Assembly: GCF_002001175.1 (NCBI RefSeq)
Contig: NZ_MUNT01000001.1
Location: 1,302,001-1,366,000 of the forward strand
DNA length: 64,000 nt
Reading direction: 5' to 3'
DNA from: Rhodanobacter sp. C03
GTDB lineage: Bacteria; Pseudomonadota; Gammaproteobacteria; Xanthomonadales; Rhodanobacteraceae
In this document: one piece after another, positions 1-64,000 of the stretch
Layout: each line of letters begins with the position of its first letter
How positions within the stretch are numbered: the stretch's first letter is position 1
Notes under the pieces: model-generated
What the model was told of the DNA's origin: nothing
The model's input: only the letters and a program-made list of their open reading frames with translations
Database searches by the model: none
Translations under genes and position numbers: made by a program

Positions 1-683
1 CGCCGGCCATCGCTGGGCGCCGTGCCAGGCTCGCAGACTCGCACCAGATCCTGCAGCGCCGGCATGGCCAGCGCTGCGACCATGCTCATCGCCTGCATCT
101 GCCGTTGCGACTCGGGTGTGTTGGCCTGATCCGCCGGATCGCCTGGCGGGGTGGGGACACGATTCAATCCGGCGATGAAGCGTCGTCCGAGAGACGCAAA
201 ATAGACATTGAAATGGGTGGAGCGCGCCATGTTCGCGAGGGCTTCGTCGATGCGTGCCTGATCCGCGTGAGTGGAGGCGTCATGCAACGCGGCCATCCAC
301 ACATCGCCATTGTGCGGATCGATGCCGCGCACGCGGGTCTCCCGACTCAGCACCTCGCAACCGGGCTGTGTACTGCACTGGATCACATCAAGCAGCCCGA
401 TATCCGCGGCCTGGGGTGCGACGACGGTAGCGCGGTCCAGCAGGCCCAGCGATTTTTCCGCACCATTCGAAAGATCCTGCGCAAGCCCGGCAGCGGTGAC
501 CAGAGCATCGGCATCCGGCTGCGCCGCGAGTGTTTCAACGGCGCCGATCCGCCACGTGGTTGAGGATGCAGCGGAGTCTGGCGCAGAGCCAGTCTGGCTT
601 GCTGTGGTGCCGGCGATGGCGAGCGAGCTTGCCAGCAGACCGGCAACAAGAGTTGTTCCGGAGATTATCCATGGGTAACGCAT
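1..683 (-). CDS. Secreted hypothetical protein (3' end outside window)
   Basis: An open minus-strand frame runs from an ATG at 683 off the left edge, at least 227 residues. The N-terminus (MRYPWIISGTTLVAGLLASS, then a SLAIAG cleavage region) is a typical Sec signal peptide, so the product is probably periplasmic or outer-membrane associated. The mature part is rich in Ala, Asp and Gln, has two cysteines close together (QCSTQPGCEV) and helical stretches that could be TPR-like, but no family is recognised. Codon use matches its neighbours. It is transcribed divergently from the 2H phosphoesterase gene, with the shared control region at about 684-890. The C-terminus is not visible. Confidence 0.7.
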   Translation of the reverse strand, partial: MRYPWIISGTTLVAGLLASSLAIAGTTASQTGSAPDSAASSTTWRIGAVETLAAQPDADALVTAAGLAQDLSNGAEKSLGLLDRATVVAPQAADIGLLDVIQCSTQPGCEVLSRETRVRGIDPHNGDVWMAALHDASTHADQARIDEALANMARSTHFNVYFASLGRRFIAGLNRVPTPPGDPADQANTPESQRQMQAMSMVAALAMPALQDLVRVCEPGTAPSDGR

Positions 684-891
684 CGCGCGATCCTCACATT
701 CTTCGGGAAATCCAGTGTAGCCACCAAAGACTGGTCGAAGTGCGGCACGCACCGCTGCTGCCCCAGGGGCGCCCTGCTTGGCGCCTGATCCGGTACGGCG
801 CGCCCACGCCTGTAGCGGCGCTAGACTGTGGCAGGCTGGCCCGGTATGGCGACGTGGCAAATATTGTCGCCGCACACAGGCCGCCGTCAGC

Positions 892-1572
892 GTGTTTGCC
901 GCGGAGGCCCAGCTCATTCCAATCCCATCGATCCAACGTGAACCAACAGACGGCATCAGCTTCTTCTTTGCCGTGCTGCCGGACGAGCAGGCTCGTTCGG
1001 GGCTCGCTGGCGTCAGCGAGCGTTTCCGCAAATCAGCGCGGATGATCGGCACACCGGTGGGTGCCCACAGCTACCATCTGACGCTTTGTCCCATGGGTCG
1101 ACCGGAGCGGATGTTGCCATCGCTGGAAGCCGCCTTGCTGGCTGCCGCCGGTACGGTACGGGCCAGTACATTCGACGTCACGCTGGATTCGGCCATGCGC
1201 TTCAGCGCCAAGGACGGCCGCTTCCCGTTTGTACTGTGCACGGACAGTGTCAGCGGCGCGTCGGTATTGAAGCTGCGCTGGGCCATCGCCGATGCGCAGC
1301 GCCGCATTGGGCTGTCGGTGAGTGGCGTCTCCAGCTACCTGCCGCATGTCGCGTTGCTGCATGGTCATGCGATCGACGCGATGCAGGAATCCATCACACC
1401 GATCTGCTGGACGGTGCGTGAGTTTGTGCTGATCCGCAGCTTCTTCGGCCAGGGCCACCAGGAGGTGGTCGCGCGCTGGCCGCTGGAGCCGTCGGTCGCT
1501 GCCCGGCGCCTTGGCGTGCTCGACCTTGCCGACCTGCCGGATCTGGGCGAACTACCTGCCGAAGACGAATGA
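892..1572 (+). CDS. 2'-5' RNA ligase family protein (2H phosphoesterase)
   Basis: The protein has the two-histidine layout of the LigT/ThpR superfamily, which acts on 2',3'-cyclic or 2',5' phosphodiester bonds in RNA: ISFFFAVLPDEQ near the start, YHLTLCPMG as motif 1 and PHVALLHG as motif 2. In motif 2 the usual Thr of HxTx is Ala, so activity may be altered. The end motif VREFVLIRS...Y/EVVARWPL resembles the second 2H gene at 18344. A GTG at 892 is taken as start because homology begins about 17 codons later; the frame stays open upstream to an ATG at 778, so the start is uncertain. Its last 21 bases overlap the convergent GGDEF-EAL gene. Confidence 0.75.
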   Translation: MFAAEAQLIPIPSIQREPTDGISFFFAVLPDEQARSGLAGVSERFRKSARMIGTPVGAHSYHLTLCPMGRPERMLPSLEAALLAAAGTVRASTFDVTLDSAMRFSAKDGRFPFVLCTDSVSGASVLKLRWAIADAQRRIGLSVSGVSSYLPHVALLHGHAIDAMQESITPICWTVREFVLIRSFFGQGHQEVVARWPLEPSVAARRLGVLDLADLPDLGELPAEDE

Positions 1573-3645
1573 TCTGTCGGCGTGCTGCGCGAGCCAGCTG
1601 CGGAATGCTGGTGCTGGCAGCGGATGACTTACCAGGTAGCCTTGGATGGCGTCGCAACCCAGTGCGGCAAGTGCATCCCGTTGCTCCTCGGTTTCGACGC
1701 CTTCGGCGACCACGAACAGCTTGAGGTGGTGCGCGATGGCGATCATGGCCTCGATGAACCGGTCGGGCGAACCGGCGTGCAGTACCTCGATGAACGTGCG
1801 ATCGATCTTGAGTTCGCGCACTGGAAGTTTTTTCAGGCTTTCCAGCGAGGTATAGCCGGAGCCGAAATCGTCCAGTGAGAACTGGAACCCGGCGGCATCC
1901 AGTTCGCGAATCTTGCTGGCCGCATCGTCCAGGTCGTGCAGGAAGGCGTTCTCGGTGATCTCCAGAGTGATGCGGCGCGGATCGACCCGCGTCGATGCCA
2001 CCGTTTCCTGCAGCGTGCGCACGAAGTCTTGGGCGAACAGTTGCCACGGACTGACGTTGATCGAGATGCGGGCCTGGGCATCTGCGGTTGGCCATGCTTC
2101 CAGCTCAAGGCAGGCCTGATGCAGGACGTCGCGTCCGATGCGATGGATCAGGCCGGTCTCCTCGGCGATCGGAATGAATTCGCCCGGCTCGATCAGACCA
2201 TGTTCCGGGTGTCGCCAGCGCAGCAGTGCCTCGGCGCCGATGAAGCGCCCCTGCATGTCGAGCTGGGGATGGTAATGCAGTTCGAATTCGCCGCGGTCGA
2301 GAGCAAGCCGGAGGCCCTTTTCCAGCAACAGGCGTCGATCGGCCTGCGCCTGCATCCCGCTCTCGAATACCACCGCGGTGTGCCGCCCGGCAGCCTTGGC
2401 GCGGTATAGCGCCATGTCGACCTGACGCAGCACGTGGTCGACATCCTGGGCCGTGCCAGGCAGTGGCGTGATGCCGGCGCTCACACCGACGACCAGGTCA
2501 TGGTTGCCGATACGCAGCGGCACGGCGAGCCGCGCCGTGATCTCGCGTGCGATGCGCAGGGCTGCATGAGCGGGTGGTTCGCCGGTGCCACCCAGTGGCT
2601 GCAGGTGCAGAGCGAACTCGTCGCCACCGAAACGGGCGAGGCAGGCATCGGCGGGGGCGGCTTCGCCGATGCGCGCGGCGACTCCTTTCAGCAGCTCGTC
2701 GCCCACGTCATGGCCGAGCGCTTCGTTGATGGTCTTGAAGTGATCGAGATCGAACAGGATAAGCGCGCCGTCTACCTGTTCCGTGGCGGCAAGTGCATGC
2801 TGCAGACGCTCGTGCATGTAGTGGCGATTCGGCAGGTGGGTCAGTTGATCATGATAGGCAAGGTGTCGCAGGTCCGCCTCGACGCCCTCCCGCCGCTGGG
2901 TTTCGCTGCGCAGTTCGCTGAGGCTGATCCCCAGTGCACGGGTTCGTTGCAGCAGCTCACGTCGGAGTACGCCACTCATCAGCAGTACCAGCACCAGGAA
3001 CGCCAGTGAGTCGAAGGTCAACCCACGTCCGCCGGCGTGATTGACTGTTTCGGCATGCACCGACGCGGCGGCCTGCACGATCAGGTACAGCGTGAGCGAC
3101 CAGACACGCGCACCACGGCCCCGGCGCCACAGCATGATGCAGCAGCACACCGCCCACAGGTAGCTGACATCCACCGCGGCGTAGTAGATGCCGGTAAGCA
3201 GGGGTGATTCGGTGCCGGCAAAGTGCTGCACGCTCTCGCCCCAGGGCAGCAGCAACGGCGAGCGTGGGGTGATGCTGGTGTATAGAAGGCTATACGGCGA
3301 ATCCAGGTTGATCACCAGCAGGGGGCCAAATACAAGCACGGCCAGCGTCACCCAGCGCCGCCAGTGCGCGAGATCCGTGTACAGACCGAAGAACCAGATA
3401 CCAGCCGGATAGATCAGGCAGGCGAAGGTGATCTGCGCGCGCATCAGCGCGCACGCCGTCGACAAGGTATCGGTCTGGTAGAGCGCTGCGGTCAGCGCCA
3501 GGTAGATCGAGAGCAGCAGGCTGAGGCAACCGAACGCGAGATACACACGGCCCTGACCACGCGAAGATCCCGCGAGCGTGGCGTGGATGCCGGCGAAGAA
3601 ACAGATGCCGCAGGCAATCAGCAGGCTGGATACATACAGAGTCAA
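1552..3645 (-). CDS. Membrane GGDEF-EAL protein (c-di-GMP turnover)
   Basis: A 697-residue protein. Residues 1-225 hold about seven hydrophobic segments, a likely membrane sensor; a short linker follows; GGDEF domain about 255-425; EAL domain about 440-690. The cyclase signature RFGGDEF (338-344) is intact, but the inhibitory RxxD site five residues upstream is absent (ADAC). In the EAL domain the key motifs are present: EALLRW (472-477), NVSPWQ, EITEN, DDFGSGYTSL, EGVETEEQ and QGYLVSHPLP. It therefore looks competent for phosphodiesterase activity, with cyclase activity possible and not product-inhibited. It is monocistronic and converges on the 2H gene with overlapping 3' ends. The signal sensed by the membrane domain is unknown. 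Confidence 0.93.
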   Translation of the reverse strand: MTLYVSSLLIACGICFFAGIHATLAGSSRGQGRVYLAFGCLSLLLSIYLALTAALYQTDTLSTACALMRAQITFACLIYPAGIWFFGLYTDLAHWRRWVTLAVLVFGPLLVINLDSPYSLLYTSITPRSPLLLPWGESVQHFAGTESPLLTGIYYAAVDVSYLWAVCCCIMLWRRGRGARVWSLTLYLIVQAAASVHAETVNHAGGRGLTFDSLAFLVLVLLMSGVLRRELLQRTRALGISLSELRSETQRREGVEADLRHLAYHDQLTHLPNRHYMHERLQHALAATEQVDGALILFDLDHFKTINEALGHDVGDELLKGVAARIGEAAPADACLARFGGDEFALHLQPLGGTGEPPAHAALRIAREITARLAVPLRIGNHDLVVGVSAGITPLPGTAQDVDHVLRQVDMALYRAKAAGRHTAVVFESGMQAQADRRLLLEKGLRLALDRGEFELHYHPQLDMQGRFIGAEALLRWRHPEHGLIEPGEFIPIAEETGLIHRIGRDVLHQACLELEAWPTADAQARISINVSPWQLFAQDFVRTLQETVASTRVDPRRITLEITENAFLHDLDDAASKIRELDAAGFQFSLDDFGSGYTSLESLKKLPVRELKIDRTFIEVLHAGSPDRFIEAMIAIAHHLKLFVVAEGVETEEQRDALAALGCDAIQGYLVSHPLPAPAFRSWLAQHADRSFVFGR

Positions 3646-3817
3646 GCGGCCACCGTTGGATTCCCCTGTGTGCCGCCGTCCAGCGGCGGTCCCCGGTTCG
3701 TGATGTTACGCCTCAGCCGATGGCTGCGGCCATCGGCCGGTCACGTTTCGGATGGCAGCCCAGTGCAGGCGATGATCTATATACTCGCAGCCCCGGAGTG
3801 CCCTGATAGATCGAGCC

Positions 3818-4156
3818 ATGTCCGATATCCCCGCCTGCCCGCTGTGCGCGATGGAAAACACCTATCCCGACGGCGACAGCTACGTGTGTGCCGACTGCGG
3901 CCACGAGTGGCCGATCGCGGCGGCTGCAGGTGAGGAAGGCCTGCTGGTGAAAGACGTTAACGGCAACCCTCTCCGCAGTGGCGACACGGTGACGGTGATC
4001 AAGGATCTGAAGGTGAAGGGCTCGTCGATTCCCCTGAAGCAGGGCAGCGTGATCCGGAACATCCGCCTGGTCGAAGGCGACAGCGAGCACATCGAAGGCA
4101 ACTCGGACAAGATCAAGGGTCTGGTGCTGAAGGTCTGTTTCCTGAAGAAGGCTTGA
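3818..4156 (+). CDS. yjdM: Zinc-ribbon protein YjdM/PhnA
   Basis: A 112-residue protein, the usual length for the family once named alkylphosphonate utilisation protein PhnA. An N-terminal zinc ribbon has two Cys pairs (CPLC at 8-11, CADC at 24-27) with the sequence PACPLC...YVCADCGHEW. The C-terminal SH3-like part has the family motif KDVNGNPLRSGDTVTVIKDL and ends GLVLKVCFLKK. Despite the old name there is no phosphonate gene nearby; the family function is not settled. It stands alone, divergent from the GGDEF-EAL gene, with a 172-bp upstream region. No strong Shine-Dalgarno is visible, but the start agrees with the family N-terminus. Confidence 0.93.
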   Translation: MSDIPACPLCAMENTYPDGDSYVCADCGHEWPIAAAAGEEGLLVKDVNGNPLRSGDTVTVIKDLKVKGSSIPLKQGSVIRNIRLVEGDSEHIEGNSDKIKGLVLKVCFLKKA

Positions 4157-4373
4157 TGAGAAACAGGTTGCCTGGAGTCTGCCGGGTGCGGGTTTCATCG
4201 AGTCTCGTCGGCACTGCCTGCTGCTTATCGGCCTAAATCGTTCGGCCAGTTGCCGACAGCCCCCAGGATGGGCGGAGAATCGTCTGGCTTCGGGTTATTG
4301 CCAAGAGCTTTTCCCTCTATCTCCATAGAGAAGCTTGGCGCACGGCGGCCGATGAAATCATGTAGGAGCAACG

Positions 4374-4841
4374 ATGATGAAGATGCTCGTTTACGCGATA
4401 GCGGTATTCGCGCTGCCGATCGGTACCGCCCATGCAGCAAGCACACCACCACTGCGTGAGGGCCTCTGGCAAAGCCATACTCAGGAAATATCGAGTCCTG
4501 GAAACAAAAAAACCGATAGCATTTCGGAGATCTGTCGCAATCATGCGATTGATGAACACGCGGAGTCTCTCGCCAAAAACATGAAGGGTTGCACCCCGAT
4601 CAGCGAAAATATCGAGGGCGACACGTTAACCGCGGAGATGCGTTGCGCCGTCGGCAAAACGGTTATTGACAGCAAGTCGGTGGTCACCTTTCAGGGCGAC
4701 ACGGCAGCCCATTCCGAATCGCACACCACGTACACCCCTGGCCTTGCCGGCATGACGGGAGACGTGATGATCAAGGACATGAAGTATGTCGGTAGCTGCC
4801 CGGCAGGCATGAAGCCCGGGGACGTCAGATACCCAAAGTGA
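4374..4841 (+). CDS. DUF3617 domain-containing exported protein
   Basis: A 155-residue protein with a signal peptide (MMKMLVYAIAVFALPIGTAHA). The mature part begins PPLREGLWQ, the typical opening of DUF3617 proteins (a small periplasmic family, function unknown, common in Xanthomonadales and sphingomonads). It contains four cysteines (ICRN, GCTP, RCAV, SCPAGMKPGD), likely two disulfides. The Shine-Dalgarno TAGGAG lies 6-7 bases before the ATG; a second ATG follows immediately. The gene is followed by a strong hairpin terminator at 4863-4904. Confidence 0.85.
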   Translation: MMKMLVYAIAVFALPIGTAHAASTPPLREGLWQSHTQEISSPGNKKTDSISEICRNHAIDEHAESLAKNMKGCTPISENIEGDTLTAEMRCAVGKTVIDSKSVVTFQGDTAAHSESHTTYTPGLAGMTGDVMIKDMKYVGSCPAGMKPGDVRYPK

Positions 4842-4862
4842 AGCATCCCGCCTCCGTGGGGT

Positions 4863-4904
4863 ATCAACGAAACGGGCCGGAGCAATCTGGCCCGTTTCGT
4901 TGAT
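4863..4904. terminator. Bidirectional hairpin terminator
   Basis: Perfect 16-bp inverted repeat (ATCAACGAAACGGGCC at 4863-4878 and its complement at 4889-4904) with a 10-base loop. It lies between two convergent genes, the DUF3617 gene and the YXWGXW-repeat gene, and could end both transcripts. Confidence 0.8.
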
Positions 4905-4933
4905 GCAGTCAGCCTGATCCGTACTTGAGCGGA

Positions 4934-5848
4934 TCAATGCTTCTCGTTGCGCGCGCCACGGTTGCCGCCACCACGGGCGGGCTGAGCATGTCCCTGCGGA
5001 CGTGGCTGTTGATACGAACGCGCGGCAGGGCGGTACGACGCCGATGTTGGCCGCGGGTTCCCTTGATAGCCGGCTGCGCTGCGCGTGGGGCGCGCATACG
5101 AGTTGGCACGGTTGTACGACATTCCCCGTTGAGTGCTGTTGTTTCGCGGTGCGTAGCTGGCGGAACGTTGGGTGTTGAAGGCGCCTGCGCGCGGCGTGGC
5201 GGCAATCGCCGGCATACCATGGTTGACCGAAGCGCGCATGGAGCGATTCTGGCTGGCCATGCGCGCCTGTTGCTGCTGCGCTGCCAGTGGCTGCATGTGC
5301 CGATCGCGTGTGGCGAGCTGATCCTGCGCCGTAGGCCGTGACATCAAGCCACCCCTGCCACCGTTGTAGCTGACGCGGCTGATGTTGGTGTTGTAGCCGA
5401 CGTTGCGGTTGTAGTTGAAGCGGCCATGATTCCAGTAGCCGCCGCGATAACCCACGCCGTCATAGCCGTAGCCATAGTTGATGCCGCCATAGAAGCCCAC
5501 GTGCCGTCCCCAATAGCCCCGATTGAAGACGTAGAAACCGTTGCTCCAGCCCCAATACCCAGGCGTCCACAGCGCACCGACATAGGGAGCCAGCACCCAG
5601 GTGCCCGGTACCCAGAAGTAGCCACCATCGCCGTAGGCCCAGTAGCCAGGCGTCCAGATATAACCGGCGCCGGGCATGATCGGCTGGGCGTAGATCGGCA
5701 GTGGCGGTGGGGCGATGCTGACCGAGACGAACACGCCTGCGAAAGACGAGAACGAGACCGCCATGAAGCTGGCCGCCAGCATCCACAGAGCCAATCGGCG
5801 CAGCAGGGCTGATCGCAGGGTCGGAAGACTACGCAGGTGCAGTTTCAT
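4934..5848 (-). CDS. YXWGXW repeat-containing secreted protein
   Basis: A 304-residue exported protein. A signal peptide (LRRLALWMLAASFMAVSFSSFAG) is followed by the Pro-rich VSIAPPPLPIYAQP and then aromatic repeats of the YXWGXW type (IWTPGYWAYGD, FWVPGTWV, LWTPGYWGW), then a Gly/Tyr/Asn-rich stretch, and a C-terminal half rich in Gln, Arg and Ser with low complexity. The family is widespread in beta- and gammaproteobacteria and presumed to be envelope-associated; its role is unknown. The start at 5848 is chosen because AAGGGG lies 9 bases upstream and the signal peptide begins there; the frame is open further upstream to 5944 without such support. Confidence 0.88.
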   Translation of the reverse strand: MKLHLRSLPTLRSALLRRLALWMLAASFMAVSFSSFAGVFVSVSIAPPPLPIYAQPIMPGAGYIWTPGYWAYGDGGYFWVPGTWVLAPYVGALWTPGYWGWSNGFYVFNRGYWGRHVGFYGGINYGYGYDGVGYRGGYWNHGRFNYNRNVGYNTNISRVSYNGGRGGLMSRPTAQDQLATRDRHMQPLAAQQQQARMASQNRSMRASVNHGMPAIAATPRAGAFNTQRSASYAPRNNSTQRGMSYNRANSYARPTRSAAGYQGNPRPTSASYRPAARSYQQPRPQGHAQPARGGGNRGARNEKH

Positions 5849-6127
5849 GGGAATACCCCTTGGAAGTTGACGGTACTGGGACACGATAACGGGGCAGCGC
5901 CGATTCGGAGGACGGCATGCACGGGTTGGCCGAAAGCCGTTCATACGGGAGTCGACAAGGTGTACCTCAAGTAACTTGTTCCATGAAAGTCCCGTCGCAT
6001 CAGAGTCACGCAGCGCGGTGCAACGACATGGCAGCGCGTTGAAAAAGCGGGTGCCGTGGATCGCCGTAGTTGGCTACCGCACGAACAACCGCTACAGTCC
6101 GTATTTTTCCAAATGCGAAAGATTCTC

Positions 6128-6658
6128 ATGTCGATTGGCCACCGGGTCCTCAAATTCGTCCGTCAGCTTCATCTCTACCTCGGCATATTTACCGCGCCGA
6201 TGCTGCTGTTCTTCGCGATTACCGGCGGTCTGCAGACCTTCAGCCTGCACGAGACCACCCGCGGCAGCAGTTATACGCCGCCGGCGTGGCTGGCGAGCAT
6301 GGCGCAACTGCACAAGAAGCAGACCACGGTGATGCCGGTGCGACGACCGCGATCGGCGGAAGCGGGCGCGCCGATGGCGAGTCCGGGCGAGGCGAATGCC
6401 GTTGCACCGTCCCCGGCGATCGCGGTATCGGACACGCGTGCACCGGGAGGATCGAGTCAGCCGGCTGACAATACCGGCGCAAGGCCCAAGAAAAACCTGC
6501 TGCCCATGAAGATATTCTTCGCGCTGGTATCGCTGGGCCTGCTGATCTCCACCTTGACCGGGATCTACATGGCCTGGCGCTTCAGTCGCAAACCACAGTT
6601 GGTCGGTGGCCTGTTGCTCGCTGGTATTCTCGTCCCGATCGCACTCACCCTGTTTTGA
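6128..6658 (+). CDS. PepSY-associated-type membrane protein
   Basis: A 176-residue protein. The N-terminal segment LHLYLGIFTAPMLLFFAITGGLQTF is the first membrane helix typical of PepSY-associated TM proteins (often near iron uptake or reductase genes). A periplasmic Pro/Ala-rich linker follows, then two C-terminal helices (IFFALVSLGLLISTLTGIYMAW and LLLAGILVPIALTLF). This is much shorter than full PepSY_TM proteins: only the two ends of the fold seem to be kept. Start 6128 follows GAAAG; 6113 is possible. The nearby ferric-siderophore-reductase gene fits an iron or redox role, but that is inference. Confidence 0.75.
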   Translation: MSIGHRVLKFVRQLHLYLGIFTAPMLLFFAITGGLQTFSLHETTRGSSYTPPAWLASMAQLHKKQTTVMPVRRPRSAEAGAPMASPGEANAVAPSPAIAVSDTRAPGGSSQPADNTGARPKKNLLPMKIFFALVSLGLLISTLTGIYMAWRFSRKPQLVGGLLLAGILVPIALTLF

Positions 6659-6814
6659 CGCCGGATGCCGTGATGGCGGCCTCAATGATCTGTCGAGATG
6701 GTTGCGAATGCTCGCGCGGCCACCGTGCCGATAGCATGCAGAAGCATGGGACAGGATGGCACGGCCAAGCGAGCGCAAGTGCGTGGCTATGCATGACGAG
6801 CTGAGGGCGACTCG

Positions 6815-7612
6815 CTAGTCTTCGTCGCTGTCGTCCGCGTTGGCTTTCCAGTAGCCCTTGGCCTTCATCCAGTCCTTGGGCACGCCGCGTTCTTCACTGA
6901 GCCACTGGCGCATGTTGCGGGTCCGGCGCGATTCGCTGGCAATCCAGTAGAAGGTGTCGCCGATGGGCGTGTGTAGTGCACGCAGGGCCTGCTCCAGCAA
7001 GTCGCTCTGGTCGGCTGCCGTGCCGTTGCGTTCAAGCCAGTGGATGTTGACATGGGCGCGTGAGCGGAGCGCCTGGCGATCCTCTGCATCGGGAATTTCC
7101 AACAGCACCTCGACATGGGTGCCTTCAGGCATTTCTTCCAGCCAGCGGCCGATCGCGGGCAGGGCGGTTTCATCGCCGACCAGCACATAGGTGTCGAAGT
7201 CGTCGGCGACCAGGGAAGATCCGCGCGGACCACCGGCACCAATCCGCTGACCTGGCGTGGCCTGCGCTGCCCAGGTGGCGGCGGGGCCGTCACCGTGCAG
7301 TACGAAATCGACGGTCAATTCGTGGAGTCCATCGTCATGACGGCGCGGGGTGTAATCGCGCATAGGCGAATATTCGCGATCTGGCGGAAAGGTTGGGCCG
7401 TTCGGCCCCAGCACCGGCGGCACGATTTCACCGACGCTGTTGGGAAAGAACAGTTTCACGTGGTCGTCCGGCGCGGAGCTGATAAAACCGCGCAACTCCG
7501 CGCCGCCGAAAACGATGCGCTGCATGTGCGGAGTCAGACGCTCGACGCGCAGCACGTCGAGCGTGCGAAAGACTACGGTGTGGCGAATTCTTTGATGGAT
7601 GTGGGATGTCAT
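6815..7612 (-). CDS. yqjH: Siderophore-interacting protein, YqjH-like ferric reductase
   Basis: A 265-residue FAD/NADPH-dependent ferric-siderophore reductase of the SIP/ViuB/YqjH family, which releases iron in the cytoplasm by reducing the ferric chelate. The FAD-binding motif RDYTPRR and the following FVLHGDGPAATWA are typical; LVGDETALPAIGRWL is the NAD(P)H-binding part; the C-terminus WMKAKGYWKA is the family signature. AGGAG is at good distance from the ATG at 7612 (an ATG at 7618 is also in frame). The PadR/YqjI-like gene lies 184 bp upstream on the same strand. In E. coli YqjI represses yqjH; the same partnership is very likely here, in tandem rather than divergent order. Confidence 0.92.
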   Translation of the reverse strand: MTSHIHQRIRHTVVFRTLDVLRVERLTPHMQRIVFGGAELRGFISSAPDDHVKLFFPNSVGEIVPPVLGPNGPTFPPDREYSPMRDYTPRRHDDGLHELTVDFVLHGDGPAATWAAQATPGQRIGAGGPRGSSLVADDFDTYVLVGDETALPAIGRWLEEMPEGTHVEVLLEIPDAEDRQALRSRAHVNIHWLERNGTAADQSDLLEQALRALHTPIGDTFYWIASESRRTRNMRQWLSEERGVPKDWMKAKGYWKANADDSDED

Positions 7613-7796
7613 CGGCATGATCTCCTGGGATCTGGGACAGGTGCCGGCTACAGGCTGAGCACGATCCGCGCATGGCGAATGGGCGAGCGGTGGCGGTGGC
7701 CGTTGTTGCTGTGGGTATGCAGCGATGTCAGGCGAGTCGATAACCGAAGCGTTCGGCTATCGACTGCATCAGGTGACGGTGGGATCGCCGCCTGTT

Positions 7797-8462
7797 TCAA
7801 TCACGGCGTTCACCGCTGGCGATGGCGCTGGCGGCGCGATCCAGGATGTCGGCTATGCGCTTTGCCTCGTCCTTGTTCCAGTCGCTGCCACGCATCAGCA
7901 AGGCATGCTTGAGCGCATGCATCGCCTTGCGCACGCTCATCGGCGCGGCCATCTTTGCCGCCATCCTGGCGCTGTGCTCGGTGCGCGCGGTGACCGCATC
8001 CACCGCTTCGCGGTTCTCGTCCAGGTAAGTGCGGCCAGCAGCCGTGATTGCGTATAGCTTGCGGCCGCCTTGTTCATTGGTCACTTCGGCGTAGCCGAGT
8101 TCTTCCAGCATGGTGAGGGTGGGGTAGATCGCGCCGGGGCTGGGCGAGTACTGGCCGTGGAACATGTCCTCGATGATGCGGATCAGTTCGTAGCCGTGGC
8201 GCGGCTGCTGTTCGATGAGAGCCAGCAGCAGCAGCTTGAGGTCGCCGTGGCCGAACATGCGGCCACCGCCGCGCCGGCCACCACCGCCGCGCATTTCGTT
8301 CCAGTCGGCGAAGAAATCGCCGCCGCCGTGGCGACCACCGAAGGGGCCGGCATGGCGTTCGTGATGCTCGTGGGCATCCGGGCCTTCGCCGTGTCCGAAG
8401 GCGTGGCCGTGATGGTGATGGTGCTGATGAAAAGCGTTGAAAAGCATCTGGCGCATGCGCAT
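7797..8462 (-). CDS. yqjI: PadR-family regulator, YqjI-like (His-rich N-terminus)
   Basis: A 221-residue protein. Residues 1-60 are strongly His/Gly-rich (HQHHHHHGHAFGHGEG, HEHHERHAG), as in the nickel-responsive repressor YqjI; then a PadR winged-helix domain (LKLLLLALIEQQPRHGYELI, SPSPGAIYPTLTMLEELGYAEV, GRKLYAITAAGRTYL) and a helical C-terminus. In E. coli YqjI binds Ni and loses affinity for its operator, linking nickel excess to iron metabolism through yqjH. The start at 8462 puts the operator repeats at 8472-8516 directly upstream; a second ATG lies two codons later. Confidence 0.9.
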   Translation of the reverse strand: MRMRQMLFNAFHQHHHHHGHAFGHGEGPDAHEHHERHAGPFGGRHGGGDFFADWNEMRGGGGRRGGGRMFGHGDLKLLLLALIEQQPRHGYELIRIIEDMFHGQYSPSPGAIYPTLTMLEELGYAEVTNEQGGRKLYAITAAGRTYLDENREAVDAVTARTEHSARMAAKMAAPMSVRKAMHALKHALLMRGSDWNKDEAKRIADILDRAASAIASGERRD

Positions 8463-8471
8463 GAGGTATTC

Positions 8472-8516
8472 CGATATATCGTGAGAGTGATGTAAAGATA
8501 TATCGTAAGAATATCT
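8472..8516 (-). promoter_or_regulatory. Putative YqjI operator/promoter: three GATATATC-type repeats
   Basis: Three related sites precede yqjI: the perfect palindrome CGATATATCG at 8472-8481, AGATATATCG at 8496-8505 (24 bp away) and AGATATTCT (minus strand) at 8508-8516. The minus-strand promoter can be read as TTGCTT, 17 bp, TATCTT, so the sites overlap the -10 region and the start of the transcript. This fits autorepression by the PadR-type protein. The binding itself is inferred. Confidence 0.65.
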
Positions 8517-8701
8517 AAAGCAATACGTGGGCTGCCGGAGAACGATGGCCTGCGACATGAAGCAGCTTTCGGTATCTACGGCCCTAACGGGGTGCATACG
8601 GTTCAGGAAGCGCAAGCGGACTTGGGGAGCAGGACTCCCTCACCAGGGTATGTGCGGGCGGGTCAGTTCTGTGACCGGTCCAGGCCGAACCGGGCTACGC
8701 C

Positions 8702-10105
8702 TTATGCCCCGATCGCATCGCCTGAGCGGCTGTCGTCGTCGGAGTTTTGCGGGTCAGCGACCAGGAACCGGTTGCCGCCAATTTTCTTGGCGCGGTACAT
8801 GGCGCCATCGGCATGTCGGATCAGCTGCTTGTTCTCGTTGCCATGCTCGGGAAAGACGGCGACGCCAAGGCTCGCGGATATCTGCAGGCGCTGTCCGGCC
8901 AGCTCGAACGGCTGGTTGAGCGAGGCGCGGATCTTCTCGGCGACGATCGATGCGTGTTCCGGCAACTTGATGCTGCTGAGTAGCACGACGAACTCATCGC
9001 CGCCGAGTCGCCCGACCGTATCCGAGTCGCGCACACAGTGCCTGATGCGATGGCCGACTTCCCGCAGCAGCAGGTCGCCGGTGGCATGGCCGTAGCCGTC
9101 ATTCACCTGCTTGAACCGGTCCAGGTCGATGTAGATGAGGGACAGCCGCTCACCGTCCAGCCGACTCTTGGCCAGCGCCGTTCGCAGGCGGTCATCGAAC
9201 AATCCTCGGTTGGGCAGATCGGTAAGCACGTCATGGCGTGCGATGTGGCGCAGCCAGGTTTCGTTCTGCTTGCGCTCGATGACGGCGGCGATCTGGGCCG
9301 AGACGAACTGCAGCAACACCTTGTCCTGTTCGGTATAGCGGACCGCGCCGGAGTAGCTCTGCACCACCAATGCGCCGATGACACCCTTTTGCGAGGTGAG
9401 CGGAACGCCAAGCCAGTCCAGCGAATCCTTGCCGACGACGGTGCCGGCCTGGTCGGACAGGGTCATCCGGGTATCCGGTGTCAACAACAATGCGTGGCCG
9501 CTACGGATGACTTCCGCGCTGAGGGTGCCGGAATCGAGCTTGCGCGGCATGGGTGCTTCGTCGTGTTCGTCGACGAAATAGGGGAAGCTCAGCTGATCTT
9601 CCTTGTCGTCGTAGAGGGCGACGAAGAAATTGGTGGCCGGCAGCAGGTCGCCGATGATCTGGTGGATATGCCGGAACAGCGCAAGCAGGTCTTCGGCCGA
9701 GTGGGTAGCCTCGGAAATGCCATGCAAGGCGGCCTGCATGGACTCGGCACGCTTGAGTTCGGTCACGTCACGCGCCACTGCGATCCTCAGCTGGTCGGCT
9801 TCCGACCAGCGGGCCGACCACATGATGTGGACGACCTTTCCATCCTTGCGTACATAGCGGTTCTCGAAATGGAGCTGGAGGTGCCCGCCCATGACCCTGG
9901 AGGCCGCCTCGATGGTTCTGGCCCGGTCCGCGGGGAATACCAGGTCGAGCATTTGCCGGCCGACCATTTCCTCCGGTGTGTAGCCGAAGATGCGCTCGCA
10001 TGCGGCACTGACGAACACAAAGCGCCCCTCAACGTCGACCATGCAGATCGCGTCGAGCAGGAGGTCCATGACATTCGTCAGGGGCGCGTAGGCGTTCTTT
10101 TCCAT
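8702..10105 (-). CDS. PAS-GAF-GGDEF diguanylate cyclase
   Basis: A 467-residue soluble protein. A PAS domain (about 10-118, with a PAC-like tail YVRKDGKVVHIMWSARW), then a GAF domain (about 125-280), then a GGDEF domain (about 300-455). The active motif GRLGGDEFVV (368-372 for GGDEF) and the inhibitory site RDSD five residues upstream are both intact, so it should make c-di-GMP under feedback control. No membrane segment is seen. The ATG at 10105 is preferred; an in-frame TTG at 10144 would add 13 residues with no homology. Confidence 0.92.
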   Translation of the reverse strand: MEKNAYAPLTNVMDLLLDAICMVDVEGRFVFVSAACERIFGYTPEEMVGRQMLDLVFPADRARTIEAASRVMGGHLQLHFENRYVRKDGKVVHIMWSARWSEADQLRIAVARDVTELKRAESMQAALHGISEATHSAEDLLALFRHIHQIIGDLLPATNFFVALYDDKEDQLSFPYFVDEHDEAPMPRKLDSGTLSAEVIRSGHALLLTPDTRMTLSDQAGTVVGKDSLDWLGVPLTSQKGVIGALVVQSYSGAVRYTEQDKVLLQFVSAQIAAVIERKQNETWLRHIARHDVLTDLPNRGLFDDRLRTALAKSRLDGERLSLIYIDLDRFKQVNDGYGHATGDLLLREVGHRIRHCVRDSDTVGRLGGDEFVVLLSSIKLPEHASIVAEKIRASLNQPFELAGQRLQISASLGVAVFPEHGNENKQLIRHADGAMYRAKKIGGNRFLVADPQNSDDDSRSGDAIGA

Positions 10106-10237
10106 CGGTGCATCGTGTGGCCGGACAAAGGTAGGCTCAACCAAGCACAGACCGTGCCGGGGAGTGGTTGGTTCGAAACGATCACCCGGCTTTGGCCTCC
10201 TGCGTGAAGTCCTGATGCACCACAGGCGCTGGCGGAC

Positions 10238-10612
10238 TCAACCTGACCGATGTGCGGCTTTCGCCATGTATTCGGCCAGTTTGCCGCGCAGGAACGTGGC
10301 CGAATCGACGCTGTGGCCATCGTGGAAGTGAATCGTGTACTTGATCCCGGACACGGACGAGCCAGTTGCACAGTACGCGATGAAGTCTCCAGCGGTCTTC
10401 ACGCGGCTGCCGGCAAAGCGCAGTTTCAGGCGCATGTGGTCGGCGGCATGCGCGGCATCGTATTCGGTGCCGTTGCGGATGAAGGTCGCATCCTGCAGGG
10501 TGGCCACCGAATCGATGAGATAGGCGATCTTCTGCTGTTCGATGTTCTGCTGGCCGAATGCCGGCGCTGCCACCAGCGCGAAAAGCATCAGTGCAGCCAA
10601 TATCCTGTTCAT
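10238..10612 (-). CDS. DUF5329 family exported protein
   Basis: A 124-residue protein with signal peptide MNRILAALMLFALVAAPAFG. The mature part carries the DUF5329 pattern: IAYLIDSVA, FIRNGTEYDAAHAADHMRLKL, AGSRVKTAGDFIAYCAT, SSVSGIKYTI and a C-terminal FLRGKLAEY. The family is small, periplasmic and of unknown function. It lies 70 bp downstream of the phospholipase D gene on the same strand and may be co-transcribed with it. Confidence 0.85.
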   Translation of the reverse strand: MNRILAALMLFALVAAPAFGQQNIEQQKIAYLIDSVATLQDATFIRNGTEYDAAHAADHMRLKLRFAGSRVKTAGDFIAYCATGSSVSGIKYTIHFHDGHSVDSATFLRGKLAEYMAKAAHRSG

Positions 10613-10682
10613 GCATCCAGCCCGTAATCTGCCGTGTGCAGCAGGGGTGGCGTTTCGTGCTCATGGCGAGCGCGAGTGCCGC

Positions 10683-12272
10683 TCACAGCATGCCCTCGAT
10701 CGGCATCAGCCTGAATATATCCACTTCCAGTCGGCGCGTCACACTGGTTTCGGGATCGTGGTGGTAGATCACCGGCTTGCCGCCATCGCTGTCCTGCCAT
10801 TGCATGCGCCCGCCGTGCGGCGAATCGTGTGCGGTCAGCGTCACGTGGTAGGCGCTGGAGGGTAGGGTGGCGGTGTCGAAGAACTGCGTCACGGCCACCG
10901 CCAGTGGTGGCGAGTCGACGATGATGCCCATTTCGGTGTTCAACAGTTTCGAGCGCGGATCCATGTTCATCGAGCCGATGAACACCTGCTGCTGATCCAC
11001 CACGATCGCCTTGGCATGCAGGCTGACACCGGAGGAGGTGCCCTTCGCGGTTGCTGGTTGTTCGACACCGGGAGCGGGCCGCAATTCGTAAAGATCGACG
11101 CCGCCTTCGAGCAACGCGCGCCGGTAGCGCGAATAGCCCGCATGCACGACCGCCTCGTCGTTGGAGGCGAGCGAATTGGTCAGCACCTTGACACTCACGC
11201 CGTGCGCGACGAGGCCGGTGAGATATTGGGTGCCCTTGTCGCCGGGGATGAAATAGGGCGATATCAGCAGTACATCGTGCTGCGCCTGGTCGATCATCGA
11301 CTTGATCCGCGGGCCGATGCGCAGTGAGTGCTCTTCCCTGGCGCTGGCGGCCTCGATCTTTGCCGGCTGGTCGGCGACCAGCGTGGCGTGTCCCCAGAAC
11401 CATGCGCCGGGGCGATCGCCGGAGGGGCCGTCAGGAAGCTTGTCCAGCGTTGCCTGGGCATAGTCCGACTGCGCGAACGCACGCGCGTCGTGGGTCAGGT
11501 CCACCCGCAGTTTTGCCAGGTCATAGTGGCTGGCGCGCTTGCCGTGGAAGGCGGTCACCGGGATGGCGGCATCGCAGTTCCAGTATTCGTCGAACGCATG
11601 CGAGGCTTCCTTCACCACCGGTCCGATCGCGATCAGGTCGAGGTCGCGGAAATTGGTGTCGTTGCCGGCATCGAAATAGGCGTCGCCGATGTTGCGGCCG
11701 CCGATGATCGCCACATTGCCGTCCACGATGAACGACTTGTTGTTCATGCGGCGGTTGAGCCGGTGCGCATCGAGCAGGAATTGCGTGGTCTTGGACAGCA
11801 TCGACGGATTGCGCGTATGGAACGGATTGAACAGCCGGACCTTGATGTTCGGGTGCGCGTTGAGCGCATTCAGCATGTCGATCTCATCGTGCACGTTGAT
11901 GTCGTCGAGCAGCAGGCGCACGCGCACGCCGCGATCCGCCGCCGCCAGCAGGTGCTGCGCGATCAAGCGGCCGGTCGCGTCGTTGTTGAAGATGTAGTAC
12001 TGCAGATCGATCGAATGCTGGGCGTGATCGGCCAATGCGACGCGGCTCATCAGCGCGTTGTTGCTGAGCGTGAGCAGGCGGAAGCCGGACTGGTCGAGAT
12101 GCTGGTCCACCTCGGCATGGATGTAGCGCCCGCTCGGCGTGCCGGTGGCCGGGGGCAAGGCCTTCGACGGGTGCTTGACGAAGTCGCTGCGCATCGACGA
12201 GCACGCGCCGAGTACCAGCACGACCATCGCCAGCGCAACCGTGACACCTGAACGTCGCAGCATGAATCCCAT
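10683..12272 (-). CDS. ClsC-like phospholipase D family lipoprotein
   Basis: A 529-residue member of the ClsC/YmdC branch of the phospholipase D superfamily, which makes or remodels cardiolipin. A lipobox (LVLGAC, cleaved before Cys) follows the N-terminal helix. Two PLDc repeats are seen: the first with RMNNKSFIVDG...GGRNIGDAYFD, the second with SLHAKAIVVD...GSMNMDPRS. The second HKD motif is complete; in the first the position normally taken by His is Asn, which would remove one catalytic His. Start 12272 follows a G-rich Shine-Dalgarno; 12263 is also possible. Confidence 0.88.
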   Translation of the reverse strand: MGFMLRRSGVTVALAMVVLVLGACSSMRSDFVKHPSKALPPATGTPSGRYIHAEVDQHLDQSGFRLLTLSNNALMSRVALADHAQHSIDLQYYIFNNDATGRLIAQHLLAAADRGVRVRLLLDDINVHDEIDMLNALNAHPNIKVRLFNPFHTRNPSMLSKTTQFLLDAHRLNRRMNNKSFIVDGNVAIIGGRNIGDAYFDAGNDTNFRDLDLIAIGPVVKEASHAFDEYWNCDAAIPVTAFHGKRASHYDLAKLRVDLTHDARAFAQSDYAQATLDKLPDGPSGDRPGAWFWGHATLVADQPAKIEAASAREEHSLRIGPRIKSMIDQAQHDVLLISPYFIPGDKGTQYLTGLVAHGVSVKVLTNSLASNDEAVVHAGYSRYRRALLEGGVDLYELRPAPGVEQPATAKGTSSGVSLHAKAIVVDQQQVFIGSMNMDPRSKLLNTEMGIIVDSPPLAVAVTQFFDTATLPSSAYHVTLTAHDSPHGGRMQWQDSDGGKPVIYHHDPETSVTRRLEVDIFRLMPIEGML

Positions 12273-12609
12273 TTCGCCCACCCCCGTTCTGCAATCCAGA
12301 CTAGCCGTCGCGTGCCGTTTGCATCGATCCGATCGAAGTAAGAGCAAACGCCAAACGCTGGCCCGACGGCTGGATACGGTTACGGGCGTGAAGACAATGT
12401 GTGCCTGCTGCCGTGAACGTGGCGCGAGGCGCAGCCGTTTCCGAGGCGGGCATTGCAATCAAGCGCATGTGTGATGACCGCATCACATGACTGAACCCAT
12501 ACAACGACGCAACGATGTGCCAACAGCATGGTCACAGGCTGTCGACCGGGGAGCTTCTAATCTCGGGTCGTCTGCAATATCGCAGGCCCCATCCCCCGGA
12601 GATCAACTA
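12273..12609. other. Intergenic region between the ClsC-like gene and csbD
   Basis: A 337-bp divergent control region with no convincing gene. It holds a 7-bp inverted repeat TGTGATG-ACCG-CATCACA at 12470-12487 that resembles a CRP/Clp half-site pair but with 8 rather than 6 bases between TGTGA and TCACA, and a CTAATCT at about 12556 that could serve as a stress-sigma -10 for csbD. Both readings are weak. Confidence 0.35.
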
Positions 12610-12798
12610 ATGGATCGCAATCGCGTCGAAGGTACCAAGCACGAGGTCAAGGGCACGGTCAAGGAAGTGGTCGGCAAGGTTACCGGCAACAAGGCGAAGG
12701 AAGTCGCCGGCAAGCTGGAAAAGAACGTCGGCAAGATCCAGAAGGAAGTAGGCAAGGCTGCCGACGAACAACGCGACGCGAACAAGCATCAGCATTGA
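12610..12798 (+). CDS. CsbD family stress protein
   Basis: A 62-residue hydrophilic protein of the CsbD family (general stress, often highly abundant, function unknown). It starts MDRNRVEGTKHEVKGTVKE and continues with alternating Lys/Glu/Gly helical repeats (VVGKVTGNKAKEVAGKLEK, NVGKIQKEVGKA). The ATG at 12610 follows a good Shine-Dalgarno (CCCGGAG). A GC-rich hairpin at 12835-12860 may end the transcript. Confidence 0.92.
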   Translation: MDRNRVEGTKHEVKGTVKEVVGKVTGNKAKEVAGKLEKNVGKIQKEVGKAADEQRDANKHQH

Positions 12799-12834
12799 GC
12801 GGTTGTTAGTCGTTAGTCGTTATAAGGATCGGGC

Positions 12835-12860
12835 GGGCGCGCAGCTCCGGCGGCGCGCCC
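12835..12860 (+). terminator. GC-rich hairpin after csbD
   Basis: GGGCGCGC (12835-12842) pairs with GCGCGCCC (12853-12860) around a 10-base loop, 37 bases after the csbD stop. There is no T-tract, so it is a weak terminator candidate. A short direct repeat of GTTAGTC sits just upstream. Confidence 0.4.
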
Positions 12861-12977
12861 GTGTGCTTGTCTGGGTGACGGATTTGCCGCACGCCGGAAA
12901 TTGTCGACGGGCTGGCTCTGCACAGGCGCCCGGCATACCATCGGCTTTCCCTTTGCCGCTATCCCCAAGGACACTGC

Positions 12978-13904
12978 GTGCAGCCGATCATTTCTGTCAG
13001 GCAACTCAGCAAGACGTACGCCACCGGTTTTCATGCACTCAAGCAGATCGACCTGGAAATTCGTCAAGGCGAGATCTTTGCGTTGCTGGGTCCGAACGGA
13101 GCGGGCAAGACCACCCTGATCAGCATCATCTGCGGCATCGTCAATCCCAGTGAGGGCACGGTGCTGGCCGATGGCCACGACGTGGTGCGCGACTATCGCG
13201 CGGCGCGCGCGAAGATAGGCCTAGTGCCGCAGGAGCTGACTACCGATGCGTTCGAGACGGTGTGGAACACGGTCAGTTTCAGTCGCGGGTTGTTCGGCAA
13301 GGCGCCCAATCCGGCGCATATCGAGAAGGTGCTGAAGGAGCTATCGCTGTGGAACAAGAAGGACAGCAAGATCATCACGCTGTCCGGCGGCATGAAGCGC
13401 CGCGTGATGATCGCCAAGGCGTTGTCGCACGAGCCGCAAATCCTGTTCCTGGATGAACCGAGCGCCGGCGTCGACGTGGAACTGCGGCACGACATGTGGG
13501 AGATGGTGCGTTCGCTGCGCGCCACCGGGGTCACTATCATCCTGACCACCCACTACATTGAGGAGGCCGAGGAGATGGCCGATCGCATCGGCGTGATCAG
13601 CAAGGGCGAGCTGATCCTGGTCGAGGACAAGGTCGAGCTGATGAACAAGCTCGGCAAAAAGCAGCTGACGCTGCAACTGCAGACCCCGCTGGAGGAACTT
13701 CCCGAAACGCTGGGTGATTACCAGCTGGAGTTGTCCGCCGATGGCAGCACGCTGATCTATACTTTCGACGCGCAGGGCGACCGCACCGGCATCGCCGGTT
13801 TGCTGCGGCGGCTGGGCGAGGCGGGGATCGACTTCAAGGACCTGCAGACCAGCCAGAGTTCGCTGGAGGATATCTTCGTCAGCCTGGTGAGGGAGCGCGC
13901 ATGA
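12978..13904 (+). CDS. yadG: ABC transporter ATP-binding protein, YadG-like
   Basis: A 308-residue ATPase, the same length as E. coli YadG and similar throughout. Walker [11 protein letters not shown]-loop LVPQEL, signature LSGGMKRR, Walker [13 protein letters not shown] and the H-loop [16 protein letters not shown] are all present. It begins with GTG at 12978 after AAGGA. The next gene, a permease, overlaps it by 4 bp (ATGA), so the two form an exporter of the ABC-2 type. Substrate unknown; YadGH-type systems have been linked to drug or lipid export only loosely. Confidence 0.93.
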
Positions 13905-14662
13905 ATATCCACGCCATCCGCGCGATCTACCGCTTCGAAATGTCACGCACCCGGCGCACCTTGCTGCAGAGTGTGGTCTCGCCGGTGATCTCCACCTCGC
14001 TGTACTTCGTGGTGTTCGGCGCCGCGATCGGCTCGCGCATGACCGCGATCAACGGGGTCAGCTACGGCGCCTTCATCGTGCCGGGATTGATCATGCTTTC
14101 CCTGCTGACGCAGAGCATCTCCAACGCGTCGTTCGGCATCTACTTTCCGAAGTTCGTCGGCACGATTTACGAGATCCTGTCGGCGCCGGTGTCCTCGATC
14201 GAGATCGTCGCCGGCTACGTCGGTGCGGCGGCGAGCAAGTCGATCATCCTCGGCTTGATCATTCTGGCCACCGCGCGGTTGTTCGTGTCGTTCCAGATCG
14301 AGCATCCGCTGTGGATGCTGGCCTTCCTGGTGCTCACTGCACTGACCTTCAGCCTGTTCGGCTTCATCATCGGCATCTGGGCGGACAACTTCGAGAAGCT
14401 GCAGCTGGTGCCGTTGCTGGTGGTGACGCCGCTGACCTTCCTCGGTGGCAGCTTCTACTCGATCCACATGCTGCCGCCGTTCTGGCAGAAGGTCACCTTG
14501 TTCAATCCGGTGGTGTACCTGATCAGCGGCTTTCGCTGGAGCTTCTACGGTGCCTCCGACGTCGGCGTGGAGATCAGCATGGGGATGACCCTGATGTTTC
14601 TCGCCCTCTGCCTGGCCATCGTGTGGTGGATCTTCCGCACCGGCTATCGCTTGAAGGCCTGA
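13901..14662 (+). CDS. yadH: ABC-2 type permease, YadH-like
   Basis: A 253-residue membrane protein with about six hydrophobic segments, of the ABC-2 permease family (E. coli YadH type). Typical stretches are [52 protein letters not shown] and [32 protein letters not shown]. Its start codon overlaps the stop of the ATPase gene. Both genes are co-directional with the borosin-like locus about 4 kb downstream, but no direct tie is seen. Confidence 0.93.
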
Positions 14663-14730
14663 GGTTGCTGCCTGAAATTGCGGGCATGACGAAAGTAGGG
14701 CTTTCTGCTTGAGTAAGTGCCTGAGCCGAT

Positions 14731-15228
14731 TCAGGTCAACACAGTATGCGTGTGAAACGGCAGTGGCGTAGCGCCGGCCTGTGCGATCGTGGCAGTAGCC
14801 GTCGCTAGCTGTTCCTTGCTGCCGTCGATCACCACCAGAATGCGCCCGGCGGCGATCTCGGCCTTGAACTTGCGGCTCACCGCATCGGGCACTTCGAAGC
14901 CGACCAGTTCGCCGATCCAGCACCCGAATACCGCGCCAGCCACGGTCATTGCAGCCGCGCCGGCCAGCGTCACGCCCAGCGGTGGCACGACCACGGCGAT
15001 AAGCCCGAGCAGCAGGCCGGTGCCGCCGCCACAGGCACCGCCGCGCAGCGCGGCGGGGTAGAAATCATTGCGTCCCTGCATCAGGTGATCGGGGATCCGT
15101 TGCAGTTCGATGTCCTCGCGGGCGACCAGCGAGACATCGCGGTCGGCGATGCCAGCGTCACGAGCGGCCTGCATCGCGGTGCGTGCTACCGAGAGGTCAG
15201 GGGTGCTGAACACGTATCGGGTTTTCAT
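14731..15228 (-). CDS. Conserved membrane protein, unknown function
   Basis: A 165-residue protein. The N-terminal half starts MKTRYVFSTPDLSVARTAMQ and contains a small alpha/beta domain (AARDAGIADRDVSLVARED), then a Gly/Ala-rich double membrane segment (GGACGGGTGLLLGLIAVVVPP, GVTLAGAAAMTVAGAVFG), then a soluble tail (GRILVVIDGSKEQL). It resembles DUF1269-like or 'general stress' membrane proteins of Xanthomonadales, but I cannot name the family with certainty. The start at 15228 follows GGAGGG. Confidence 0.75.
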   Translation of the reverse strand: MKTRYVFSTPDLSVARTAMQAARDAGIADRDVSLVAREDIELQRIPDHLMQGRNDFYPAALRGGACGGGTGLLLGLIAVVVPPLGVTLAGAAAMTVAGAVFGCWIGELVGFEVPDAVSRKFKAEIAAGRILVVIDGSKEQLATATATIAQAGATPLPFHTHTVLT

Positions 15229-15405
15229 CGGGCCTCCCTCCGTTTCCGGCGTGGCAAAACCCGCGCCTCGGGATGACACGCGGGCGAGGCTTGGTCAATG
15301 CCTATCTTTGTCGCGATGACGTCATCGGCATGTGAGCTGGTTGTTATCGAAGTGGAACACGCGAGTGGAGGTCGGATCGCTTGCACAGCGAATACGCTCG
15401 ACAAT

Positions 15406-16095
15406 TCAATGCTGCCGCGTCGGAATTCCATCAGCCATCACCGCGCCACGCCGATAGCTAAGCAACCGGCCGCGGAACGGTGCGATATCGCGCGCATCGA
15501 AACGGCTGCGCAGTTCGACGACCGTATAACCCTGCTCGGCGAGGGCGCGGGTGAACGGAGTGCTGTTGCCGCGGCCGGGATCGGTGATCAGCACCTCGGC
15601 ATCGGGCAGGGCGTGGCGCAGCACCATCGCCGCGAGCAGATCGGCATGCCCGCTTTCGTACAGGATGTCGCTGCCGATGATCAGGTCGAAACGCCCCAGC
15701 GTGGCGTCGGGTACTTCCCAGCGCAGGTCGCGGTAGGTGATGGCGAGCAGCTCGTTCTGCGCGGTGTTGTGGCGCAGGAACGATTCGGCCAATGGATGAT
15801 GGTCGCTGGCGGTGATGTCGGCGCGGCGCTGCTGCAGTACCAGGCTGGACAGGCCCAATCCGCAGCCGAGTTCAAGAATGCGTTTGCCGACGATGTCGTG
15901 CGTGCACATCGCCTCGGCCAGCACGCAGCCCGCCGGCCATACCTGGCCGAACAGACTCCATTGGGCGGACGAGATGCCGATGCGGTCGGCGTGCAGGTGC
16001 GGATCGGCAAACTGCTGCAGGTCGCTCAGCGCGCGAATGCGATAGTCGTGTCCGCCAAGGCAGACTGTGAGTTCGCGGGTGGTATAGCCCGGCAT
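15406..16095 (-). CDS. Class I SAM-dependent methyltransferase (METTL/NNMT-like)
   Basis: A 229-residue methyltransferase of the 'lysine methyltransferase-like' (Methyltransf_16) group. It has QWSLFGQVWPAGCVLAEAM before the SAM site, the SAM motif ILELGCGLGLSSLVLQQRRADITASDHHP, and the post-motif IIGSDILYESGHADLL. This group includes protein methyltransferases; the substrate here is unknown. The ATG at 16095 follows GGGAG and starts the homology; the open frame beyond it (to 16380) is coding-poor. Confidence 0.85.
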   Translation of the reverse strand: MPGYTTRELTVCLGGHDYRIRALSDLQQFADPHLHADRIGISSAQWSLFGQVWPAGCVLAEAMCTHDIVGKRILELGCGLGLSSLVLQQRRADITASDHHPLAESFLRHNTAQNELLAITYRDLRWEVPDATLGRFDLIIGSDILYESGHADLLAAMVLRHALPDAEVLITDPGRGNSTPFTRALAEQGYTVVELRSRFDARDIAPFRGRLLSYRRGAVMADGIPTRQH

Positions 16096-16407
16096 GGGCG
16101 CTCCCGTGTGAGCTTCAGCCGGATAACCGGCACGAGGCGATGATGGGAGTGCGGTGACGAGGGCCGTCAGGGCGCTGAAGAAGGAGCGTGAACATGGCCA
16201 TCGTACGCCATGGGTGTTGCCACCGGGGAAACTGCGCGCCGGCGTGAGGTGTTTCGCTGTGCCGGTTTCGGCGAAAGCGATGGAATATCCTGATCCGCGA
16301 AATCGCACGACTGCGCTATAGACAGCATGCCCCATTCCACCGGCATACTTGGGTTTGGCGTCCGCAGCTGACGCATCCACGGGTCATCAATTCGCAGGAA
16401 TGACGGG
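16096..16407. other. Divergent control region, no gene seen
   Basis: A 312-bp region between the minus-strand methyltransferase and the plus-strand run that begins at 16408. A CTATAGAC at about 16316 could be a -10 element for the plus-strand run, but no good -35 is visible. No hairpin or conserved RNA is seen. Confidence 0.35.
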
Positions 16408-17472
16408 ATGGGCATCATTCGGGACAGCAGGCATTTCGATGGCACGCGCAAGGCTGCGCGGCCGATGGAGCGCATCCATAACGTGCGCGAGGCCGCCAAG
16501 GATTTCCGTCGCGAACTGCTGGCGCAGTCGAAGGTGCTGTTCTATCGCTCGTTCGAGCTGGTGCGGGTGCCGTATCCGACGAAGTACGCCTATCTCAATG
16601 CGTTCAGTTCGTTCTCGCCCTATCTGCACCTGGTCAATCGTTTGTTCGTGATCCAGTTCCAGTCGGCCGAAGGCATCAAGACGCTGCTGGCCTCGCCATC
16701 GGACTGGGAGCACCAGAAGGAGACACCGTTCTTCACCCGGCTGGGCAAAAAGAGCGGCCCGTTCGAGAGCATGGTCGAACGCCTGATCTTCAGGAAGACC
16801 AACACCGTATTGAACTGCCTCGCCAGCATCGGCCTGCGTCCCGAAGACATCAACTACATCACGTACGATCATTTGCACACGCAGCGGGTGACGCGCTGGC
16901 TGGGCGATGACGACCAGCCAGCGATCTTCCCCAACGCGAAACTGCTGGTGATGCGCGAGGAGTGGGAGAGCGCGCAATCGCTGATCCCGTGGCAGAACCA
17001 GTGGTATTGCCCGGACGGCATCAAGCACGTGCCGGCGGACAAGGTGGTGCTGCTCGACCACGACGTCTTTCTCGGCGAGGGCGTGGCGCTGGTGCGTACC
17101 AAGGGACACACCGAGGGCAACCATTCGATCGTCGCCTCCACCGATGGCGGCATCCATGTCTCCAGCGAGAACGGCGTGTCGCTGGACGCGTATGCACCGC
17201 TGCATTCGCGCGTGCCCGGCGTGGCCGAGTTCGCCCGCTATACCGGCGCGGAAGTCATCCTCAACGGCAACACCGTGGAGTACGGCGTGGACCAGTACAT
17301 CTCGATGATCCAGGAGAAGGAAATCGCCGGGCCGTCGCCACGTTTCGACGGCTACCCGAACATGGCGCCCAGTTCGGAAGCGCAGGGACACTGGCTGTTC
17401 CCGCGCACGCATCCCACCGTCAGCTTGGGCGATCTGCATTACGGCAAGTTGCAGCTGCCGACGCGTGCGTAA
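16408..17472 (+). CDS. Divergent MBL-fold hydrolase-like protein
   Basis: A 354-residue protein that resembles metallo-beta-lactamase-fold hydrolases in its second half: INYITYDHLHTQRVTRWLG in the place of HxHxDH, VALVRTKGHTEGNHSIV for the third His, and ISSENGVSLD. The first motif reads HLHTQR, so Asp and the last His of HxHxDH are missing; metal binding is probably changed. The N-terminal 100 residues are not part of the fold (VRVPYPTKYAYLNAFSSFSPYL). AGGAA precedes the ATG. It is the first gene of a co-directional run and lies 33 bp before the SDR gene. Confidence 0.75.
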   Translation: MGIIRDSRHFDGTRKAARPMERIHNVREAAKDFRRELLAQSKVLFYRSFELVRVPYPTKYAYLNAFSSFSPYLHLVNRLFVIQFQSAEGIKTLLASPSDWEHQKETPFFTRLGKKSGPFESMVERLIFRKTNTVLNCLASIGLRPEDINYITYDHLHTQRVTRWLGDDDQPAIFPNAKLLVMREEWESAQSLIPWQNQWYCPDGIKHVPADKVVLLDHDVFLGEGVALVRTKGHTEGNHSIVASTDGGIHVSSENGVSLDAYAPLHSRVPGVAEFARYTGAEVILNGNTVEYGVDQYISMIQEKEIAGPSPRFDGYPNMAPSSEAQGHWLFPRTHPTVSLGDLHYGKLQLPTRA

Positions 17473-17505
17473 GCGGCGTGGCCACCTTGCAAGGAAACTG
17501 AAACG

Positions 17506-18312
17506 ATGAAGAATTTCCTGATCACCGGTGCGGCTTCCGGTATCGGCGCACAACTGGCCACAGCCTTGCTCCAGCGCGGCGAGCGTGTCTGCGCGGTGGA
17601 TATCAATCAGGTGCCGATGGAGGCGCTGAAGGCTGCGGCTGCAACGCCTGAACAATTGTGGATGGCATCGCTGGACGTGCGTGACGCGGCGGCATGGGAC
17701 GCCTTGCTCGATCAACTGAAGCAGCGCTGGGGCCAGCTCGATGTGCTGGTCAACGTGGCCGGCGTGCTCAAGCCCGGCTATTGCCATGAGTCCAGCGCGG
17801 CGGATGTGGACTTCCATATCGACATCAACACCAAGGGCACCATCCACGGTACGCGGGCGGCGGCGCGGCTGATGAAGGCGCAGGGCCACGGCCACATCGT
17901 CAACATCGCGTCGCTCGCCGGCATCGCGGCGATCCCGGGCCTGTCGCTTTACAGCGCGTCTAAATTCGCGGTGCGTGGCTATACGCTGGCGGTGGCGCAG
18001 GAGCTGCGCGATAGCGGAGTCAAGCTGACCGTGGTGTGTCCGGACGCGGTGCAGACGCCGATGCTGGATCTGCAGGTGGATTACGACCAGGCCGCGCTGA
18101 CGTTCTCCGGCAGCCGTTCGCTGACCACGCAGGAAGTGGTGGCGGCGATCCTCGATCGCGCACTGACCAGGGCGCCGCTCGAAATTACGCTACCGGCCAG
18201 TCGCGGTTTCCTCAGCAAGCTGGCCAGCTTCTTTCCCGGCCTCAGTGTGCTGGTGCTCGATGGGCTGCTCAAGAAGGGGCGCCAGAAGCAACAACAGACC
18301 AGGAAACACTAG
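17506..18312 (+). CDS. SDR family NAD(P)-dependent oxidoreductase
   Basis: A 268-residue classical short-chain dehydrogenase. The cofactor motif is TGAASGIG (residues 7-14), followed by VDIN (acid after strand 2, suggests NAD), NVAG in place of NNAG, the catalytic Ser in VNIASLAG and the YSASK catalytic pair. A C-terminal Lys/Gln-rich tail follows a hydrophobic stretch (FFPGLSVLVLDGLL). AAGGAAA lies upstream of the ATG. It is close-packed between the MBL-like gene and thpR. Substrate unknown. Confidence 0.9.
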   Translation: MKNFLITGAASGIGAQLATALLQRGERVCAVDINQVPMEALKAAAATPEQLWMASLDVRDAAAWDALLDQLKQRWGQLDVLVNVAGVLKPGYCHESSAADVDFHIDINTKGTIHGTRAAARLMKAQGHGHIVNIASLAGIAAIPGLSLYSASKFAVRGYTLAVAQELRDSGVKLTVVCPDAVQTPMLDLQVDYDQAALTFSGSRSLTTQEVVAAILDRALTRAPLEITLPASRGFLSKLASFFPGLSVLVLDGLLKKGRQKQQQTRKH

Positions 18313-18343
18313 CCACGCCTTCCGAGCGCGCTACATAGCATCC

Positions 18344-18964
18344 ATGGCCATTCGACAAACCCTGCCCGAAACCCACCAGTCCGATCTGCTCGGCGGCATC
18401 GCCTCGACCGAAGTCCACCGGTTGTTCTTCGCATTGATGCCGGACGACGCTACACGCGAGCGGCTGGCGGCTGTTGCCCACGGTCTCAAGGCGGCGCGCC
18501 CTGGACTGCGCGCACGCTGGATCCATCCGGACCGCTATCACGCCACCCTGCATTTCCTGGGCGACCACGCCGCGCTGCGACCGAGTCTGGTCGATGGCGC
18601 AGTGGCCGCAGCCGAGCAGGTAAGCGCCGCGGCGTTTGACTGGACGCTGGACAGCGCCAGTAGCTTCCGCGGCCGTGAACCCCCCTGCGTGCTGCACGGC
18701 GCCGAGGCTTGCGCGCCGCTGCAGCAACTGTGGCAGACACTGGGAAAGGCGCTGGTGCTGGCGGGACAGGGCGCACGCCTCGAACGCAGCTTCACCCCGC
18801 ATGTCACGCTGGCCTACAGCCACGGGGTGATGCTGCCGGAGCTGGCGGTCGAATCCGTGACCTGGCCGGTGGCGGAGTTTGTGCTGATCCATCACGTGGT
18901 CGGGCAGGGTGCATACCAGATCCTCGGGCGCTGGCCGCTGATTGGCGAGGCTGTCGTTACATGA
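18344..18964 (+). CDS. thpR: RNA 2',3'-cyclic phosphodiesterase (ThpR/LigT family)
   Basis: A 206-residue 2H phosphoesterase. Both HxTx motifs are complete: RYHATLHFLGDH and PHVTLAYSHG. The N-terminal HRLFFALMPDD and the C-terminal FVLIHHVVGQGAYQILGRWPL are typical of ThpR, which opens 2',3'-cyclic phosphates at RNA ends. Its stop codon overlaps the start of the borosin-type methyltransferase gene by 4 bp (ATGA), so the two are translationally coupled. No clear Shine-Dalgarno is seen for thpR. It is related to the 2H gene at 892. Confidence 0.9.
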   Translation: MAIRQTLPETHQSDLLGGIASTEVHRLFFALMPDDATRERLAAVAHGLKAARPGLRARWIHPDRYHATLHFLGDHAALRPSLVDGAVAAAEQVSAAAFDWTLDSASSFRGREPPCVLHGAEACAPLQQLWQTLGKALVLAGQGARLERSFTPHVTLAYSHGVMLPELAVESVTWPVAEFVLIHHVVGQGAYQILGRWPLIGEAVVT

Positions 18965-19797
18965 ATTCGATGAGCGAACCCACCATGGATGCAACCCGTT
19001 CCACTGGAAGTCTGGTCTGCGTAGGCCTGGGCATGACGCTGGGCTCCCATCTCGGCCCGCTGGCGCGCAGCCACATCGAACAATCCGACGTGGTGTTTGC
19101 CGGACTCTCAGACGGCATCGTGGAATTGTGGTTGCACAAGATGCACGCGGACGTGCGCAGCCTGCAGCCGTACTACCACGAGGGCAAGTCGCGCATGCAG
19201 ACCTACCGGCAGATGGTCGATGCCATCCTCGCCGAGGTGCGTGCGGGCAAAAAAGTATGCGGCGTGTTCTACGGCCATCCCGGTGTGTTCGCCTGGGCGC
19301 CGCACAAGTCGATCGAGGTGGCCCGCAGCGAGGGTTATCCAGCGCACATGGAACCAGGCATTTCCGCCGAGGATTGCCTGTATGCCGATCTCGGCATCGA
19401 TCCGGGCACGTATGGCTGTCAGCACTACGAGGCCAGCCAGTTGCTGTTCTACCAGCGCCGGATCGACCCGACCGCCTACCTGGTGCTGTGGCAGGTGGGT
19501 CTGGTCGGTGATCAGTCGCTGGCGCGCTTCTCCACCGGCTCCGCTTACAAGCAGGTGCTGGTCGATGTGCTGGCGCGCGACTACCCGTTGGAGCATGAGA
19601 TAACGCTCTACCGCGCGCCGACGTTGCCGATTCAGCACGCGCGGATCGAGCGGCTGCCGCTTGGTTCGTTGCCACAGGCCGAGGTAGGCATGGCCGATAC
19701 GATGGTGCTGCCACCCGTGCATCCCATGCAGGTCGATCACGAGATCCGGGCGCGGTTGTCGGCGCTGGATCGGGCCACGGCTGGTCAGGAGCCATGA
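18961..19797 (+). CDS. SonM-like peptide N-methyltransferase (split borosin)
   Basis: A 278-residue protein of the tetrapyrrole-methylase fold, but not a porphyrin enzyme: it matches the borosin alpha-N-methyltransferases such as SonM of Shewanella, which methylate backbone amides of a separate precursor peptide. Matching parts are GSLVCVGLGMTLG (16-28, SAM site), QPYYHEGKSRMQTYRQMV (69-86, with Tyr71/72, Arg78, Tyr82 as the Tyr-Arg-Tyr catalytic set), YGHPGVFAWAPH (104-115), MEPGISAEDCLYADLGIDPG (130-149), HYEASQLLFY (155-164) and LPIQHARIERLPL (222-234). Unlike fungal OphMA there is no fused core at the C-terminus, so the precursor must be separate: two candidates follow. Methylation is inferred from family. 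Confidence 0.87.
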   Translation: MNSMSEPTMDATRSTGSLVCVGLGMTLGSHLGPLARSHIEQSDVVFAGLSDGIVELWLHKMHADVRSLQPYYHEGKSRMQTYRQMVDAILAEVRAGKKVCGVFYGHPGVFAWAPHKSIEVARSEGYPAHMEPGISAEDCLYADLGIDPGTYGCQHYEASQLLFYQRRIDPTAYLVLWQVGLVGDQSLARFSTGSAYKQVLVDVLARDYPLEHEITLYRAPTLPIQHARIERLPLGSLPQAEVGMADTMVLPPVHPMQVDHEIRARLSALDRATAGQEP

Positions 19798-19990
19798 ATT
19801 CCGATTTGTCGTGTGCAATGTCGGATCGATGGTGTATTTTCAGCGCGACAGGGTGGCAAAAGGCTCACTGCTTGCCGTAAGGCGATGCGGCAGGAACGCA
19901 ACGGGGGAAGACGAGGAGCCTGCAAGACGCTGCAGCGTCCATTGCCCAGATGGCCAGCTCTCAACCATCCAGATATCAGGGGGATGACCG
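19798..19990 (+). promoter_or_regulatory. Leader region before precursor 1, with 14-bp palindrome
   Basis: A 193-bp gap between methyltransferase and precursor 1. It contains the perfect palindrome GACGCTGCAGCGTC at 19926-19939. No confident promoter is seen. It ends with a strong Shine-Dalgarno, CAGGGGG, before the precursor ATG at 19991. The element may separate high precursor expression from low enzyme expression (inference). Confidence 0.4.
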
Positions 19991-20293
19991 ATGTTCGATG
20001 TGATCGATTTTCTTGAAACTGTCGGCCAGGACGCACAGTGGCGTCATGCCGACTCGGACGCACTGGCGGTCGCATTGGCTGGGGCGCAGATTGATCCGGA
20101 GTTGCGCGTGGCGATCCTTGCCAGGGATGAGCAGGGGTTGCAGGCGTTGCTGGGGCAGGTTCCCTTCTGTTGCCTGATCAACCCTGCCAAGCCAGGCGAG
20201 GAACAGGAAGAGTGTGACGGCAACTGCAAAGAGGGTGAGGAGAAGAAGGACGACAAGGACAAGGAGAAGGACAAGAGAAGGGATGGAGATTAA
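19991..20293 (+). CDS. Candidate borosin precursor peptide 1 (SonA-like leader)
   Basis: A 100-residue peptide. Residues 1-56 match the borosin-binding leader of SonA: VIDFLETVGQDAQ (4-16), then AQIDPELRVAILARDEQGLQ (32-51) and ALLGQ (52-56). The part in the core position is VPFCCLINPAKP (57-68), with Cys60 and Cys61. The tail is highly charged (Glu/Asp/Lys) with two more Cys (75, 79). A strong Shine-Dalgarno (CAGGGGG) and its place just after the methyltransferase support the role. Length and landmark positions (GQDAQ, LLGQ, Cys60, Pro65) are the same as in precursor 2. Which residues are methylated and where the peptide is cut are unknown. Confidence 0.8.
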   Translation: MFDVIDFLETVGQDAQWRHADSDALAVALAGAQIDPELRVAILARDEQGLQALLGQVPFCCLINPAKPGEEQEECDGNCKEGEEKKDDKDKEKDKRRDGD

Positions 20294-20345
20294 AGACCAG
20301 GTTTTACAACTTGCCGTTCCTGCGCCTGCGACCACTGACTAGCTC

Positions 20346-22112
20346 ATGGACCAGGCGGGCAGGTACAGGTTGATATTCGCGTGCCGCGCGCTTCTGCTTT
20401 TTTTTGTAGCGGGCGCGGTTGCTGCGCCTGCGCCTGCATCCAACGATCCTGCGCAGTTGCTTAGACAAGCTGAAAGCGTCGAGCCTTCCAACCGCGCCGA
20501 GTTCAACGAGCTCATGGGTCGACTCGATGAGGTCGCGACGAAGCTCTCGCCGCAACAGAAGTTGCATCTGCGCTACCTCGAAGCTCGGCAGATCGCCTTT
20601 GCGGGCAACTACGCCGCCGCGTTGCCGTCGTTGACTGCGCTTGCCGATCAAACTACGGACCCCGTTCTGGCGTTTCGCGCCAGTGCCACTGTGATCGACT
20701 TGCTGGTAGCCCAATCCCGCTATGAAGAAGCCTTTGCCAGGCTCAATCCGTTGCTGGACCAGTTGCCAAAAATGAAGGAAACCGATGTCCGCATGCAGGG
20801 ACTCGGTGTTGCGGCGCAGTTGTACAACGAAGCCGGCCAATACGATGCGTCCACTCGTTATGCCGATCAAATGGTCAAGGAAAGCACTGACGCTTCAAGT
20901 GCATGTAGGGGCTGGTTCTACAAATCCGATGCACTGTTTGAAAGTGGCGGAACGCGGTTGTCCGCCGATCAGCTCCGCGATGGCACGGTGGCATGCGGAA
21001 AGGCAGGGGATACACTTTTTTCTCTCAGCTTTCAGTACTTGCTGGCGGGTTTCGACATGCGACAGGGGCGCTCTGAGTCGGCAATCCATGTGCTGCAAGC
21101 GAGCTACCCCAAGGTGCTGCGTGCAGGCTTTCCACCGCAAATTTCGGAGTTTGAGTCCACGCTGGCCAAGGCTTACTGGAAGGGTGGTGATCTCGCCTCT
21201 GCGACGAAATTTGCCAACAACGCCTTGGCTACCAATGCCAACAGACCGTATTCGGAGTCGACGGCCAACGCCTATCAAGTACTTTACGAAGTCGACAAGA
21301 AGGCGGGCGACAGCAATGCTGCCCTGGCAAACCTTGAAAAGTACGTCGCTGCCCACGATGGCTACGTGAGTCGACTCAGCGCGAAGGTACTCGCTTATCA
21401 AATCGTCAAGCAGCAGGTGCTGGCGAAAAAGCTGCAGATCGATACGCTGAACAAGCAGAACCAGATCCTCACGCTGCAGCAGAAGCTCAACAAGAAAGCC
21501 GTGGAAGCCAGCCGGCTGTATATCGTGCTGTTGCTGATAGTGCTGGCGTCGATCGCGTTATGGACCTACAAGGTCAAGCGCTCGCAACTGCGCTTCATGA
21601 AACTGGCGCGGCGCGATGGCCTCACCGGCATCTTCAACCGCCAGCATTTCGTCAATGAGGCCGAGCTGCTGTTGCAGTACTGCCGCAAATCATCACGTGA
21701 CGCCTGTCTGGTGCTGATCGACCTGGATCATTTCAAGGCCGTCAACGACACCTATGGTCACGCAGTGGGCGATCGCGTGCTGCAGCGTGCCGTCGAGGCC
21801 TGCAAGAGCTGCCTGCGCTCGACCGATATTTTTGGCCGTCTCGGTGGCGAGGAGTTCGGCATCCTGCTGCCCGAGTGCACGCTGGCGCAGGTTCTCGTTC
21901 TGGCCGAGCAGATCCGCCTGACGATTGCGACCGCTTCCGCCGGCGATGGCGCTCCTGGCATTCCCATCTCCGCCAGCTTCGGTGTTTCCACCACGGCGCA
22001 TTCCGGTTACGAACTGCGCCAGCTGCTGATCCACGCCGACGAGGCGCTGTACCGGGCCAAGCGCGAAGGCCGCAATCGGGTCAGCGTGATCGATCACCCG
22101 GAATGTGCCTGA
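20346..22112 (+). CDS. Periplasmic-TPR diguanylate cyclase 1, paired with precursor 1
   Basis: A 588-residue membrane protein. Signal peptide/N-terminal helix 10-27; a periplasmic helical-repeat (TPR-like) domain about 35-345 (AQLYNEAGQYDASTRYADQMVK, AKAYWKGGDLASATKFANNAL are repeat-like); coiled coil about 352-388; one membrane helix about 391-408 (YIVLLLIVLASIALW); cytoplasmic GGDEF domain to the end. The active site is GRLGGEEFGIL (GGEEF 500-504), the inhibitory RSTD is at 491-494, so it should be an active, feedback-controlled cyclase. It begins 52 bp after precursor 1, with no clear Shine-Dalgarno. TPR domains can bind peptides; that it senses the processed precursor is inference. Confidence 0.88.
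   Translation: MDQAGRYRLIFACRALLLFFVAGAVAAPAPASNDPAQLLRQAESVEPSNRAEFNELMGRLDEVATKLSPQQKLHLRYLEARQIAFAGNYAAALPSLTALADQTTDPVLAFRASATVIDLLVAQSRYEEAFARLNPLLDQLPKMKETDVRMQGLGVAAQLYNEAGQYDASTRYADQMVKESTDASSACRGWFYKSDALFESGGTRLSADQLRDGTVACGKAGDTLFSLSFQYLLAGFDMRQGRSESAIHVLQASYPKVLRAGFPPQISEFESTLAKAYWKGGDLASATKFANNALATNANRPYSESTANAYQVLYEVDKKAGDSNAALANLEKYVAAHDGYVSRLSAKVLAYQIVKQQVLAKKLQIDTLNKQNQILTLQQKLNKKAVEASRLYIVLLLIVLASIALWTYKVKRSQLRFMKLARRDGLTGIFNRQHFVNEAELLLQYCRKSSRDACLVLIDLDHFKAVNDTYGHAVGDRVLQRAVEACKSCLRSTDIFGRLGGEEFGILLPECTLAQVLVLAEQIRLTIATASAGDGAPGIPISASFGVSTTAHSGYELRQLLIHADEALYRAKREGRNRVSVIDHPECA
21405..22100 (+). repeat. Duplicated segment, copy 1 (3' half of cyclase 1)
   Basis: From the coiled coil to the end of the GGDEF domain, this stretch is nearly identical in DNA to 23782-24477, while the upstream TPR-coding halves have diverged. 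It is direct evidence for tandem duplication of the precursor-cyclase cassette, with later homogenisation or stronger constraint on the 3' half. Confidence 0.8.
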
Positions 22113-22412
22113 CCGGCCGAGTTCCCGGTGCGAGTGACGGCGTTTGCCGCTGACATTCGATTTTCGAGCGCTGCGTTGCTTGAACCAACGGCATAGGACT
22201 TCCGAAAGAGCATGGCGTGGTGGCACGCCGTGCCGAGCCGGCGATCATTGCCGTCGATATTGAGGAAATATGCGGCTGTCACCGGCAGACGCCTGTGATA
22301 TGCCACAATTCGGCATATCCGAGGGGGATAGGGGCCTTGGTCTAACGTATCTGGTCAAATCTCTTGACCATCGCGGTGCGTTTTCAAACAACCAACTGTC
22401 AGGGGGCAGGCA
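22113..22412 (+). promoter_or_regulatory. Region before precursor 2 with two perfect hairpins
   Basis: A 300-bp gap without a gene. GATATGCC (22297-22304) pairs with GGCATATC (22312-22319) around a 7-base loop; TGGTCAA (22352-22358) pairs with TTGACCA (22364-22370) around a 5-base loop. Neither has a T-tract. They could be operators, a weak terminator for cyclase 1 or mRNA leader structures of precursor 2. CAGGGGG, the same Shine-Dalgarno as for precursor 1, precedes the ATG at 22413. Confidence 0.5.
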
Positions 22413-22715
22413 ATGACGGACGTGATCGATTTTCTGGAACAGATGGGACAGGACGCGCAGTTGCGTCATGCATCGCAGGATGAAGTGGAACTGGCGTTGA
22501 CCAGTGCGGAGATTGCCCCGGAGTTGCAGGCGGCCATTCTCGCCAACGATCCGGCGCAGCTGGAAACGTTGCTGGGGCAAGCTCCTGTTTGCGCTATTTA
22601 CTTGCCAGGCAAAGAGGATGAAGAGGAAGGCGACGAGGACGAGGAGACTCCGTCAAAGGAGCCGGATGAGGCCCCCGGGCACAGTGGGCTTCGCGCCGTG
22701 ATCGCGGCGGCCTAG
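22413..22715 (+). CDS. Candidate borosin precursor peptide 2 (SonA-like leader)
   Basis: A 100-residue paralogue of precursor 1. The leader VIDFLEQMGQDAQLRHA (4-20), AEIAPELQAAILANDPAQLE (32-51) and TLLGQ (52-56) is closer to SonA than precursor 1 (DAQL kept). The core-position segment is APVCAIYLPGK (57-67), with hydrophobic/beta-branched residues as in known N-methylated borosin cores. A very acidic stretch (68-85) follows, and the tail ends in a hydrophobic GLRAVIAAA, unlike the Lys-rich tail of precursor 1. The gene stops 3 bp before the start of cyclase 2, so the pair is almost surely translationally coupled. Confidence 0.8.
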   Translation: MTDVIDFLEQMGQDAQLRHASQDEVELALTSAEIAPELQAAILANDPAQLETLLGQAPVCAIYLPGKEDEEEGDEDEETPSKEPDEAPGHSGLRAVIAAA

Positions 22716-22718
22716 TCG

Positions 22719-24497
22719 ATGCTTCGCTCGGGCAGCCAGCGCTGGGCATGCGTTGCCGGCTGGACCTTGCTCGTGGCCATGCTGATGGGTACGGCCGTTG
22801 CGGCCGTGCCCACCGCTGATGACCCTGCGCAACTGCTCAAGCAGGCGGACAGCGTCAGAACGTCGGATCATCCCGAGTTCCTGCAACTGATGAAGCGGCT
22901 CGGCGCCGAGGCGGCCACGCTCTCCCCGCAGCAGCGTATGCATCTGCGCTACCTCCAGGCATGGGCAGTCGGTTATCAAGGCGATTACGAAACCGCCACG
23001 CCGCTGTTGAACGCGGTCATCGCGGAGTCCACGGATGCCACGTTGCGGTTTCGCGCGGGTACGACCCTGGTGAACAATCTTGCGATTGGATCCCACTATG
23101 AGGAAGCGTTTGCGCAGGTGAGCCAGTTGCTGGACCAGCTGCCGCAGATTGTCGACAAGGATGCCCGCATACAGGGGCTGGGCGTTGCCGCGTTCCTGTA
23201 CAACGAGGCTGGCCAATACGATCTTGGCCTGAACTACGCGACCCAGATGGTTCGGGAAAATCCGGTCGGGGATGGTAACTGCAAAGGCAGGATGATCCAG
23301 GTCCAGTCGCTCTATGAGAGCGGCAAGTTCGCGACATTCGGCAAGCAGTCCCGCGAGGCCATTGATGCCTGCAACAAGGCATCGGAATTCCTCTACGCCA
23401 ACGCGGTTCGCTTCTATGTGGCGAGTTTCGACATTCAATACGGTCAATCGTCCGCGGCGATCAAGCTTTTGCAGAAGAACTATGCGGATGTCCGGCGCAT
23501 CGACTACGGGGAACTGACCTCCGAGTTTGATGCCACGCTGGCGCGTGCGTACTGGGACGAAGGTGAGACTGCGCTGGCGCAACAGTACGCACACGCCGCG
23601 GTTGATGGTGGCGTCAAGCACGAGTTCACCAAGTCGCGGACCAGCGCCTATGAATTGTTGTATCTGATCAGCAAACAGCAGGGTGACCTGGATGCCGCGT
23701 TGACCTATCACGAAAAATACACGGCGGCTGACAAGGGCTATTTGAACGAGGTCAGTGCGAAGGCGCTGGCCTACCAGACCGTCAAGCAGCAGTTGCTGGC
23801 GAAAAAGCTGCAGATCGACACGCTGAACAAGCAGAACCAGATCCTCTCGCTGCAACAGGCGCTCGCCAAAAAGGCCGCGGTAGCCAGCCGGCTGTATATC
23901 GTGCTGCTGCTGCTCGTGCTGGCGTCGATCGCCTTTTGGACCTACAAGATCAAGCGCTCGCAGCTGCGCTTCATGAAACTGGCCCGGCGCGATGGTCTCA
24001 CCGGCATCTTCAACCGCCAGCATTTCGTCAACGAGGCCGAGCTGCAGTTGCAGTACTGCCGGAAATCATCACGTGGTGCCTGTCTTGTTCTGATCGATCT
24101 GGATCATTTCAAGGCCGTCAACGATACCCATGGCCATGCGGTGGGCGATCGCGTGCTGCTGCGTGCGGTCGAGGCGTGCAAGACCTATCTGCGTTCGACC
24201 GACATCTTCGGCCGCCTCGGTGGCGAGGAGTTCGGCATCCTGCTGCCGGAGTGCACGCTGGAACAGGTTCTCGTGCGCGCCGAGCAGATCCGCGTGGCGA
24301 TCGCCACCGCTTCCGCGGGCGAGGACGCTCCCGGCATTCCCATCTCCGCCAGCTTCGGTGTTTCCAGCGTGGCGCATTCCGGTTACGAACTGCGTCAGAT
24401 GCTAATCCACGCCGACGAGGCGCTGTACCGGGCCAAGCGCGAAGGCCGCAACCGGGTCAGCGTGGTTGACCATTCGGCAATGAGTTTGGCGAGCTGA
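22719..24497 (+). CDS. Periplasmic-TPR diguanylate cyclase 2, paired with precursor 2
   Basis: A 592-residue paralogue of cyclase 1 with the same order: N-terminal signal/anchor helix (WTLLVAMLMGTAVAAV), periplasmic helical-repeat domain about 35-350 (AAFLYNEAGQYDLGLNYATQ, ARAYWDEGETALAQQYAHAA), coiled coil, membrane helix (YIVLLLLVLASIAFW), cytoplasmic GGDEF domain with RSTD and GRLGGEEF (501-505). Both catalytic and inhibitory sites are intact. The TPR half differs clearly from cyclase 1 whereas the membrane and GGDEF half is nearly identical, as expected if the two proteins keep the same output but have different ligands. Confidence 0.88.
   Translation: MLRSGSQRWACVAGWTLLVAMLMGTAVAAVPTADDPAQLLKQADSVRTSDHPEFLQLMKRLGAEAATLSPQQRMHLRYLQAWAVGYQGDYETATPLLNAVIAESTDATLRFRAGTTLVNNLAIGSHYEEAFAQVSQLLDQLPQIVDKDARIQGLGVAAFLYNEAGQYDLGLNYATQMVRENPVGDGNCKGRMIQVQSLYESGKFATFGKQSREAIDACNKASEFLYANAVRFYVASFDIQYGQSSAAIKLLQKNYADVRRIDYGELTSEFDATLARAYWDEGETALAQQYAHAAVDGGVKHEFTKSRTSAYELLYLISKQQGDLDAALTYHEKYTAADKGYLNEVSAKALAYQTVKQQLLAKKLQIDTLNKQNQILSLQQALAKKAAVASRLYIVLLLLVLASIAFWTYKIKRSQLRFMKLARRDGLTGIFNRQHFVNEAELQLQYCRKSSRGACLVLIDLDHFKAVNDTHGHAVGDRVLLRAVEACKTYLRSTDIFGRLGGEEFGILLPECTLEQVLVRAEQIRVAIATASAGEDAPGIPISASFGVSSVAHSGYELRQMLIHADEALYRAKREGRNRVSVVDHSAMSLAS
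23782..24477 (+). repeat. Duplicated segment, copy 2 (3' half of cyclase 2)
   Basis: Second copy of the conserved segment described at 21405-22100, offset by 2377 bases and co-linear. Differences are mostly synonymous. Confidence 0.8.
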
Positions 24498-24585
24498 GTT
24501 CGCGCTGACACGGGCGACATGCGTGGACAGCAGCGGATGGTCGCGCTAAAACAGCGGCTTGTCCCCCGGCTGCTGGAGTCCTCCG

Positions 24586-26295
24586 ATGCGCGCCATGCCC
24601 ACCGTTTTCCTGTTCGCCCTGGCTACCGGCGCAGGCTCGTTGATGGCGGCGACGCCAGCGACTTCCACCCAGCCGACGTCCGTCGAGGTCGCGCTGGCGC
24701 CGCAGATCAATGCCGCCGATTTCGCGCTGTTCGACAAGACGCTCAGCTCGGATGCGTTCGGCGGGCGCAAGCCCGGCACGATCGGCGGCCAGCGCACCAC
24801 GGACTGGCTGGTCGAGCAGTTCAAGCGCATGGGCCTGCAGCCGGGCAACCACGGTTCCTGGTATCAGGCGGTGCCGGCGGATTCCACCCAGTTGTTGAAT
24901 ACCGATGTGACGCTGGACATCACGGCGCACGGCAAGCCGGCGAAGTTCGCCTATCGCACCGACATGATGGCCGAGACGCTGCAGGCGAAGGCCCAGGTCG
25001 ATCTGAAGAACTCGCCGGTGGTGTTCCTGGGCTACGGCGTCGATGCGCCGAACTGGCACTGGAACGATTACCGGGGCGTCGACTTGAAGGGCAAGACGGT
25101 GATCGTGCTGGTCAATGATCCCGGCTTCGCCACCGGTGATCCCAAACTGTTCAACGGCCGCGCGATGACTTACTACGGCCGCTGGACCTACAAGTATGCG
25201 GAGGCGGCACTGAAGGGCGCGGCCGCGTGCTTCATCGTGCATACCAGCGACGCGGCGGCCGGCTACCCGTTCAGCGTGCTGCAGAACAGCGGCAGCGGGC
25301 CGCAGTTGAGCCTGCCGGCCAGCGTGGATCCGTCACCGCGGCTGCCGGTGGCCGGCTGGCTGACCCGCGATGCCGCCACGCGCTTGTTCGCCGATGCCGG
25401 CCTCGACTTTGGCCAGTTGGAAAAGGCCGCGGCGCAGCCGGGCTTCAAACCGGTGCCATTGGACGCCACCGCATCGATCAGCCTGCGCAACAAGATCGGC
25501 CACCTCGAATCGAAGAATGTGGTGGCGATGGTCAAGGGCAGCACGAAGCCCGATGAGGCGGTGATCTACACCGCGCATTGGGATCACCTGGGCACCGATC
25601 CCACGCGCAAAGGGCATCAGGTTTTCAGTGGCGCGATCGACAACGGCACCGGCCTGACCATGCTGCTGGAGCTGGCCGATGCGTTCGCCCATCAACAAAC
25701 GCCGCCACCGCGCAGCGTGCTGTTCTTCATGCCCACGATGGAGGAGTCGGGCCTGCTCGGTTCGCAGTATTACGCAGCCAAGCCGGTGTTCCCGCTGGAC
25801 AAGACGGTGGCCGATATCGCGGTCGATGCACTGCCAATCATCGGCCGTGCCCATGACATGACAGTGATCGGCAAGGGCCAGTCGCAACTCGAGGACATGC
25901 TGGCCGATGTGCTGAAGACGCAGGGCCGGGTGACCTCGCCGGAAACCACGCCGGAGAACGGCTTCTACTTTCGCTCCGATCATTTCAGCTTCGCCAAGGC
26001 CGGCGTGCCGGCGATGCTGGCCAGCTCGGGACTTGATCTGCTCGATGGCGGCAAGGCGGCCGGACAGAAGGGGGCGGATGACTATACGGCGCACCACTAT
26101 CACACGCCGAACGACGTGTTCAATCCGGACTGGGATTACTCCGGCATCCTCGAGGATACCCAGGCGTTGTACGAGTTGGGTCAGCACCTGAGCCAGGTCG
26201 GCGTGTGGCCGACGTGGTATCCCGACAGCCCGTTTCGCGCCAAGCGCGAGGCGATGATGCCGCACGACAAAGCCGGCACCAACGCGACGAAATGA
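24586..26295 (+). CDS. Exported M28 family zinc aminopeptidase-like protein
   Basis: A 569-residue protein with a signal peptide (MRAMPTVFLFALATGAGSLMA). A protease-associated region (about 130-280) is inserted before the catalytic domain. All M28 metal and catalytic residues are seen: YTAHWDHLG (His and catalytic Asp), IDNGTGLTMLLELA (bridging Asp), PTMEESGLLGS (Glu-Glu), VDALPI (Asp) and RSDHFSFAKAGVP (His). Likely a periplasmic or secreted aminopeptidase. TGGAG precedes the ATG. It follows cyclase 2 by 88 bp on the same strand; a role in trimming the precursor peptides is conceivable but not shown. Confidence 0.9.
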   Translation: MRAMPTVFLFALATGAGSLMAATPATSTQPTSVEVALAPQINAADFALFDKTLSSDAFGGRKPGTIGGQRTTDWLVEQFKRMGLQPGNHGSWYQAVPADSTQLLNTDVTLDITAHGKPAKFAYRTDMMAETLQAKAQVDLKNSPVVFLGYGVDAPNWHWNDYRGVDLKGKTVIVLVNDPGFATGDPKLFNGRAMTYYGRWTYKYAEAALKGAAACFIVHTSDAAAGYPFSVLQNSGSGPQLSLPASVDPSPRLPVAGWLTRDAATRLFADAGLDFGQLEKAAAQPGFKPVPLDATASISLRNKIGHLESKNVVAMVKGSTKPDEAVIYTAHWDHLGTDPTRKGHQVFSGAIDNGTGLTMLLELADAFAHQQTPPPRSVLFFMPTMEESGLLGSQYYAAKPVFPLDKTVADIAVDALPIIGRAHDMTVIGKGQSQLEDMLADVLKTQGRVTSPETTPENGFYFRSDHFSFAKAGVPAMLASSGLDLLDGGKAAGQKGADDYTAHHYHTPNDVFNPDWDYSGILEDTQALYELGQHLSQVGVWPTWYPDSPFRAKREAMMPHDKAGTNATK

Positions 26296-26357
26296 TGGAA
26301 GGTGCTGGCCGCCGTGCCGGCGCCCGCTCCCCGCAGCAAGGGGAAAAGCAGGCCCGC

Positions 26358-26966
26358 TCAGCGCGAGCGGACCTGCTGCAGCCGGCTCATCAGGGTGAGG
26401 CAGGCCTCGTCGATGACGCGCTTCTGCGTGGCCTTGTTCGGTGCCGGCTGCCAGGCGATCACCGAGTGCCAGTAGACGCTTGACTTCAGCATCGCCACGA
26501 ACAGGTCGGCGAGAGCACGCGGGTCGAGCTTGCCTAGCTTGCCGGCGTCGCCGGCTTCGCTGAACCAGCGGAACAGCCCATTCTCCTTTTCGCCGAACTG
26601 CGCCATCAGGCTCAGACTGCGCTCTTCCGAGCGCATGCATTCGACCATCAGCACGCGGCTCAGCCGCACGAAGTCCGGATCGCAGATCAGCTGCATTTCC
26701 TGTTCGGCGATCTCACGCAGCTGCTCGGCGAAATCGCGCTGCTTGTCGTAATGCAGTTTGCCGAGCGGGTCGACACGCTCGATCAGCAGCGCCAGTACCG
26801 CCTCGAACACCGCGTCCTTGGACGGGAAGTGCTTGTACAGCGTGCGCTTGGACACCTCGGCACGGCCGGCGATGGATTCCATGCTGGCGCCAGCCAGCCC
26901 CTGCTCGGCGAGTTCGGCGATGCCGGCATCAAGCATGGCGGTGCGCTTGTTGAGGCTGCGGTTCAA
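26358..26966 (-). CDS. TetR/AcrR family repressor
   Basis: A 202-residue TetR regulator. The helix-turn-helix is MESIAGRAEVSKRTLYKHFPSKDAVFEAV; the C-terminal domain is of the AefR/TetR_C_7 type (DPDFVRLSRVLMVECMR). The frame is open up to an ATG at 27035, but that would place the start inside an operator. A TTG at 26966, 8-10 bases after AGGAAG, gives a normal TetR N-terminus (LNRSLNKRTAMLDAGIAEL) and leaves both operators outside the gene, so it is preferred. Divergent from an MBL-fold gene that it probably controls. Confidence 0.87.
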   Translation of the reverse strand: MNRSLNKRTAMLDAGIAELAEQGLAGASMESIAGRAEVSKRTLYKHFPSKDAVFEAVLALLIERVDPLGKLHYDKQRDFAEQLREIAEQEMQLICDPDFVRLSRVLMVECMRSEERSLSLMAQFGEKENGLFRWFSEAGDAGKLGKLDPRALADLFVAMLKSSVYWHSVIAWQPAPNKATQKRVIDEACLTLMSRLQQVRSR

Positions 26967-26982
26967 GGGCGGGTCTTCCTGA

Positions 26983-27004
26983 AAGTATACGGAACAGTTT
27001 ACTT
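26983..27004. promoter_or_regulatory. TetR operator copy 1
   Basis: Imperfect inverted repeat AAGTATAC-GGAACA-GTTTACTT just upstream of the TetR gene. Same arms as the copy at 27023-27044. Confidence 0.75.
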
Positions 27005-27022
27005 TTTTCGCGTGGTCGCATA

Positions 27023-27044
27023 AAGTATACGGCATCGTTTACTT
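27023..27044. promoter_or_regulatory. TetR operator copy 2
   Basis: AAGTATAC-GGCATC-GTTTACTT, 40 bp from copy 1 (about four helical turns, same face), 20 bp before the MBL-fold gene. A plus-strand promoter TTTACT, 17 bp, TAAAGT would lie across the two sites, which suits repression. Confidence 0.75.
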
Positions 27045-27063
27045 GCTGACGGAGTTTCCCGTG

Positions 27064-28203
27064 ATGGCAACTGGTCTTATGACAGCCGGTCTTCTCATCC
27101 TTGCCGTGCTTGGCCTCGCGCTTGTGGCGTGGCGCATGACAGCGCGTCGTACGCCTGCAGGCGCGAGCTACGCCGGTTCCACTGCCTGGCGCGCCGGCCG
27201 CTTCCGCAATGTAGCCGACACCCGCGCCGGCAGCCTGCGCGCGGTGATGCGCGAGTTCTGGGCAAATCGAGGCATCCGGCGCAAGCCACGCAGCCCGCTG
27301 CCGGTGACGCCGGTGCGTGCGGACGTGCTGAGCGGCCCGGCTTCGCAGGCACTGCAGGTGACTTGGCTCGGCCACTCCACCACCTTGATCGAGATCGACG
27401 GCCTGCGTCTGCTTACCGATCCGGTGCTGAGCGAACGTGCTTCGCCACTGCCGTTCGCGGGGCCAAAGCGTTTCACGCCGCCCGCGCTGACCGTGGCGCA
27501 ACTGCCGCAGATCGATGCCGTGCTGTTGTCGCACGATCACTTCGATCATCTGGATCGCGACACCATCCGCGCGCTGGCCAGCAAGGTCGGGCGTTTCTAC
27601 ACGCCGCTCGGCGTGGGCCGACGCCTGATCGCCTGGGGCATTGAAGCAGGACGCGTGGTGGAACTGGACTGGTGGCAGGAAGCGGCATTCGGCCCGCTGA
27701 CATTGGCTGCCACGCCGGCGCAGCACTTTTCCGGCCGTGGCCTGCGCGATGGCAACTCGACGCTGTGGGCATCGTGGACCGTGCTGGGTACGCATGAGCG
27801 GCTGTTCTTCAGCGGCGACACCGGCATGCACGCGGGCTTTGCCGAGATCGGCGAACGCTACGGGCCGTTCGACCTCACCCTGATCGAATGCGGCGCGTAC
27901 AACGAACTATGGCCGGACGTGCACATGCAGCCGGAGCAATCGATCGCTGCCCATCAACTGGTGCGCGGCCGCACGATGATGCCGGTGCACTGGGGCACGT
28001 TCGATCTCGCCATGCACCGTTGGGACGAGCCGGCCGAGCGCGCCCGCGCGCTGGCGGCGGAGCAGGGCGTGCACTTGGTACAGCCGCGTCCGGGCGAAAC
28101 CGTGCGACCCGATTCCATTCTGCAGGCACCGTGGTGGCGGGCGTTCGAAACCGATACCACGTTCAACCATTCAACCCACGTCACGCGGGAACACGCCGCA
28201 TGA
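27064..28203 (+). CDS. Membrane-anchored MBL-fold hydrolase (UlaG/NAPE-PLD-like)
   Basis: A 379-residue protein. One N-terminal helix (GLLILAVLGLALVAW) followed by an MBL domain of the Lactamase_B_2 type: TWLGHSTTLIEIDG, LLTDPVLSERASP, LLSHDHFDHLD (complete HxHxDH), PAQHFSGRG, FFSGDTGMH, MPVHWGTFDLAMHRWDEP. These are features of the family that includes NAPE-phospholipase D and UlaG. Likely a periplasm-facing metal hydrolase. GGAG precedes the ATG at 27064. The two TetR operators sit directly upstream, so it is probably induced by a ligand of that regulator. Confidence 0.9.
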   Translation: MATGLMTAGLLILAVLGLALVAWRMTARRTPAGASYAGSTAWRAGRFRNVADTRAGSLRAVMREFWANRGIRRKPRSPLPVTPVRADVLSGPASQALQVTWLGHSTTLIEIDGLRLLTDPVLSERASPLPFAGPKRFTPPALTVAQLPQIDAVLLSHDHFDHLDRDTIRALASKVGRFYTPLGVGRRLIAWGIEAGRVVELDWWQEAAFGPLTLAATPAQHFSGRGLRDGNSTLWASWTVLGTHERLFFSGDTGMHAGFAEIGERYGPFDLTLIECGAYNELWPDVHMQPEQSIAAHQLVRGRTMMPVHWGTFDLAMHRWDEPAERARALAAEQGVHLVQPRPGETVRPDSILQAPWWRAFETDTTFNHSTHVTREHAA

Positions 28204-28300
28204 GCGCGTGACCATCCACAACTACGGTCTGAATGGTTTCTACGAATTTATGGGTAAGCCGGCACCGGCGAAGTCGACGTTCACACGGCCTGATCGGATG

Positions 28301-28341
28301 ACCTGCGAAAACCGGCGCACGAGATGCCAGTTTTCGCAGGT
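28301..28341. terminator. Hairpin terminator
   Basis: Perfect 12-bp inverted repeat ACCTGCGAAAAC (28301-28312) with its complement at 28330-28341, 17-base loop, between the convergent MBL-fold and TonB-domain genes. The right arm starts with GTTTT. Confidence 0.65.
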
Positions 28342-28367
28342 GGCGTTGTCCGGTTCGGATACGGGAA

Positions 28368-29219
28368 TCAGGCGCCGCTGAGCGGGGTGGTCAGCTGCAA
28401 GCCCTGGTTGATCTGGTAGAGGCCACCATCAGGCACCGCATCCGCGGCCCCGGTCAGCAGCTTTTTCTTTTCGACCCACGGCACCAGCTGGCGCGGTCCC
28501 GGCACATAGGATTGCCACCTGCCGTACGGCACGTCTTTATAGGTGCCACGTGGACGTATGTCGAAATTGACCGGCACCTTCGCCACCCAGTAATCGTCGG
28601 CGACATGCTTGCCGATGGTCGGAGTGTTGAAGGTCCATTCCCTGGCTGCGGTGATTGCGGCTCTGGCGAGATTGTCGCGGAACAACTGCATGTCACGACC
28701 GCTGGCGTAGACCGTCAGGTTGACCTGCTCGGCCGCGGCATCCTCGACTCGGCCGTCTCTGCCGACGCGCAGCAGCAGATAGACCGTGCCGGAGACTCCC
28801 GAGTGCAAGGCGAGGCCAGGATAACGGGGCGGCAACCTCGTCTTGTAGCTGATGCTTTCGCCGGGAACCTTGTCGTCCTGACCAAACTGGGCGGCTGAGA
28901 TGCTGATCGCATCGTGGGTGTCGTCGACGCGTTTGGCGAGGAGACGCAAGCTCATCTTCGCCTTCACGGCAACTGTCTGCTGATCGTCGAACTTGAACTT
29001 CCAGGTGGGCACGTTTTGCTGGAGGATCTGGACGACGATGGGCGGAAGCTGGTCAGCATGATCGAGGGTATAGCCCTGGACGCTGCCGTCCGGCATGACT
29101 TCAATCGACCCGGTAACCAGCATGCTCGCCTCGGCCTGCTTGCGGACTTCCGCCGGACTTTCGGCCCAGGTCGCGCATGCCATCAAGACGCAGAACAGCC
29201 CCATCAACCATCGTTTCAT
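28368..29219 (-). CDS. TonB C-terminal domain-like periplasmic protein
   Basis: A 283-residue protein with signal peptide MKRWLMGLFCVLMACATWA. The middle part has the TonB C-terminal pattern: RLPPRYPGLALHSGVSGTVYLLLRVGRDGRVEDAAAEQVNL and AREWTFNTPTIG. It has no proline-rich spacer and no clear membrane anchor, so it is not a canonical energy transducer; similar proteins are common in Rhodanobacteraceae. GGGGAG is well placed for the ATG at 29219. Confidence 0.78.
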   Translation of the reverse strand: MKRWLMGLFCVLMACATWAESPAEVRKQAEASMLVTGSIEVMPDGSVQGYTLDHADQLPPIVVQILQQNVPTWKFKFDDQQTVAVKAKMSLRLLAKRVDDTHDAISISAAQFGQDDKVPGESISYKTRLPPRYPGLALHSGVSGTVYLLLRVGRDGRVEDAAAEQVNLTVYASGRDMQLFRDNLARAAITAAREWTFNTPTIGKHVADDYWVAKVPVNFDIRPRGTYKDVPYGRWQSYVPGPRQLVPWVEKKKLLTGAADAVPDGGLYQINQGLQLTTPLSGA

Positions 29220-29344
29220 CCGTGTGCTCCCCATGGTTACTTCGATCAAGTCTAGCGTCCGTGGATACTGATCGCACCATACCCCATGCTCGTCACGGGA
29301 TGCAGGATCGCATCTTCAGACGACACAACACGATTGCAGTCGCA

Positions 29345-32101
29345 TCAGGGTTTTGACGTCTGAGCATCCAGCCGGTCGTAGTTGACGATGGCGTTGAACA
29401 CCAGCGGATAGCTGCCAATGGTCTCGCCGCGCCAGATCGGATTGCTGGCGAACAGCAGCACGTGGCCCTTGCCGTAACGGGCATTCACCACCGCGGCGCG
29501 TTCGGCCATCTCGTCGCCGCCATCGAGCAGGCCGGCAATCAGCAGGTGACCGGCGTCGGCGTAGCGCAAGATCACCTGCGGACGCTGCTCAGCCGGGATC
29601 ACCCACGGGTTGTTGCGCATCTGTTCGGCGTTCAACGGCAGCGCCTGCCACGGCTTGGCCTCAGGCAGGGCCGGCGGTTCGACCGAGGCACGGCCCTCGG
29701 GCGTGTCGGTGTCGTGCGGACCGCCGCGTCCGGTCGGACGCTGGAAGTCTTTTGCGCTGGGGATTCCGTTGTCGCCGATGACCAGGTTGGACACTGTGAA
29801 CGACTGGCCGACTGCACTGTAAAGAGCGAGGTCGTCGCTGGTGTAACCCGCCGCGATCGGGCTCTTGCGGTCGACGAAGTTCGCCTGCAGCACGCTGCCG
29901 ACAACTTTCAGGTTGTGCGTGGGCGTGACGAACACGCCCGGCGCCATGCCGGTGTCGATCGCGAATTTCGCGGTGTCCTCCGAGGTGATCAGCAGGCCGC
30001 CGGAGCTTACGAACTGCTTGAGGTTGGCGAGGCCGCTGGCACCGAGCCCGGGGCGGATGTCATCGGTGCTGTCGATGTGGCCGATGTTCGGCGTGAGCTT
30101 GGTGGTTTTCCACGGCATCGGGTTGCCCCACATCGGCAGGCCGTCGACGATCTGCTGTGCCGTGACGCCACCGATCGGGCCGAACAGGATCACGTCGTAC
30201 TTCGCGCGCAGGTCGCTGGTCTTGGCCACGTCCTGCGTGCTGATGTAGCTGTACGGCACGTGCAGCTTGTCCAGCGCCATGCGCCACCAGCCCTCGGTCT
30301 GGGTATCCAGCCAGGTGTGCATCAGCGCGATACGCGGCAGTTTCCCGCTGGACATGTCGATCGCGGCCAGCCCCTGCGGCACCGTGACCGGCTGGCCGAC
30401 CGAGTCCATCGGCGCCTTGAGGATCGTGTTGTCGGTCACGCGCACGACCTGCACGTCGAACAGGTCGCCCATCGACCAGGCGGTGTCGTCGTAGGGATGC
30501 TGCTGCGGATCCTTCGGCGACCAGTACTGGCGATCGAGCAGCGTGTCGGCGATGCGCGAATACGGCTGGTCCATGCGCACCACGTAGCTGCCGGCGGCAA
30601 ACGTGCGCGAGCTGGCCTTGGTGGCCTTGCCGTCGTCGCCTTTGGACGCGGGCAGGGTCACCGTGACCGGCGCCGACAGGCGGCTGACCTCGGCATGCTG
30701 CAGCTGCATGATGCGCAGCAGCTGCGCCTGCGAACCGGTGCGCTTGTCGTCGGCCGGGAACACGTAGGCGGCCGGACCGGCTTCCTGCGGCTTCTCGATC
30801 GAGCGCTTGCTCTTCAAGTAGAAATTCTTCAGGAACAGCTGGCTGTTGCCGGAGAAATAATTCAGCGCGGTGAGCAGGCCGGTCTGCTCGTAGTTGTTGT
30901 TGTCGCGCTGCGACCAGGTGACTTCAGGCAGCGGCGGGTTCGGCTTGTACCAGGTGCGCTGGTAGTCGGCTGGATCGAGGATGCGCTTGACCGTATCGGC
31001 GCCGTCGTTGCCGAACGTCTCGTACAGCCGGCTGATGCCGTTGTGCATGGCGGCGATGAACATCAGGTAGCCCGGACTCCAGGTATCGAAGTCGCCGTGG
31101 GTGAACACGCCGGGCATGCCGAACTTGGTCAGCTGCTGCACGTTGTCCCAGCCCAGCTGCTGCCACTCGCCGGTGAGGATCGGATCGATCCATGCGTTGT
31201 ACGGGCCGTCGCCCACGGTGTTGTCGTACAGGAATGGCACCGATTCGTGCAGGTCGTGCAGCACCTGCGCATGCCAGCCGATATAGGTGTCCGCCACGTT
31301 GCGGGTGAGGTTCAGCGTCATCGCCATCGCGTCGCGATTGTTGTCGTGCGCAACGTAGTGGCCCCAGTACATCAGCGGCGGGTAGTTCTCGCCCGGATGC
31401 GCCAGATGCCAGTTGTAGCGATCCACCTGGCGGTCGCGGCCGTCCACTTCGACCACCGGCGTGATCAGCGTGATCACGTGCGAGCGGATGTGCTGGATGT
31501 ACGGTGCGTTGTCCACTGCGAGGCGATACGCCAGTTCCATCAGCGCGGTGGGCGCACCGGTCTCGGTGGAGTGGATCGTGCCGGTGATGTAGTAGACCGG
31601 CGTGGATTGCGCGATCAGCTGGTCGGCGGTGGCGTCGTCCATGTTGATGCTGCGCGGATCGCCGAGCTTGGCCAGGCGTGCCTTGTTGGCGTCGAGGTCA
31701 GCCAGCAGGCTTTCGTCGGCGATCGCCACCGCGATCATCTCGCGGCCTTCCTCGGTCTTGCCGATGGTGAACACCTTCACCCGCGGACTGGCCGCGGCCA
31801 GCGCACGGAAGTAGCGGTAGACATCGGCCGAGTAGGGCAGGTAGTTCGGTGCGCCGGAAATATGGCCGAGCACTTTCTCCGGCGTCGGCACGCTGGCCGA
31901 GGCGGGCAGGTAATCGGTCAGCGGCGAGTTGAACGAGGGGTCGGTGGTGAACTTGAGGATCTGGTCGGTATAGTCCTGATCGATCGGCTGGCTAGGGTCG
32001 CGGGCGTAGCCCATCGACCCGCTCGGATCGGTTGTCGCGAGAACACTGGTCGTAGCGAGCGCCAGCAGAGTGACAAGTGAAAGCCGGATGGACACGCGCA
32101 T
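29345..32101 (-). CDS. Exported M14 family zinc carboxypeptidase
   Basis: A 918-residue protein with signal peptide MRVSIRLSLVTLLALATTSVLA. The M14 carboxypeptidase domain lies at about 60-330: VFTIGKTEEGREMIAVAIADE, ITGTIHSTETGAPTALMELAYRL (HxxE zinc ligands), ITPVVEVDGRDRQVDRYNW, and DLHES. The rest of the protein is a long C-terminal region with a glutamine-amidotransferase-like fold (FGPIGGVTAQQIVDGLP, SSGGLLITSEDTAKF). GGGGAA precedes the ATG. It heads an array of exported peptidases on the minus strand. Confidence 0.9.
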   Translation of the reverse strand: MRVSIRLSLVTLLALATTSVLATTDPSGSMGYARDPSQPIDQDYTDQILKFTTDPSFNSPLTDYLPASASVPTPEKVLGHISGAPNYLPYSADVYRYFRALAAASPRVKVFTIGKTEEGREMIAVAIADESLLADLDANKARLAKLGDPRSINMDDATADQLIAQSTPVYYITGTIHSTETGAPTALMELAYRLAVDNAPYIQHIRSHVITLITPVVEVDGRDRQVDRYNWHLAHPGENYPPLMYWGHYVAHDNNRDAMAMTLNLTRNVADTYIGWHAQVLHDLHESVPFLYDNTVGDGPYNAWIDPILTGEWQQLGWDNVQQLTKFGMPGVFTHGDFDTWSPGYLMFIAAMHNGISRLYETFGNDGADTVKRILDPADYQRTWYKPNPPLPEVTWSQRDNNNYEQTGLLTALNYFSGNSQLFLKNFYLKSKRSIEKPQEAGPAAYVFPADDKRTGSQAQLLRIMQLQHAEVSRLSAPVTVTLPASKGDDGKATKASSRTFAAGSYVVRMDQPYSRIADTLLDRQYWSPKDPQQHPYDDTAWSMGDLFDVQVVRVTDNTILKAPMDSVGQPVTVPQGLAAIDMSSGKLPRIALMHTWLDTQTEGWWRMALDKLHVPYSYISTQDVAKTSDLRAKYDVILFGPIGGVTAQQIVDGLPMWGNPMPWKTTKLTPNIGHIDSTDDIRPGLGASGLANLKQFVSSGGLLITSEDTAKFAIDTGMAPGVFVTPTHNLKVVGSVLQANFVDRKSPIAAGYTSDDLALYSAVGQSFTVSNLVIGDNGIPSAKDFQRPTGRGGPHDTDTPEGRASVEPPALPEAKPWQALPLNAEQMRNNPWVIPAEQRPQVILRYADAGHLLIAGLLDGGDEMAERAAVVNARYGKGHVLLFASNPIWRGETIGSYPLVFNAIVNYDRLDAQTSKP

Positions 32102-32263
32102 GATTGGATTCCCCTCGGACCGCAGGCAACGGATCGCTGCACTTTGCCAGAACGGGGATGATTGCGTGTAGCCCATCAGTTGGGTAGGCATACCCGGCCA
32201 TGTCAGCGTTGCCGTTTGCCTATCCTGCTGCAGCGTGTTGCGACGACGCGCATTGTGCTGCAG

Positions 32264-32295
32264 ATGCGATCCAGTCGAGCTCGACTGGATCGCAT
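32264..32295. terminator. 32-bp perfect palindrome, likely terminator
   Basis: ATGCGATCCAGTCGAG (32264-32279) is followed without a loop by its exact complement (to 32295). It lies 15 bases after the stop of the S9 peptidase gene. Confidence 0.6.
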
Positions 32296-32309
32296 GGTGT
32301 CAGCCGAGG

Positions 32310-34277
32310 TCAGTGCACGGTTGCGCTGCTACCGCTGTTAGCCTGGGTGGTGGTTACACCGGGACCAATGCTGGCAGCAAGGAACTGCACCAGCTTCGTG
32401 TACAACTCGGTGTTGTTGGCTTCGTCGTAAAAGCCATGCATTTCATTGGGCTTGTACAACCACTCGTGCTGGATATTGCGTTTCAGCAGGGCCGAATGCA
32501 GGTTTCGGCCCTGAACGGGTGGCACGCGCTCGTCCTTGCCGCCGACAACCAACATCACCTTCGCCTTGAGCCGATCGAGCTGGTTGATGGGCGAGCGTTG
32601 GGCCAATGCGCTGGTATCGTTGCCGAGGGTCTTCTCAAGAAACCTTTCGCCATCGACCGACTGCGGAACGTCGCCACGGTAGCTCATCAGCGCCAGGTCG
32701 TAGACGCCAACGTAGCCGATGGCACATTGGTAGAGATCCGGTTCCTTGACGGCGCCTTCAAGCGCCGCATAGCCGCCATAGCTGGCGCCGAAGATGCAGA
32801 TGCGCTGCTGGTCGGCGATGCCCTGCGCAATCGCCCAGTGCGTGGCGTCAGTGACGTCGTCCTGCATCTTGCCGCCCCATTCGCGATATCCGGCGGCCAT
32901 GAACTTGTCACCAAGCCCACCGGAGCCACGGAAGTTCACCTGCAGTACGGCGTAGCCGCGTGTCGCCATGGCCTGCACCATAGGGTCGAAATCCCAAGTG
33001 TCGTAGATTCCGAACGGTCCACCATGAACGTACACCACCATCGGCAAGTGTTTCGCGCTTTCTCTCCCTGGTGGAAAGCTTACATAACCGCGCAGTTTCA
33101 GCCCGTCTCGTGCGGCAAATTCGATCGGCTGCTTGCCAGCCATCTGGGTAGGATCGATCCACGGAGCACATGGCAGTAGCGAGGTGAGCTTGTTGGCCTG
33201 GTGGTCGTACAGATAAAACGTGCCCGGATCAGCATCGGCATAGACGTATACGATACTGCGCTGGCCATCGCGAGTTCCGGAAATGAAGCGGACGCTTTCT
33301 CCCGGAAATTGCCGCATGAGCATGACCAAGGTCTTCGCGTCAGCCGAATTGCTGTCAAACAGTGCAGCACCGGGACGGCCATCCACGAAATCCACGCCGA
33401 TGATGTCACCGGCCATGCCGCGCAAAAGCCCTGTTGCTGAAATTGTCGGGTTGCTCCAGACGGTTTCCCGGGAGACGTCCATTGGATCACTGCTGCATAC
33501 AGCAAATCCACCACCGGCGGTGGGGCAACTGAAGTACACAACGCTGTCGTCGTTGTTGAACGCCAGTGGATAGGACTGGTCCTGCTCGGCCTTCTGCATC
33601 TCATTCCAGCCGTTGCTGCCAGGAAGATGCTTGAACACCCTTTTCTTGCCATTGGCATCCTCGCCAATGGCATAACGAACGCGACCTTGGTGATCGGCAA
33701 TGAATTCCGAGATATTTCCGGGTGCCGTGGTGATACTCACCATGTTGCCGCTGTGGACATCCATCCTGGAGACGAGCCAAGGCTGGTAATAGGCCAGTTT
33801 GTTGGCTGCATCATCGCGCACCGTCCCGGCCTTGAGGCTTGCAACCAGTATCTCGTCCGGATCGTTCGGAATCGTGGCAATGAATCTGGCAGATCCGAGT
33901 ACCTTCGTGTTGCCACCATCGGCGTCGATCGCAAGCAGCAGTCCGGAGTCCAGAGGCGCGTCATAGCCACCACTCGACTTGCCTGTGGTGAATACCACGC
34001 GAGTAGATGAAGCCCACCAGAAATCGGTGACGTCGTCATTCTTGTTGGGCCGGATAACACGGCCGGCCTTCATGTCTGCGACAGGGAGCAGCACCAACGC
34101 ATTGTGCCCCTCCACCACGGCGGTGGCAGCGAGGTATTTCCCATCGGGGGAAATTTTTGCGTCCTGGCTTGCCGGGTGTCGTGCCAGTTCCCCTAATGAC
34201 ACTGGTTCGGCGCGCAGCACGGCGACAAAAAGCAGCAACAACAACGCAACAATCCAGTGTCGCAAAACCATCGCCAT
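32310..34277 (-). CDS. S9 family prolyl oligopeptidase-like peptidase 1
   Basis: A 655-residue exported serine peptidase. Signal peptide VLRHWIVALLLLLFVAVLRA; an N-terminal beta-propeller (about 30-390); C-terminal alpha/beta-hydrolase domain with the Ser in FGASYGGYAALEG, the Asp in GGKDERVPPVQG and the His in NEMHGFYD. The typical VHGGPFGIYDTW and LQVNFRGSGG oxyanion region are present. It is a close paralogue of the next gene upstream (34450-36417), sharing length, order and most motifs. AGGGGAA precedes the start. Confidence 0.92.
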   Translation of the reverse strand: MAMVLRHWIVALLLLLFVAVLRAEPVSLGELARHPASQDAKISPDGKYLAATAVVEGHNALVLLPVADMKAGRVIRPNKNDDVTDFWWASSTRVVFTTGKSSGGYDAPLDSGLLLAIDADGGNTKVLGSARFIATIPNDPDEILVASLKAGTVRDDAANKLAYYQPWLVSRMDVHSGNMVSITTAPGNISEFIADHQGRVRYAIGEDANGKKRVFKHLPGSNGWNEMQKAEQDQSYPLAFNNDDSVVYFSCPTAGGGFAVCSSDPMDVSRETVWSNPTISATGLLRGMAGDIIGVDFVDGRPGAALFDSNSADAKTLVMLMRQFPGESVRFISGTRDGQRSIVYVYADADPGTFYLYDHQANKLTSLLPCAPWIDPTQMAGKQPIEFAARDGLKLRGYVSFPPGRESAKHLPMVVYVHGGPFGIYDTWDFDPMVQAMATRGYAVLQVNFRGSGGLGDKFMAAGYREWGGKMQDDVTDATHWAIAQGIADQQRICIFGASYGGYAALEGAVKEPDLYQCAIGYVGVYDLALMSYRGDVPQSVDGERFLEKTLGNDTSALAQRSPINQLDRLKAKVMLVVGGKDERVPPVQGRNLHSALLKRNIQHEWLYKPNEMHGFYDEANNTELYTKLVQFLAASIGPGVTTTQANSGSSATVH

Positions 34278-34449
34278 ATTTCCCCTGTGGTGACAATGCG
34301 GTCGCCACCTTTACTCGATCACATCGCGTAGTCGGCCTGTTGAGACCTGTGTTGGCGCGTTTACTGTAAGCGCCTGATACGCCGGCATGTTCTGCTAGAG
34401 CTGTCTCGTAGCTTGATCCATGCCGGTTCAGTGCGAGGCTGCGCGCGCA

Positions 34450-36417
34450 TTATTTAGTCACGCCGGGACCAATGCTGGAACCGACGAACTGCACCAGCGT
34501 CGTATACAACTCGGTCAGGTTGGCCTCGCTGTAGAAGCCATGCATCTCGCCGGGCTTGTCCATCCATACGTGCGCGACATGGCGATTCAGCAGTGCATTG
34601 TGCAGATTGCTGCCCTGGATCGATGGTACGCGGCGATCCTCACCACCGACGACCAGCATGACCTTGGCCTTGAGGTGATCAAGCTGATTGATCGGCGAGC
34701 GTTGCGCCAATACGTTCATGTCGTCGCCGAGGACGCGCCGGAGATAATTCTCGCCGGAAGTGGACTGCGGGATATCGCCGCGCTTGTACATCAGCGCCAG
34801 GTCATAGACGCCGACATAGCCGATCGCACATTTGTACAGATCAGGCTCCTTCACCGCACCCTCAAGTGCCGCGTAGCCGCCGTAGCTGCCGCCAAAAATG
34901 CAGATCCGTTGCGGGTCGGCGATGCCCTGGGCGATCGCCCAATGAGTGGCATCAGTGACATCGTCCTGCATCTTGCCGCCCCATTCACCCCAGCCAGCTT
35001 GCTCGAAGTTGTAGCCATAGCCACCGGAACCACGATAGTTCACCTGCAGCACGGCGTAGCCGCGGGTCGCCAGCACCTGCACATAGCTGTCGTATTCCCA
35101 GCTGTCGCTTACGCCGTAGGGTCCGCCGTGGACAAACACCACCATCGGCAGGTGTTTGGCGTTCTCCTTGCCCGGCGGAAAGCTGACATAGCCGTGCAGA
35201 TCCAGGCCGTCGCGCGCAGCAAATTCGAACGGCTGCTTGCCGGCCATCTGTTCCGGATTGATCCACGATGCGCGCGCCAGCAAACCAGTCAGCTTGTTGG
35301 TACTGCGGTCGTAAAGATAGAACGTGCCGGGATCGGCATCGGCTTCGGCCAGCACGACGCTGAGGCTGCCGTCGAGGGTTCCGGAAACGAACCGGACGCT
35401 TTCGCCTGGCAGCTGTTTCATCAGCGCGATCAGGGTAGTCGCGTCTGCCGACTGGCTATTGAACAAGGACATGCCCGGGCGGCCGTCCATGAAGCTCACT
35501 CCGATGATGTCGTCTTTAGCCATGCCGTAGACGAAGCCGTTCGGGGAGGCCTTCGGGTTGCTCCAGACCGTTGTCCAGGTGTTCTTCGCCGGATCCCAGC
35601 TGCATATGCCGAATCCACCTCCACTGGCCTTGCAGGTGAAGTACGCCACGCTGTCGTCGCGACTGAACGCCCACGGGTAGGCCCGCTCGTCATCGGGTTT
35701 CGACACCACCTGCCAGCCGTCGCCATTGATCGGATGCGCGTACACCTTGACGTTGCCGTTGACGTCTTCACCGTAGGCAAAACGGACGTGCCCCTGATGA
35801 TCAGCGACGAATTCCATGTTGCGAGCCGGCGCGTTAAGCAGGCGTGCCATGCCACCGTCGCGCACGTCCATGCGGTAGAGGACGGGTAGCATGCCTTCCG
35901 TGCCGGCGGCATCCCAGGAGCTGACCGCGACCAGCACATGGTTGGGGTCATCTGGAATCGAGGCTATGAATTCGCCGAACCCGCGATCGGCGACTGCCTT
36001 CTGAATGTGCGAACCGGTACTCATGTTGTTGTTGCGATAGCCGTACAGCAACTTCGGATTTCCGCCGTCTGCGTCGACCCCGAACAGTTCGCCGGTGGCC
36101 AGCGGCGAGTCGTAGCCACCCTGGCGCGTGCCCACTGTATACAGCACACGTGTGGGCGAAGCCCACCAGAAGTCGATGACGTCATCCCCTTCGCGCGGGC
36201 TGACGAGATTGCCCTTCTTGTCGGCGAGACGGATCAACGCCACTACGGTCTGGCCTTTGACAATCGCAGTCGCCGCCAGGTACTTCCCGTCGGGGGAAAT
36301 CTTGACGCTCTTGTATTGATCATGGCGTGCCAGATCGGCAAGTGAAACCGCCTGCGCATGCAGAACGGAAACGCACAGCAACAACAACGCAATGATCCAG
36401 CGTCGCAAATCCATCAT
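34450..36417 (-). CDS. S9 family prolyl oligopeptidase-like peptidase 2
   Basis: A 655-residue paralogue of peptidase 1, clearly from tandem duplication. Signal peptide LRRWIIALLLLCVSVLHA; propeller about 30-395; catalytic Ser in FGGSYGGYAALEG, Asp in GGEDRRVPSIQG, His in GEMHGFYS. Likely a periplasmic dipeptidyl- or oligopeptidase. AGGGGAA precedes two ATGs (36417 and 36414). The 172-bp gap to peptidase 1 suggests separate promoters. Confidence 0.92.
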   Translation of the reverse strand: MMDLRRWIIALLLLCVSVLHAQAVSLADLARHDQYKSVKISPDGKYLAATAIVKGQTVVALIRLADKKGNLVSPREGDDVIDFWWASPTRVLYTVGTRQGGYDSPLATGELFGVDADGGNPKLLYGYRNNNMSTGSHIQKAVADRGFGEFIASIPDDPNHVLVAVSSWDAAGTEGMLPVLYRMDVRDGGMARLLNAPARNMEFVADHQGHVRFAYGEDVNGNVKVYAHPINGDGWQVVSKPDDERAYPWAFSRDDSVAYFTCKASGGGFGICSWDPAKNTWTTVWSNPKASPNGFVYGMAKDDIIGVSFMDGRPGMSLFNSQSADATTLIALMKQLPGESVRFVSGTLDGSLSVVLAEADADPGTFYLYDRSTNKLTGLLARASWINPEQMAGKQPFEFAARDGLDLHGYVSFPPGKENAKHLPMVVFVHGGPYGVSDSWEYDSYVQVLATRGYAVLQVNYRGSGGYGYNFEQAGWGEWGGKMQDDVTDATHWAIAQGIADPQRICIFGGSYGGYAALEGAVKEPDLYKCAIGYVGVYDLALMYKRGDIPQSTSGENYLRRVLGDDMNVLAQRSPINQLDHLKAKVMLVVGGEDRRVPSIQGSNLHNALLNRHVAHVWMDKPGEMHGFYSEANLTELYTTLVQFVGSSIGPGVTK

Positions 36418-36512
36418 CTGATTCCCCTGTCATGATGCACGACCACACCTCATGCGCGGTCGTATCCCCGGGTCATTTATAGCGATCCAGGTTGGCCGAG
36501 GCAACAATCGAC

Positions 36513-36544
36513 AAAAGGGCGGCCCATGCATGGGCCGCCCTTTT
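36513..36544. terminator. Bidirectional terminator, 32-bp perfect palindrome
   Basis: AAAAGGGCGGCCCATG followed directly by its exact complement, ending in TTTT. It has an A-tract and T-tract, so it works for both strands. It lies 29 bases after the stop of the M28 gene at 36573. Confidence 0.85.
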
Positions 36545-36572
36545 GGGTCGAACCTGACGCCAGCTCTCGCGA

Positions 36573-38876
36573 CTATCGGTTCAACAGCGCGGTCAGCTGG
36601 TCGAGTTGTGTACGGTAACGGTCAAGCACTTTCGCGGTGAGCACGGCGTAGTGGTTGGCTTCGTCCCAGCGGCGTGCCTCGATCGCCTCGCGCACGCCGG
36701 GCACGGTCTTGACGCCATAGCCGGTGAGCATGCCGGGCGCGTAGATGAAGTGCTTGAACCAGGCGCGGCCGGGCAGGCCGGCAGGATCGGTCAATGCCTG
36801 CTCCAGGCTGCCCATCAGCTGGTTCAGTTGCTGCTGTTGCGGGGCTGGCATATCGAAGCCGGTGCTGGCGCGCCTGGCGTACGCAGCCTGGAATGCCTGC
36901 GCACTCTGCTTGAGTTGTTTCGCGGCCTGGTCCAGCGGGGCCAGATTGATCGCGGGCACGTCGGAGTCGCGTGCGGGTGGTGCCAGCGGTCGGGTCGGGT
37001 CGGCATCGAGCGTGAACGCGTGCAGATCCAGCAGCTGGTGTTGCTGTTCGGTGGCCTTGCGGGTGTCGTCGACCAGCTTGTGCAATTCACCCACGTAGCG
37101 ATCGAGCGTGCTGCTGAAATCGCCGAAGCGCAGCGGCAATACGTTGGCGTCGGCGGTACGCAGCACGATGTGGCCGGCCACCTTGGACAGGGCCACGCCG
37201 TACTCGAAGGTGGGATCGCCGAAGCGCACGTAGTGGTCGAACGAGTCGTAGCGCGAGTGGTAGATGCCGCCGTCGTCATCCTCGCCGCTGAAGCCGAGGT
37301 CGAGCGAGGCGATGCCCAGATGTTCCAGGAACGCGCTGTAGTCGGAGCCGGAGCCCAGTGCCTCGATCGGCACGTCGCCACCCGCGGCTGCCAGCTTGGC
37401 GTTCGCCTTGGCCTCGGGCTTCGCGTCCTTGCCGTAGCCGTCGACCAGCATGTGCGCGCGCATGCGTTCGCGCACGCTGGCGTGGGTTTCCGGATCGGTC
37501 ACGCCAGCCGCGACCTGGTTGACCAGGTGCTGCAGCGAGTGGCTGCCGCCAGCATCGAGGAAGCCGCGGCCGTTGGTATCCGAGTTGAGGTAGAGCACGG
37601 CCTTCTGCTGCAGTTCGGCGGCGTGCGTCTCGGCCCATTCGGTCGAGCCGAGCAGGCCCGGCTCCTCGCCGTCCCAGCTGGCGTAGACCAGCGTGCGCTG
37701 TGGCCGCCAGCCTTGTTTGACCAGGCCGCCGATCGCCTTGGCCTCGGCCATCAGGGCGACGTTGCCGGCGAGCGGATCCCAGGCGCCGAACACCCAGCCG
37801 TCGTGGTGGTTGCCGCGCACGATCCACAGGTCAGGTTCGGTGGAGCCTTTGAGTGTGGCGATCACGTCGTAGACCGGTTTCTGGCCCCAGTCCGACAGTA
37901 CGGTGAGGTGCGCCTTGGCCGTGCTGGGGCCGACGTGATAGGCGAACGGCAGCGAGCCGCGCCAGCCGGCCGGGGCCACCGGTCCGGTCAGCGACTGCAG
38001 CAGTGGCGTGGCGTCGGCGTAGGAGATCGGCAAGACCGGAATCTTCAGGATCGTCTTCGCGTCCTTGAGCGCCAGCCGCTTGGCACCCGGCGTGGAACCG
38101 ATGCCGGGCGTCAGCGGATCGCCCGGGTACTGCTGCATGTCCGCCACGGAACCACGCTGCACGCCCTGCGCCGGGCGCCAACCGCCTTGCGGATAGGTGT
38201 CGCCCTGGGCATAGCCGTCGTCGTGCGGATCGGAATAGATCAGGCAGCCGACCGCGCCGTGTTCCTGCGCGAGCTTGGGTTTCAGGCCGCGCCAGCCGCC
38301 GCCGTAGCGGGTGATGACGATCTTGCCGCGCACGTCGATCCCGCGGCGGGCCAGTTCCTTGTAGTCGTCCGGCATGCCGTAGTTGGCATATACCAGTGCT
38401 GCAGTAACGTCGCCGTCGCCGCCATAGACGTTGTACGGCGGCAGTGCACCCTCGGCGCCCGAGGTGGCATCACTGGCGACAGCCGGCTCCTTCAGCACGG
38501 CGGTATAGGGGTGTGGCCCGAGCAGCTCCAGCGCCACCTTTTTCGGTGTGGGGTAGAGCACGCTGAAGGTCTCGATGTGCGCATCCCAGCCCCATTCGCG
38601 AAACTTCGCCAGCATGAACTCGGCATTCGCCTTGTCGTGCGGTGAGCCCACCTGGTTGGGCTCGGACGACATCTGCTTGAGCCAACTGCGCTGATCGGCG
38701 GGATCGAGCTGGGCGTCGAAGCGCTGTTCCAGGCTTTGCTGCGCGGTGGCATTGGCGGGAGCGAAGCCAAGCATGCCGCCATCGTCGTGACTGCCCTGGT
38801 CGGTGGCAGCGGCAGTCATGAAGGTGGCAAGCACACCAGCCAGTGTCAGCAGCGGGCGGATTTTCCATCGGGTCAT
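36573..38876 (-). CDS. M28 peptidase, glutamate carboxypeptidase II-like
   Basis: A 767-residue exported peptidase of the M28B (PSMA/transferrin-receptor-like) group. Signal peptide, a protease-associated domain (about 125-280), a catalytic domain with GNHHDGWVFGAWDPLAG (His, Asp), WDGEEPGLLGSTEW (Glu-Glu), NSDTNGRG (Asp) and YHSRYDSF (His), and a C-terminal helical dimerisation domain (TFEYGVALSKVAGHIVLRTAD to the end). All metal ligands are present, unlike transferrin receptors. It likely releases C-terminal residues from peptides in the periplasm or outside. Confidence 0.93.
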   Translation of the reverse strand: MTRWKIRPLLTLAGVLATFMTAAATDQGSHDDGGMLGFAPANATAQQSLEQRFDAQLDPADQRSWLKQMSSEPNQVGSPHDKANAEFMLAKFREWGWDAHIETFSVLYPTPKKVALELLGPHPYTAVLKEPAVASDATSGAEGALPPYNVYGGDGDVTAALVYANYGMPDDYKELARRGIDVRGKIVITRYGGGWRGLKPKLAQEHGAVGCLIYSDPHDDGYAQGDTYPQGGWRPAQGVQRGSVADMQQYPGDPLTPGIGSTPGAKRLALKDAKTILKIPVLPISYADATPLLQSLTGPVAPAGWRGSLPFAYHVGPSTAKAHLTVLSDWGQKPVYDVIATLKGSTEPDLWIVRGNHHDGWVFGAWDPLAGNVALMAEAKAIGGLVKQGWRPQRTLVYASWDGEEPGLLGSTEWAETHAAELQQKAVLYLNSDTNGRGFLDAGGSHSLQHLVNQVAAGVTDPETHASVRERMRAHMLVDGYGKDAKPEAKANAKLAAAGGDVPIEALGSGSDYSAFLEHLGIASLDLGFSGEDDDGGIYHSRYDSFDHYVRFGDPTFEYGVALSKVAGHIVLRTADANVLPLRFGDFSSTLDRYVGELHKLVDDTRKATEQQHQLLDLHAFTLDADPTRPLAPPARDSDVPAINLAPLDQAAKQLKQSAQAFQAAYARRASTGFDMPAPQQQQLNQLMGSLEQALTDPAGLPGRAWFKHFIYAPGMLTGYGVKTVPGVREAIEARRWDEANHYAVLTAKVLDRYRTQLDQLTALLNR

Positions 38877-39051
38877 CTGATATCGCTCCCCATCGGTTGA
38901 TCATCGAGCGGATCGCGGCGCTGATCGGGCTGGACATTGCCCGTCAGGCTGCATCCGCTTGGTTATACGCGCAGATCATGAAACTTGCCCAGGACAGTAG
39001 TGATGTCCACGGTGCGCCTGGGCCTTGGCCATCGAAGGATCGAGCGGAAGC

Positions 39052-40473
39052 CTACGGACCCGCCGAACTCGTGGCAGTCCCGGGCTTTGGCGATGCCTGT
39101 GGCAGATCGGAGTGGTCGGATGACGTGGCTTGATTTCCGTCCGGGACGGTGATGTCCTGCCGGAACAGCTGATGGCCGTCTTGATCGCTGTAGGTCAGTT
39201 TGTATTTCCCCGGCCGCAGATAAAGATCGCTGACAGGCGCGCCCTGGTGGAAACGAATGCGTTCATCTTCCACGGCATTCAGAGGCACGGGATCGAGCAC
39301 CATCAGATCGGCTGGGATCGCCTCATCGCCTTCGTCGGCATATCGCGCCTCTACCAGGCATGGATACGAGCGTGCACAGCGATCGCCGGCGATGAAAAAG
39401 GGCACGCGCAGGCCACCGAGGCTGAGCCACGTTGGCCGTCCATGCTGCATTTCCTGTGGCGGAAAGAACACGCTGACGTCATACCCCTGGCGCAGCGACC
39501 AGGGCTTGCCGTTCTTGTCCAGGAACACGAGCGGCATCTTCGGCTTCAGCTTTCGCATGACCGCAGAGTAATAAGGATGGTCATCATCGCCAGACTGATG
39601 CGGAAACAGCATGGTCTGTTCCACAGTAAGCGGGTCGATACCCGAAAGCTTGTGCAGATGCTCGGCCATGGAGGAGCCGCCGAGGTAGACGCCCGATTCC
39701 TGGATATGCGCATAACCGGCATCGACCACCAGTCGCGCATTCGGATCCTGCTTGAACACCTGCTTGTAGAGGTTGCGCGCCTGTTCGGCTTCGCGCGCGT
39801 CACCAGTGGCGTTGGAGAGTGCTTCGTAGGCGATCACCTTGAAGCCGAGCTTCAGTGCGGTGCGGACCATTTCGGCACAGATCGGCTCTTCGGTGTAAAA
39901 GCCACTGTCCTTGATCGGGTAGCCGCGTGCCTGCAACCCGGTGTCGGTCTGGTAGAGCGTTTCGGCGGCAAAATAGTTGAAGCCCTCTGCACGCAACTTG
40001 CTCAGCAGCTGCACGGTCAGTGTACGGGTGAGCGGTATGTTGTGCGCCTCGTTGAAGAACACGGCACGGTATTTTTTGGCCAGTTCGGGAATGGCCTCCA
40101 GCGCGGGACGGGCGGTGTAGTCGGAGTTGTCCAGCGGTGAGGGGCGGTCATCCGGCGCCGCCGGCTGCCTGATCGAGAAGCTGACCGCGGCGTCCGGGTA
40201 GTCGCCGATGAAGGTCTGATACCAGCTCAGGTACTGGCCGAAGATGACATGGAAGGCAGCGTCCTTGTTGCCGGCATAGGCATAGCGCATCACCTGATAC
40301 TGGGCCAGCAGGCTCTTGCGCTTGTTGGCGTCCTGCATGATCTGCTCGGACTGGCGCGAGGCCTCGATCTGGCGAGCCTGCCACTGCGAAGCCGATTGCG
40401 CATGGCTCGTGGTGGCTGCGCAGCTCAGCAGCAGCGCACAGCCCAGGGGAACTCCTCTGTGAAGCGACAGCAT
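39052..40473 (-). CDS. Exported conserved protein, possibly ChaN/EreA-like
   Basis: A 473-residue protein with signal peptide (LHRGVPLGCALLLSCAATTSHA). The core contains VFFNEAHNIPLTRTL, FNYFAAETL, KVIAYEAL and ARLVVDAGYAHIQES, a pattern seen in ChaN-like haem-binding and erythromycin-esterase-like folds (Glu-Ala-His and Glu near the active site). The assignment to that superfamily is tentative. The C-terminus is a beta-rich tail with SDLYLRPGKYKLTYSDQDGH. AGGAG is well placed before the ATG at 40473. Confidence 0.72.
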   Translation of the reverse strand: MLSLHRGVPLGCALLLSCAATTSHAQSASQWQARQIEASRQSEQIMQDANKRKSLLAQYQVMRYAYAGNKDAAFHVIFGQYLSWYQTFIGDYPDAAVSFSIRQPAAPDDRPSPLDNSDYTARPALEAIPELAKKYRAVFFNEAHNIPLTRTLTVQLLSKLRAEGFNYFAAETLYQTDTGLQARGYPIKDSGFYTEEPICAEMVRTALKLGFKVIAYEALSNATGDAREAEQARNLYKQVFKQDPNARLVVDAGYAHIQESGVYLGGSSMAEHLHKLSGIDPLTVEQTMLFPHQSGDDDHPYYSAVMRKLKPKMPLVFLDKNGKPWSLRQGYDVSVFFPPQEMQHGRPTWLSLGGLRVPFFIAGDRCARSYPCLVEARYADEGDEAIPADLMVLDPVPLNAVEDERIRFHQGAPVSDLYLRPGKYKLTYSDQDGHQLFRQDITVPDGNQATSSDHSDLPQASPKPGTATSSAGP

Positions 40474-40675
40474 GGATGCTCCTGTCTTCGTTTCGGCAAA
40501 GCGATTGTGCCTGTTTACCAGCATAAGCAGCCACTGTCAGGTGTCGGCGCGCATACAGCCTTGCGAACCAGCATGAGACTCGAGCCGGTTCACTGCACCA
40601 TGCCAAGCGGCACAGGGCCGCGCAGGTTATTTGGGCGCACAATCGGCGGCACCTTGTCCATGAGCGGAGTACGTC

Positions 40676-41452
40676 ATGCGTCCGACTGTTCTTGCTGTGT
40701 TGATTGCCCTCGCGCTTCCTTCGGTAGCGCTTGCCCAGACTTCGAACATGCATTCCAGTGCCGCTGCTGCCGTGGTGGCCAGGGCGGTCGGTGACCCCGC
40801 GCGGCAGGCCGATGTATCCAACGATGGCCGCCGCAAGATCACGGCGGTGATGACATTTGCCGAGGTCAAGCCGGGCCAGAAAGTGCTGGAACTGATTCCC
40901 GGCAGCGGCTATTTCACGCGTGTGTTCAGTGCCGTCGTGGGACCGCAGGGACACGTCTATACGGTGTGGCCGAATGAGTACGCGAAAGAGGATGCCGACG
41001 ATGTGGCCGGTTCGAGCAAGCTTGCTGCCGATCCGCACTACGCCAACGTCAGCGTGCTGACCCAGCCGGCGAACCAGCTGAGCTCGCCCGAGCCGGTCGA
41101 CCTGGTGTTTACCTCGCAGAACTATCACGACTATCCGGACAAGTTCATGGGGCAGGTCGATCCTGCGGTACTCAACAAGCAGGTGTTCGACGCGCTGAAG
41201 CCTGGTGGCCTGTGGGTGATCATCGATCACGTGGCTCCGACAGGCTCCGGCATGGCCGACACCGACACGCTGCACCGGATCGATCCGGCGATCGTGAAGA
41301 AGCAGGTGGAAGCGGCCGGCTTCGTGTTCGACGGTGAAAGCAAGGCGCTGCGCAATCCGGCCGATCCGCACACCATCAAGGTGTTCGACAAGTCGATACG
41401 CGGCCATACCGACCAGTTCATCTACCGCTTTCGCAAGCCGGTGGCGAAGTAA
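40676..41452 (+). CDS. Exported class I SAM methyltransferase-like protein
   Basis: A 258-residue protein with a clear signal peptide (MRPTVLAVLIALALPSVALA) and a Rossmann-type methyltransferase domain: VKPGQKVLELIPGSGYFTRVFSAVVGPQGHVYTV (motif I with GSGY in place of GxGxG), VDLVFTSQNYHDYPD and ALKPGGLWVIIDHVAP. The family is common in proteobacteria although SAM is not expected in the periplasm, so the real reaction is unclear. CGGAG precedes the ATG. Confidence 0.87.
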   Translation: MRPTVLAVLIALALPSVALAQTSNMHSSAAAAVVARAVGDPARQADVSNDGRRKITAVMTFAEVKPGQKVLELIPGSGYFTRVFSAVVGPQGHVYTVWPNEYAKEDADDVAGSSKLAADPHYANVSVLTQPANQLSSPEPVDLVFTSQNYHDYPDKFMGQVDPAVLNKQVFDALKPGGLWVIIDHVAPTGSGMADTDTLHRIDPAIVKKQVEAAGFVFDGESKALRNPADPHTIKVFDKSIRGHTDQFIYRFRKPVAK

Positions 41453-41581
41453 CTACCGCCGGAATCATCGCGTGCCGGGTGCGCTCACCACGCGGCCTGC
41501 TTGAGCTGTGACGGCGATTGGCGGCACCATCGGTCATCGAGGCGGCGTACCCGCCGCAGGCGCGATGCAGGCAGGAACACC

Positions 41582-41767
41582 GTGAGTCCCACTGAATCCA
41601 CTTCGCTGGCGCAGGATTCCGCGGATCCGCCGCCGGTGCCTCCGGCGGAGCCGGACGCCGCCGATTGCTGTGGTGAGGGGTGCGTGCATTGTGTGTATGA
41701 CGTTTACGCGGACGCACTTGAACGCTACCAGGCTGCGCTGGCCGCCTGGCGTGTTCGTCACTCCTGA
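41582..41767 (+). CDS. Small oxidoreductase-like domain protein
   Basis: A 61-residue protein of the 'oxidoreductase-like' N-terminal family: PPPVPPAEPDAADCCGEGC followed by CVYDVYADALERYQAALAAW. The Cys pattern CC-x3-C-x2-C suggests metal binding. It starts with GTG at 41582 after AGGAAC. Located 23 bp before the DDAH gene and probably co-transcribed with it. Confidence 0.85.
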   Translation: MSPTESTSLAQDSADPPPVPPAEPDAADCCGEGCVHCVYDVYADALERYQAALAAWRVRHS

Positions 41768-41790
41768 ATTGCACCGTCCAAGGACTCGCC

Positions 41791-42561
41791 ATGTGGATTG
41801 CCGTCACCCGTGAAGTCAGCCCCACCCTCGGCAACTGCGAGTTGTCGTATGTGCCGCGCGAGGCGATCGACGTGGCGCGTGCCAGCGCGCAGCATCACGA
41901 TTACCAGCATGCGCTGGAGGCGCTCGGCTGCCGCCTGTTGACGCTGCCGGCCGAGCCGGACCTGCCCGACGCGGTCTTCGTCGAGGACACGGCGATCGTG
42001 CTGGACGAAGTCGCGGTGCTGACCCGGCCCGGCGCGCTGTCACGCCGGGCCGAGGTGCCCAGCGTCGCCGAGGTGCTGCGCCGTTATCGGCCGGTGCTGG
42101 TGATCGATGCACCGGGTACGCTCGACGGCGGCGATGTGCTGCGACTTGGTCGCACGTTATATGTTGGCCAGTCGGCGCGCAGCAACGCCGAGGGCATCGC
42201 GCAGTTGCGCGAGTTGCTGGCCGGCCATGGCTACGCCGTGCGGGGTGTGCCGACGCGTGGCTGCCTGCATCTGAAATCCGCTGTCACGCAAGTCGCCGAC
42301 GATACGTTGCTGCTACAACCGGATTGGGTAGATCGCGAGCTGTTTGCCAGCTTTCGCATCATCGAGGTCGATCCCGGCGAACCGCATGCCGCCAACGTGC
42401 TGCGCATTGGCGACGCGCTGCTGATGCCGGCAAGTTTTCCGCGCACGCAGCAGCGGCTGCTTGAGGCCGGCTTCGAGGTCACCGGGGTCGAGGTCGCCGA
42501 ATTGCAGAAGGCCGAAGGTGCGGTGACCTGCTGCAGCCTGGTGTTTCGCGTGATGGAATGA
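41791..42561 (+). CDS. ddaH: Dimethylarginine dimethylaminohydrolase family protein
   Basis: A 256-residue amidinotransferase-fold enzyme. Landmarks: FVEDTAIV, TLDGGDVLRLG, the catalytic His in RGCLHLKSAVT and catalytic Cys in GAVTCCSLVF near the C-terminus. These match DDAH, which splits methylated arginine into citrulline and methylamine, and N-omega-type hydrolases. AAGGA precedes the ATG. Confidence 0.9.
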   Translation: MWIAVTREVSPTLGNCELSYVPREAIDVARASAQHHDYQHALEALGCRLLTLPAEPDLPDAVFVEDTAIVLDEVAVLTRPGALSRRAEVPSVAEVLRRYRPVLVIDAPGTLDGGDVLRLGRTLYVGQSARSNAEGIAQLRELLAGHGYAVRGVPTRGCLHLKSAVTQVADDTLLLQPDWVDRELFASFRIIEVDPGEPHAANVLRIGDALLMPASFPRTQQRLLEAGFEVTGVEVAELQKAEGAVTCCSLVFRVME

Positions 42562-42645
42562 GCTGCATGTGAAGCCCCGCATCGGCGATGTGGTAACCGG
42601 GACTACACTGTGCCGATAACTTATCGACATCTCACAGGAAAGCTC

Positions 42646-43155
42646 ATGACCGACGCCACCTACACCAGCTCCATTCCCGTCTTCAAGCAGATGCTCGGCA
42701 GTCTCGATGCGATCCTGGCCAAGGCCGCGGCGCATGTGGCTGAAAAGAACATCGAGCCAAGGGCGCTGACCGATGCGCGTCTGTTCCCGGACATGTTCCC
42801 GCTGAGCAAGCAGGTGCAGATCGCCTGCGATTTCGCGCGTGGCGTGTCGGCGCGGCTGGCTGGCGCCGAGGTGCCGAAGTACGACGACAACGAGCAGACG
42901 TTCGAGGAACTGCGCGGGCTGATTGCACGCAGCCTCGATTTCGTCGGCGGTTTGAGTGCAGCGCAGTTTGAAGGTGCTGCACAGCGCGAGATTGTGATAC
43001 GGCCTGGCACACCGAAGGAGCGCCGCTTCAACGGGCAGGCTTATCTGCTGAGCTACGGTCTGCCGCAGTTCTTCTTCCACGTCACCACCGCGTATGCGCT
43101 GCTGCGCCACAACGGCATCGAGATCGGCAAGCGTGATTACATGGGTCAGTATTGA
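42646..43155 (+). CDS. DUF1993 domain-containing protein
   Basis: A 169-residue protein of the DUF1993 family (DinB-like four-helix fold, function unknown). Typical parts: SIPVFKQMLGSLDAILAKA, LFPDMFPLSKQVQIACDFARG, YLLSYGLPQFFFHVTTAYALLRHNG and the C-terminal IGKRDYMG. CAGGAA precedes the ATG at 42646. A hairpin terminator follows at 43174-43207. Confidence 0.9.
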   Translation: MTDATYTSSIPVFKQMLGSLDAILAKAAAHVAEKNIEPRALTDARLFPDMFPLSKQVQIACDFARGVSARLAGAEVPKYDDNEQTFEELRGLIARSLDFVGGLSAAQFEGAAQREIVIRPGTPKERRFNGQAYLLSYGLPQFFFHVTTAYALLRHNGIEIGKRDYMGQY

Positions 43156-43173
43156 TCGGCCTGGTGTCGATCC

Positions 43174-43207
43174 CGTGCCGGGCGTGGCATAGCTCCAGCC
43201 CGGCACG
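43174..43207. terminator. Hairpin terminator
   Basis: CGTGCCGGGC (43174-43183) pairs with GCCCGGCACG (43198-43207), 14-base loop, between the convergent DUF1993 gene and the Lys-rich small gene. Confidence 0.65.
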
Positions 43208-43246
43208 CATTCGTCTGAACGGTATTGGCCTGAGCAGGCGAGGCAA

Positions 43247-43348
43247 TTACTTGCTCTTTTTCTTTTCTTGTTTGGCGGCCTTTTTTTCCTTCATGGTCTT
43301 GGCCGGCTTTTTCTTCTCGCTTTTCTTTGAATCCATGCCCTTGCTCAT
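43247..43348 (-). CDS. Small lysine-rich protein
   Basis: A 33-residue basic protein on the minus strand, starting MSKGMDSKKSEKKKPAKT and ending KQEKKKSK. GGAGAA is well placed before the ATG at 43348. Small Lys-rich proteins of this pattern (MSKG.DSKK...KPAKTMKEKKAAK) recur in proteobacteria and are likely nucleic-acid associated; function unknown. The plus strand of the same DNA reads as an apparent Phe-rich hydrophobic peptide, which is the shadow. Confidence 0.75.
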   Translation of the reverse strand: MSKGMDSKKSEKKKPAKTMKEKKAAKQEKKKSK

Positions 43349-43464
43349 GATGTTCTCCGTGGTCTGATCAGGTGATGTGGTACGCATGACGCGCGGTGAA
43401 GTTTAAGCCGATCCAGTGCTCATTGTGCAGAGTCCAGACATGCCGTTGCCGTCGCCGGGTATCG

Positions 43465-44187
43465 TCAAATGCGTTCGTCGGGAGCCAGATAACGCCACTG
43501 ACCGGGCGGCAGTTTGGCCAGCGGGATACGGCCCACGCGCAGGCGTTTCATCGCCAGTACCTTCAGGCCGACCGCCTGGCACATCGGTTCGAGCTGGGTC
43601 GGCTGCAGCACCTTGAACGCAAAGCGCAGGCGCTGCTCGCTCTGCCAGCTGACCTTGATCGGCGGCATCGCGTAATTGTTGAAGCGCAGGCCGTGGTTGA
43701 GCAGGGCCAGACCGTTCGGGATCAGTTCGCCCTCGACATCGACCACGAACTCCTGTTCGACCCGGTCGATGTCTTCAGTGAGCTTGCGAGTGACGCGCCA
43801 GTCCTGGGTGAAGATCAGCAGGCCGCTGGCGTGAGTCGGCATCGGCAACGGTATGGTCAGCCGTTGCAGGTGGCGCTTCAGCGGACGCACGCCGGAAGCA
43901 TCGTCGGGTGATCGCGTCTCCGGCGTGACCAGCGCGCTGGCCGGGTTCGGGCCGCTGCCAGCGTCGTAGCCGACTGGCTTGTGCAGCACCAGGGTGGCCG
44001 GTTCGGTGGCAATCAGTTTGGCGCCGGGATCGAGTTCGACGGTCTGCGTATCGACCATGAACTGCGGCTCTTCCACCACGATGCCGTCGACGCGCACCCA
44101 GCCGCCTTCGATGTATTGCTCGGCCTCGCGCCGCGAGCACTGGGTCAGCGCGACGACACGTTTGGCGAGGCGAACCGGTTCGGTCAT
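43465..44187 (-). CDS. RsuA/RluF-like pseudouridine synthase family protein, catalytic Asp not seen
   Basis: A 240-residue protein with an N-terminal S4 RNA-binding domain (VRLAKRVVALTQCSRREAEQYIEGGWVRVDG) and a pseudouridine-synthase fold (LVLHKPVGYDAGSG, ASGLLIFTQDWRVTRKLTED, LKVLAMKRLRVGRIPLAKLPPGQWR). In place of the GRLDxxTxGL motif it reads PMPTHASGL; the catalytic Asp aligns with Pro. It may bind rRNA without modifying it, or use another residue. A REP-type repeat lies upstream. Confidence 0.8.
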   Translation of the reverse strand: MTEPVRLAKRVVALTQCSRREAEQYIEGGWVRVDGIVVEEPQFMVDTQTVELDPGAKLIATEPATLVLHKPVGYDAGSGPNPASALVTPETRSPDDASGVRPLKRHLQRLTIPLPMPTHASGLLIFTQDWRVTRKLTEDIDRVEQEFVVDVEGELIPNGLALLNHGLRFNNYAMPPIKVSWQSEQRLRFAFKVLQPTQLEPMCQAVGLKVLAMKRLRVGRIPLAKLPPGQWRYLAPDERI

Positions 44188-44250
44188 CGAGGTGCCATGG
44201 AGCGAGGGTGGCTCATTGTAGACGCCTGCCGCCGCAACCGTAGGGCGACT

Positions 44251-44324
44251 TGTAGGAGCGACTTCAGTCGCGACGCTTCTGGTTTCATGCAGGGAGAGCG
44301 ATCGCGACTGAAGTCGCTCCTACA
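44251..44324. repeat. REP-type palindromic repeat, family A, copy 1
   Basis: 74-bp element: GTAGGAGCGACTTCAGTCGC and its inverse flank a variable middle. It sits in a divergent intergenic region. Same length and ends as 46360-46433 and 58124-58197. Confidence 0.9.
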
Positions 44325-44393
44325 TGACTTGGGACGGTGGCAATTGGTATGACAGCCCCCAGATCAGGGGCTTCGTTAAAGCGAGACCACGAC

Positions 44394-45392
<999 letters not shown>

Positions 45393-45477
45393 CCGGACGC
45401 CGCCGCGAAAGACCGGGCAAGGCCGCCGATCGGCCATAATGGGCGTTATTCCACGAATCGCAGAAGCTCTCCCACGC

Positions 45478-46335
45478 ATGAAAACCCCCAAGGGCCTGCA
45501 GGATCTGATCGACGAAGGCGTGATCGACCAGGTGCTGCGACCGCTGAAGAGCGGCAAGGAAGCTTCCGTCTACGTCGTCCGCTCGGGCGAGGACATCCGC
45601 TGCGCCAAGGTTTACAAGGACATGGCGCAGCGCAGTTTTCAGGCGCGCGTGCAGTATCAGGAAGGGCGCAAGGTACGCGGCAGCCGGCAGGCGCGTGCGA
45701 TGGGCAAGGCAACCAAGTTTGGCCGCAAGGAAGCCGAGGCCGCCTGGAAGAATGCCGAGGTCGATGCGCTATACCAGCTCACCGCCGCCGGCGTGCGGGT
45801 GCCGAAGCCATATGGCTACTTCAGTGGCGTGCTGGTGATGGAACTGGTTACCGATGCGGACGGCCATTCCGCACCGCGGCTGGGCGAAGTGGAACTGTCG
45901 GCCGAGACCGCGCGCGAGTACCACCGCTTCCTGATGCAGCAAGTGGCGCGGATGCTCTGCGTCGGCCTGATCCACGGCGACCTGTCCGAATACAACGTGC
46001 TGGTGGGGCCGCAAGGTCCGGTGATCATCGACTTGCCGCAGGCGGTCAGCGCCTCCGGCAACAACTCGGCGCGGGCGATGCTGCGCCGGGACGTGGGCAA
46101 CATCACGATCAGCCTGTCGCGCTTTGCGCCGGAACTGCTGGATACGTATTACGGCGAGGAAATGTGGGCGCTGTTCGAGCTGGGCGAGCTGCACCCGGAC
46201 AGCGAACTCACCGGCCACTTCGAGTTTGACGAGAGCATCGCCGATGTGGACAGCGTGATGCAGTCGATCATCGATGCCCGTGAGGAAGCGATCATCCGCC
46301 AGCAGGGCCGCGAGGCAGCCGCGCAGGAAGATTGA
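45478..46335 (+). CDS. RIO1-type serine protein kinase
   Basis: A 285-residue RIO kinase as found in many proteobacteria (PA4780 type). ATP-site Lys in LKSGKEASVYVVRSG...CAKVYKDM, hinge MELVTD, catalytic loop LIHGDLSEYNVLVG with Asp and Asn, and metal-binding IIDLPQAVS. The C-terminus is an acidic tail. Starts MKTPKGLQDLIDEGVIDQVL, the family N-terminus. Substrates are not known; a role in ribosome or stress control is suggested for the family. Confidence 0.92.
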   Translation: MKTPKGLQDLIDEGVIDQVLRPLKSGKEASVYVVRSGEDIRCAKVYKDMAQRSFQARVQYQEGRKVRGSRQARAMGKATKFGRKEAEAAWKNAEVDALYQLTAAGVRVPKPYGYFSGVLVMELVTDADGHSAPRLGEVELSAETAREYHRFLMQQVARMLCVGLIHGDLSEYNVLVGPQGPVIIDLPQAVSASGNNSARAMLRRDVGNITISLSRFAPELLDTYYGEEMWALFELGELHPDSELTGHFEFDESIADVDSVMQSIIDAREEAIIRQQGREAAAQED

Positions 46336-46359
46336 TCGTCCTCCTGCTGTTGTAGGAGC

Positions 46360-46433
46360 TGTAGGAGCGGCTTCGGTCGCGATGGCTCTTCGCGCAACAT
46401 CCCAAAAGCACCGCGACTGAAGTCGCTCCTACA
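46360..46433. repeat. REP-type palindromic repeat, family A, copy 2
   Basis: 74 bp, ends GTAGGAGCGGCTTCGGTCGC and the inverse GCGACTGAAGTCGCTCCTAC. The left arm has two changes from copy 1. An extra partial TGTAGGAGC unit abuts it at 46351. It lies between convergent genes. Confidence 0.88.
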
Positions 46434-46448
46434 CAACAATGGGGTCGG

Positions 46449-46880
46449 TCAGTCACCAACCTTCAGCAGCTCCACCTCGAACACCAGCGATGCGTTCGGC
46501 GGAATATCGTCGCCGGCACCATTCGCGCCATAGCCAAGCGAGGCCGGAATCAACAGGATGCGCTTGCCGCCGACATGCATGCCGGCCACGCCCTGATCCC
46601 AGCCGGCGATCACGCTGCCCTGGCCGAGCATGAAGGAAAACGGCTCGCCGTGATCGCGCGAGCTGTCGAACTTCTTGCCGTGCTTGCCCTTGGCGCTGTC
46701 GTCGTACAGCCAACCGGTGTAATGCACCAACACCTTCATGCCGTCCTTCGCCTCGGCGCCGGTGCCGACCTTCTGGTCGATCACGGTGAGTTTGTCCACG
46801 CTTCCAGTGGCTTGCGCCGGCGGGGCGGCGGTACAGGCGGCGAGGGCGAAGACGGCGAGCAGGGACAGCAACCAGCGCAT
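46449..46880 (-). CDS. FKBP-type peptidyl-prolyl isomerase lipoprotein
   Basis: A 143-residue protein. Lipobox LAAC after the signal helix, then an FKBP domain: VLVHYTGWLYDDSAKGKHGKKFDSS, FSFMLGQGSVIAGWDQGVAGMHVGGKR, LLIPASLGYGANGAGDDIPPNASLVFEVELL. The residues lining the active pocket (Tyr, Phe, Asp, Ile, Trp, Tyr) are present. GGAG precedes the ATG. Confidence 0.93.
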   Translation of the reverse strand: MRWLLSLLAVFALAACTAAPPAQATGSVDKLTVIDQKVGTGAEAKDGMKVLVHYTGWLYDDSAKGKHGKKFDSSRDHGEPFSFMLGQGSVIAGWDQGVAGMHVGGKRILLIPASLGYGANGAGDDIPPNASLVFEVELLKVGD

Positions 46881-46981
46881 GGAATGACTCCGGGATAGAG
46901 GGTGGATCAGGTTCGGATCGGGATTATCCGGTAAATGGTGACGGCACGAGCGGCGATCGCCTTGTTCGCGACGAAGCAGGG

Positions 46982-47539
46982 TCAGCTCACCGTTTCGGCA
47001 GGTGCCATGCGGCGCAACGGATCCACTGCTACCGCATCGGCATCGTTCATCAGCTGCAGTTGACCGTCCTGGATTAGGCACTGCAGGCGCATGCCACGCT
47101 GCAGCAGGGCAACCAGTCCGGTGACGGTAGCGGCCGGAATGTCGAGCACGGTGAGGTTCTTGTTGCGACCCAGCGATGCGCCGACCTTGTTCCACCAGAT
47201 CTCGGCCATGTTGCCGCCATAGCTGATCACCACTACCTGGCGTGAACGGCCGCAGGCCTTGCGGATGCGTGTCTCGTCCGGCTGGCCGACCTCGATCCAC
47301 AGCTCGATCTCGTCGGTGTAGGCCTTGCGCCACAACGCTGGCTCATCCTCGTCGCTGATGCCCTTGCCGAACTCCAGCCGCTCGTCCGCGTACAGCGCGA
47401 ACGCGAGCAGCCGCATCATCAGGCGTTCCTCGGTTTCCGACGGATGCCGCGCCAGGGTCAGCGCATGGGTGGCGTAGTAATGCCGATCCATGTCACTGAT
47501 CTGCAGTTCGACCTTGTAGATGGTGGAGTTGAGGGCCAT
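46982..47539 (-). CDS. yaeQ: YaeQ family protein
   Basis: A 185-residue protein with the whole YaeQ pattern: MALNSTIYKVELQISDMDRHYYATHALTLARHPSETEERLMMRLLAFAL, EPALWRKAYTDEIELWIEVGQPDE, VVISYGGNMAEIWWNKV. YaeQ has a PD-(D/E)XK nuclease-like fold; in E. coli it was found as a suppressor in an RfaH context, but its activity is unclear. AAGG precedes the ATG at 47539. Confidence 0.93.
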   Translation of the reverse strand: MALNSTIYKVELQISDMDRHYYATHALTLARHPSETEERLMMRLLAFALYADERLEFGKGISDEDEPALWRKAYTDEIELWIEVGQPDETRIRKACGRSRQVVVISYGGNMAEIWWNKVGASLGRNKNLTVLDIPAATVTGLVALLQRGMRLQCLIQDGQLQLMNDADAVAVDPLRRMAPAETVS

Positions 47540-47624
47540 GGGGGTGCCTTGAGACAACAGCCGACCATTCTACGCGTTCCCGACGACAGGCAGCCTGACG
47601 ACGCGCATTAGACTGGCAGGAGCC

Positions 47625-48512
47625 ATGAGCCCGCCCATCCCATCCTTCGCCCGCGATCCCGATGCCAGCACCGTGCACCTGCCCGCCGGTGCCTGGTCGA
47701 CGGTGCTCGATGGGCTATGTGCGCAGTTCGCCGCGATCAATCGCGCGCAATGGCTGGACCGCATTGCGCGTGGCCGGGTGCTGGACGGGCAGGGTGTCGC
47801 GATCACGGCGCACACACCGTATCGGGAAGGCTTGCGCATCCACTATTACCGCGAAGTCGTGGACGAGCTGCCGATCCCGTTTGTCGAAACCGTGCTGCAT
47901 GTGGACGAACATCTGGTGGTGGCGGACAAACCGCATTTCCTGCCGGTGACGCCGGCTGGCAGCTTTGTCGAGCAGAGCTTGCTGCGACGGCTGATTCGCC
48001 GGCTGGACAATCCCGACCTGGTACCGCTGCACCGGATCGATCGGCTTACCGCGGGTCTGGTGCTGTTTTCCGCGAACCCGGCCAGTCGTGCTGCATATCA
48101 GGCGCTGTTCCGCGAACGGCGGATCGACAAGCGCTACGAGGCATGGGCGCCGGCACTGCCTGTGCTGGCGTTTCCGCTGCTGCACCGCTCGCGCATCGTC
48201 GCGGGCGAGCCGTTCTTCCGCATGCAGGAGATCGACGGCGAGCCGAACAGCGAGACGCGGATCGAGCCGATCGAACGCGGCGGCGACATCTGGCGTTATG
48301 CGCTGCATCCGGTCACCGGCAGGAAGCACCAACTGCGCGTGCACATGGCCGCGCTTGGTGCACCGATCGTGGGCGACACGCTTTATCCGACATTGGCGGA
48401 AAAGGCCGATGACGATTATCAGCATCCGCTGAAACTGCTCGCGCACAGCCTGGCGTTTGTCGATCCGCTGTCCGGCGAGCCACGGCGATTCGAGAGCCGA
48501 CTGGGCTTCTGA
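47625..48512 (+). CDS. RluA-family pseudouridine synthase
   Basis: A 295-residue enzyme. Catalytic motif PLHRIDRLTAGLVLFSAN (Asp in HRIDR...), binding motifs VVADKPHFLPVTP, ERRIDKRYEAWA and the C-terminal PVTGRKHQLRVHMAALGAPIVGDTLYP. There is no S4 domain. It makes pseudouridine in rRNA or tRNA; specificity not assigned. GGAG lies close to the ATG. Confidence 0.9.
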   Translation: MSPPIPSFARDPDASTVHLPAGAWSTVLDGLCAQFAAINRAQWLDRIARGRVLDGQGVAITAHTPYREGLRIHYYREVVDELPIPFVETVLHVDEHLVVADKPHFLPVTPAGSFVEQSLLRRLIRRLDNPDLVPLHRIDRLTAGLVLFSANPASRAAYQALFRERRIDKRYEAWAPALPVLAFPLLHRSRIVAGEPFFRMQEIDGEPNSETRIEPIERGGDIWRYALHPVTGRKHQLRVHMAALGAPIVGDTLYPTLAEKADDDYQHPLKLLAHSLAFVDPLSGEPRRFESRLGF

Positions 48513-48620
48513 CGCTTGTGCGTGGGTCCGGTCGGGATTCAGCCTGTCGTGTCAAGGGTAACCACGTGTTGCCATTCCACGCTATCTTCCGCAGCAGCAT
48601 CCAGTCGGGGAGAACCATTC

Positions 48621-50645
48621 GTGAGTGCACAGCCCATGTCCAGCGCGACGCCGCGCAACGAACTGACCGTACGCGGCGTGATCATCGGCGTCGTGATCAC
48701 CGTGGTATTCACCGCGGCCAACGTGTTCTTCGGCCTCAAGGCCGGCCTGACCTTCGCCACGTCAATCCCGGCGGCGGTGATCTCGATGGCCATCCTGCGC
48801 TACTTCAAGGGCGCCACGATGCAGGAGAACAACATCGTGCAGACGGTCGCCTCGGCGGCCGGCACCTTGTCCTCGATCATCTTCGTGCTGCCCGGCCTGA
48901 TCCTGATCGGCTGGTGGACCGGTTTCAATTACTGGACCTCGTTCGCGATCTGCGCGCTGGGCGGCATCCTCGGCGTGATGTATTCGATACCGCTGCGCCG
49001 CGCGCTGGTGACCAATTCCGACCTGCCGTATCCCGAGGGCGTGGCCTGTGCCGAAGTGCTGAAGGTCGGTGCCGGCGGCGGCGAAGGTATCAGCGCGGAG
49101 GCGGCGGCCGAATCGAATCGCGCCGGCCTGCTTGCCGTGCTGTGGGGTTCGATCGTCTCGGCGGTGTTTGCGGTAGTGGTCGCGACGCGGGTATTTGCGG
49201 GCGACGTGGTGCACTACTTCCGTGTCGGTGGCGACAAGGGTGGCGTGACCGGCTTCGATTTCTTCCTCTCGTTCGCGTTGTTCGGTATCGGCCACCTGGT
49301 CGGCTTGTGGGTCGGTATTGCGATGCTGGTCGGCGCCCTGATCGGCTGGGGCTGGGGCGTGCCGCATTTTTCCGCGCTGATGCCGCTGACCGGCTCGATC
49401 GCGGATCTCGCCAACGCGACCTGGAGCCACAAGGTGCGCTTCGTCGGCGCCGGCACCATCGGCGTGGCGGCGATCTGGACCCTGGCCAAGCTGGTCAAAC
49501 CGGTGATCACGGGCTTGACCTCCGCCATGGCAGCTTCGCGCGTGCGCAGTGCCGGCAATGCCGCCTCGTTGCCGCGTACCGAGCATGACATCCCGATCGG
49601 ACAGGTCGGCCTGATCTCGCTGGTGTGCATGCTGCCGATCGGCTGGCTGATCGCGAACTTCGCGACGACCGCCGGCCATGGACTGGGCGATCACGTGGTG
49701 GCGCTGGTGGTGGCAGGCCTGATCTTCGTGGTGCTGATGAGTTTCTTCGTGTCCGCGGTATGCGGCTACATGGCTGGCCTGATCGGTTCGTCGAACAGCC
49801 CGCTGTCGGGCATCGGCATCATCGTGGTGATCAGCGCGGCGTTGCTGCTGGTGTTCGGCATCCGCTCGACGCTGCCGGCCGGCAGCGAGAACGCGCTGGT
49901 GGCGTTTGCCCTGTTCATCACCTCGATCGTGTTTGCCGCCGCGGCGATCGCCAACAACAACCTGCAGGACCTCAAGACCGGACAACTGGTCGATGCGACG
50001 CCGTCCAAGCAGCAATGGGCGCTGGTGATCGGCGTGATTGCCGGTGCCGCAATCATTCCGCCGATCCTCGACCTGCTCAACCACGCCTATGGCTTCGTCG
50101 GTGCGCCAGGTCCGCAGCGGCCCAATGCACTGCCCGCACCGCAGGCCGGGTTGATCTCGGCGCTGGCGCAGGGCGTGATCAAGAACAACATCGACTGGAG
50201 CCTGATCGAGATCGGCGGGGCGATTGGCGTGGTGATGATCATCATCGACGAGGTACTGCGCCGCACGACCAAGTCCGCGCATCTGTCGCCGCTCGCGGTG
50301 GGCCTGGGCATCTACCTGCCGACTCAGAGCACGCTGATGGTGGTGGTCGGCGCGGTCGCCGGCTGGTGGTTCGACCGTCGCGCCGACCGCACGTCGAAGA
50401 ACCCCGAGGCGACCAAGCAACTCGGCGTGCTGCTCGCCTCCGGCATGATCGTCGGCGAGGGTTTGCTCGGCGTGGCGATCGCCGCCGGCGTCGCGTTTTC
50501 CGGCAAGGACTATCCGCTCGACCTGGTAGGCGATGCGTTCGCGCACGGTCCGGCGTTGTGGGTCGGTGGCTTGGCGTTCATTGCAGTGATGGTGTTGCTG
50601 TACCGCTGGGTCGGTCGCCTGGGACAGGGGTCGACGAACGCATAG
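48621..50645 (+). CDS. OPT family oligopeptide/metal transporter
   Basis: A 674-residue membrane protein with about 16 hydrophobic segments. The family N-terminus ELTVRGVIIGVVITVVFTAANVFFGLKAGLTFATSIPAAVISMAIL is followed by TMQENNIVQTVASAAGTLSS and YPEGVACAEVLKVG, the markers of bacterial OPT proteins that move oligopeptides or metal chelates. GTG at 48621 after GGGGAG is the best start; ATG 48636 is possible. Confidence 0.92.
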   Translation: MSAQPMSSATPRNELTVRGVIIGVVITVVFTAANVFFGLKAGLTFATSIPAAVISMAILRYFKGATMQENNIVQTVASAAGTLSSIIFVLPGLILIGWWTGFNYWTSFAICALGGILGVMYSIPLRRALVTNSDLPYPEGVACAEVLKVGAGGGEGISAEAAAESNRAGLLAVLWGSIVSAVFAVVVATRVFAGDVVHYFRVGGDKGGVTGFDFFLSFALFGIGHLVGLWVGIAMLVGALIGWGWGVPHFSALMPLTGSIADLANATWSHKVRFVGAGTIGVAAIWTLAKLVKPVITGLTSAMAASRVRSAGNAASLPRTEHDIPIGQVGLISLVCMLPIGWLIANFATTAGHGLGDHVVALVVAGLIFVVLMSFFVSAVCGYMAGLIGSSNSPLSGIGIIVVISAALLLVFGIRSTLPAGSENALVAFALFITSIVFAAAAIANNNLQDLKTGQLVDATPSKQQWALVIGVIAGAAIIPPILDLLNHAYGFVGAPGPQRPNALPAPQAGLISALAQGVIKNNIDWSLIEIGGAIGVVMIIIDEVLRRTTKSAHLSPLAVGLGIYLPTQSTLMVVVGAVAGWWFDRRADRTSKNPEATKQLGVLLASGMIVGEGLLGVAIAAGVAFSGKDYPLDLVGDAFAHGPALWVGGLAFIAVMVLLYRWVGRLGQGSTNA

Positions 50646-50788
50646 CGCGTGATGCCCGGCGGGAGGTCGCTCTGGAGCGGCCGCCGGGCCATGCAGCACC
50701 TGAAAGACGGTTCCGCACCTCGCCGCGGATTGCCAGTCAGCTTCAATGTGGCAACCTAGTCGATCTTTACCAGGGAGTTTGTCGTCGC

Positions 50789-53398
50789 GTGGAGCAGGAA
50801 AAGGTCGAGCAGGTTCAAGACGTCGGGGATGCCCTGACGCCACCGAGCCAGCGCACAGTGTTGCTGCGCAGGCTCGCTGGGCCGCTGTTGTCGGTGGGCA
50901 TGCTGTGCCTCGCGCTGTGGGCGCTGCACCTGCTGGCCAAGGAAGTGAACTATCACCAGGTGCGCCAGTACGTGCAGAGCATTTCGCGCACGCGCCTGTT
51001 GCTGGCCGCACTGTTCACCTTGCTGGGCTATGCGGTGATGACGCTGTACGACCGCTTTGCGCTGGCCTCGATCGGGCGGCGGCTGTCGTGGCGACGGGTC
51101 ACCCTGATCTCCTTCATCAGCTATGCGTTCAGCAATGCCGTGGGCATGTCGCTGCTGGTATCCGGTTCGATCCGTTACCGCTTCTATATCCAGAACGGCC
51201 TGTCCACCGGTGAGGTGGCCAGGGTAGTGCTGTTCTGCACCACCAGTTTCTGGCTGGGTCTGCTGGCGCTGACGGGCGTGACCCTGCTGCTGGTGCCGCT
51301 GCCGCCGAATCTGCCGCTGGCGGGGTTCAGCCAGCTGTTCGGGATCCTGCTGACCCTGCTTCCGCTGGCATGGCTGGTGGCTGGTCGTGTGCTGCGCCGG
51401 CCGTTGCGGTTGTGGCGCTGGCACGTGAGCCTGCCGACACCGACCACCGCGCTGCGGCAGATCCTGGTCGGTGCGTTCGACTGGGGGTTGGCGGCGGCCG
51501 TGCTCTACATCCTTATGCCGGACGAGCTGAACAACGGTTTCGGACACTTCCTGGCGATCTTCGTGATTGCCCAGATCATCGGCCTGATCAGCCACGTGCC
51601 CGGTGGCCTCGGCGTGTTCGAGGCGGTGATGCTGGCCGGCTTCGGCGCCACCGGCAACGAGGCGCTGGCCGCGCCGATCCTCGGCGCACTGGCGGCATTC
51701 CGCGTCATCTACTACCTGCTGCCGTTGTGTACGGCCACCGTACTGGTGTTGCAGCGCGAGGCGCGCGGCCTGCGCGAGAAATCCCTGCTGACGCCGTGGT
51801 TCACCGGCCTGCTGCCATCGTTTTTCGCAGGACTGACCCTGGTTTCCGGTGCGGTGCTGCTGTTCTCCGGCGCGACCCGCGCGCTCCCCGCACGTATGGC
51901 GATCCTGCGCGACGTGCTGCCGCTGTCCGTGCTGGAGGTGTCGCATCTGCTGGCCAGCGTGATCGGCATGCTGCTGCTGATCCTTGCCCGCGGTCTGCAG
52001 CGCCGGCTGGATGCGGCTTACTGGCTGACCCTGGTGTTGCTGCTGGCTGGCGCGGTGTTCTCGCTGCTGAAAGGTATCGATTACGAGGAGGCGACCCTGC
52101 TCACCTTGCTCGCGATGGCGCTGGCGCCGGCGCACCGCTTGTTCTATCGGCGTGCCTCGCTGTTCAGCACCAGCTTCTCGATCGGCTGGATCGTGGCGAT
52201 CGTGGCGATCCTGGGCTGTGCGGCGTGGCTGGTGTTTTTCAGCTACAAGCATGTCGAGTACAGCAGCGACCTGTGGTGGGAATTCAGCCTTCATCAGGGC
52301 GGTGCACCACGAGCGCTACGTGCGCTGGTTGCGGCTGCAGCGGCGGGCATGCTGTTTGCGCTGGCCAGTCTGATCCGCCCGCAGAAGCTGAAACACGAGC
52401 CGCCCAGCGAGGCCGAGCTGGCGCAGGCGTTGCCGCTGATCAAGCAATGTCCTTCCGCGCAGGCGCATCTGGCCTTGATGGGCGACAAGACCTTGTTGTT
52501 CGGCCAGGATCAAAAGGCCTTTGTGATGTTCGATACCGAAGGTCGCAGCTGGGTGGCGATGGGCGATCCGGTCGGCATCGACGAGGATGCCCGGCGCGAG
52601 CTGGTGTGGTCGTTCCTCGAACAGTGCGAACACGCCGGTGGCTGGCCGGTGTTCTATCAGGTGAACCCGGCCGATCTGGACCTGTATCTGGAAGTGGGCC
52701 TGAACCTGCTGAAGATCGGCGAGGAGGCCCGCGTGCGGCTGGACAGCTTCAATCTCGACGGCAAATCGAGGAAGGTGCTGCGCAATACGGTGAACAAGCT
52801 GACCCGCGACGGCCTGCGGCTGGAGATCGTGCCGGCCGAGGCGGTGGCGCCGCTGCTGCCACGACTGAAGGAAGTCTCCGACGCATGGTTGCGCGACAAG
52901 AATGTGCGCGAGAAGCGTTTCTCGCTCGGCGCCTTCGAGCCGCGCTATCTGGTGCGCACGCCGATGGCGGTGGTATGGCAGGGTGACCGGCTGGTGGCGT
53001 TCGCGAACATGTTCCTCAACGAGACCAAACAGGAGGCCTCGGTGGATCTGATGCGGCATGTGCCCGATGGCCCGGGCGGCATCATGGATTACCTGTTCGT
53101 GGAACTGATGCAGTGGGCGCGCGACGAAGGCTACCAATGGTTCAACCTCGGCATGGCGCCATTGGCCGGGCTGCATAACCGGCGTCAGGCACCGCTGTGG
53201 AACCGTTTCGGTGCGCTGGTGTTCGGCCGCGGCGAGCGCTTCTACAACTTCCGCGGGCTGCAGCGTTACAAGAACAAATTCGATCCGGAATGGGAGCCGC
53301 GCTACATGGCGGTGCCAGGCGGCATTGCGTTGCCGATGATCCTGACCAATGTGGCCAGCCTGATCTCCGGCGGACTTTCAGGGGTGGTGCGCCGATGA
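50789..53398 (+). CDS. mprF: MprF-type phosphatidylglycerol aminoacyltransferase/flippase
   Basis: An 869-residue two-part enzyme. Residues about 30-520 hold the membrane flippase part (14 or so helices; YRFYIQNGLSTGEVARVVLFC, ISHVPGGLGVFEAVML); residues about 540-860 hold the cytosolic DUF2156 synthase part (GDKTLLFGQDQKAFVMFDTEGRSWVAMGDPVG, RKVLRNTVNKLTRDGL, ETKQEASVDLMRHVPDGPGGIMDYLFVELM, FYNFRGLQRYKNKFDPEWEPRY). MprF moves Lys or Ala from tRNA to phosphatidylglycerol and flips the product, reducing sensitivity to cationic peptides. GTG start at 50789; GGGAG lies 12 bases before. ATGA overlap with the next gene. Confidence 0.93.
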   Translation: MEQEKVEQVQDVGDALTPPSQRTVLLRRLAGPLLSVGMLCLALWALHLLAKEVNYHQVRQYVQSISRTRLLLAALFTLLGYAVMTLYDRFALASIGRRLSWRRVTLISFISYAFSNAVGMSLLVSGSIRYRFYIQNGLSTGEVARVVLFCTTSFWLGLLALTGVTLLLVPLPPNLPLAGFSQLFGILLTLLPLAWLVAGRVLRRPLRLWRWHVSLPTPTTALRQILVGAFDWGLAAAVLYILMPDELNNGFGHFLAIFVIAQIIGLISHVPGGLGVFEAVMLAGFGATGNEALAAPILGALAAFRVIYYLLPLCTATVLVLQREARGLREKSLLTPWFTGLLPSFFAGLTLVSGAVLLFSGATRALPARMAILRDVLPLSVLEVSHLLASVIGMLLLILARGLQRRLDAAYWLTLVLLLAGAVFSLLKGIDYEEATLLTLLAMALAPAHRLFYRRASLFSTSFSIGWIVAIVAILGCAAWLVFFSYKHVEYSSDLWWEFSLHQGGAPRALRALVAAAAAGMLFALASLIRPQKLKHEPPSEAELAQALPLIKQCPSAQAHLALMGDKTLLFGQDQKAFVMFDTEGRSWVAMGDPVGIDEDARRELVWSFLEQCEHAGGWPVFYQVNPADLDLYLEVGLNLLKIGEEARVRLDSFNLDGKSRKVLRNTVNKLTRDGLRLEIVPAEAVAPLLPRLKEVSDAWLRDKNVREKRFSLGAFEPRYLVRTPMAVVWQGDRLVAFANMFLNETKQEASVDLMRHVPDGPGGIMDYLFVELMQWARDEGYQWFNLGMAPLAGLHNRRQAPLWNRFGALVFGRGERFYNFRGLQRYKNKFDPEWEPRYMAVPGGIALPMILTNVASLISGGLSGVVRR

Positions 53399-54201
53399 AA
53401 CGCAGGATAGGGATCACGCTGGCTGTCATTGGCATTGGCCTGGTGTGCGCCCTGCTGATCTGGAGCCCGTGGTCGCGCATCAGCCTGGAGCAGGCCACCG
53501 TGGTGCTGCCGGTCAGCAGCATCAGCGTGGCAGCGCCGGCCGGCAAGGACGATGTCATGGCGATCATCTATTCCGGCGACGGCGGCTGGGCCGATCTGGA
53601 CCGGCGTCTGGGCATCGCGTTCATCGATCGCGGCATTCCGGTGCTCGGCGTCAACACATTCAAGTACTACTGGCGCGAGCGCACGCCGGCAGAGTCGGCG
53701 CAGCAGCTCGATGCATTGATGACGAAATACGCCGACGCGTGGGGAAAGAAACGGATCTGGCTGGTCGGGTTCTCGTTCGGTGCTGATGTGCTGCCAACGA
53801 TCATCGACAAGCTCAGCCCGCCCAATCGTGCGCGGATCACCCAGCTGGTGCTGCTGTCACCGAGTCGGGATACGACTTTCGAGATCGAGCTCGAGGGTTA
53901 CATGATCAAGCAGGGCTGGTTCAAGGAGCACGTCAAGACGTTGCTGCAGTACGTCAATCCGATCCGGCATTACGATACGCTGCCGCCGTTGCAGGCACTG
54001 CAGGGACAGCCGCCGACAGTGTGCTACTACGGCCTGGATGACAGCGACGACAGCATTTGCGATGAACCGGGCCTGCCGACCTGGGTAACTGTCCACGCCA
54101 AGAAGGGCAGCCATCATTTCGACGGTGGTTACCAGCCGCTGACCACACAGATGCTGGAGGAGTTGCCGGCCGCTGCCTCGACGGTTGTCGGCATACACTG
54201 A
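53395..54201 (+). CDS. VirJ/AcvB-domain protein, likely aminoacyl-PG hydrolase
   Basis: A 268-residue protein with an N-terminal signal anchor (ITLAVIGIGLVCALLIW) and an alpha/beta-hydrolase VirJ domain: IIYSGDGGWADLDRRLG, GIPVLGVNTFKYYWRERTPAESAQQLD, IWLVGFSFGADVLP (nucleophile Ser in GFSFGAD), LLSPS, and a His in KKGSHHFDGGYQPL. AcvB of Agrobacterium and relatives hydrolyse lysyl-phosphatidylglycerol in the periplasm, and acvB/virJ genes often follow mprF/lpiA. The 4-bp overlap with mprF strongly supports that role here. Confidence 0.9.
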   Translation: MKRRIGITLAVIGIGLVCALLIWSPWSRISLEQATVVLPVSSISVAAPAGKDDVMAIIYSGDGGWADLDRRLGIAFIDRGIPVLGVNTFKYYWRERTPAESAQQLDALMTKYADAWGKKRIWLVGFSFGADVLPTIIDKLSPPNRARITQLVLLSPSRDTTFEIELEGYMIKQGWFKEHVKTLLQYVNPIRHYDTLPPLQALQGQPPTVCYYGLDDSDDSICDEPGLPTWVTVHAKKGSHHFDGGYQPLTTQMLEELPAAASTVVGIH

Positions 54202-54292
54202 TTCGCCGATACCCAACGCAGACACGCTGGCGCACTATGGGCGACCACGGCCGGGCACGGCGTCCGGTCGCCACGTCAGCGAGGAGACTTCC

Positions 54293-54634
54293 ATGTTGGA
54301 TTGGCTGGGTTACCGCAAGGAATTGATCGGGCGCATTGGTGAAATCGGCAAGCTGAGCCCGGATACGCTGAAGGGTTACCAGACCCTGTCCGGTGCCGGC
54401 GAGAAAACCGGTCATCTGGACGCCAAAACGCGTGAGCTGATTTCGCTGGCGGTGGCCGTCACCACCCGCTGCGATGGCTGTATCACCGTGCATACCGGTG
54501 AGGCGCTGAAGCACGGCGCCACCCGCGAGGAAATCGCCGAGGCACTTGGTGTGGCCGTGGCGATGAATGCCGGCGCCGCGATGGTGTATTCGGCGCGGGT
54601 CATGGATGCGGTAACCGCACACAGCGGCAGCTGA
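54293..54634 (+). CDS. AhpD-like carboxymuconolactone decarboxylase family protein
   Basis: A 113-residue protein. It carries KTRELISLAVAVTTRCDGCITVHTGEALKHGATREEIAEAL with the CxxC redox pair and nearby His, as in AhpD-type alkylhydroperoxidase partners. Starts at ATG 54293 after GAGGAG. Likely a small peroxide or thiol redox enzyme. Confidence 0.9.
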   Translation: MLDWLGYRKELIGRIGEIGKLSPDTLKGYQTLSGAGEKTGHLDAKTRELISLAVAVTTRCDGCITVHTGEALKHGATREEIAEALGVAVAMNAGAAMVYSARVMDAVTAHSGS

Positions 54635-54711
54635 GCTGGCGCGGCATGCATGCCGTCGCCTGTCGATGCGAAGGCGGCAGCACGCCCCATCCGGGGCGCC
54701 CGATTCGGGTG

Positions 54712-55086
54712 TCAGTCCGGTTCCTTCAACGCATGGTCGTTGCGGCAGATCTTGAGGGCCTTCGCGCGGGCTGCCGCGATACGGATGATCTCGTGCGAGT
54801 GCGCCGAGACCACGACGTCGAGGCAGGCGCAGCCATGCCCATGGTGTCCGTTGGTGTCGACTCACTGGGCGTCACTGAATTCGGGCCAGTCGCCCTCGGC
54901 CTGGTGACCGCCCTGGATGCCGATCACCCATTCGCCATCGCGATCGAACAGCGAGGCGTTGCCTGGCGTCGGATTGTCGAACCAGCCGCAGCGGGTCTGG
55001 GCCTTGGGTGGCGATTCCTGTGCTCGTGCTGCGGATACGAACAACAAGGCACACAGCAGAATCGGTAGAGTTTTCCAGTGCTTCAT
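54712..55086 (-). pseudogene. DUF4087 protein gene interrupted by an in-frame TGA
   Basis: Reading from the ATG at 55086 gives a signal peptide (MKHWKTLPILLCALLFVSAA) and the DUF4087 opening TRCGWFDNPTPGNASLFDRD, then EWVIGIQGGHQAEGDWPEFSDAQ, then TGA at 54862-54864. The same frame continues without other stops as VDTNGHHGHGCACLDVVVSAHSHEIIRIAAARAKALKICRNDHALKEPD and stops at 54712 (125 codons). The family has Trp (TGG) at the TGA site, so a single G-to-A change explains it. Either a young pseudogene, a sequencing error, or readthrough. Confidence 0.8.
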
Positions 55087-55217
55087 GGCTTTCCCTGTGG
55101 CGTCAGTATCCGGTTCCCTGAAGCATGCCACGACAGTTGCAGAGGCTTACAGCTTTCGAGTATCCAGACGGGTCACCACGTACAATGCCGCCACTGTTTC
55201 ATGGCTGAAGAAATGAC

Positions 55218-56288
55218 GTGACTGCTGCCGGTTTTTTCGCGGCCGCGCCGGAGGCGGCGCTGGCGGCCTTGTTTGTTCCGTTCGAATCGTCGGAGTTGCA
55301 GCTGCAGGCGGACGACCGCGTGCTGTTCCTGCGCGCGCGCGCGGGCGTGCGTCTGCGCGAAATGGCGCAGCCCGGCTGGTTGTGTGAGCAGAGCTTCATG
55401 CCGTTTGCCGACGAGCTGGGGCGCAACGGTCTGCGCGTGGGCGAGCCGGCAGCCGATGAAGTGTTTCCGCTGGTCTTGGTGCTGCCGCCGCGGCAGCGCG
55501 ACGAGGCGCGCGCGTTGTTCGCCCGTGCGCTGCGCCACACGGCGCCGGGCGGCACGGTACTGGCGTCGATGCCGAACGCCGAAGGTGCCAAGTCGGGCGA
55601 GGCGGATCTGGCTAAACTGACCGGCACCGTGCAACACCTGTCCAAGCACAAATGCCGGGTGTTCTGGAGCACGCCGAACGCGACTGGGATCGATCAAACC
55701 TTGCTGGGCGAATGGCTGGCGCTGGATGCGCCGCGCGTGATCGTCGATGGCTACGTCAGCCGTCCCGGCCTGTTTGCATGGGATCGCATCGATCGCGCCT
55801 CGGCGTTGCTGGCCACGCATCTGCCGGATGACCTGCATGGCCGCGTGGCCGATCTTGGCGCCGGTTACGGTTATCTTGCCAGCCAGGTCATCGCGCGCTG
55901 CCCGAACGTCGCTGCGATCGACCTGTACGAAGCCGAGGCACGCGCACTGGAGCCGGCGCGGATCAATCTGGTCAAGGCGCAGCATGCAAGCGGACGCGAA
56001 CTGGCAGTGTCGGTGCACTGGCATGACGTGACCCGCGGCCTGCCGCAGCGCTACGACGCCATTGTCAGCAATCCGCCGTTTCATCAGGGGCGTGCCGATC
56101 TGCCGGCACTGGGGCAGGCGTTCATCAACAGCGCGGCCGACGCGCTGCAACCGTCAGGGCGGCTGTTTATCGTGGCGAATCGCCATCTGCCGTATGAGGC
56201 GATACTGACGGCGCGCTTTCGTGAGGTACGCAGCGTGGTGGTGCAAGAGGGTTTCAAGGTGATCGAGGCAAGTGGAGTGCAGCAATGA
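55218..56288 (+). CDS. rsmC: 16S rRNA G1207 methyltransferase RsmC-like
   Basis: A 356-residue class I methyltransferase with the two-domain RsmC layout. The C-terminal domain has SAM motif VADLGAGYGYLASQVIARCPNVAAIDLYEAEARAL and the catalytic SNPPFHQG motif for N2-guanine methylation. It starts with GTG at 55218 after GAAGAA. Likely modifies G1207 of 16S rRNA. Confidence 0.88.
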   Translation: MTAAGFFAAAPEAALAALFVPFESSELQLQADDRVLFLRARAGVRLREMAQPGWLCEQSFMPFADELGRNGLRVGEPAADEVFPLVLVLPPRQRDEARALFARALRHTAPGGTVLASMPNAEGAKSGEADLAKLTGTVQHLSKHKCRVFWSTPNATGIDQTLLGEWLALDAPRVIVDGYVSRPGLFAWDRIDRASALLATHLPDDLHGRVADLGAGYGYLASQVIARCPNVAAIDLYEAEARALEPARINLVKAQHASGRELAVSVHWHDVTRGLPQRYDAIVSNPPFHQGRADLPALGQAFINSAADALQPSGRLFIVANRHLPYEAILTARFREVRSVVVQEGFKVIEASGVQQ

Positions 56289-56301
56289 AACGGGTCAAGT
56301 C

Positions 56302-57003
56302 ATGAAACTGGTCAAACTTATCGCGAACCTGGGCTATGGCAGCCGCAAGGATGTGACCCAGTTGTTCCGCTCCGGCCGCATCACCGATGCCGATGGTGAG
56401 GTGCTGTACGCCGATGATGTGGTGCCGCATGAGCACATCCGCGTCGACGACGAGCCGCTCGATCCGCCGCAGGGCCTGATGCTGATGCTGAACAAGCCGC
56501 TCGGCGTCACCTGCTCACGCAAGGATCCTGGTCGCGTGGTGTATGACCTGCTGCCACCGCGCTACAACGTGCGCACGCCAGTACTGTCCAGCGTGGGCCG
56601 GCTCGATCGCGATACCACAGGCCTGCTGCTGTTCACCGACGACGGCGCATTGCTGCACCGGATCATTTCGCCGAAGGCGCAGGTGACCAAGGTGTACGAG
56701 GCCACGCTGGCGCAGGATCTGCATGGCGATGAAGGCGCGTTGTTCGCCAGCGGCACCGTGATGCTGGAAACCGAGAAGGAGCCGCTGGCGCCGGCATCGC
56801 TGGAGGTGCTGGGTCCGCGGCATGCGCGACTCACCGTCACCGAAGGCCGTTATCACCAGGTACGTCGCATGTTCGCCGCCGCCGGCAATCACGTCGAGAC
56901 GCTGCGGCGCATCTCGGTCGGCGGACTCACCCTGGGCGAGTTGCCGCTGGGTGAATGGCGTGCGCTCGATGCCGACGAGATCGCGTTGATCTTCGCCGCG
57001 TAG
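56302..57003 (+). CDS. rsuA: RsuA-family 16S rRNA pseudouridine synthase
   Basis: A 233-residue enzyme. N-terminal S4-like domain (MKLVKLIANLGYGSRKDVTQLFRSGRITDADG), then LNKPLGVTCSRKDPG, the catalytic SVGRLDRDTTGLLLFTDDG with Asp, and EGRYHQVRRMFAAAGNHVETLRRISVGGLTLGELPLGEW. Likely makes pseudouridine 516 of 16S rRNA. It follows rsmC by 13 bp, so the two rRNA-modification genes form an operon. Its TAG stop lies within the left arm of a repeat (57000-57070). Confidence 0.9.
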   Translation: MKLVKLIANLGYGSRKDVTQLFRSGRITDADGEVLYADDVVPHEHIRVDDEPLDPPQGLMLMLNKPLGVTCSRKDPGRVVYDLLPPRYNVRTPVLSSVGRLDRDTTGLLLFTDDGALLHRIISPKAQVTKVYEATLAQDLHGDEGALFASGTVMLETEKEPLAPASLEVLGPRHARLTVTEGRYHQVRRMFAAAGNHVETLRRISVGGLTLGELPLGEWRALDADEIALIFAA

Positions 57004-57070
57004 GGCGGGCACTGCCCGCCGGCTCTTGATCTACGACGTGACACAGAACGGCGGGCAGTGCCCGCCCTAC
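57000..57070. repeat. REP-type palindromic repeat, family B
   Basis: 22-bp inverted arms (GTAGGGCGGGCACTGCCCGC at 57000-57019 plus CG, complement ending at 57070) around a 27-base middle. Each arm is itself a small hairpin (GGCGGGCA-CTGCCCGCC). Distinct from family A. It lies between convergent genes and may also act as terminator. Confidence 0.85.
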
Positions 57071-57076
57071 GCAGCG

Positions 57077-57409
57077 CTACAGCATATGCACCGCGGTGGG
57101 AATCGCGTCACCGAACCACTTGTGCCGCTCGTCGCGGCAACTCGGGCTGCCCATCGCGAATTTTCGGCAGATCACCGGGCGATCCGCGTAGATCGTGCAA
57201 CCCGACGTATTCGGATTGACCGCAGCGCACCAACCGTCCTCACCTTTGGCCAAGGTTTCCAGGCCACGCTCGTCGCGATGGATCAGCCAGGTCGGCACAT
57301 GATCTTCGGGCATCAGCACCACGGTGAGGCGGCAACAGACCGCTTCGCAGGTCGTGCATTGCACGCTCGGATCGACGCTTTCCGCGTAGGGATCGGGGAG
57401 ATTGTTCAC
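57077..57409 (-). CDS. YkgJ family cysteine-cluster protein
   Basis: A 110-residue protein with the Cys cluster of the YkgJ/Fe-S family: QCTTCEAVCCRLTVVLMPEDH, GWCAAVNPNTSGCTIYADRPVICRKFAMGSPSCRDER. Such proteins probably bind an Fe-S cluster or zinc. The start is GTG at 57409. Convergent to rsuA. Confidence 0.88.
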   Translation of the reverse strand: MNNLPDPYAESVDPSVQCTTCEAVCCRLTVVLMPEDHVPTWLIHRDERGLETLAKGEDGWCAAVNPNTSGCTIYADRPVICRKFAMGSPSCRDERHKWFGDAIPTAVHML

Positions 57410-57469
57410 TCGTCAGCATGACAGCTTCGCCCGACGCGAATGTGAACTGCACGTTGCGAGCAGGCGCGT

Positions 57470-58060
57470 TCAACCCTTCGCGTCGCGCCACAACGCCTGC
57501 CAGCCATCGACACCGAGTTTTTGCAGTGTCTCGATATTGCGCCGGTAGATGCTGTCGGTATCGCTCATCACATCCATCGCGCGCTCGATGCTCGATTCGC
57601 GCAACAGATGGAGCGTGGGGTAGGGCGAGCGGTTGCTGAAGTTCTCGACGTCGTCCTTCGCGCTGTCGGCGAACTGGTAGTCCGGATGGAAGCTGGCCAC
57701 CTGCCATTCGCCTTCCAGCCCCAGCGTCTGCACCGCCGCATCGGCCACATCGAGGAAGTCGTTGTAGTCGAGAAAATCCGTCAGCACGAACGGATGGATC
57801 AGCAGGCCGGTTTCGCATTCGTCCGGCGTCAGCGCGTTGAGCGATTGCAGTTCGCCGCACAGGTCATCCAGCAGCGCATCGGCATCGCGGGCGTGGCTGA
57901 CCCGCATGCGCAGCTTGCCCTGCACATGCGGCGCACGGGCGAACGGACACAGGTTGAGCCCGATCACCGCGCGCTCCAGCCAGCGTGTGGTGGCGACGAG
58001 GTAGGGTGCATCCTCGGGCAGTGCGTCGGCATTGAGGCTGTCAGGCGGTGTGTCGTTCAT
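57470..58060 (-). CDS. DUF1415 family protein
   Basis: A 196-residue protein of the DUF1415 family: VATTRWLERAVIGLNLCPFARAPHVQGKLRMRVSHA, TGLLIHPFVLTDFLDYNDFLDVAD, IASFHPDYQFAD-like VASFHPDYQFADSAKDDVENFSNRSPYPTLHLLRE. The function is unknown. The start at 58060 follows GAGAA. The repeat at 58124-58197 lies upstream. Confidence 0.9.
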   Translation of the reverse strand: MNDTPPDSLNADALPEDAPYLVATTRWLERAVIGLNLCPFARAPHVQGKLRMRVSHARDADALLDDLCGELQSLNALTPDECETGLLIHPFVLTDFLDYNDFLDVADAAVQTLGLEGEWQVASFHPDYQFADSAKDDVENFSNRSPYPTLHLLRESSIERAMDVMSDTDSIYRRNIETLQKLGVDGWQALWRDAKG

Positions 58061-58123
58061 GCGGTTCTCGCGGTGGCTGGCGGCGCCGACTATAGCGCCA
58101 TGCGGTTGGCGTGCGCCGCCCCC

Positions 58124-58197
58124 TGTAGGAGCGACTTCAGTCGCGATCGCTCTTCCTTCATGAAACAAGAAGCGTCGCGACTGAAGTCGCTCCTACA
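58124..58197. repeat. REP-type palindromic repeat, family A, copy 3
   Basis: 74 bp, arms identical to copy 1 (GTAGGAGCGACTTCAGTCGC and its inverse), different middle. It lies in the divergent region between the DUF1415 gene and selO. Confidence 0.9.
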
Positions 58198-58295
58198 GAA
58201 TTTCCTACAGACAAGGCGGATCACAACGTGTCCAGCCCTTGTGTGCGGCGATACACGCCCGGATATAAGCTCAATCGGCCCATCAAGGTTGCAGC

Positions 58296-59855
58296 ATGTT
58301 CAATCTCCACTTCGACAACGCATTCGTGCGTGACCTGCCCGCTGATCCGGAGCTGGGCGCGCACCTGCGTCAGGTTGAAGCGGCGCTGTATTCACGCGTC
58401 GACCCGACGCCGGTCGCGGCCCCGCAACTGCTGGCATATTCGGCCGAGATGGCGGCGGCGCTGGGCTTCAGCGAGGCCGAGGTCGCCGCGCCGGAATTCG
58501 CGCAGCTGTTCAGCGGCAATACGTTGCTCGATGGCATGCAGCCGTATGCGGCGAACTACGGCGGGCATCAATTCGGCAACTGGGCTGGACAACTCGGCGA
58601 CGGACGCGCGATTTCATTGGGCGAGACGATCAACGCCGCGGGCGAGCGCTGGGAGCTGCAGCTGAAAGGCGCCGGACTGACGCCGTATTCGCGCGGTGCG
58701 GACGGGCGCGCGGTGCTGCGCTCGTCGGTGCGCGAGTTCCTGTGCAGCGAGGCCATGCATCACCTCGGTGTGCCGACCACGCGCGCGTTGAGTCTGGTGG
58801 ATACCGGCGAGCTGGTCGTGCGCGACATGTTCTACGACGGCCACGCGAAACCGGAGCGCGGCGCGGTCGTCTGCCGCGTGGCGCCTTCGTTCATCCGCTT
58901 CGGAAATTTCGAATTGCCGGCCTCGCGTGGCGATAACGCGCTGTTGCAGCAGCTGGTCGACTTCACCGTCCGCCGTGATTTTCCGGAGTTGAGCGGCCAG
59001 GGCGAAGCGTTGTATGCGGAGTGGTTCGCGCAAGTGTGCGAGCGCACCGCCACGATGATCGCGCACTGGATGCGCGTCGGTTTCGTGCATGGCGTGATGA
59101 ACACCGACAACATGTCGATCCTCGGCCTCACCATCGACTACGGTCCGTACGGCTGGGTCGACAACTTCGATGCGGAATGGACGCCGAACACCACCGACGC
59201 GCAACGTCGCCGCTACCGCTTTGGCCAGCAGCCAAATGTGGCGTGGTGGAATCTGAGCCGCCTCGCCGGCGCGCTGGCACCGTTGTTTGCCGGCGTCGAG
59301 CCGTTGCAGGCTGGACTGGATCGCTACGCGGCGGCTTATGTGGCTGCCGACCGCAGGAATATTGCCGTCAAGCTCGGTCTGAGCGAATGCCGCGATGACG
59401 ACGTGGCGCTGATGCAGTCGCTGCAAACGCTGCTGCAGCAAGCCGAGATCGACATGACACTGTGGTTTCGTGCGTTGGCCGATATCGACGTACAGGCACC
59501 GACGCCAGAGCTGTTCAACGATGCGTTTTACGACGAAGCGAAACGACGTGAAGCGGAGCCGGCACTCAACGACTGGCTGGCCCGCTATGTCGCCCGTCTT
59601 GCCACCGATCCACAATCAACCGAACAACGTCGGGCGAGCATGCGCATGGCGAACCCACGCTATGTGCTGCGCAATTATCTGGCGCAGCAGGCGATCGACC
59701 GAGCCGAACAGGGTGACCCCGGCGGTATTGCCGAACTGCTCGACGTGATGCGTCATCCGTACGACGACCAGCCCGGCCGCGAGGCGTTTGCGCAGAAGCG
59801 TCCGGATTGGGCTCGGCACAAGGCCGGCTGCTCGATGCTGTCGTGCAGTTCCTGA
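58296..59855 (+). CDS. selO: Protein adenylyltransferase SelO
   Basis: A 519-residue pseudokinase-like enzyme that transfers AMP to Ser/Thr/Tyr of proteins in redox control. Family landmarks: [95 protein letters not shown]. The C-terminus CSMLSCSS has Cys where animal SelO has selenocysteine. Complete at both ends. A hairpin terminator follows. Confidence 0.95.
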
Positions 59856-59861
59856 ACCGGA

Positions 59862-59896
59862 AAGCACAAAGGCCAGCATGGCCGGCCTTTGTGCTT
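59862..59896. terminator. Bidirectional hairpin terminator
   Basis: AAGCACAAAGGCC (59862-59874) pairs with GGCCTTTGTGCTT (59884-59896) around a 9-base loop, between selO (+) and the tRNA gene (-). Confidence 0.8.
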
Positions 59897-59902
59897 CATC
59901 AA

Positions 59903-59979
59903 TGGTGCCCTCGAGACGATTCGAACGTCCGACCTGTCCCTTAGGAGGGGACCGCTCTATCCAACTGAGCTACGAGGGC
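59903..59979 (-). tRNA. tRNA-Arg (anticodon CCU)
   Basis: 77-nt tRNA on the minus strand, with encoded CCA. Acceptor stem GCCCTCG/CGAGGGC, D-arm AGCTCAGTTGGATAGAGC, anticodon stem GTCCC/GGGAC with loop CTCCTAA (anticodon CCT), T-arm with GTTCGAATC. Reads AGG arginine codons. Confidence 0.97.
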
Positions 59980-60110
59980 AGCGGCGGGATTTTCGCATGG
60001 ATCGTGGGGGCGGTGTCTCCCCCAACTGTGAGCGTCCCCCGCCGCCCTGTTAGAATGGCGGTTTACCATTCCCCATGGCGCCCTGTCGCCATGCAAGTCC
60101 AGGAGACACC

Positions 60111-61646
60111 ATGTCCCACGCCATCCTCAATGCCCTCGGCCTCCACGGCGAGCAGTCCGGTACGTACCTCGGCCAGGGCGAGTGGTCCAAGACCACCGAC
60201 GCCGGTGCGCTGCAGCCGGTGAACCCGGCCAACGGCGAAGTGCTCGGTACCGTGCATGCGTCCAGCGCCGCCGACTATGAAGTGATCGTCAAGCGCGCAC
60301 AGGCCGCCTTCAAGGTATGGCGCACGACGCCGGCGCCGGCGCGTGGCGAAGCGGTGCGCCTGTGCGGCGAAGCGCTGCGCAAGCACAAGGATGCGCTGGG
60401 TTCGCTGGTCGCGCTGGAGATGGGCAAGATCAAGCCCGAAGGCGACGGCGAAGTGCAGGAGATGATCGACATCGCCGACTTCGCGGTGGGCCAGAGCCGC
60501 ATGATGTACGGCGCCACCATGCATTCGGAGCGCCCGGGCCACCGCATGTACGACCAGTACCATCCGCTCGGCCTGGTCGGCATCATCAGCGCGTTCAACT
60601 TCCCGGTCGCGGTGTGGGCGTGGAATGCCATGCTGGCCACCATCGCCGGCGACATCTGCATCTGGAAGCCGTCGCCGAAGACGCCGCTGTCGGCGGTCGC
60701 CACCATCCGCATCTGCAACGAAGCGCTGAAGGCCGGCGGCTTCCCCGATCTGTTCTTCCTGTTCAACGATGCCGGCACCGATCTGTCGCAGGCGTTTGTC
60801 GACGACAAGCGCATCCCGTTGATCAGCTTCACCGGCTCGACCAAGGTCGGCCGCATGGTCGGCGAGCGCGTGGCGCAGCGCATGGGCCGCTCGCTGCTGG
60901 AGCTGGGCGGCAACAACGCGATCATCCTCGATGAAAGCGCCGATCTGAAGCTGGCGATCCCGGGCATCGTGTTCGGCGCCGTCGGCACTGCCGGCCAGCG
61001 CTGCACCACCACGCGCCGGCTGTTCGTGCACGAGTCGATCTACCAGAACGTGCTGGAGACCCTGGTCAAGGCGTACCAGCAGGTCGAGGGCAAGATCGGC
61101 GATCCGAACCTGTCGACCACGCTGATGGGTCCGCTCAACAGCTCCGAAGCGGTGCAGGGTTACCTTGCCGCCGTCGAGAAGGCCAAGGCCGCGGGTGGCA
61201 CGATCGCCACCGGCGGCGCGGCGCTGACCGATCGCAAGGGCAACTTCGTGCTGCCGACGATCGTCACTGGCATCGCGAACTCGCATGAAGTCGTGCAGAC
61301 CGAAACTTTCGCGCCGATCCTCTACGTGATGCCGTTCAAGACGCTGGACGACGCGATCGACATGCAGAACGACGTGCCGCAGGGCCTGTCCTCGTCGATC
61401 TTCACCAACAGCCTGCGCGCGGGCGAGCAGTTCCTGTCGGCGGCCGGTTCGGATTGCGGCATCGCCAACGTCAACATCGGCACGTCCGGTGCGGAGATCG
61501 GCGGCGCGTTCGGTGGCGAGAAGGAAACCGGCGGCGGTCGCGAGTCCGGTTCGGATGCATGGAAGGTCTACATGCGCCGCCAGACCAACACCATCAACTA
61601 TTCGGACGCGCTGCCGCTGGCCCAGGGCATCAAATTCGATCTGTAA
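60111..61646 (+). CDS. ALDH7-family aldehyde dehydrogenase (aminoadipate/piperideine-6-carboxylate type)
   Basis: A 511-residue NAD-dependent aldehyde dehydrogenase of the antiquitin (ALDH7) group, which oxidises alpha-aminoadipic semialdehyde in lysine breakdown. [12 protein letters not shown] (NAD site), the catalytic Glu in [10 protein letters not shown] and Cys in [12 protein letters not shown] are present; [17 protein letters not shown] is typical of ALDH7. AGGAG precedes the ATG at 60111. A strong hairpin (61656-61690) follows. Confidence 0.92.
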
Positions 61647-61655
61647 GTGATCCAC

Positions 61656-61690
61656 ATCGATCACGGGTGGTGTTGCCACCCGTGATCGAT
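61656..61690. terminator. Hairpin terminator
   Basis: Perfect 15-bp stem: ATCGATCACGGGTGG (61656-61670) and its complement (61676-61690), 5-base loop, 10 bases after the dehydrogenase stop. Confidence 0.85.
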
Positions 61691-61740
61691 AGCAATACGG
61701 TGCGGCACCCTTCTCGGTTTCCATAGCGAGTGCAGCGACG

Positions 61741-62058
61741 ATGAGCTATCAACCTGCGTATCGTCCCGCTTCCAGCACCAGCACGCTGGCGGTGGTGAGT
61801 CTGGTTTTCGGCATTCTTTCCTGGTGCCTGTTGCCTTTCATCGGCGCGATCGTGGCCGTCATCTGCGGTCACCTGGCACGCAGCGAGATACGGCGCGCTC
61901 CTGCGGGCACCCTCATCGAAGGTGATGGCATGGCCATCGCCGGGCTGGTACTTGGCTATATCCATCTGGCAATCGCGATCATCGCGGTCGTCGTACTGAT
62001 GCTGCTTTTCGGTGCCATGTTCCTGCATCTTGGGCCGCACTGGCATGTGTTTTCATGA
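61741..62058 (+). CDS. DUF4190 domain-containing membrane protein
   Basis: A 105-residue protein with two membrane segments (TLAVVSLVFGILSWCLLPFIGAIVAVICG and MAIAGLVLGYIHLAIAIIAVVVLMLLFGAMF) separated by HLARSEIRRAPAGTLIEGDG, the DUF4190 signature. Function unknown. Overlaps the next gene by 4 bp (ATGA). Confidence 0.9.
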   Translation: MSYQPAYRPASSTSTLAVVSLVFGILSWCLLPFIGAIVAVICGHLARSEIRRAPAGTLIEGDGMAIAGLVLGYIHLAIAIIAVVVLMLLFGAMFLHLGPHWHVFS

Positions 62059-62831
62059 CGGCCCTCATGCAGAACACAGCGTTTGATTTTCGCGGTTACC
62101 GTGTGGTCATCGCCGGTGGCAGCAAAGGCATCGGCCGCAGTATCGCGCTGGCATTCGCCGCGGCCGGAGCGGCGATATCGGTTTGTGCGCGCGGCCACGC
62201 AGCGCTGGACAAAGTGGCACATGAAATCACTGCGCTCGGTGCCGACGTGCATGTACAGAGCTGCGACCTGGCCGAAGCGTCAGCCATCCATGACTTTGTG
62301 GAAGCTTCAGCCACCGCCATGGGCGGCATCGACGTGCTGGTCAACAACGCCAGCGGTTACGGTTTCGGCGACACCGATGAAGCGTGGCTGGCCGACTTCA
62401 ATGTCGACCTGATGGCTGCCGTGCGTGCCTCACGGGCGGCGCAGCCGTATCTGGCGAAATCGGTGCGCGCCAGCATCCTGCACACCAGTTCCATCGCAGC
62501 GCTGCGCCCGCGTCCGGCAGGCCCGTCCTACGCAGCGATGAAAGCCGCGCTGAGCCACTACACCATGTCGCAGGCACTGGCACTGGCTACGCAGCGCATC
62601 CGCGTCAACGCCATCGCTCCCGGCTCGATCGAGTTTGCCGACGGCATGTGGGATCGCTGCAGGCATGAGGATCCGGTGCGCTATGCCGCCGTGCTGGCGA
62701 AGATTCCGTTCGGCCGTTACGGCACACCGGAGGAAGTCGCGCACGTGGCACTGTTCCTCGCTTCGCCCTGGGCCGGCTGGATCACCGGACAGACCCTGGC
62801 CGTCGATGGCGGCCAGATGCTCAATGGCTGA
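62055..62831 (+). CDS. SDR family oxidoreductase
   Basis: A 258-residue short-chain dehydrogenase. VIAGGSKGIGRSIA (cofactor), SVCARG (arginine after strand 2, suggests NADP), LVNNASG, catalytic Ser in LHTSSIAAL and YAAMK (Tyr-Lys pair), C-terminal GQTLAVDGGQ. Related to FabG-type reductases. Start codon overlaps the DUF4190 stop. Confidence 0.92.
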   Translation: MTALMQNTAFDFRGYRVVIAGGSKGIGRSIALAFAAAGAAISVCARGHAALDKVAHEITALGADVHVQSCDLAEASAIHDFVEASATAMGGIDVLVNNASGYGFGDTDEAWLADFNVDLMAAVRASRAAQPYLAKSVRASILHTSSIAALRPRPAGPSYAAMKAALSHYTMSQALALATQRIRVNAIAPGSIEFADGMWDRCRHEDPVRYAAVLAKIPFGRYGTPEEVAHVALFLASPWAGWITGQTLAVDGGQMLNG

Positions 62832-62850
62832 GTGAAGCGGAGTCGATGGC

Positions 62851-63618
62851 ATGAGTGATCTGCACTCCACCGCGCGTTTCAGCGATCGCGTCGACGACTA
62901 CGTGCGCTACCGGCCGGACTATCCATCGGCCTTGCTCGACTGGTTGCAGCGCAAGCAGGGCGTCGACGCCGATTGGCGGGTGGCCGATATCGGCGCGGGT
63001 ACTGGTATCTCATCGAAAATGTTTCTCGATGCGGGCTATCGCGTGACGGCGGTGGAGCCGAACGCACAGATGCGTGCTGCCGCCGAACACTGGCTGCAGG
63101 CATACGCAGGTTTCGATGCCGTCGATGGCAGTTCTGCCGCCAGCAGGCTCGCCGATGCCAGCGTGGATCTGGTTGTAGTGGCGCAGGCATTCCACTGGTT
63201 CGATGAGGACGCGGCGCGCCGTGAGTTCGCGCGCATCCTGCGGCCGGGTGGACTGGCGGCGATCTGGTGGAACTCGCGTTGGCTGACAGGCACGCGCTTC
63301 CTCGAAGGTTACGAGGACTTGCTTCAGATGTATGGCACCGACTACACCAGTGTGGCCGAACGTTATGCCGACGATGCGCGGATGCGCACCTGGTTTGGTG
63401 CGGGCTATTGCGGCAGCGCCAGCTTCGAGCATGGCCAGCGGCTGGATTTCGAGGCACTGCGGGGCAGGTTGATGTCCTCGTCCTATGCGCCGCAGGCCGG
63501 TCACCCCAAACATGAGCCGATGCTGCACGCCCTGCGCGATCTGTTCGACGCCTGCGCCGAGCACGGCACGGTAAGCTTCGATTACGACACCCGCATCTTT
63601 GCCGGACATATAGCCTGA
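62851..63618 (+). CDS. Class I SAM-dependent methyltransferase
   Basis: A 255-residue methyltransferase of the Methyltransf_11 group. [23 protein letters not shown] at the start, SAM motif [28 protein letters not shown], then [36 protein letters not shown]. This type resembles yeast Crg1/trans-aconitate-like enzymes. GCGGAG precedes the ATG. Confidence 0.9.
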
Positions 63619-63620
63619 CC

Positions 63621-64000
63621 ATGTACGACTACCTGCGCCCGTTGCTGTTCAAGCTCGATCCCGAGACCGCGCACCACCTCACCCTGTACGGGCTGGGCGT
63701 GGCCCAGCGCAGTAACTTCGCGCACTGGGTTGCCAGGCCGCCGGCCGACCTGCCGGTCACGGCGTTCGGCATCACGTTCCCGAATCCGGTAGGTCTCGCC
63801 GCTGGCCTCGACAAGAACGCCGAACATCTTGATGCGCTGGATGCGCTCGGCTTCGGCTTCATCGAGGTGGGCACGGTGACGCCACTGCCGCAGCCAGGCA
63901 ATGACAAGCCACGCATGTTCCGACTGCCGCAGCACGAGGCGATCATCAACCGGCTCGGCTTCAACAACGGCGGCGTCGAAGCGCTGGTGCGCAACGTGCA
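63621..64000 (+). CDS. pyrD: Dihydroorotate dehydrogenase (quinone), partial
   Basis: First 126 residues of class 2 PyrD, cut by the right edge. [25 protein letters not shown] is the membrane-associating N-terminal helix pair; [14 protein letters not shown] and [26 protein letters not shown] (FMN-binding) and INRLGFNN follow. It oxidises dihydroorotate to orotate for pyrimidine synthesis, passing electrons to quinone. Confidence 0.95.

What the first reader, a model, noticed from the sequence alone, without database searches (positions are those of the whole stretch)
18961..24497. Split borosin (N-methylated RiPP) locus with two precursor peptides and two dedicated diguanylate cyclases
Seen: a tetrapyrrole-methylase-fold protein whose motifs follow SonM-type borosin methyltransferases and not porphyrin enzymes, then two 100-residue proteins with a shared leader containing DF, GQDAQ, PEL, AIL, D, L and LLGQ in the order found in the SonA precursor, each followed at once by a membrane GGDEF protein. 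Known: borosins carry backbone N-methylations placed by such enzymes, and split forms with separate precursor occur in proteobacteria. Inference: this is a two-peptide borosin locus whose products are tied to c-di-GMP signalling. I know of no described borosin with paired cyclases.
Basis: partly seen in the sequence, partly recalled or inferred. Interest (0 to 1): 0.93.

Follow-up and report, generated by a model that had tools for sequence, protein, structure and literature searches.

The report
N-methylated peptides paired with sensor cyclases
This bacterium carries a split-borosin gene set in which one enzyme is predicted to methylate the backbone of two small peptides, each encoded directly before its own membrane sensor with a diguanylate cyclase domain, and comparison with relatives suggests that the peptides are likely the signals those sensors read.

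Summary
The enzyme is a SonM-type alpha-N-methyltransferase (3e-78; seven catalytic or lock residues tested, all present). A profile of the two 100-aa peptides and relatives finds SonA in the PDB, and the modelled peptide 2 finds it by fold. Each peptide precedes a signal-peptide/TPR/TM/GGDEF protein. This is not a one-off: of 134 distinct methyltransferase genes with full flanks, 127 have precursor and GGDEF gene beside them. So does the prototype: where SonM is 100% identical to the crystal protein, the cyclase frame opens right after the sonA stop. Three results point to the peptide as sensor input: (1) in 14 two-pair loci the precursor tracks the sensor half of its own cyclase (2 of 8192 swaps as good), while GGDEF halves are homogenised; (2) in another clade a homologous TPR sensor sits on a hybrid histidine kinase, so peptide and sensor stay while the output changes; (3) the sensor model aligns to Rap pheromone receptors. 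Binding, methylation, release and export are untested, and a larger correlation test did not single out the sensor. A published figure of borosin types already shows a GGDEF domain, so the bare association is not wholly new; the sensor reading is.

The parts
18961..19797 (+). split-borosin alpha-N-methyltransferase (SonM type)
   Evidence: SonM 7ltc_A 3.3e-78; SonM Y58, R67, Y71, Y93, F99, W166, Q167 present as Y72, R78, Y82, Y104, F110, W177, Q178; E146 as E157, E173 as D184
19991..20293 (+). precursor peptide 1 (BBD leader residues 1-55, core, charged tail)
   Evidence: member of the BBD profile set; leader shared with peptide 2
20159..20194 (+). putative core of peptide 1, residues 57-68 VPFCCLINPAKP (methylated positions unknown)
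   Evidence: position by alignment to SonA G55/L63/I65; inference
20346..22112 (+). diguanylate cyclase 1: signal peptide, TPR sensor, long helix with TM, GGDEF
   Evidence: PF00990 1.7e-43 at residues 422-578, TPR_19 1.3e-4, just under its cut-off; GGEEF intact
22413..22715 (+). precursor peptide 2
   Evidence: AlphaFold2 model: five helices in residues 2-53; best 20 Foldseek hits are SonA chains, E 0.16 and above; profile A3 finds SonA 1e-5
22581..22616 (+). putative core of peptide 2, residues 57-68 APVCAIYLPGKE
   Evidence: alignment to SonA; inference
22719..24497 (+). diguanylate cyclase 2: signal peptide, TPR sensor, long helix with TM, GGDEF
   Evidence: PF00990 4.6e-41 at residues 423-579; AlphaFold2 mean pLDDT 88.2
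22824..23678 (+). modelled TPR solenoid of cyclase 2 (residues 36-320), predicted extracytoplasmic sensor
   Evidence: invariant C188 and C218 in 44 sequences
21417..22109 (+). half of cyclase 1 homogenised with cyclase 2 (residues 358-588)
   Evidence: third-position identity 0.70-0.93 here against 0.27-0.57 upstream
23793..24494 (+). matching homogenised half of cyclase 2

Best explanation
The locus is a type IV split-borosin system whose methyltransferase is predicted to N-methylate the backbone of two precursor peptides, each of which likely acts, once released, as the specific ligand of the TPR-sensor diguanylate cyclase encoded directly downstream of it. Shown here: the enzyme and precursor families, the conserved methyltransferase-precursor-sensor order, the signal peptide/TPR/TM/GGDEF architecture by sequence and model, co-inheritance of precursor with the sensor half in two-pair loci, and exchange of GGDEF for a histidine kinase behind a homologous sensor. 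Inferred: the enzyme methylates hydrophobic core residues just before the near-invariant proline; a protease frees the core; it reaches the periplasm by an unknown route; it binds inside the TPR solenoid; binding moves the roughly 100-residue helix through the membrane and changes GGDEF dimerisation, hence c-di-GMP. Two pairs in one genome would give two separate inputs to one output.
Against: No methylation, release, export or binding was shown. In the 60 named loci examined no further gene family recurs widely, so no dedicated exporter or protease was seen (clusters not annotated by domain). Over 145 pairs the partial rank correlation core-sensor (0.118) hardly exceeds core-GGDEF (0.074), and in a 110-pair subset GGDEF is higher (0.150 against 0.237). 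In 27 locus comparisons with clear sensor matching the core agreed in 27, but GGDEF agreed in 24 as well. Precursor and sensor half are neighbours on the DNA, so linkage alone could hold them together; leader and tail track the sensor too (r 0.64 and 0.84). Six of 14 further sensor-cyclase regions have no detectable precursor. TPR solenoids are common; the sensor matches APPBP2 and APC5 with higher Z than Rap.
Confidence: 0.6

Rival explanations
1. The borosin is a secreted natural product with an outside target, and the adjacent cyclase senses something else (envelope state, a nutrient) and only regulates its production or the cell's lifestyle.
For: Most characterised RiPPs are exported products (recalled); no binding data exist; six further sensor-cyclase regions lack a detectable precursor.
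Against: In two-pair loci each precursor tracks the sensor half, and hardly the GGDEF half, of the cyclase beside it; in three regions precursor and cyclase sit together with no methyltransferase in the fetched stretch (L280, L284, L286).
Confidence: 0.2
2. The precursor protein itself, not a freed peptide, is the partner: the folded BBD or its methylated tail regulates the cyclase as a protein subunit, as RcbA does for the TPR-GGDEF protein RcbB in Vibrio vulnificus.
For: Tight pairing (3-base gap); BBD tracks sensor r 0.64, 20 of 8192; RcbA relieves TPR inhibition of RcbB (PMC12282931, abstract and passages).
Against: The sensor has a predicted signal peptide and two invariant cysteines, so it is predicted outside the cytoplasm, while the aligned precursors start at the BBD without a signal peptide.
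Confidence: 0.12
3. The grouping is only an old, inherited gene order without a shared function.
For: Most loci surveyed are from one family or order; precursor and sensor half are neighbours, so linkage explains part of the co-inheritance.
Against: Kept in Rhodanobacteraceae, Steroidobacteraceae, Rheinheimera and the sonMA genome; same presence and absence in 60 genomes; output exchanged while sensor and precursor stay.
Confidence: 0.08

Closest known systems
SonM-SonA, type IV split borosin of Shewanella oneidensis (PMC8429565; passages read)
   Same: separate methyltransferase and BBD precursor, the tested catalytic and lock residues, five-helix leader; its genome also has a TPR-GGDEF gene directly downstream
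   Different: window has two precursor-cyclase pairs, long charged tails after the core, and proline at the place of methylated I65
Borosin types drawn with a GGDEF domain (PMC11395268 Fig. 1, legend only read)
   Same: a GGDEF domain already noted among borosin architectures
   Different: which type, and whether fused or adjacent, could not be seen; no sensor role appears in the passages read
RcbA-RcbB TPR/TPR-GGDEF operon of Vibrio vulnificus (PMC12282931; abstract and passages)
   Same: TPR domain holds back a GGDEF domain and an operon partner relieves it
   Different: partner is a TPR protein, not a RiPP precursor; the word methyltransferase does not occur in that text
Phr-Rap peptide pheromone receptors (structures 4i9c, 8rsv)
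   Same: TPR solenoid aligned over about 310 residues
   Different: Rap proteins are cytoplasmic and Phr peptides unmodified (recalled); fold similarity is not function
Agr and ComX-ComP peptide/sensor-kinase systems (recalled)
   Same: variable peptide next to variable sensor half, constant output half
   Different: other protein families, other peptide chemistry

Membership tests
type IV split borosin | discrete SonM-type alpha-N-methyltransferase | tested here: met
   3.3e-78 to SonM; best precorrin methylase in the same search 0.15
type IV split borosin | catalytic and lock residues Y58, R67, Y71, Y93, F99, W166, Q167 | tested here: met
   identical in the window and in all 156 aligned sequences (window counted twice, one row dropped); E146 kept in 150 of 156; E173 is D in the window and in 129 of 156
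type IV split borosin | separate precursor with five-helix borosin binding domain | tested here: met
   profile hits SonA 1e-5; five helices in residues 2-53; SonA best by Foldseek, TMt 0.61-0.76 in the best ten, all E above 0.1
type IV split borosin | backbone N-methylation of the core | not testable with these tools
   needs co-expression and mass spectrometry
diguanylate cyclase | GGDEF domain with intact GG[DE]EF | tested here: met
   PF00990 1.7e-43 and 4.6e-41; GGEEF in both
diguanylate cyclase | c-di-GMP synthesis | not testable with these tools
   needs an enzyme assay
peptide-sensing TPR receptor (Rap-like) | TPR solenoid fold | tested here: met
peptide-sensing TPR receptor (Rap-like) | binds a cognate peptide | not testable with these tools
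   partner specificity only indirect

The most novel reading that the evidence does not exclude
[quoted passage not shown] The window holds two such channels feeding nearly identical GGDEF halves.
Probability: 0.45. Interest if true: 0.92.

Novelty: new variant of a known kind. Interest (0 to 1): 0.82.

Why it matters
Split borosins have a known enzyme and crystal structures; in 2021 the describing paper said that none of the pathways was yet tied to a final natural product (PMC8429565, passage). A dedicated sensor beside nearly every such locus surveyed, the prototype included, gives a direct and testable role: a ribosomal, N-methylated peptide as input to c-di-GMP or phosphorelay signalling. 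It would also supply ligands for this group of TPR cyclases and kinases, for which I found no known input.

Tried and rejected
No relative of the methyltransferase in viral contigs. Rfam gives no match at gathering score in the window, so no c-di-GMP riboswitch was found. The promoter scan found none. Pepsin-type proteases, considered because I recall a paper on shewasin and borosins, are in 3 of 60 relatives and not in the window genome; the search of G510 also found none, but nothing rang in its controls. One C39 peptidase lies elsewhere in the window genome. A comparison across nine two-pair loci (r 0.81 core against sensor) was set aside because I had sorted the pairs by a core motif; the exact swap test replaces it. 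An early partial Mantel test on 98 of 153 pairs looked better (0.22 against 0.01) than the fuller, rank-based one on 145 of 153; only the fuller one is relied on. Of the 153 pairs, seven had no GG[DE]EF pattern where expected and one no anchored core. My first count of 131 GGDEF loci included L223, whose gene is a kinase; the recount gives 130, the other numbers unchanged. Foldseek on the whole cyclase was filled by GGDEF hits in the 50 rows shown. Imani 2022 and Lee 2024 are not held; Cho 2022 was not looked up; all three are known to me only by citation and recall, so they may already report the GGDEF neighbours. Library searches: borosin with diguanylate 0 papers, with di-GMP 0, with GGDEF 1, SO1480 0.
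Full report
Observation. Peptide 1 ends 52 bases before cyclase 1 and peptide 2 ends 3 bases before cyclase 2. Both peptide genes follow the same TCAGGGGG element and are similar at DNA level (local score 95 against a shuffled maximum of 28 in 50).

Family membership. In the PDB sequence search the enzyme matches SonM at 3.3e-78, OphMA-type enzymes at 1e-50 to 1e-45, and a precorrin methylase only at 0.15. SonM residues Y58, R67, Y71, Y93, F99, W166 and Q167 are kept in the window and in all 156 aligned sequences (window counted twice, one of 156 rows dropped); E146 is kept in 150, and E173 is D in the window. Peptide 1 alone finds nothing in the PDB, but a profile of 51 relatives, without any Shewanella row, has SonA as its seven best hits, 1e-5 to 5.7e-5. 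The AlphaFold2 model of peptide 2 has five helices in residues 2-53 (pLDDT blocks 82-92 there), and the best 20 Foldseek hits are SonA chains, though with E-values of 0.16 and above. SonA L63 and I65 are methylated in the prototype (passages of PMC8429565, PMC11285071); residue 65 here is proline, at least 90% conserved in the 51, so the methylation pattern must differ.

Organism. Named relatives are Rhodanobacter, Dyella, Frateuria, Luteibacter, Fulvimonas, Tahibacter and others (the best 80 of 542 confirmed loci were kept, so near relatives dominate). The closest are Rhodanobacter, so the window is Rhodanobacter or a close relative.

Linkage. I collected 156 distinct methyltransferase genes from four sets. 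Of these, 134 have at least 4.5 kb on both sides. Within -5 to +6 kb on the same strand: precursor 128, GGDEF 130, both 127, GGDEF with a detectably similar sensor half 124, order MT-precursor-GGDEF 122. The seven without both are L209, L084, L215, L217, L222, L223, L225. By eye and by Pfam, L222 and L223 have a divergent precursor and a TPR histidine kinase, L217 a TPR-GGDEF and L084 a GGDEF protein, each after a doubtful small ORF, L209 a precursor followed by an RHS-repeat protein, L215 precursor and cyclase on the other strand, and L225 nothing recognisable. The window genome has 21 GGDEF genes in 3.86 Mb, so a same-strand GGDEF within 11 kb is expected in about 3% of places (my arithmetic). 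In 60 relatives the enzyme and the sensor half occur in the same 45 genomes (8 of 19 genera) and are absent from the same 15; 36 of the 60, the window's own included, are one genus, so these are not independent.

The prototype. All 20 loci that I fetched from the places listed have a GGDEF gene beside the enzyme. The main text of the SonM paper has no word beginning with 'cyclase'.

Pairing. In the window the two cyclases agree at third positions in only 0.27-0.57 over residues 1-357 and in 0.70-0.93 over 358-588: the output halves look homogenised while the sensor halves do not. Across loci, GGDEF distances within a locus are smaller than between loci at equal sensor distance (12 pairs median 0.17, 3015 pairs median 0.42, p 1.6e-7, pairs not independent). 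For the 14 loci with two pairs I swapped precursors within loci in all 8192 patterns: core-sensor r 0.72 (2 as good, the observed included), tail-sensor 0.84 (2), BBD-sensor 0.64 (20), core-GGDEF 0.27 (439), BBD-GGDEF 0.03 (3108). In 27 of 91 locus comparisons with clear sensor matching, 12 of them with swapped gene order, the core matching agreed in 27, the GGDEF matching in 24. Against this, the partial rank test on 145 of 153 pairs gave core-sensor 0.118 and core-GGDEF 0.074, and 0.150 against 0.237 in 110 of them. Linkage of neighbouring DNA can explain the block; partner specificity is therefore suggested, not proven.

Output exchange. Two of the exceptions led to the strongest clue. I fetched 40 more regions, chosen by hand from the places listed, best matches first and then down the list. 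With L222-L224 that makes 43 loci: the nearest output gene within 4.3 kb downstream is GGDEF in 25, a histidine kinase in 17 and neither in 1 (L312). A BBD-type precursor was found in 15 of the 17 kinase loci, two of which supplied queries. All 17 kinase proteins have an N-terminal hydrophobic stretch and TM; TPR, HisKA, HATPase_c and receiver domains were found in 11 of 11 scanned. The kinase-type and cyclase-type sensors align over 350 columns, E 7.6e-23, 15% identity. In a 65-row tree the 19 kinase-associated enzymes form one side of one branch (94/94, 96% of bootstraps). One genus (g27) holds both types (L217 against L223, L224, L290, L291). So methyltransferase, precursor and TPR sensor are the constant unit, and the output is exchangeable.

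Trans units. Of 14 further regions with a sensor-cyclase away from the first hits, seven have a precursor beside it; in L280, L284 and L286 no methyltransferase is in the fetched stretch. Six others have no detectable precursor, and L289 is cut by a contig end. This fits a methyltransferase acting in trans but also shows that the pairing is not absolute.

Missing steps. Among 60 of the 80 named loci, clustering of neighbouring frames showed no further widely shared gene family (clusters not annotated by domain, other genera not surveyed this way), so no dedicated exporter or protease was seen. An M28 peptidase gene follows in many Rhodanobacter loci. A weak pepsin-type match (4.5e-5) lies about 550 bases from the enzyme gene in G059.

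Prior art. PMC11395268 (abstract, introduction, passages, legends read) lists a GGDEF domain in its figure of borosin types. The key classification papers are not held. Within the library no paper joins borosin with diguanylate or di-GMP. I therefore put forward as new the sensor reading, the pairing test and the kinase variant, not the mere presence of GGDEF.

Noticed in passing
L222:10025-12916, L223:10371-13628, L290-L298, L300-L302: Borosin loci in which the cyclase is replaced by a TPR hybrid histidine kinase with receiver and in several cases Hpt domains.
   Followed up: yes
L256:6106-8951: Genome with SonM 100% identical to the crystal protein: the frame of a TPR-GGDEF gene opens with TTG directly after the sonA stop codon.
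   Followed up: yes
window 1555-3705 and 8705-10237, - strand: Two more GGDEF frames, not found by the sensor search; the 64-kb window holds 4 of the 21 GGDEF genes of the genome.
   Followed up: no
window 24559-26295: Peptidase gene (M28-like by my reading, not scanned) kept downstream of the pairs in many Rhodanobacter loci; possible processing enzyme.
   Followed up: partly
window 18245-18964: ThpR-like RNA cyclic phosphodiesterase (TIGR02258) whose stop codon overlaps the methyltransferase ATG by four bases.
   Followed up: no
L080 (G059:C39:13919-14512): Weak pepsin-type aspartic protease match beside the methyltransferase gene.
   Followed up: no
L209:9690-13832: RHS-repeat protein in the place of the cyclase after methyltransferase and precursor.
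   Followed up: no
L321: Five BBD hits between methyltransferase and GGDEF domain in one locus.
   Followed up: no
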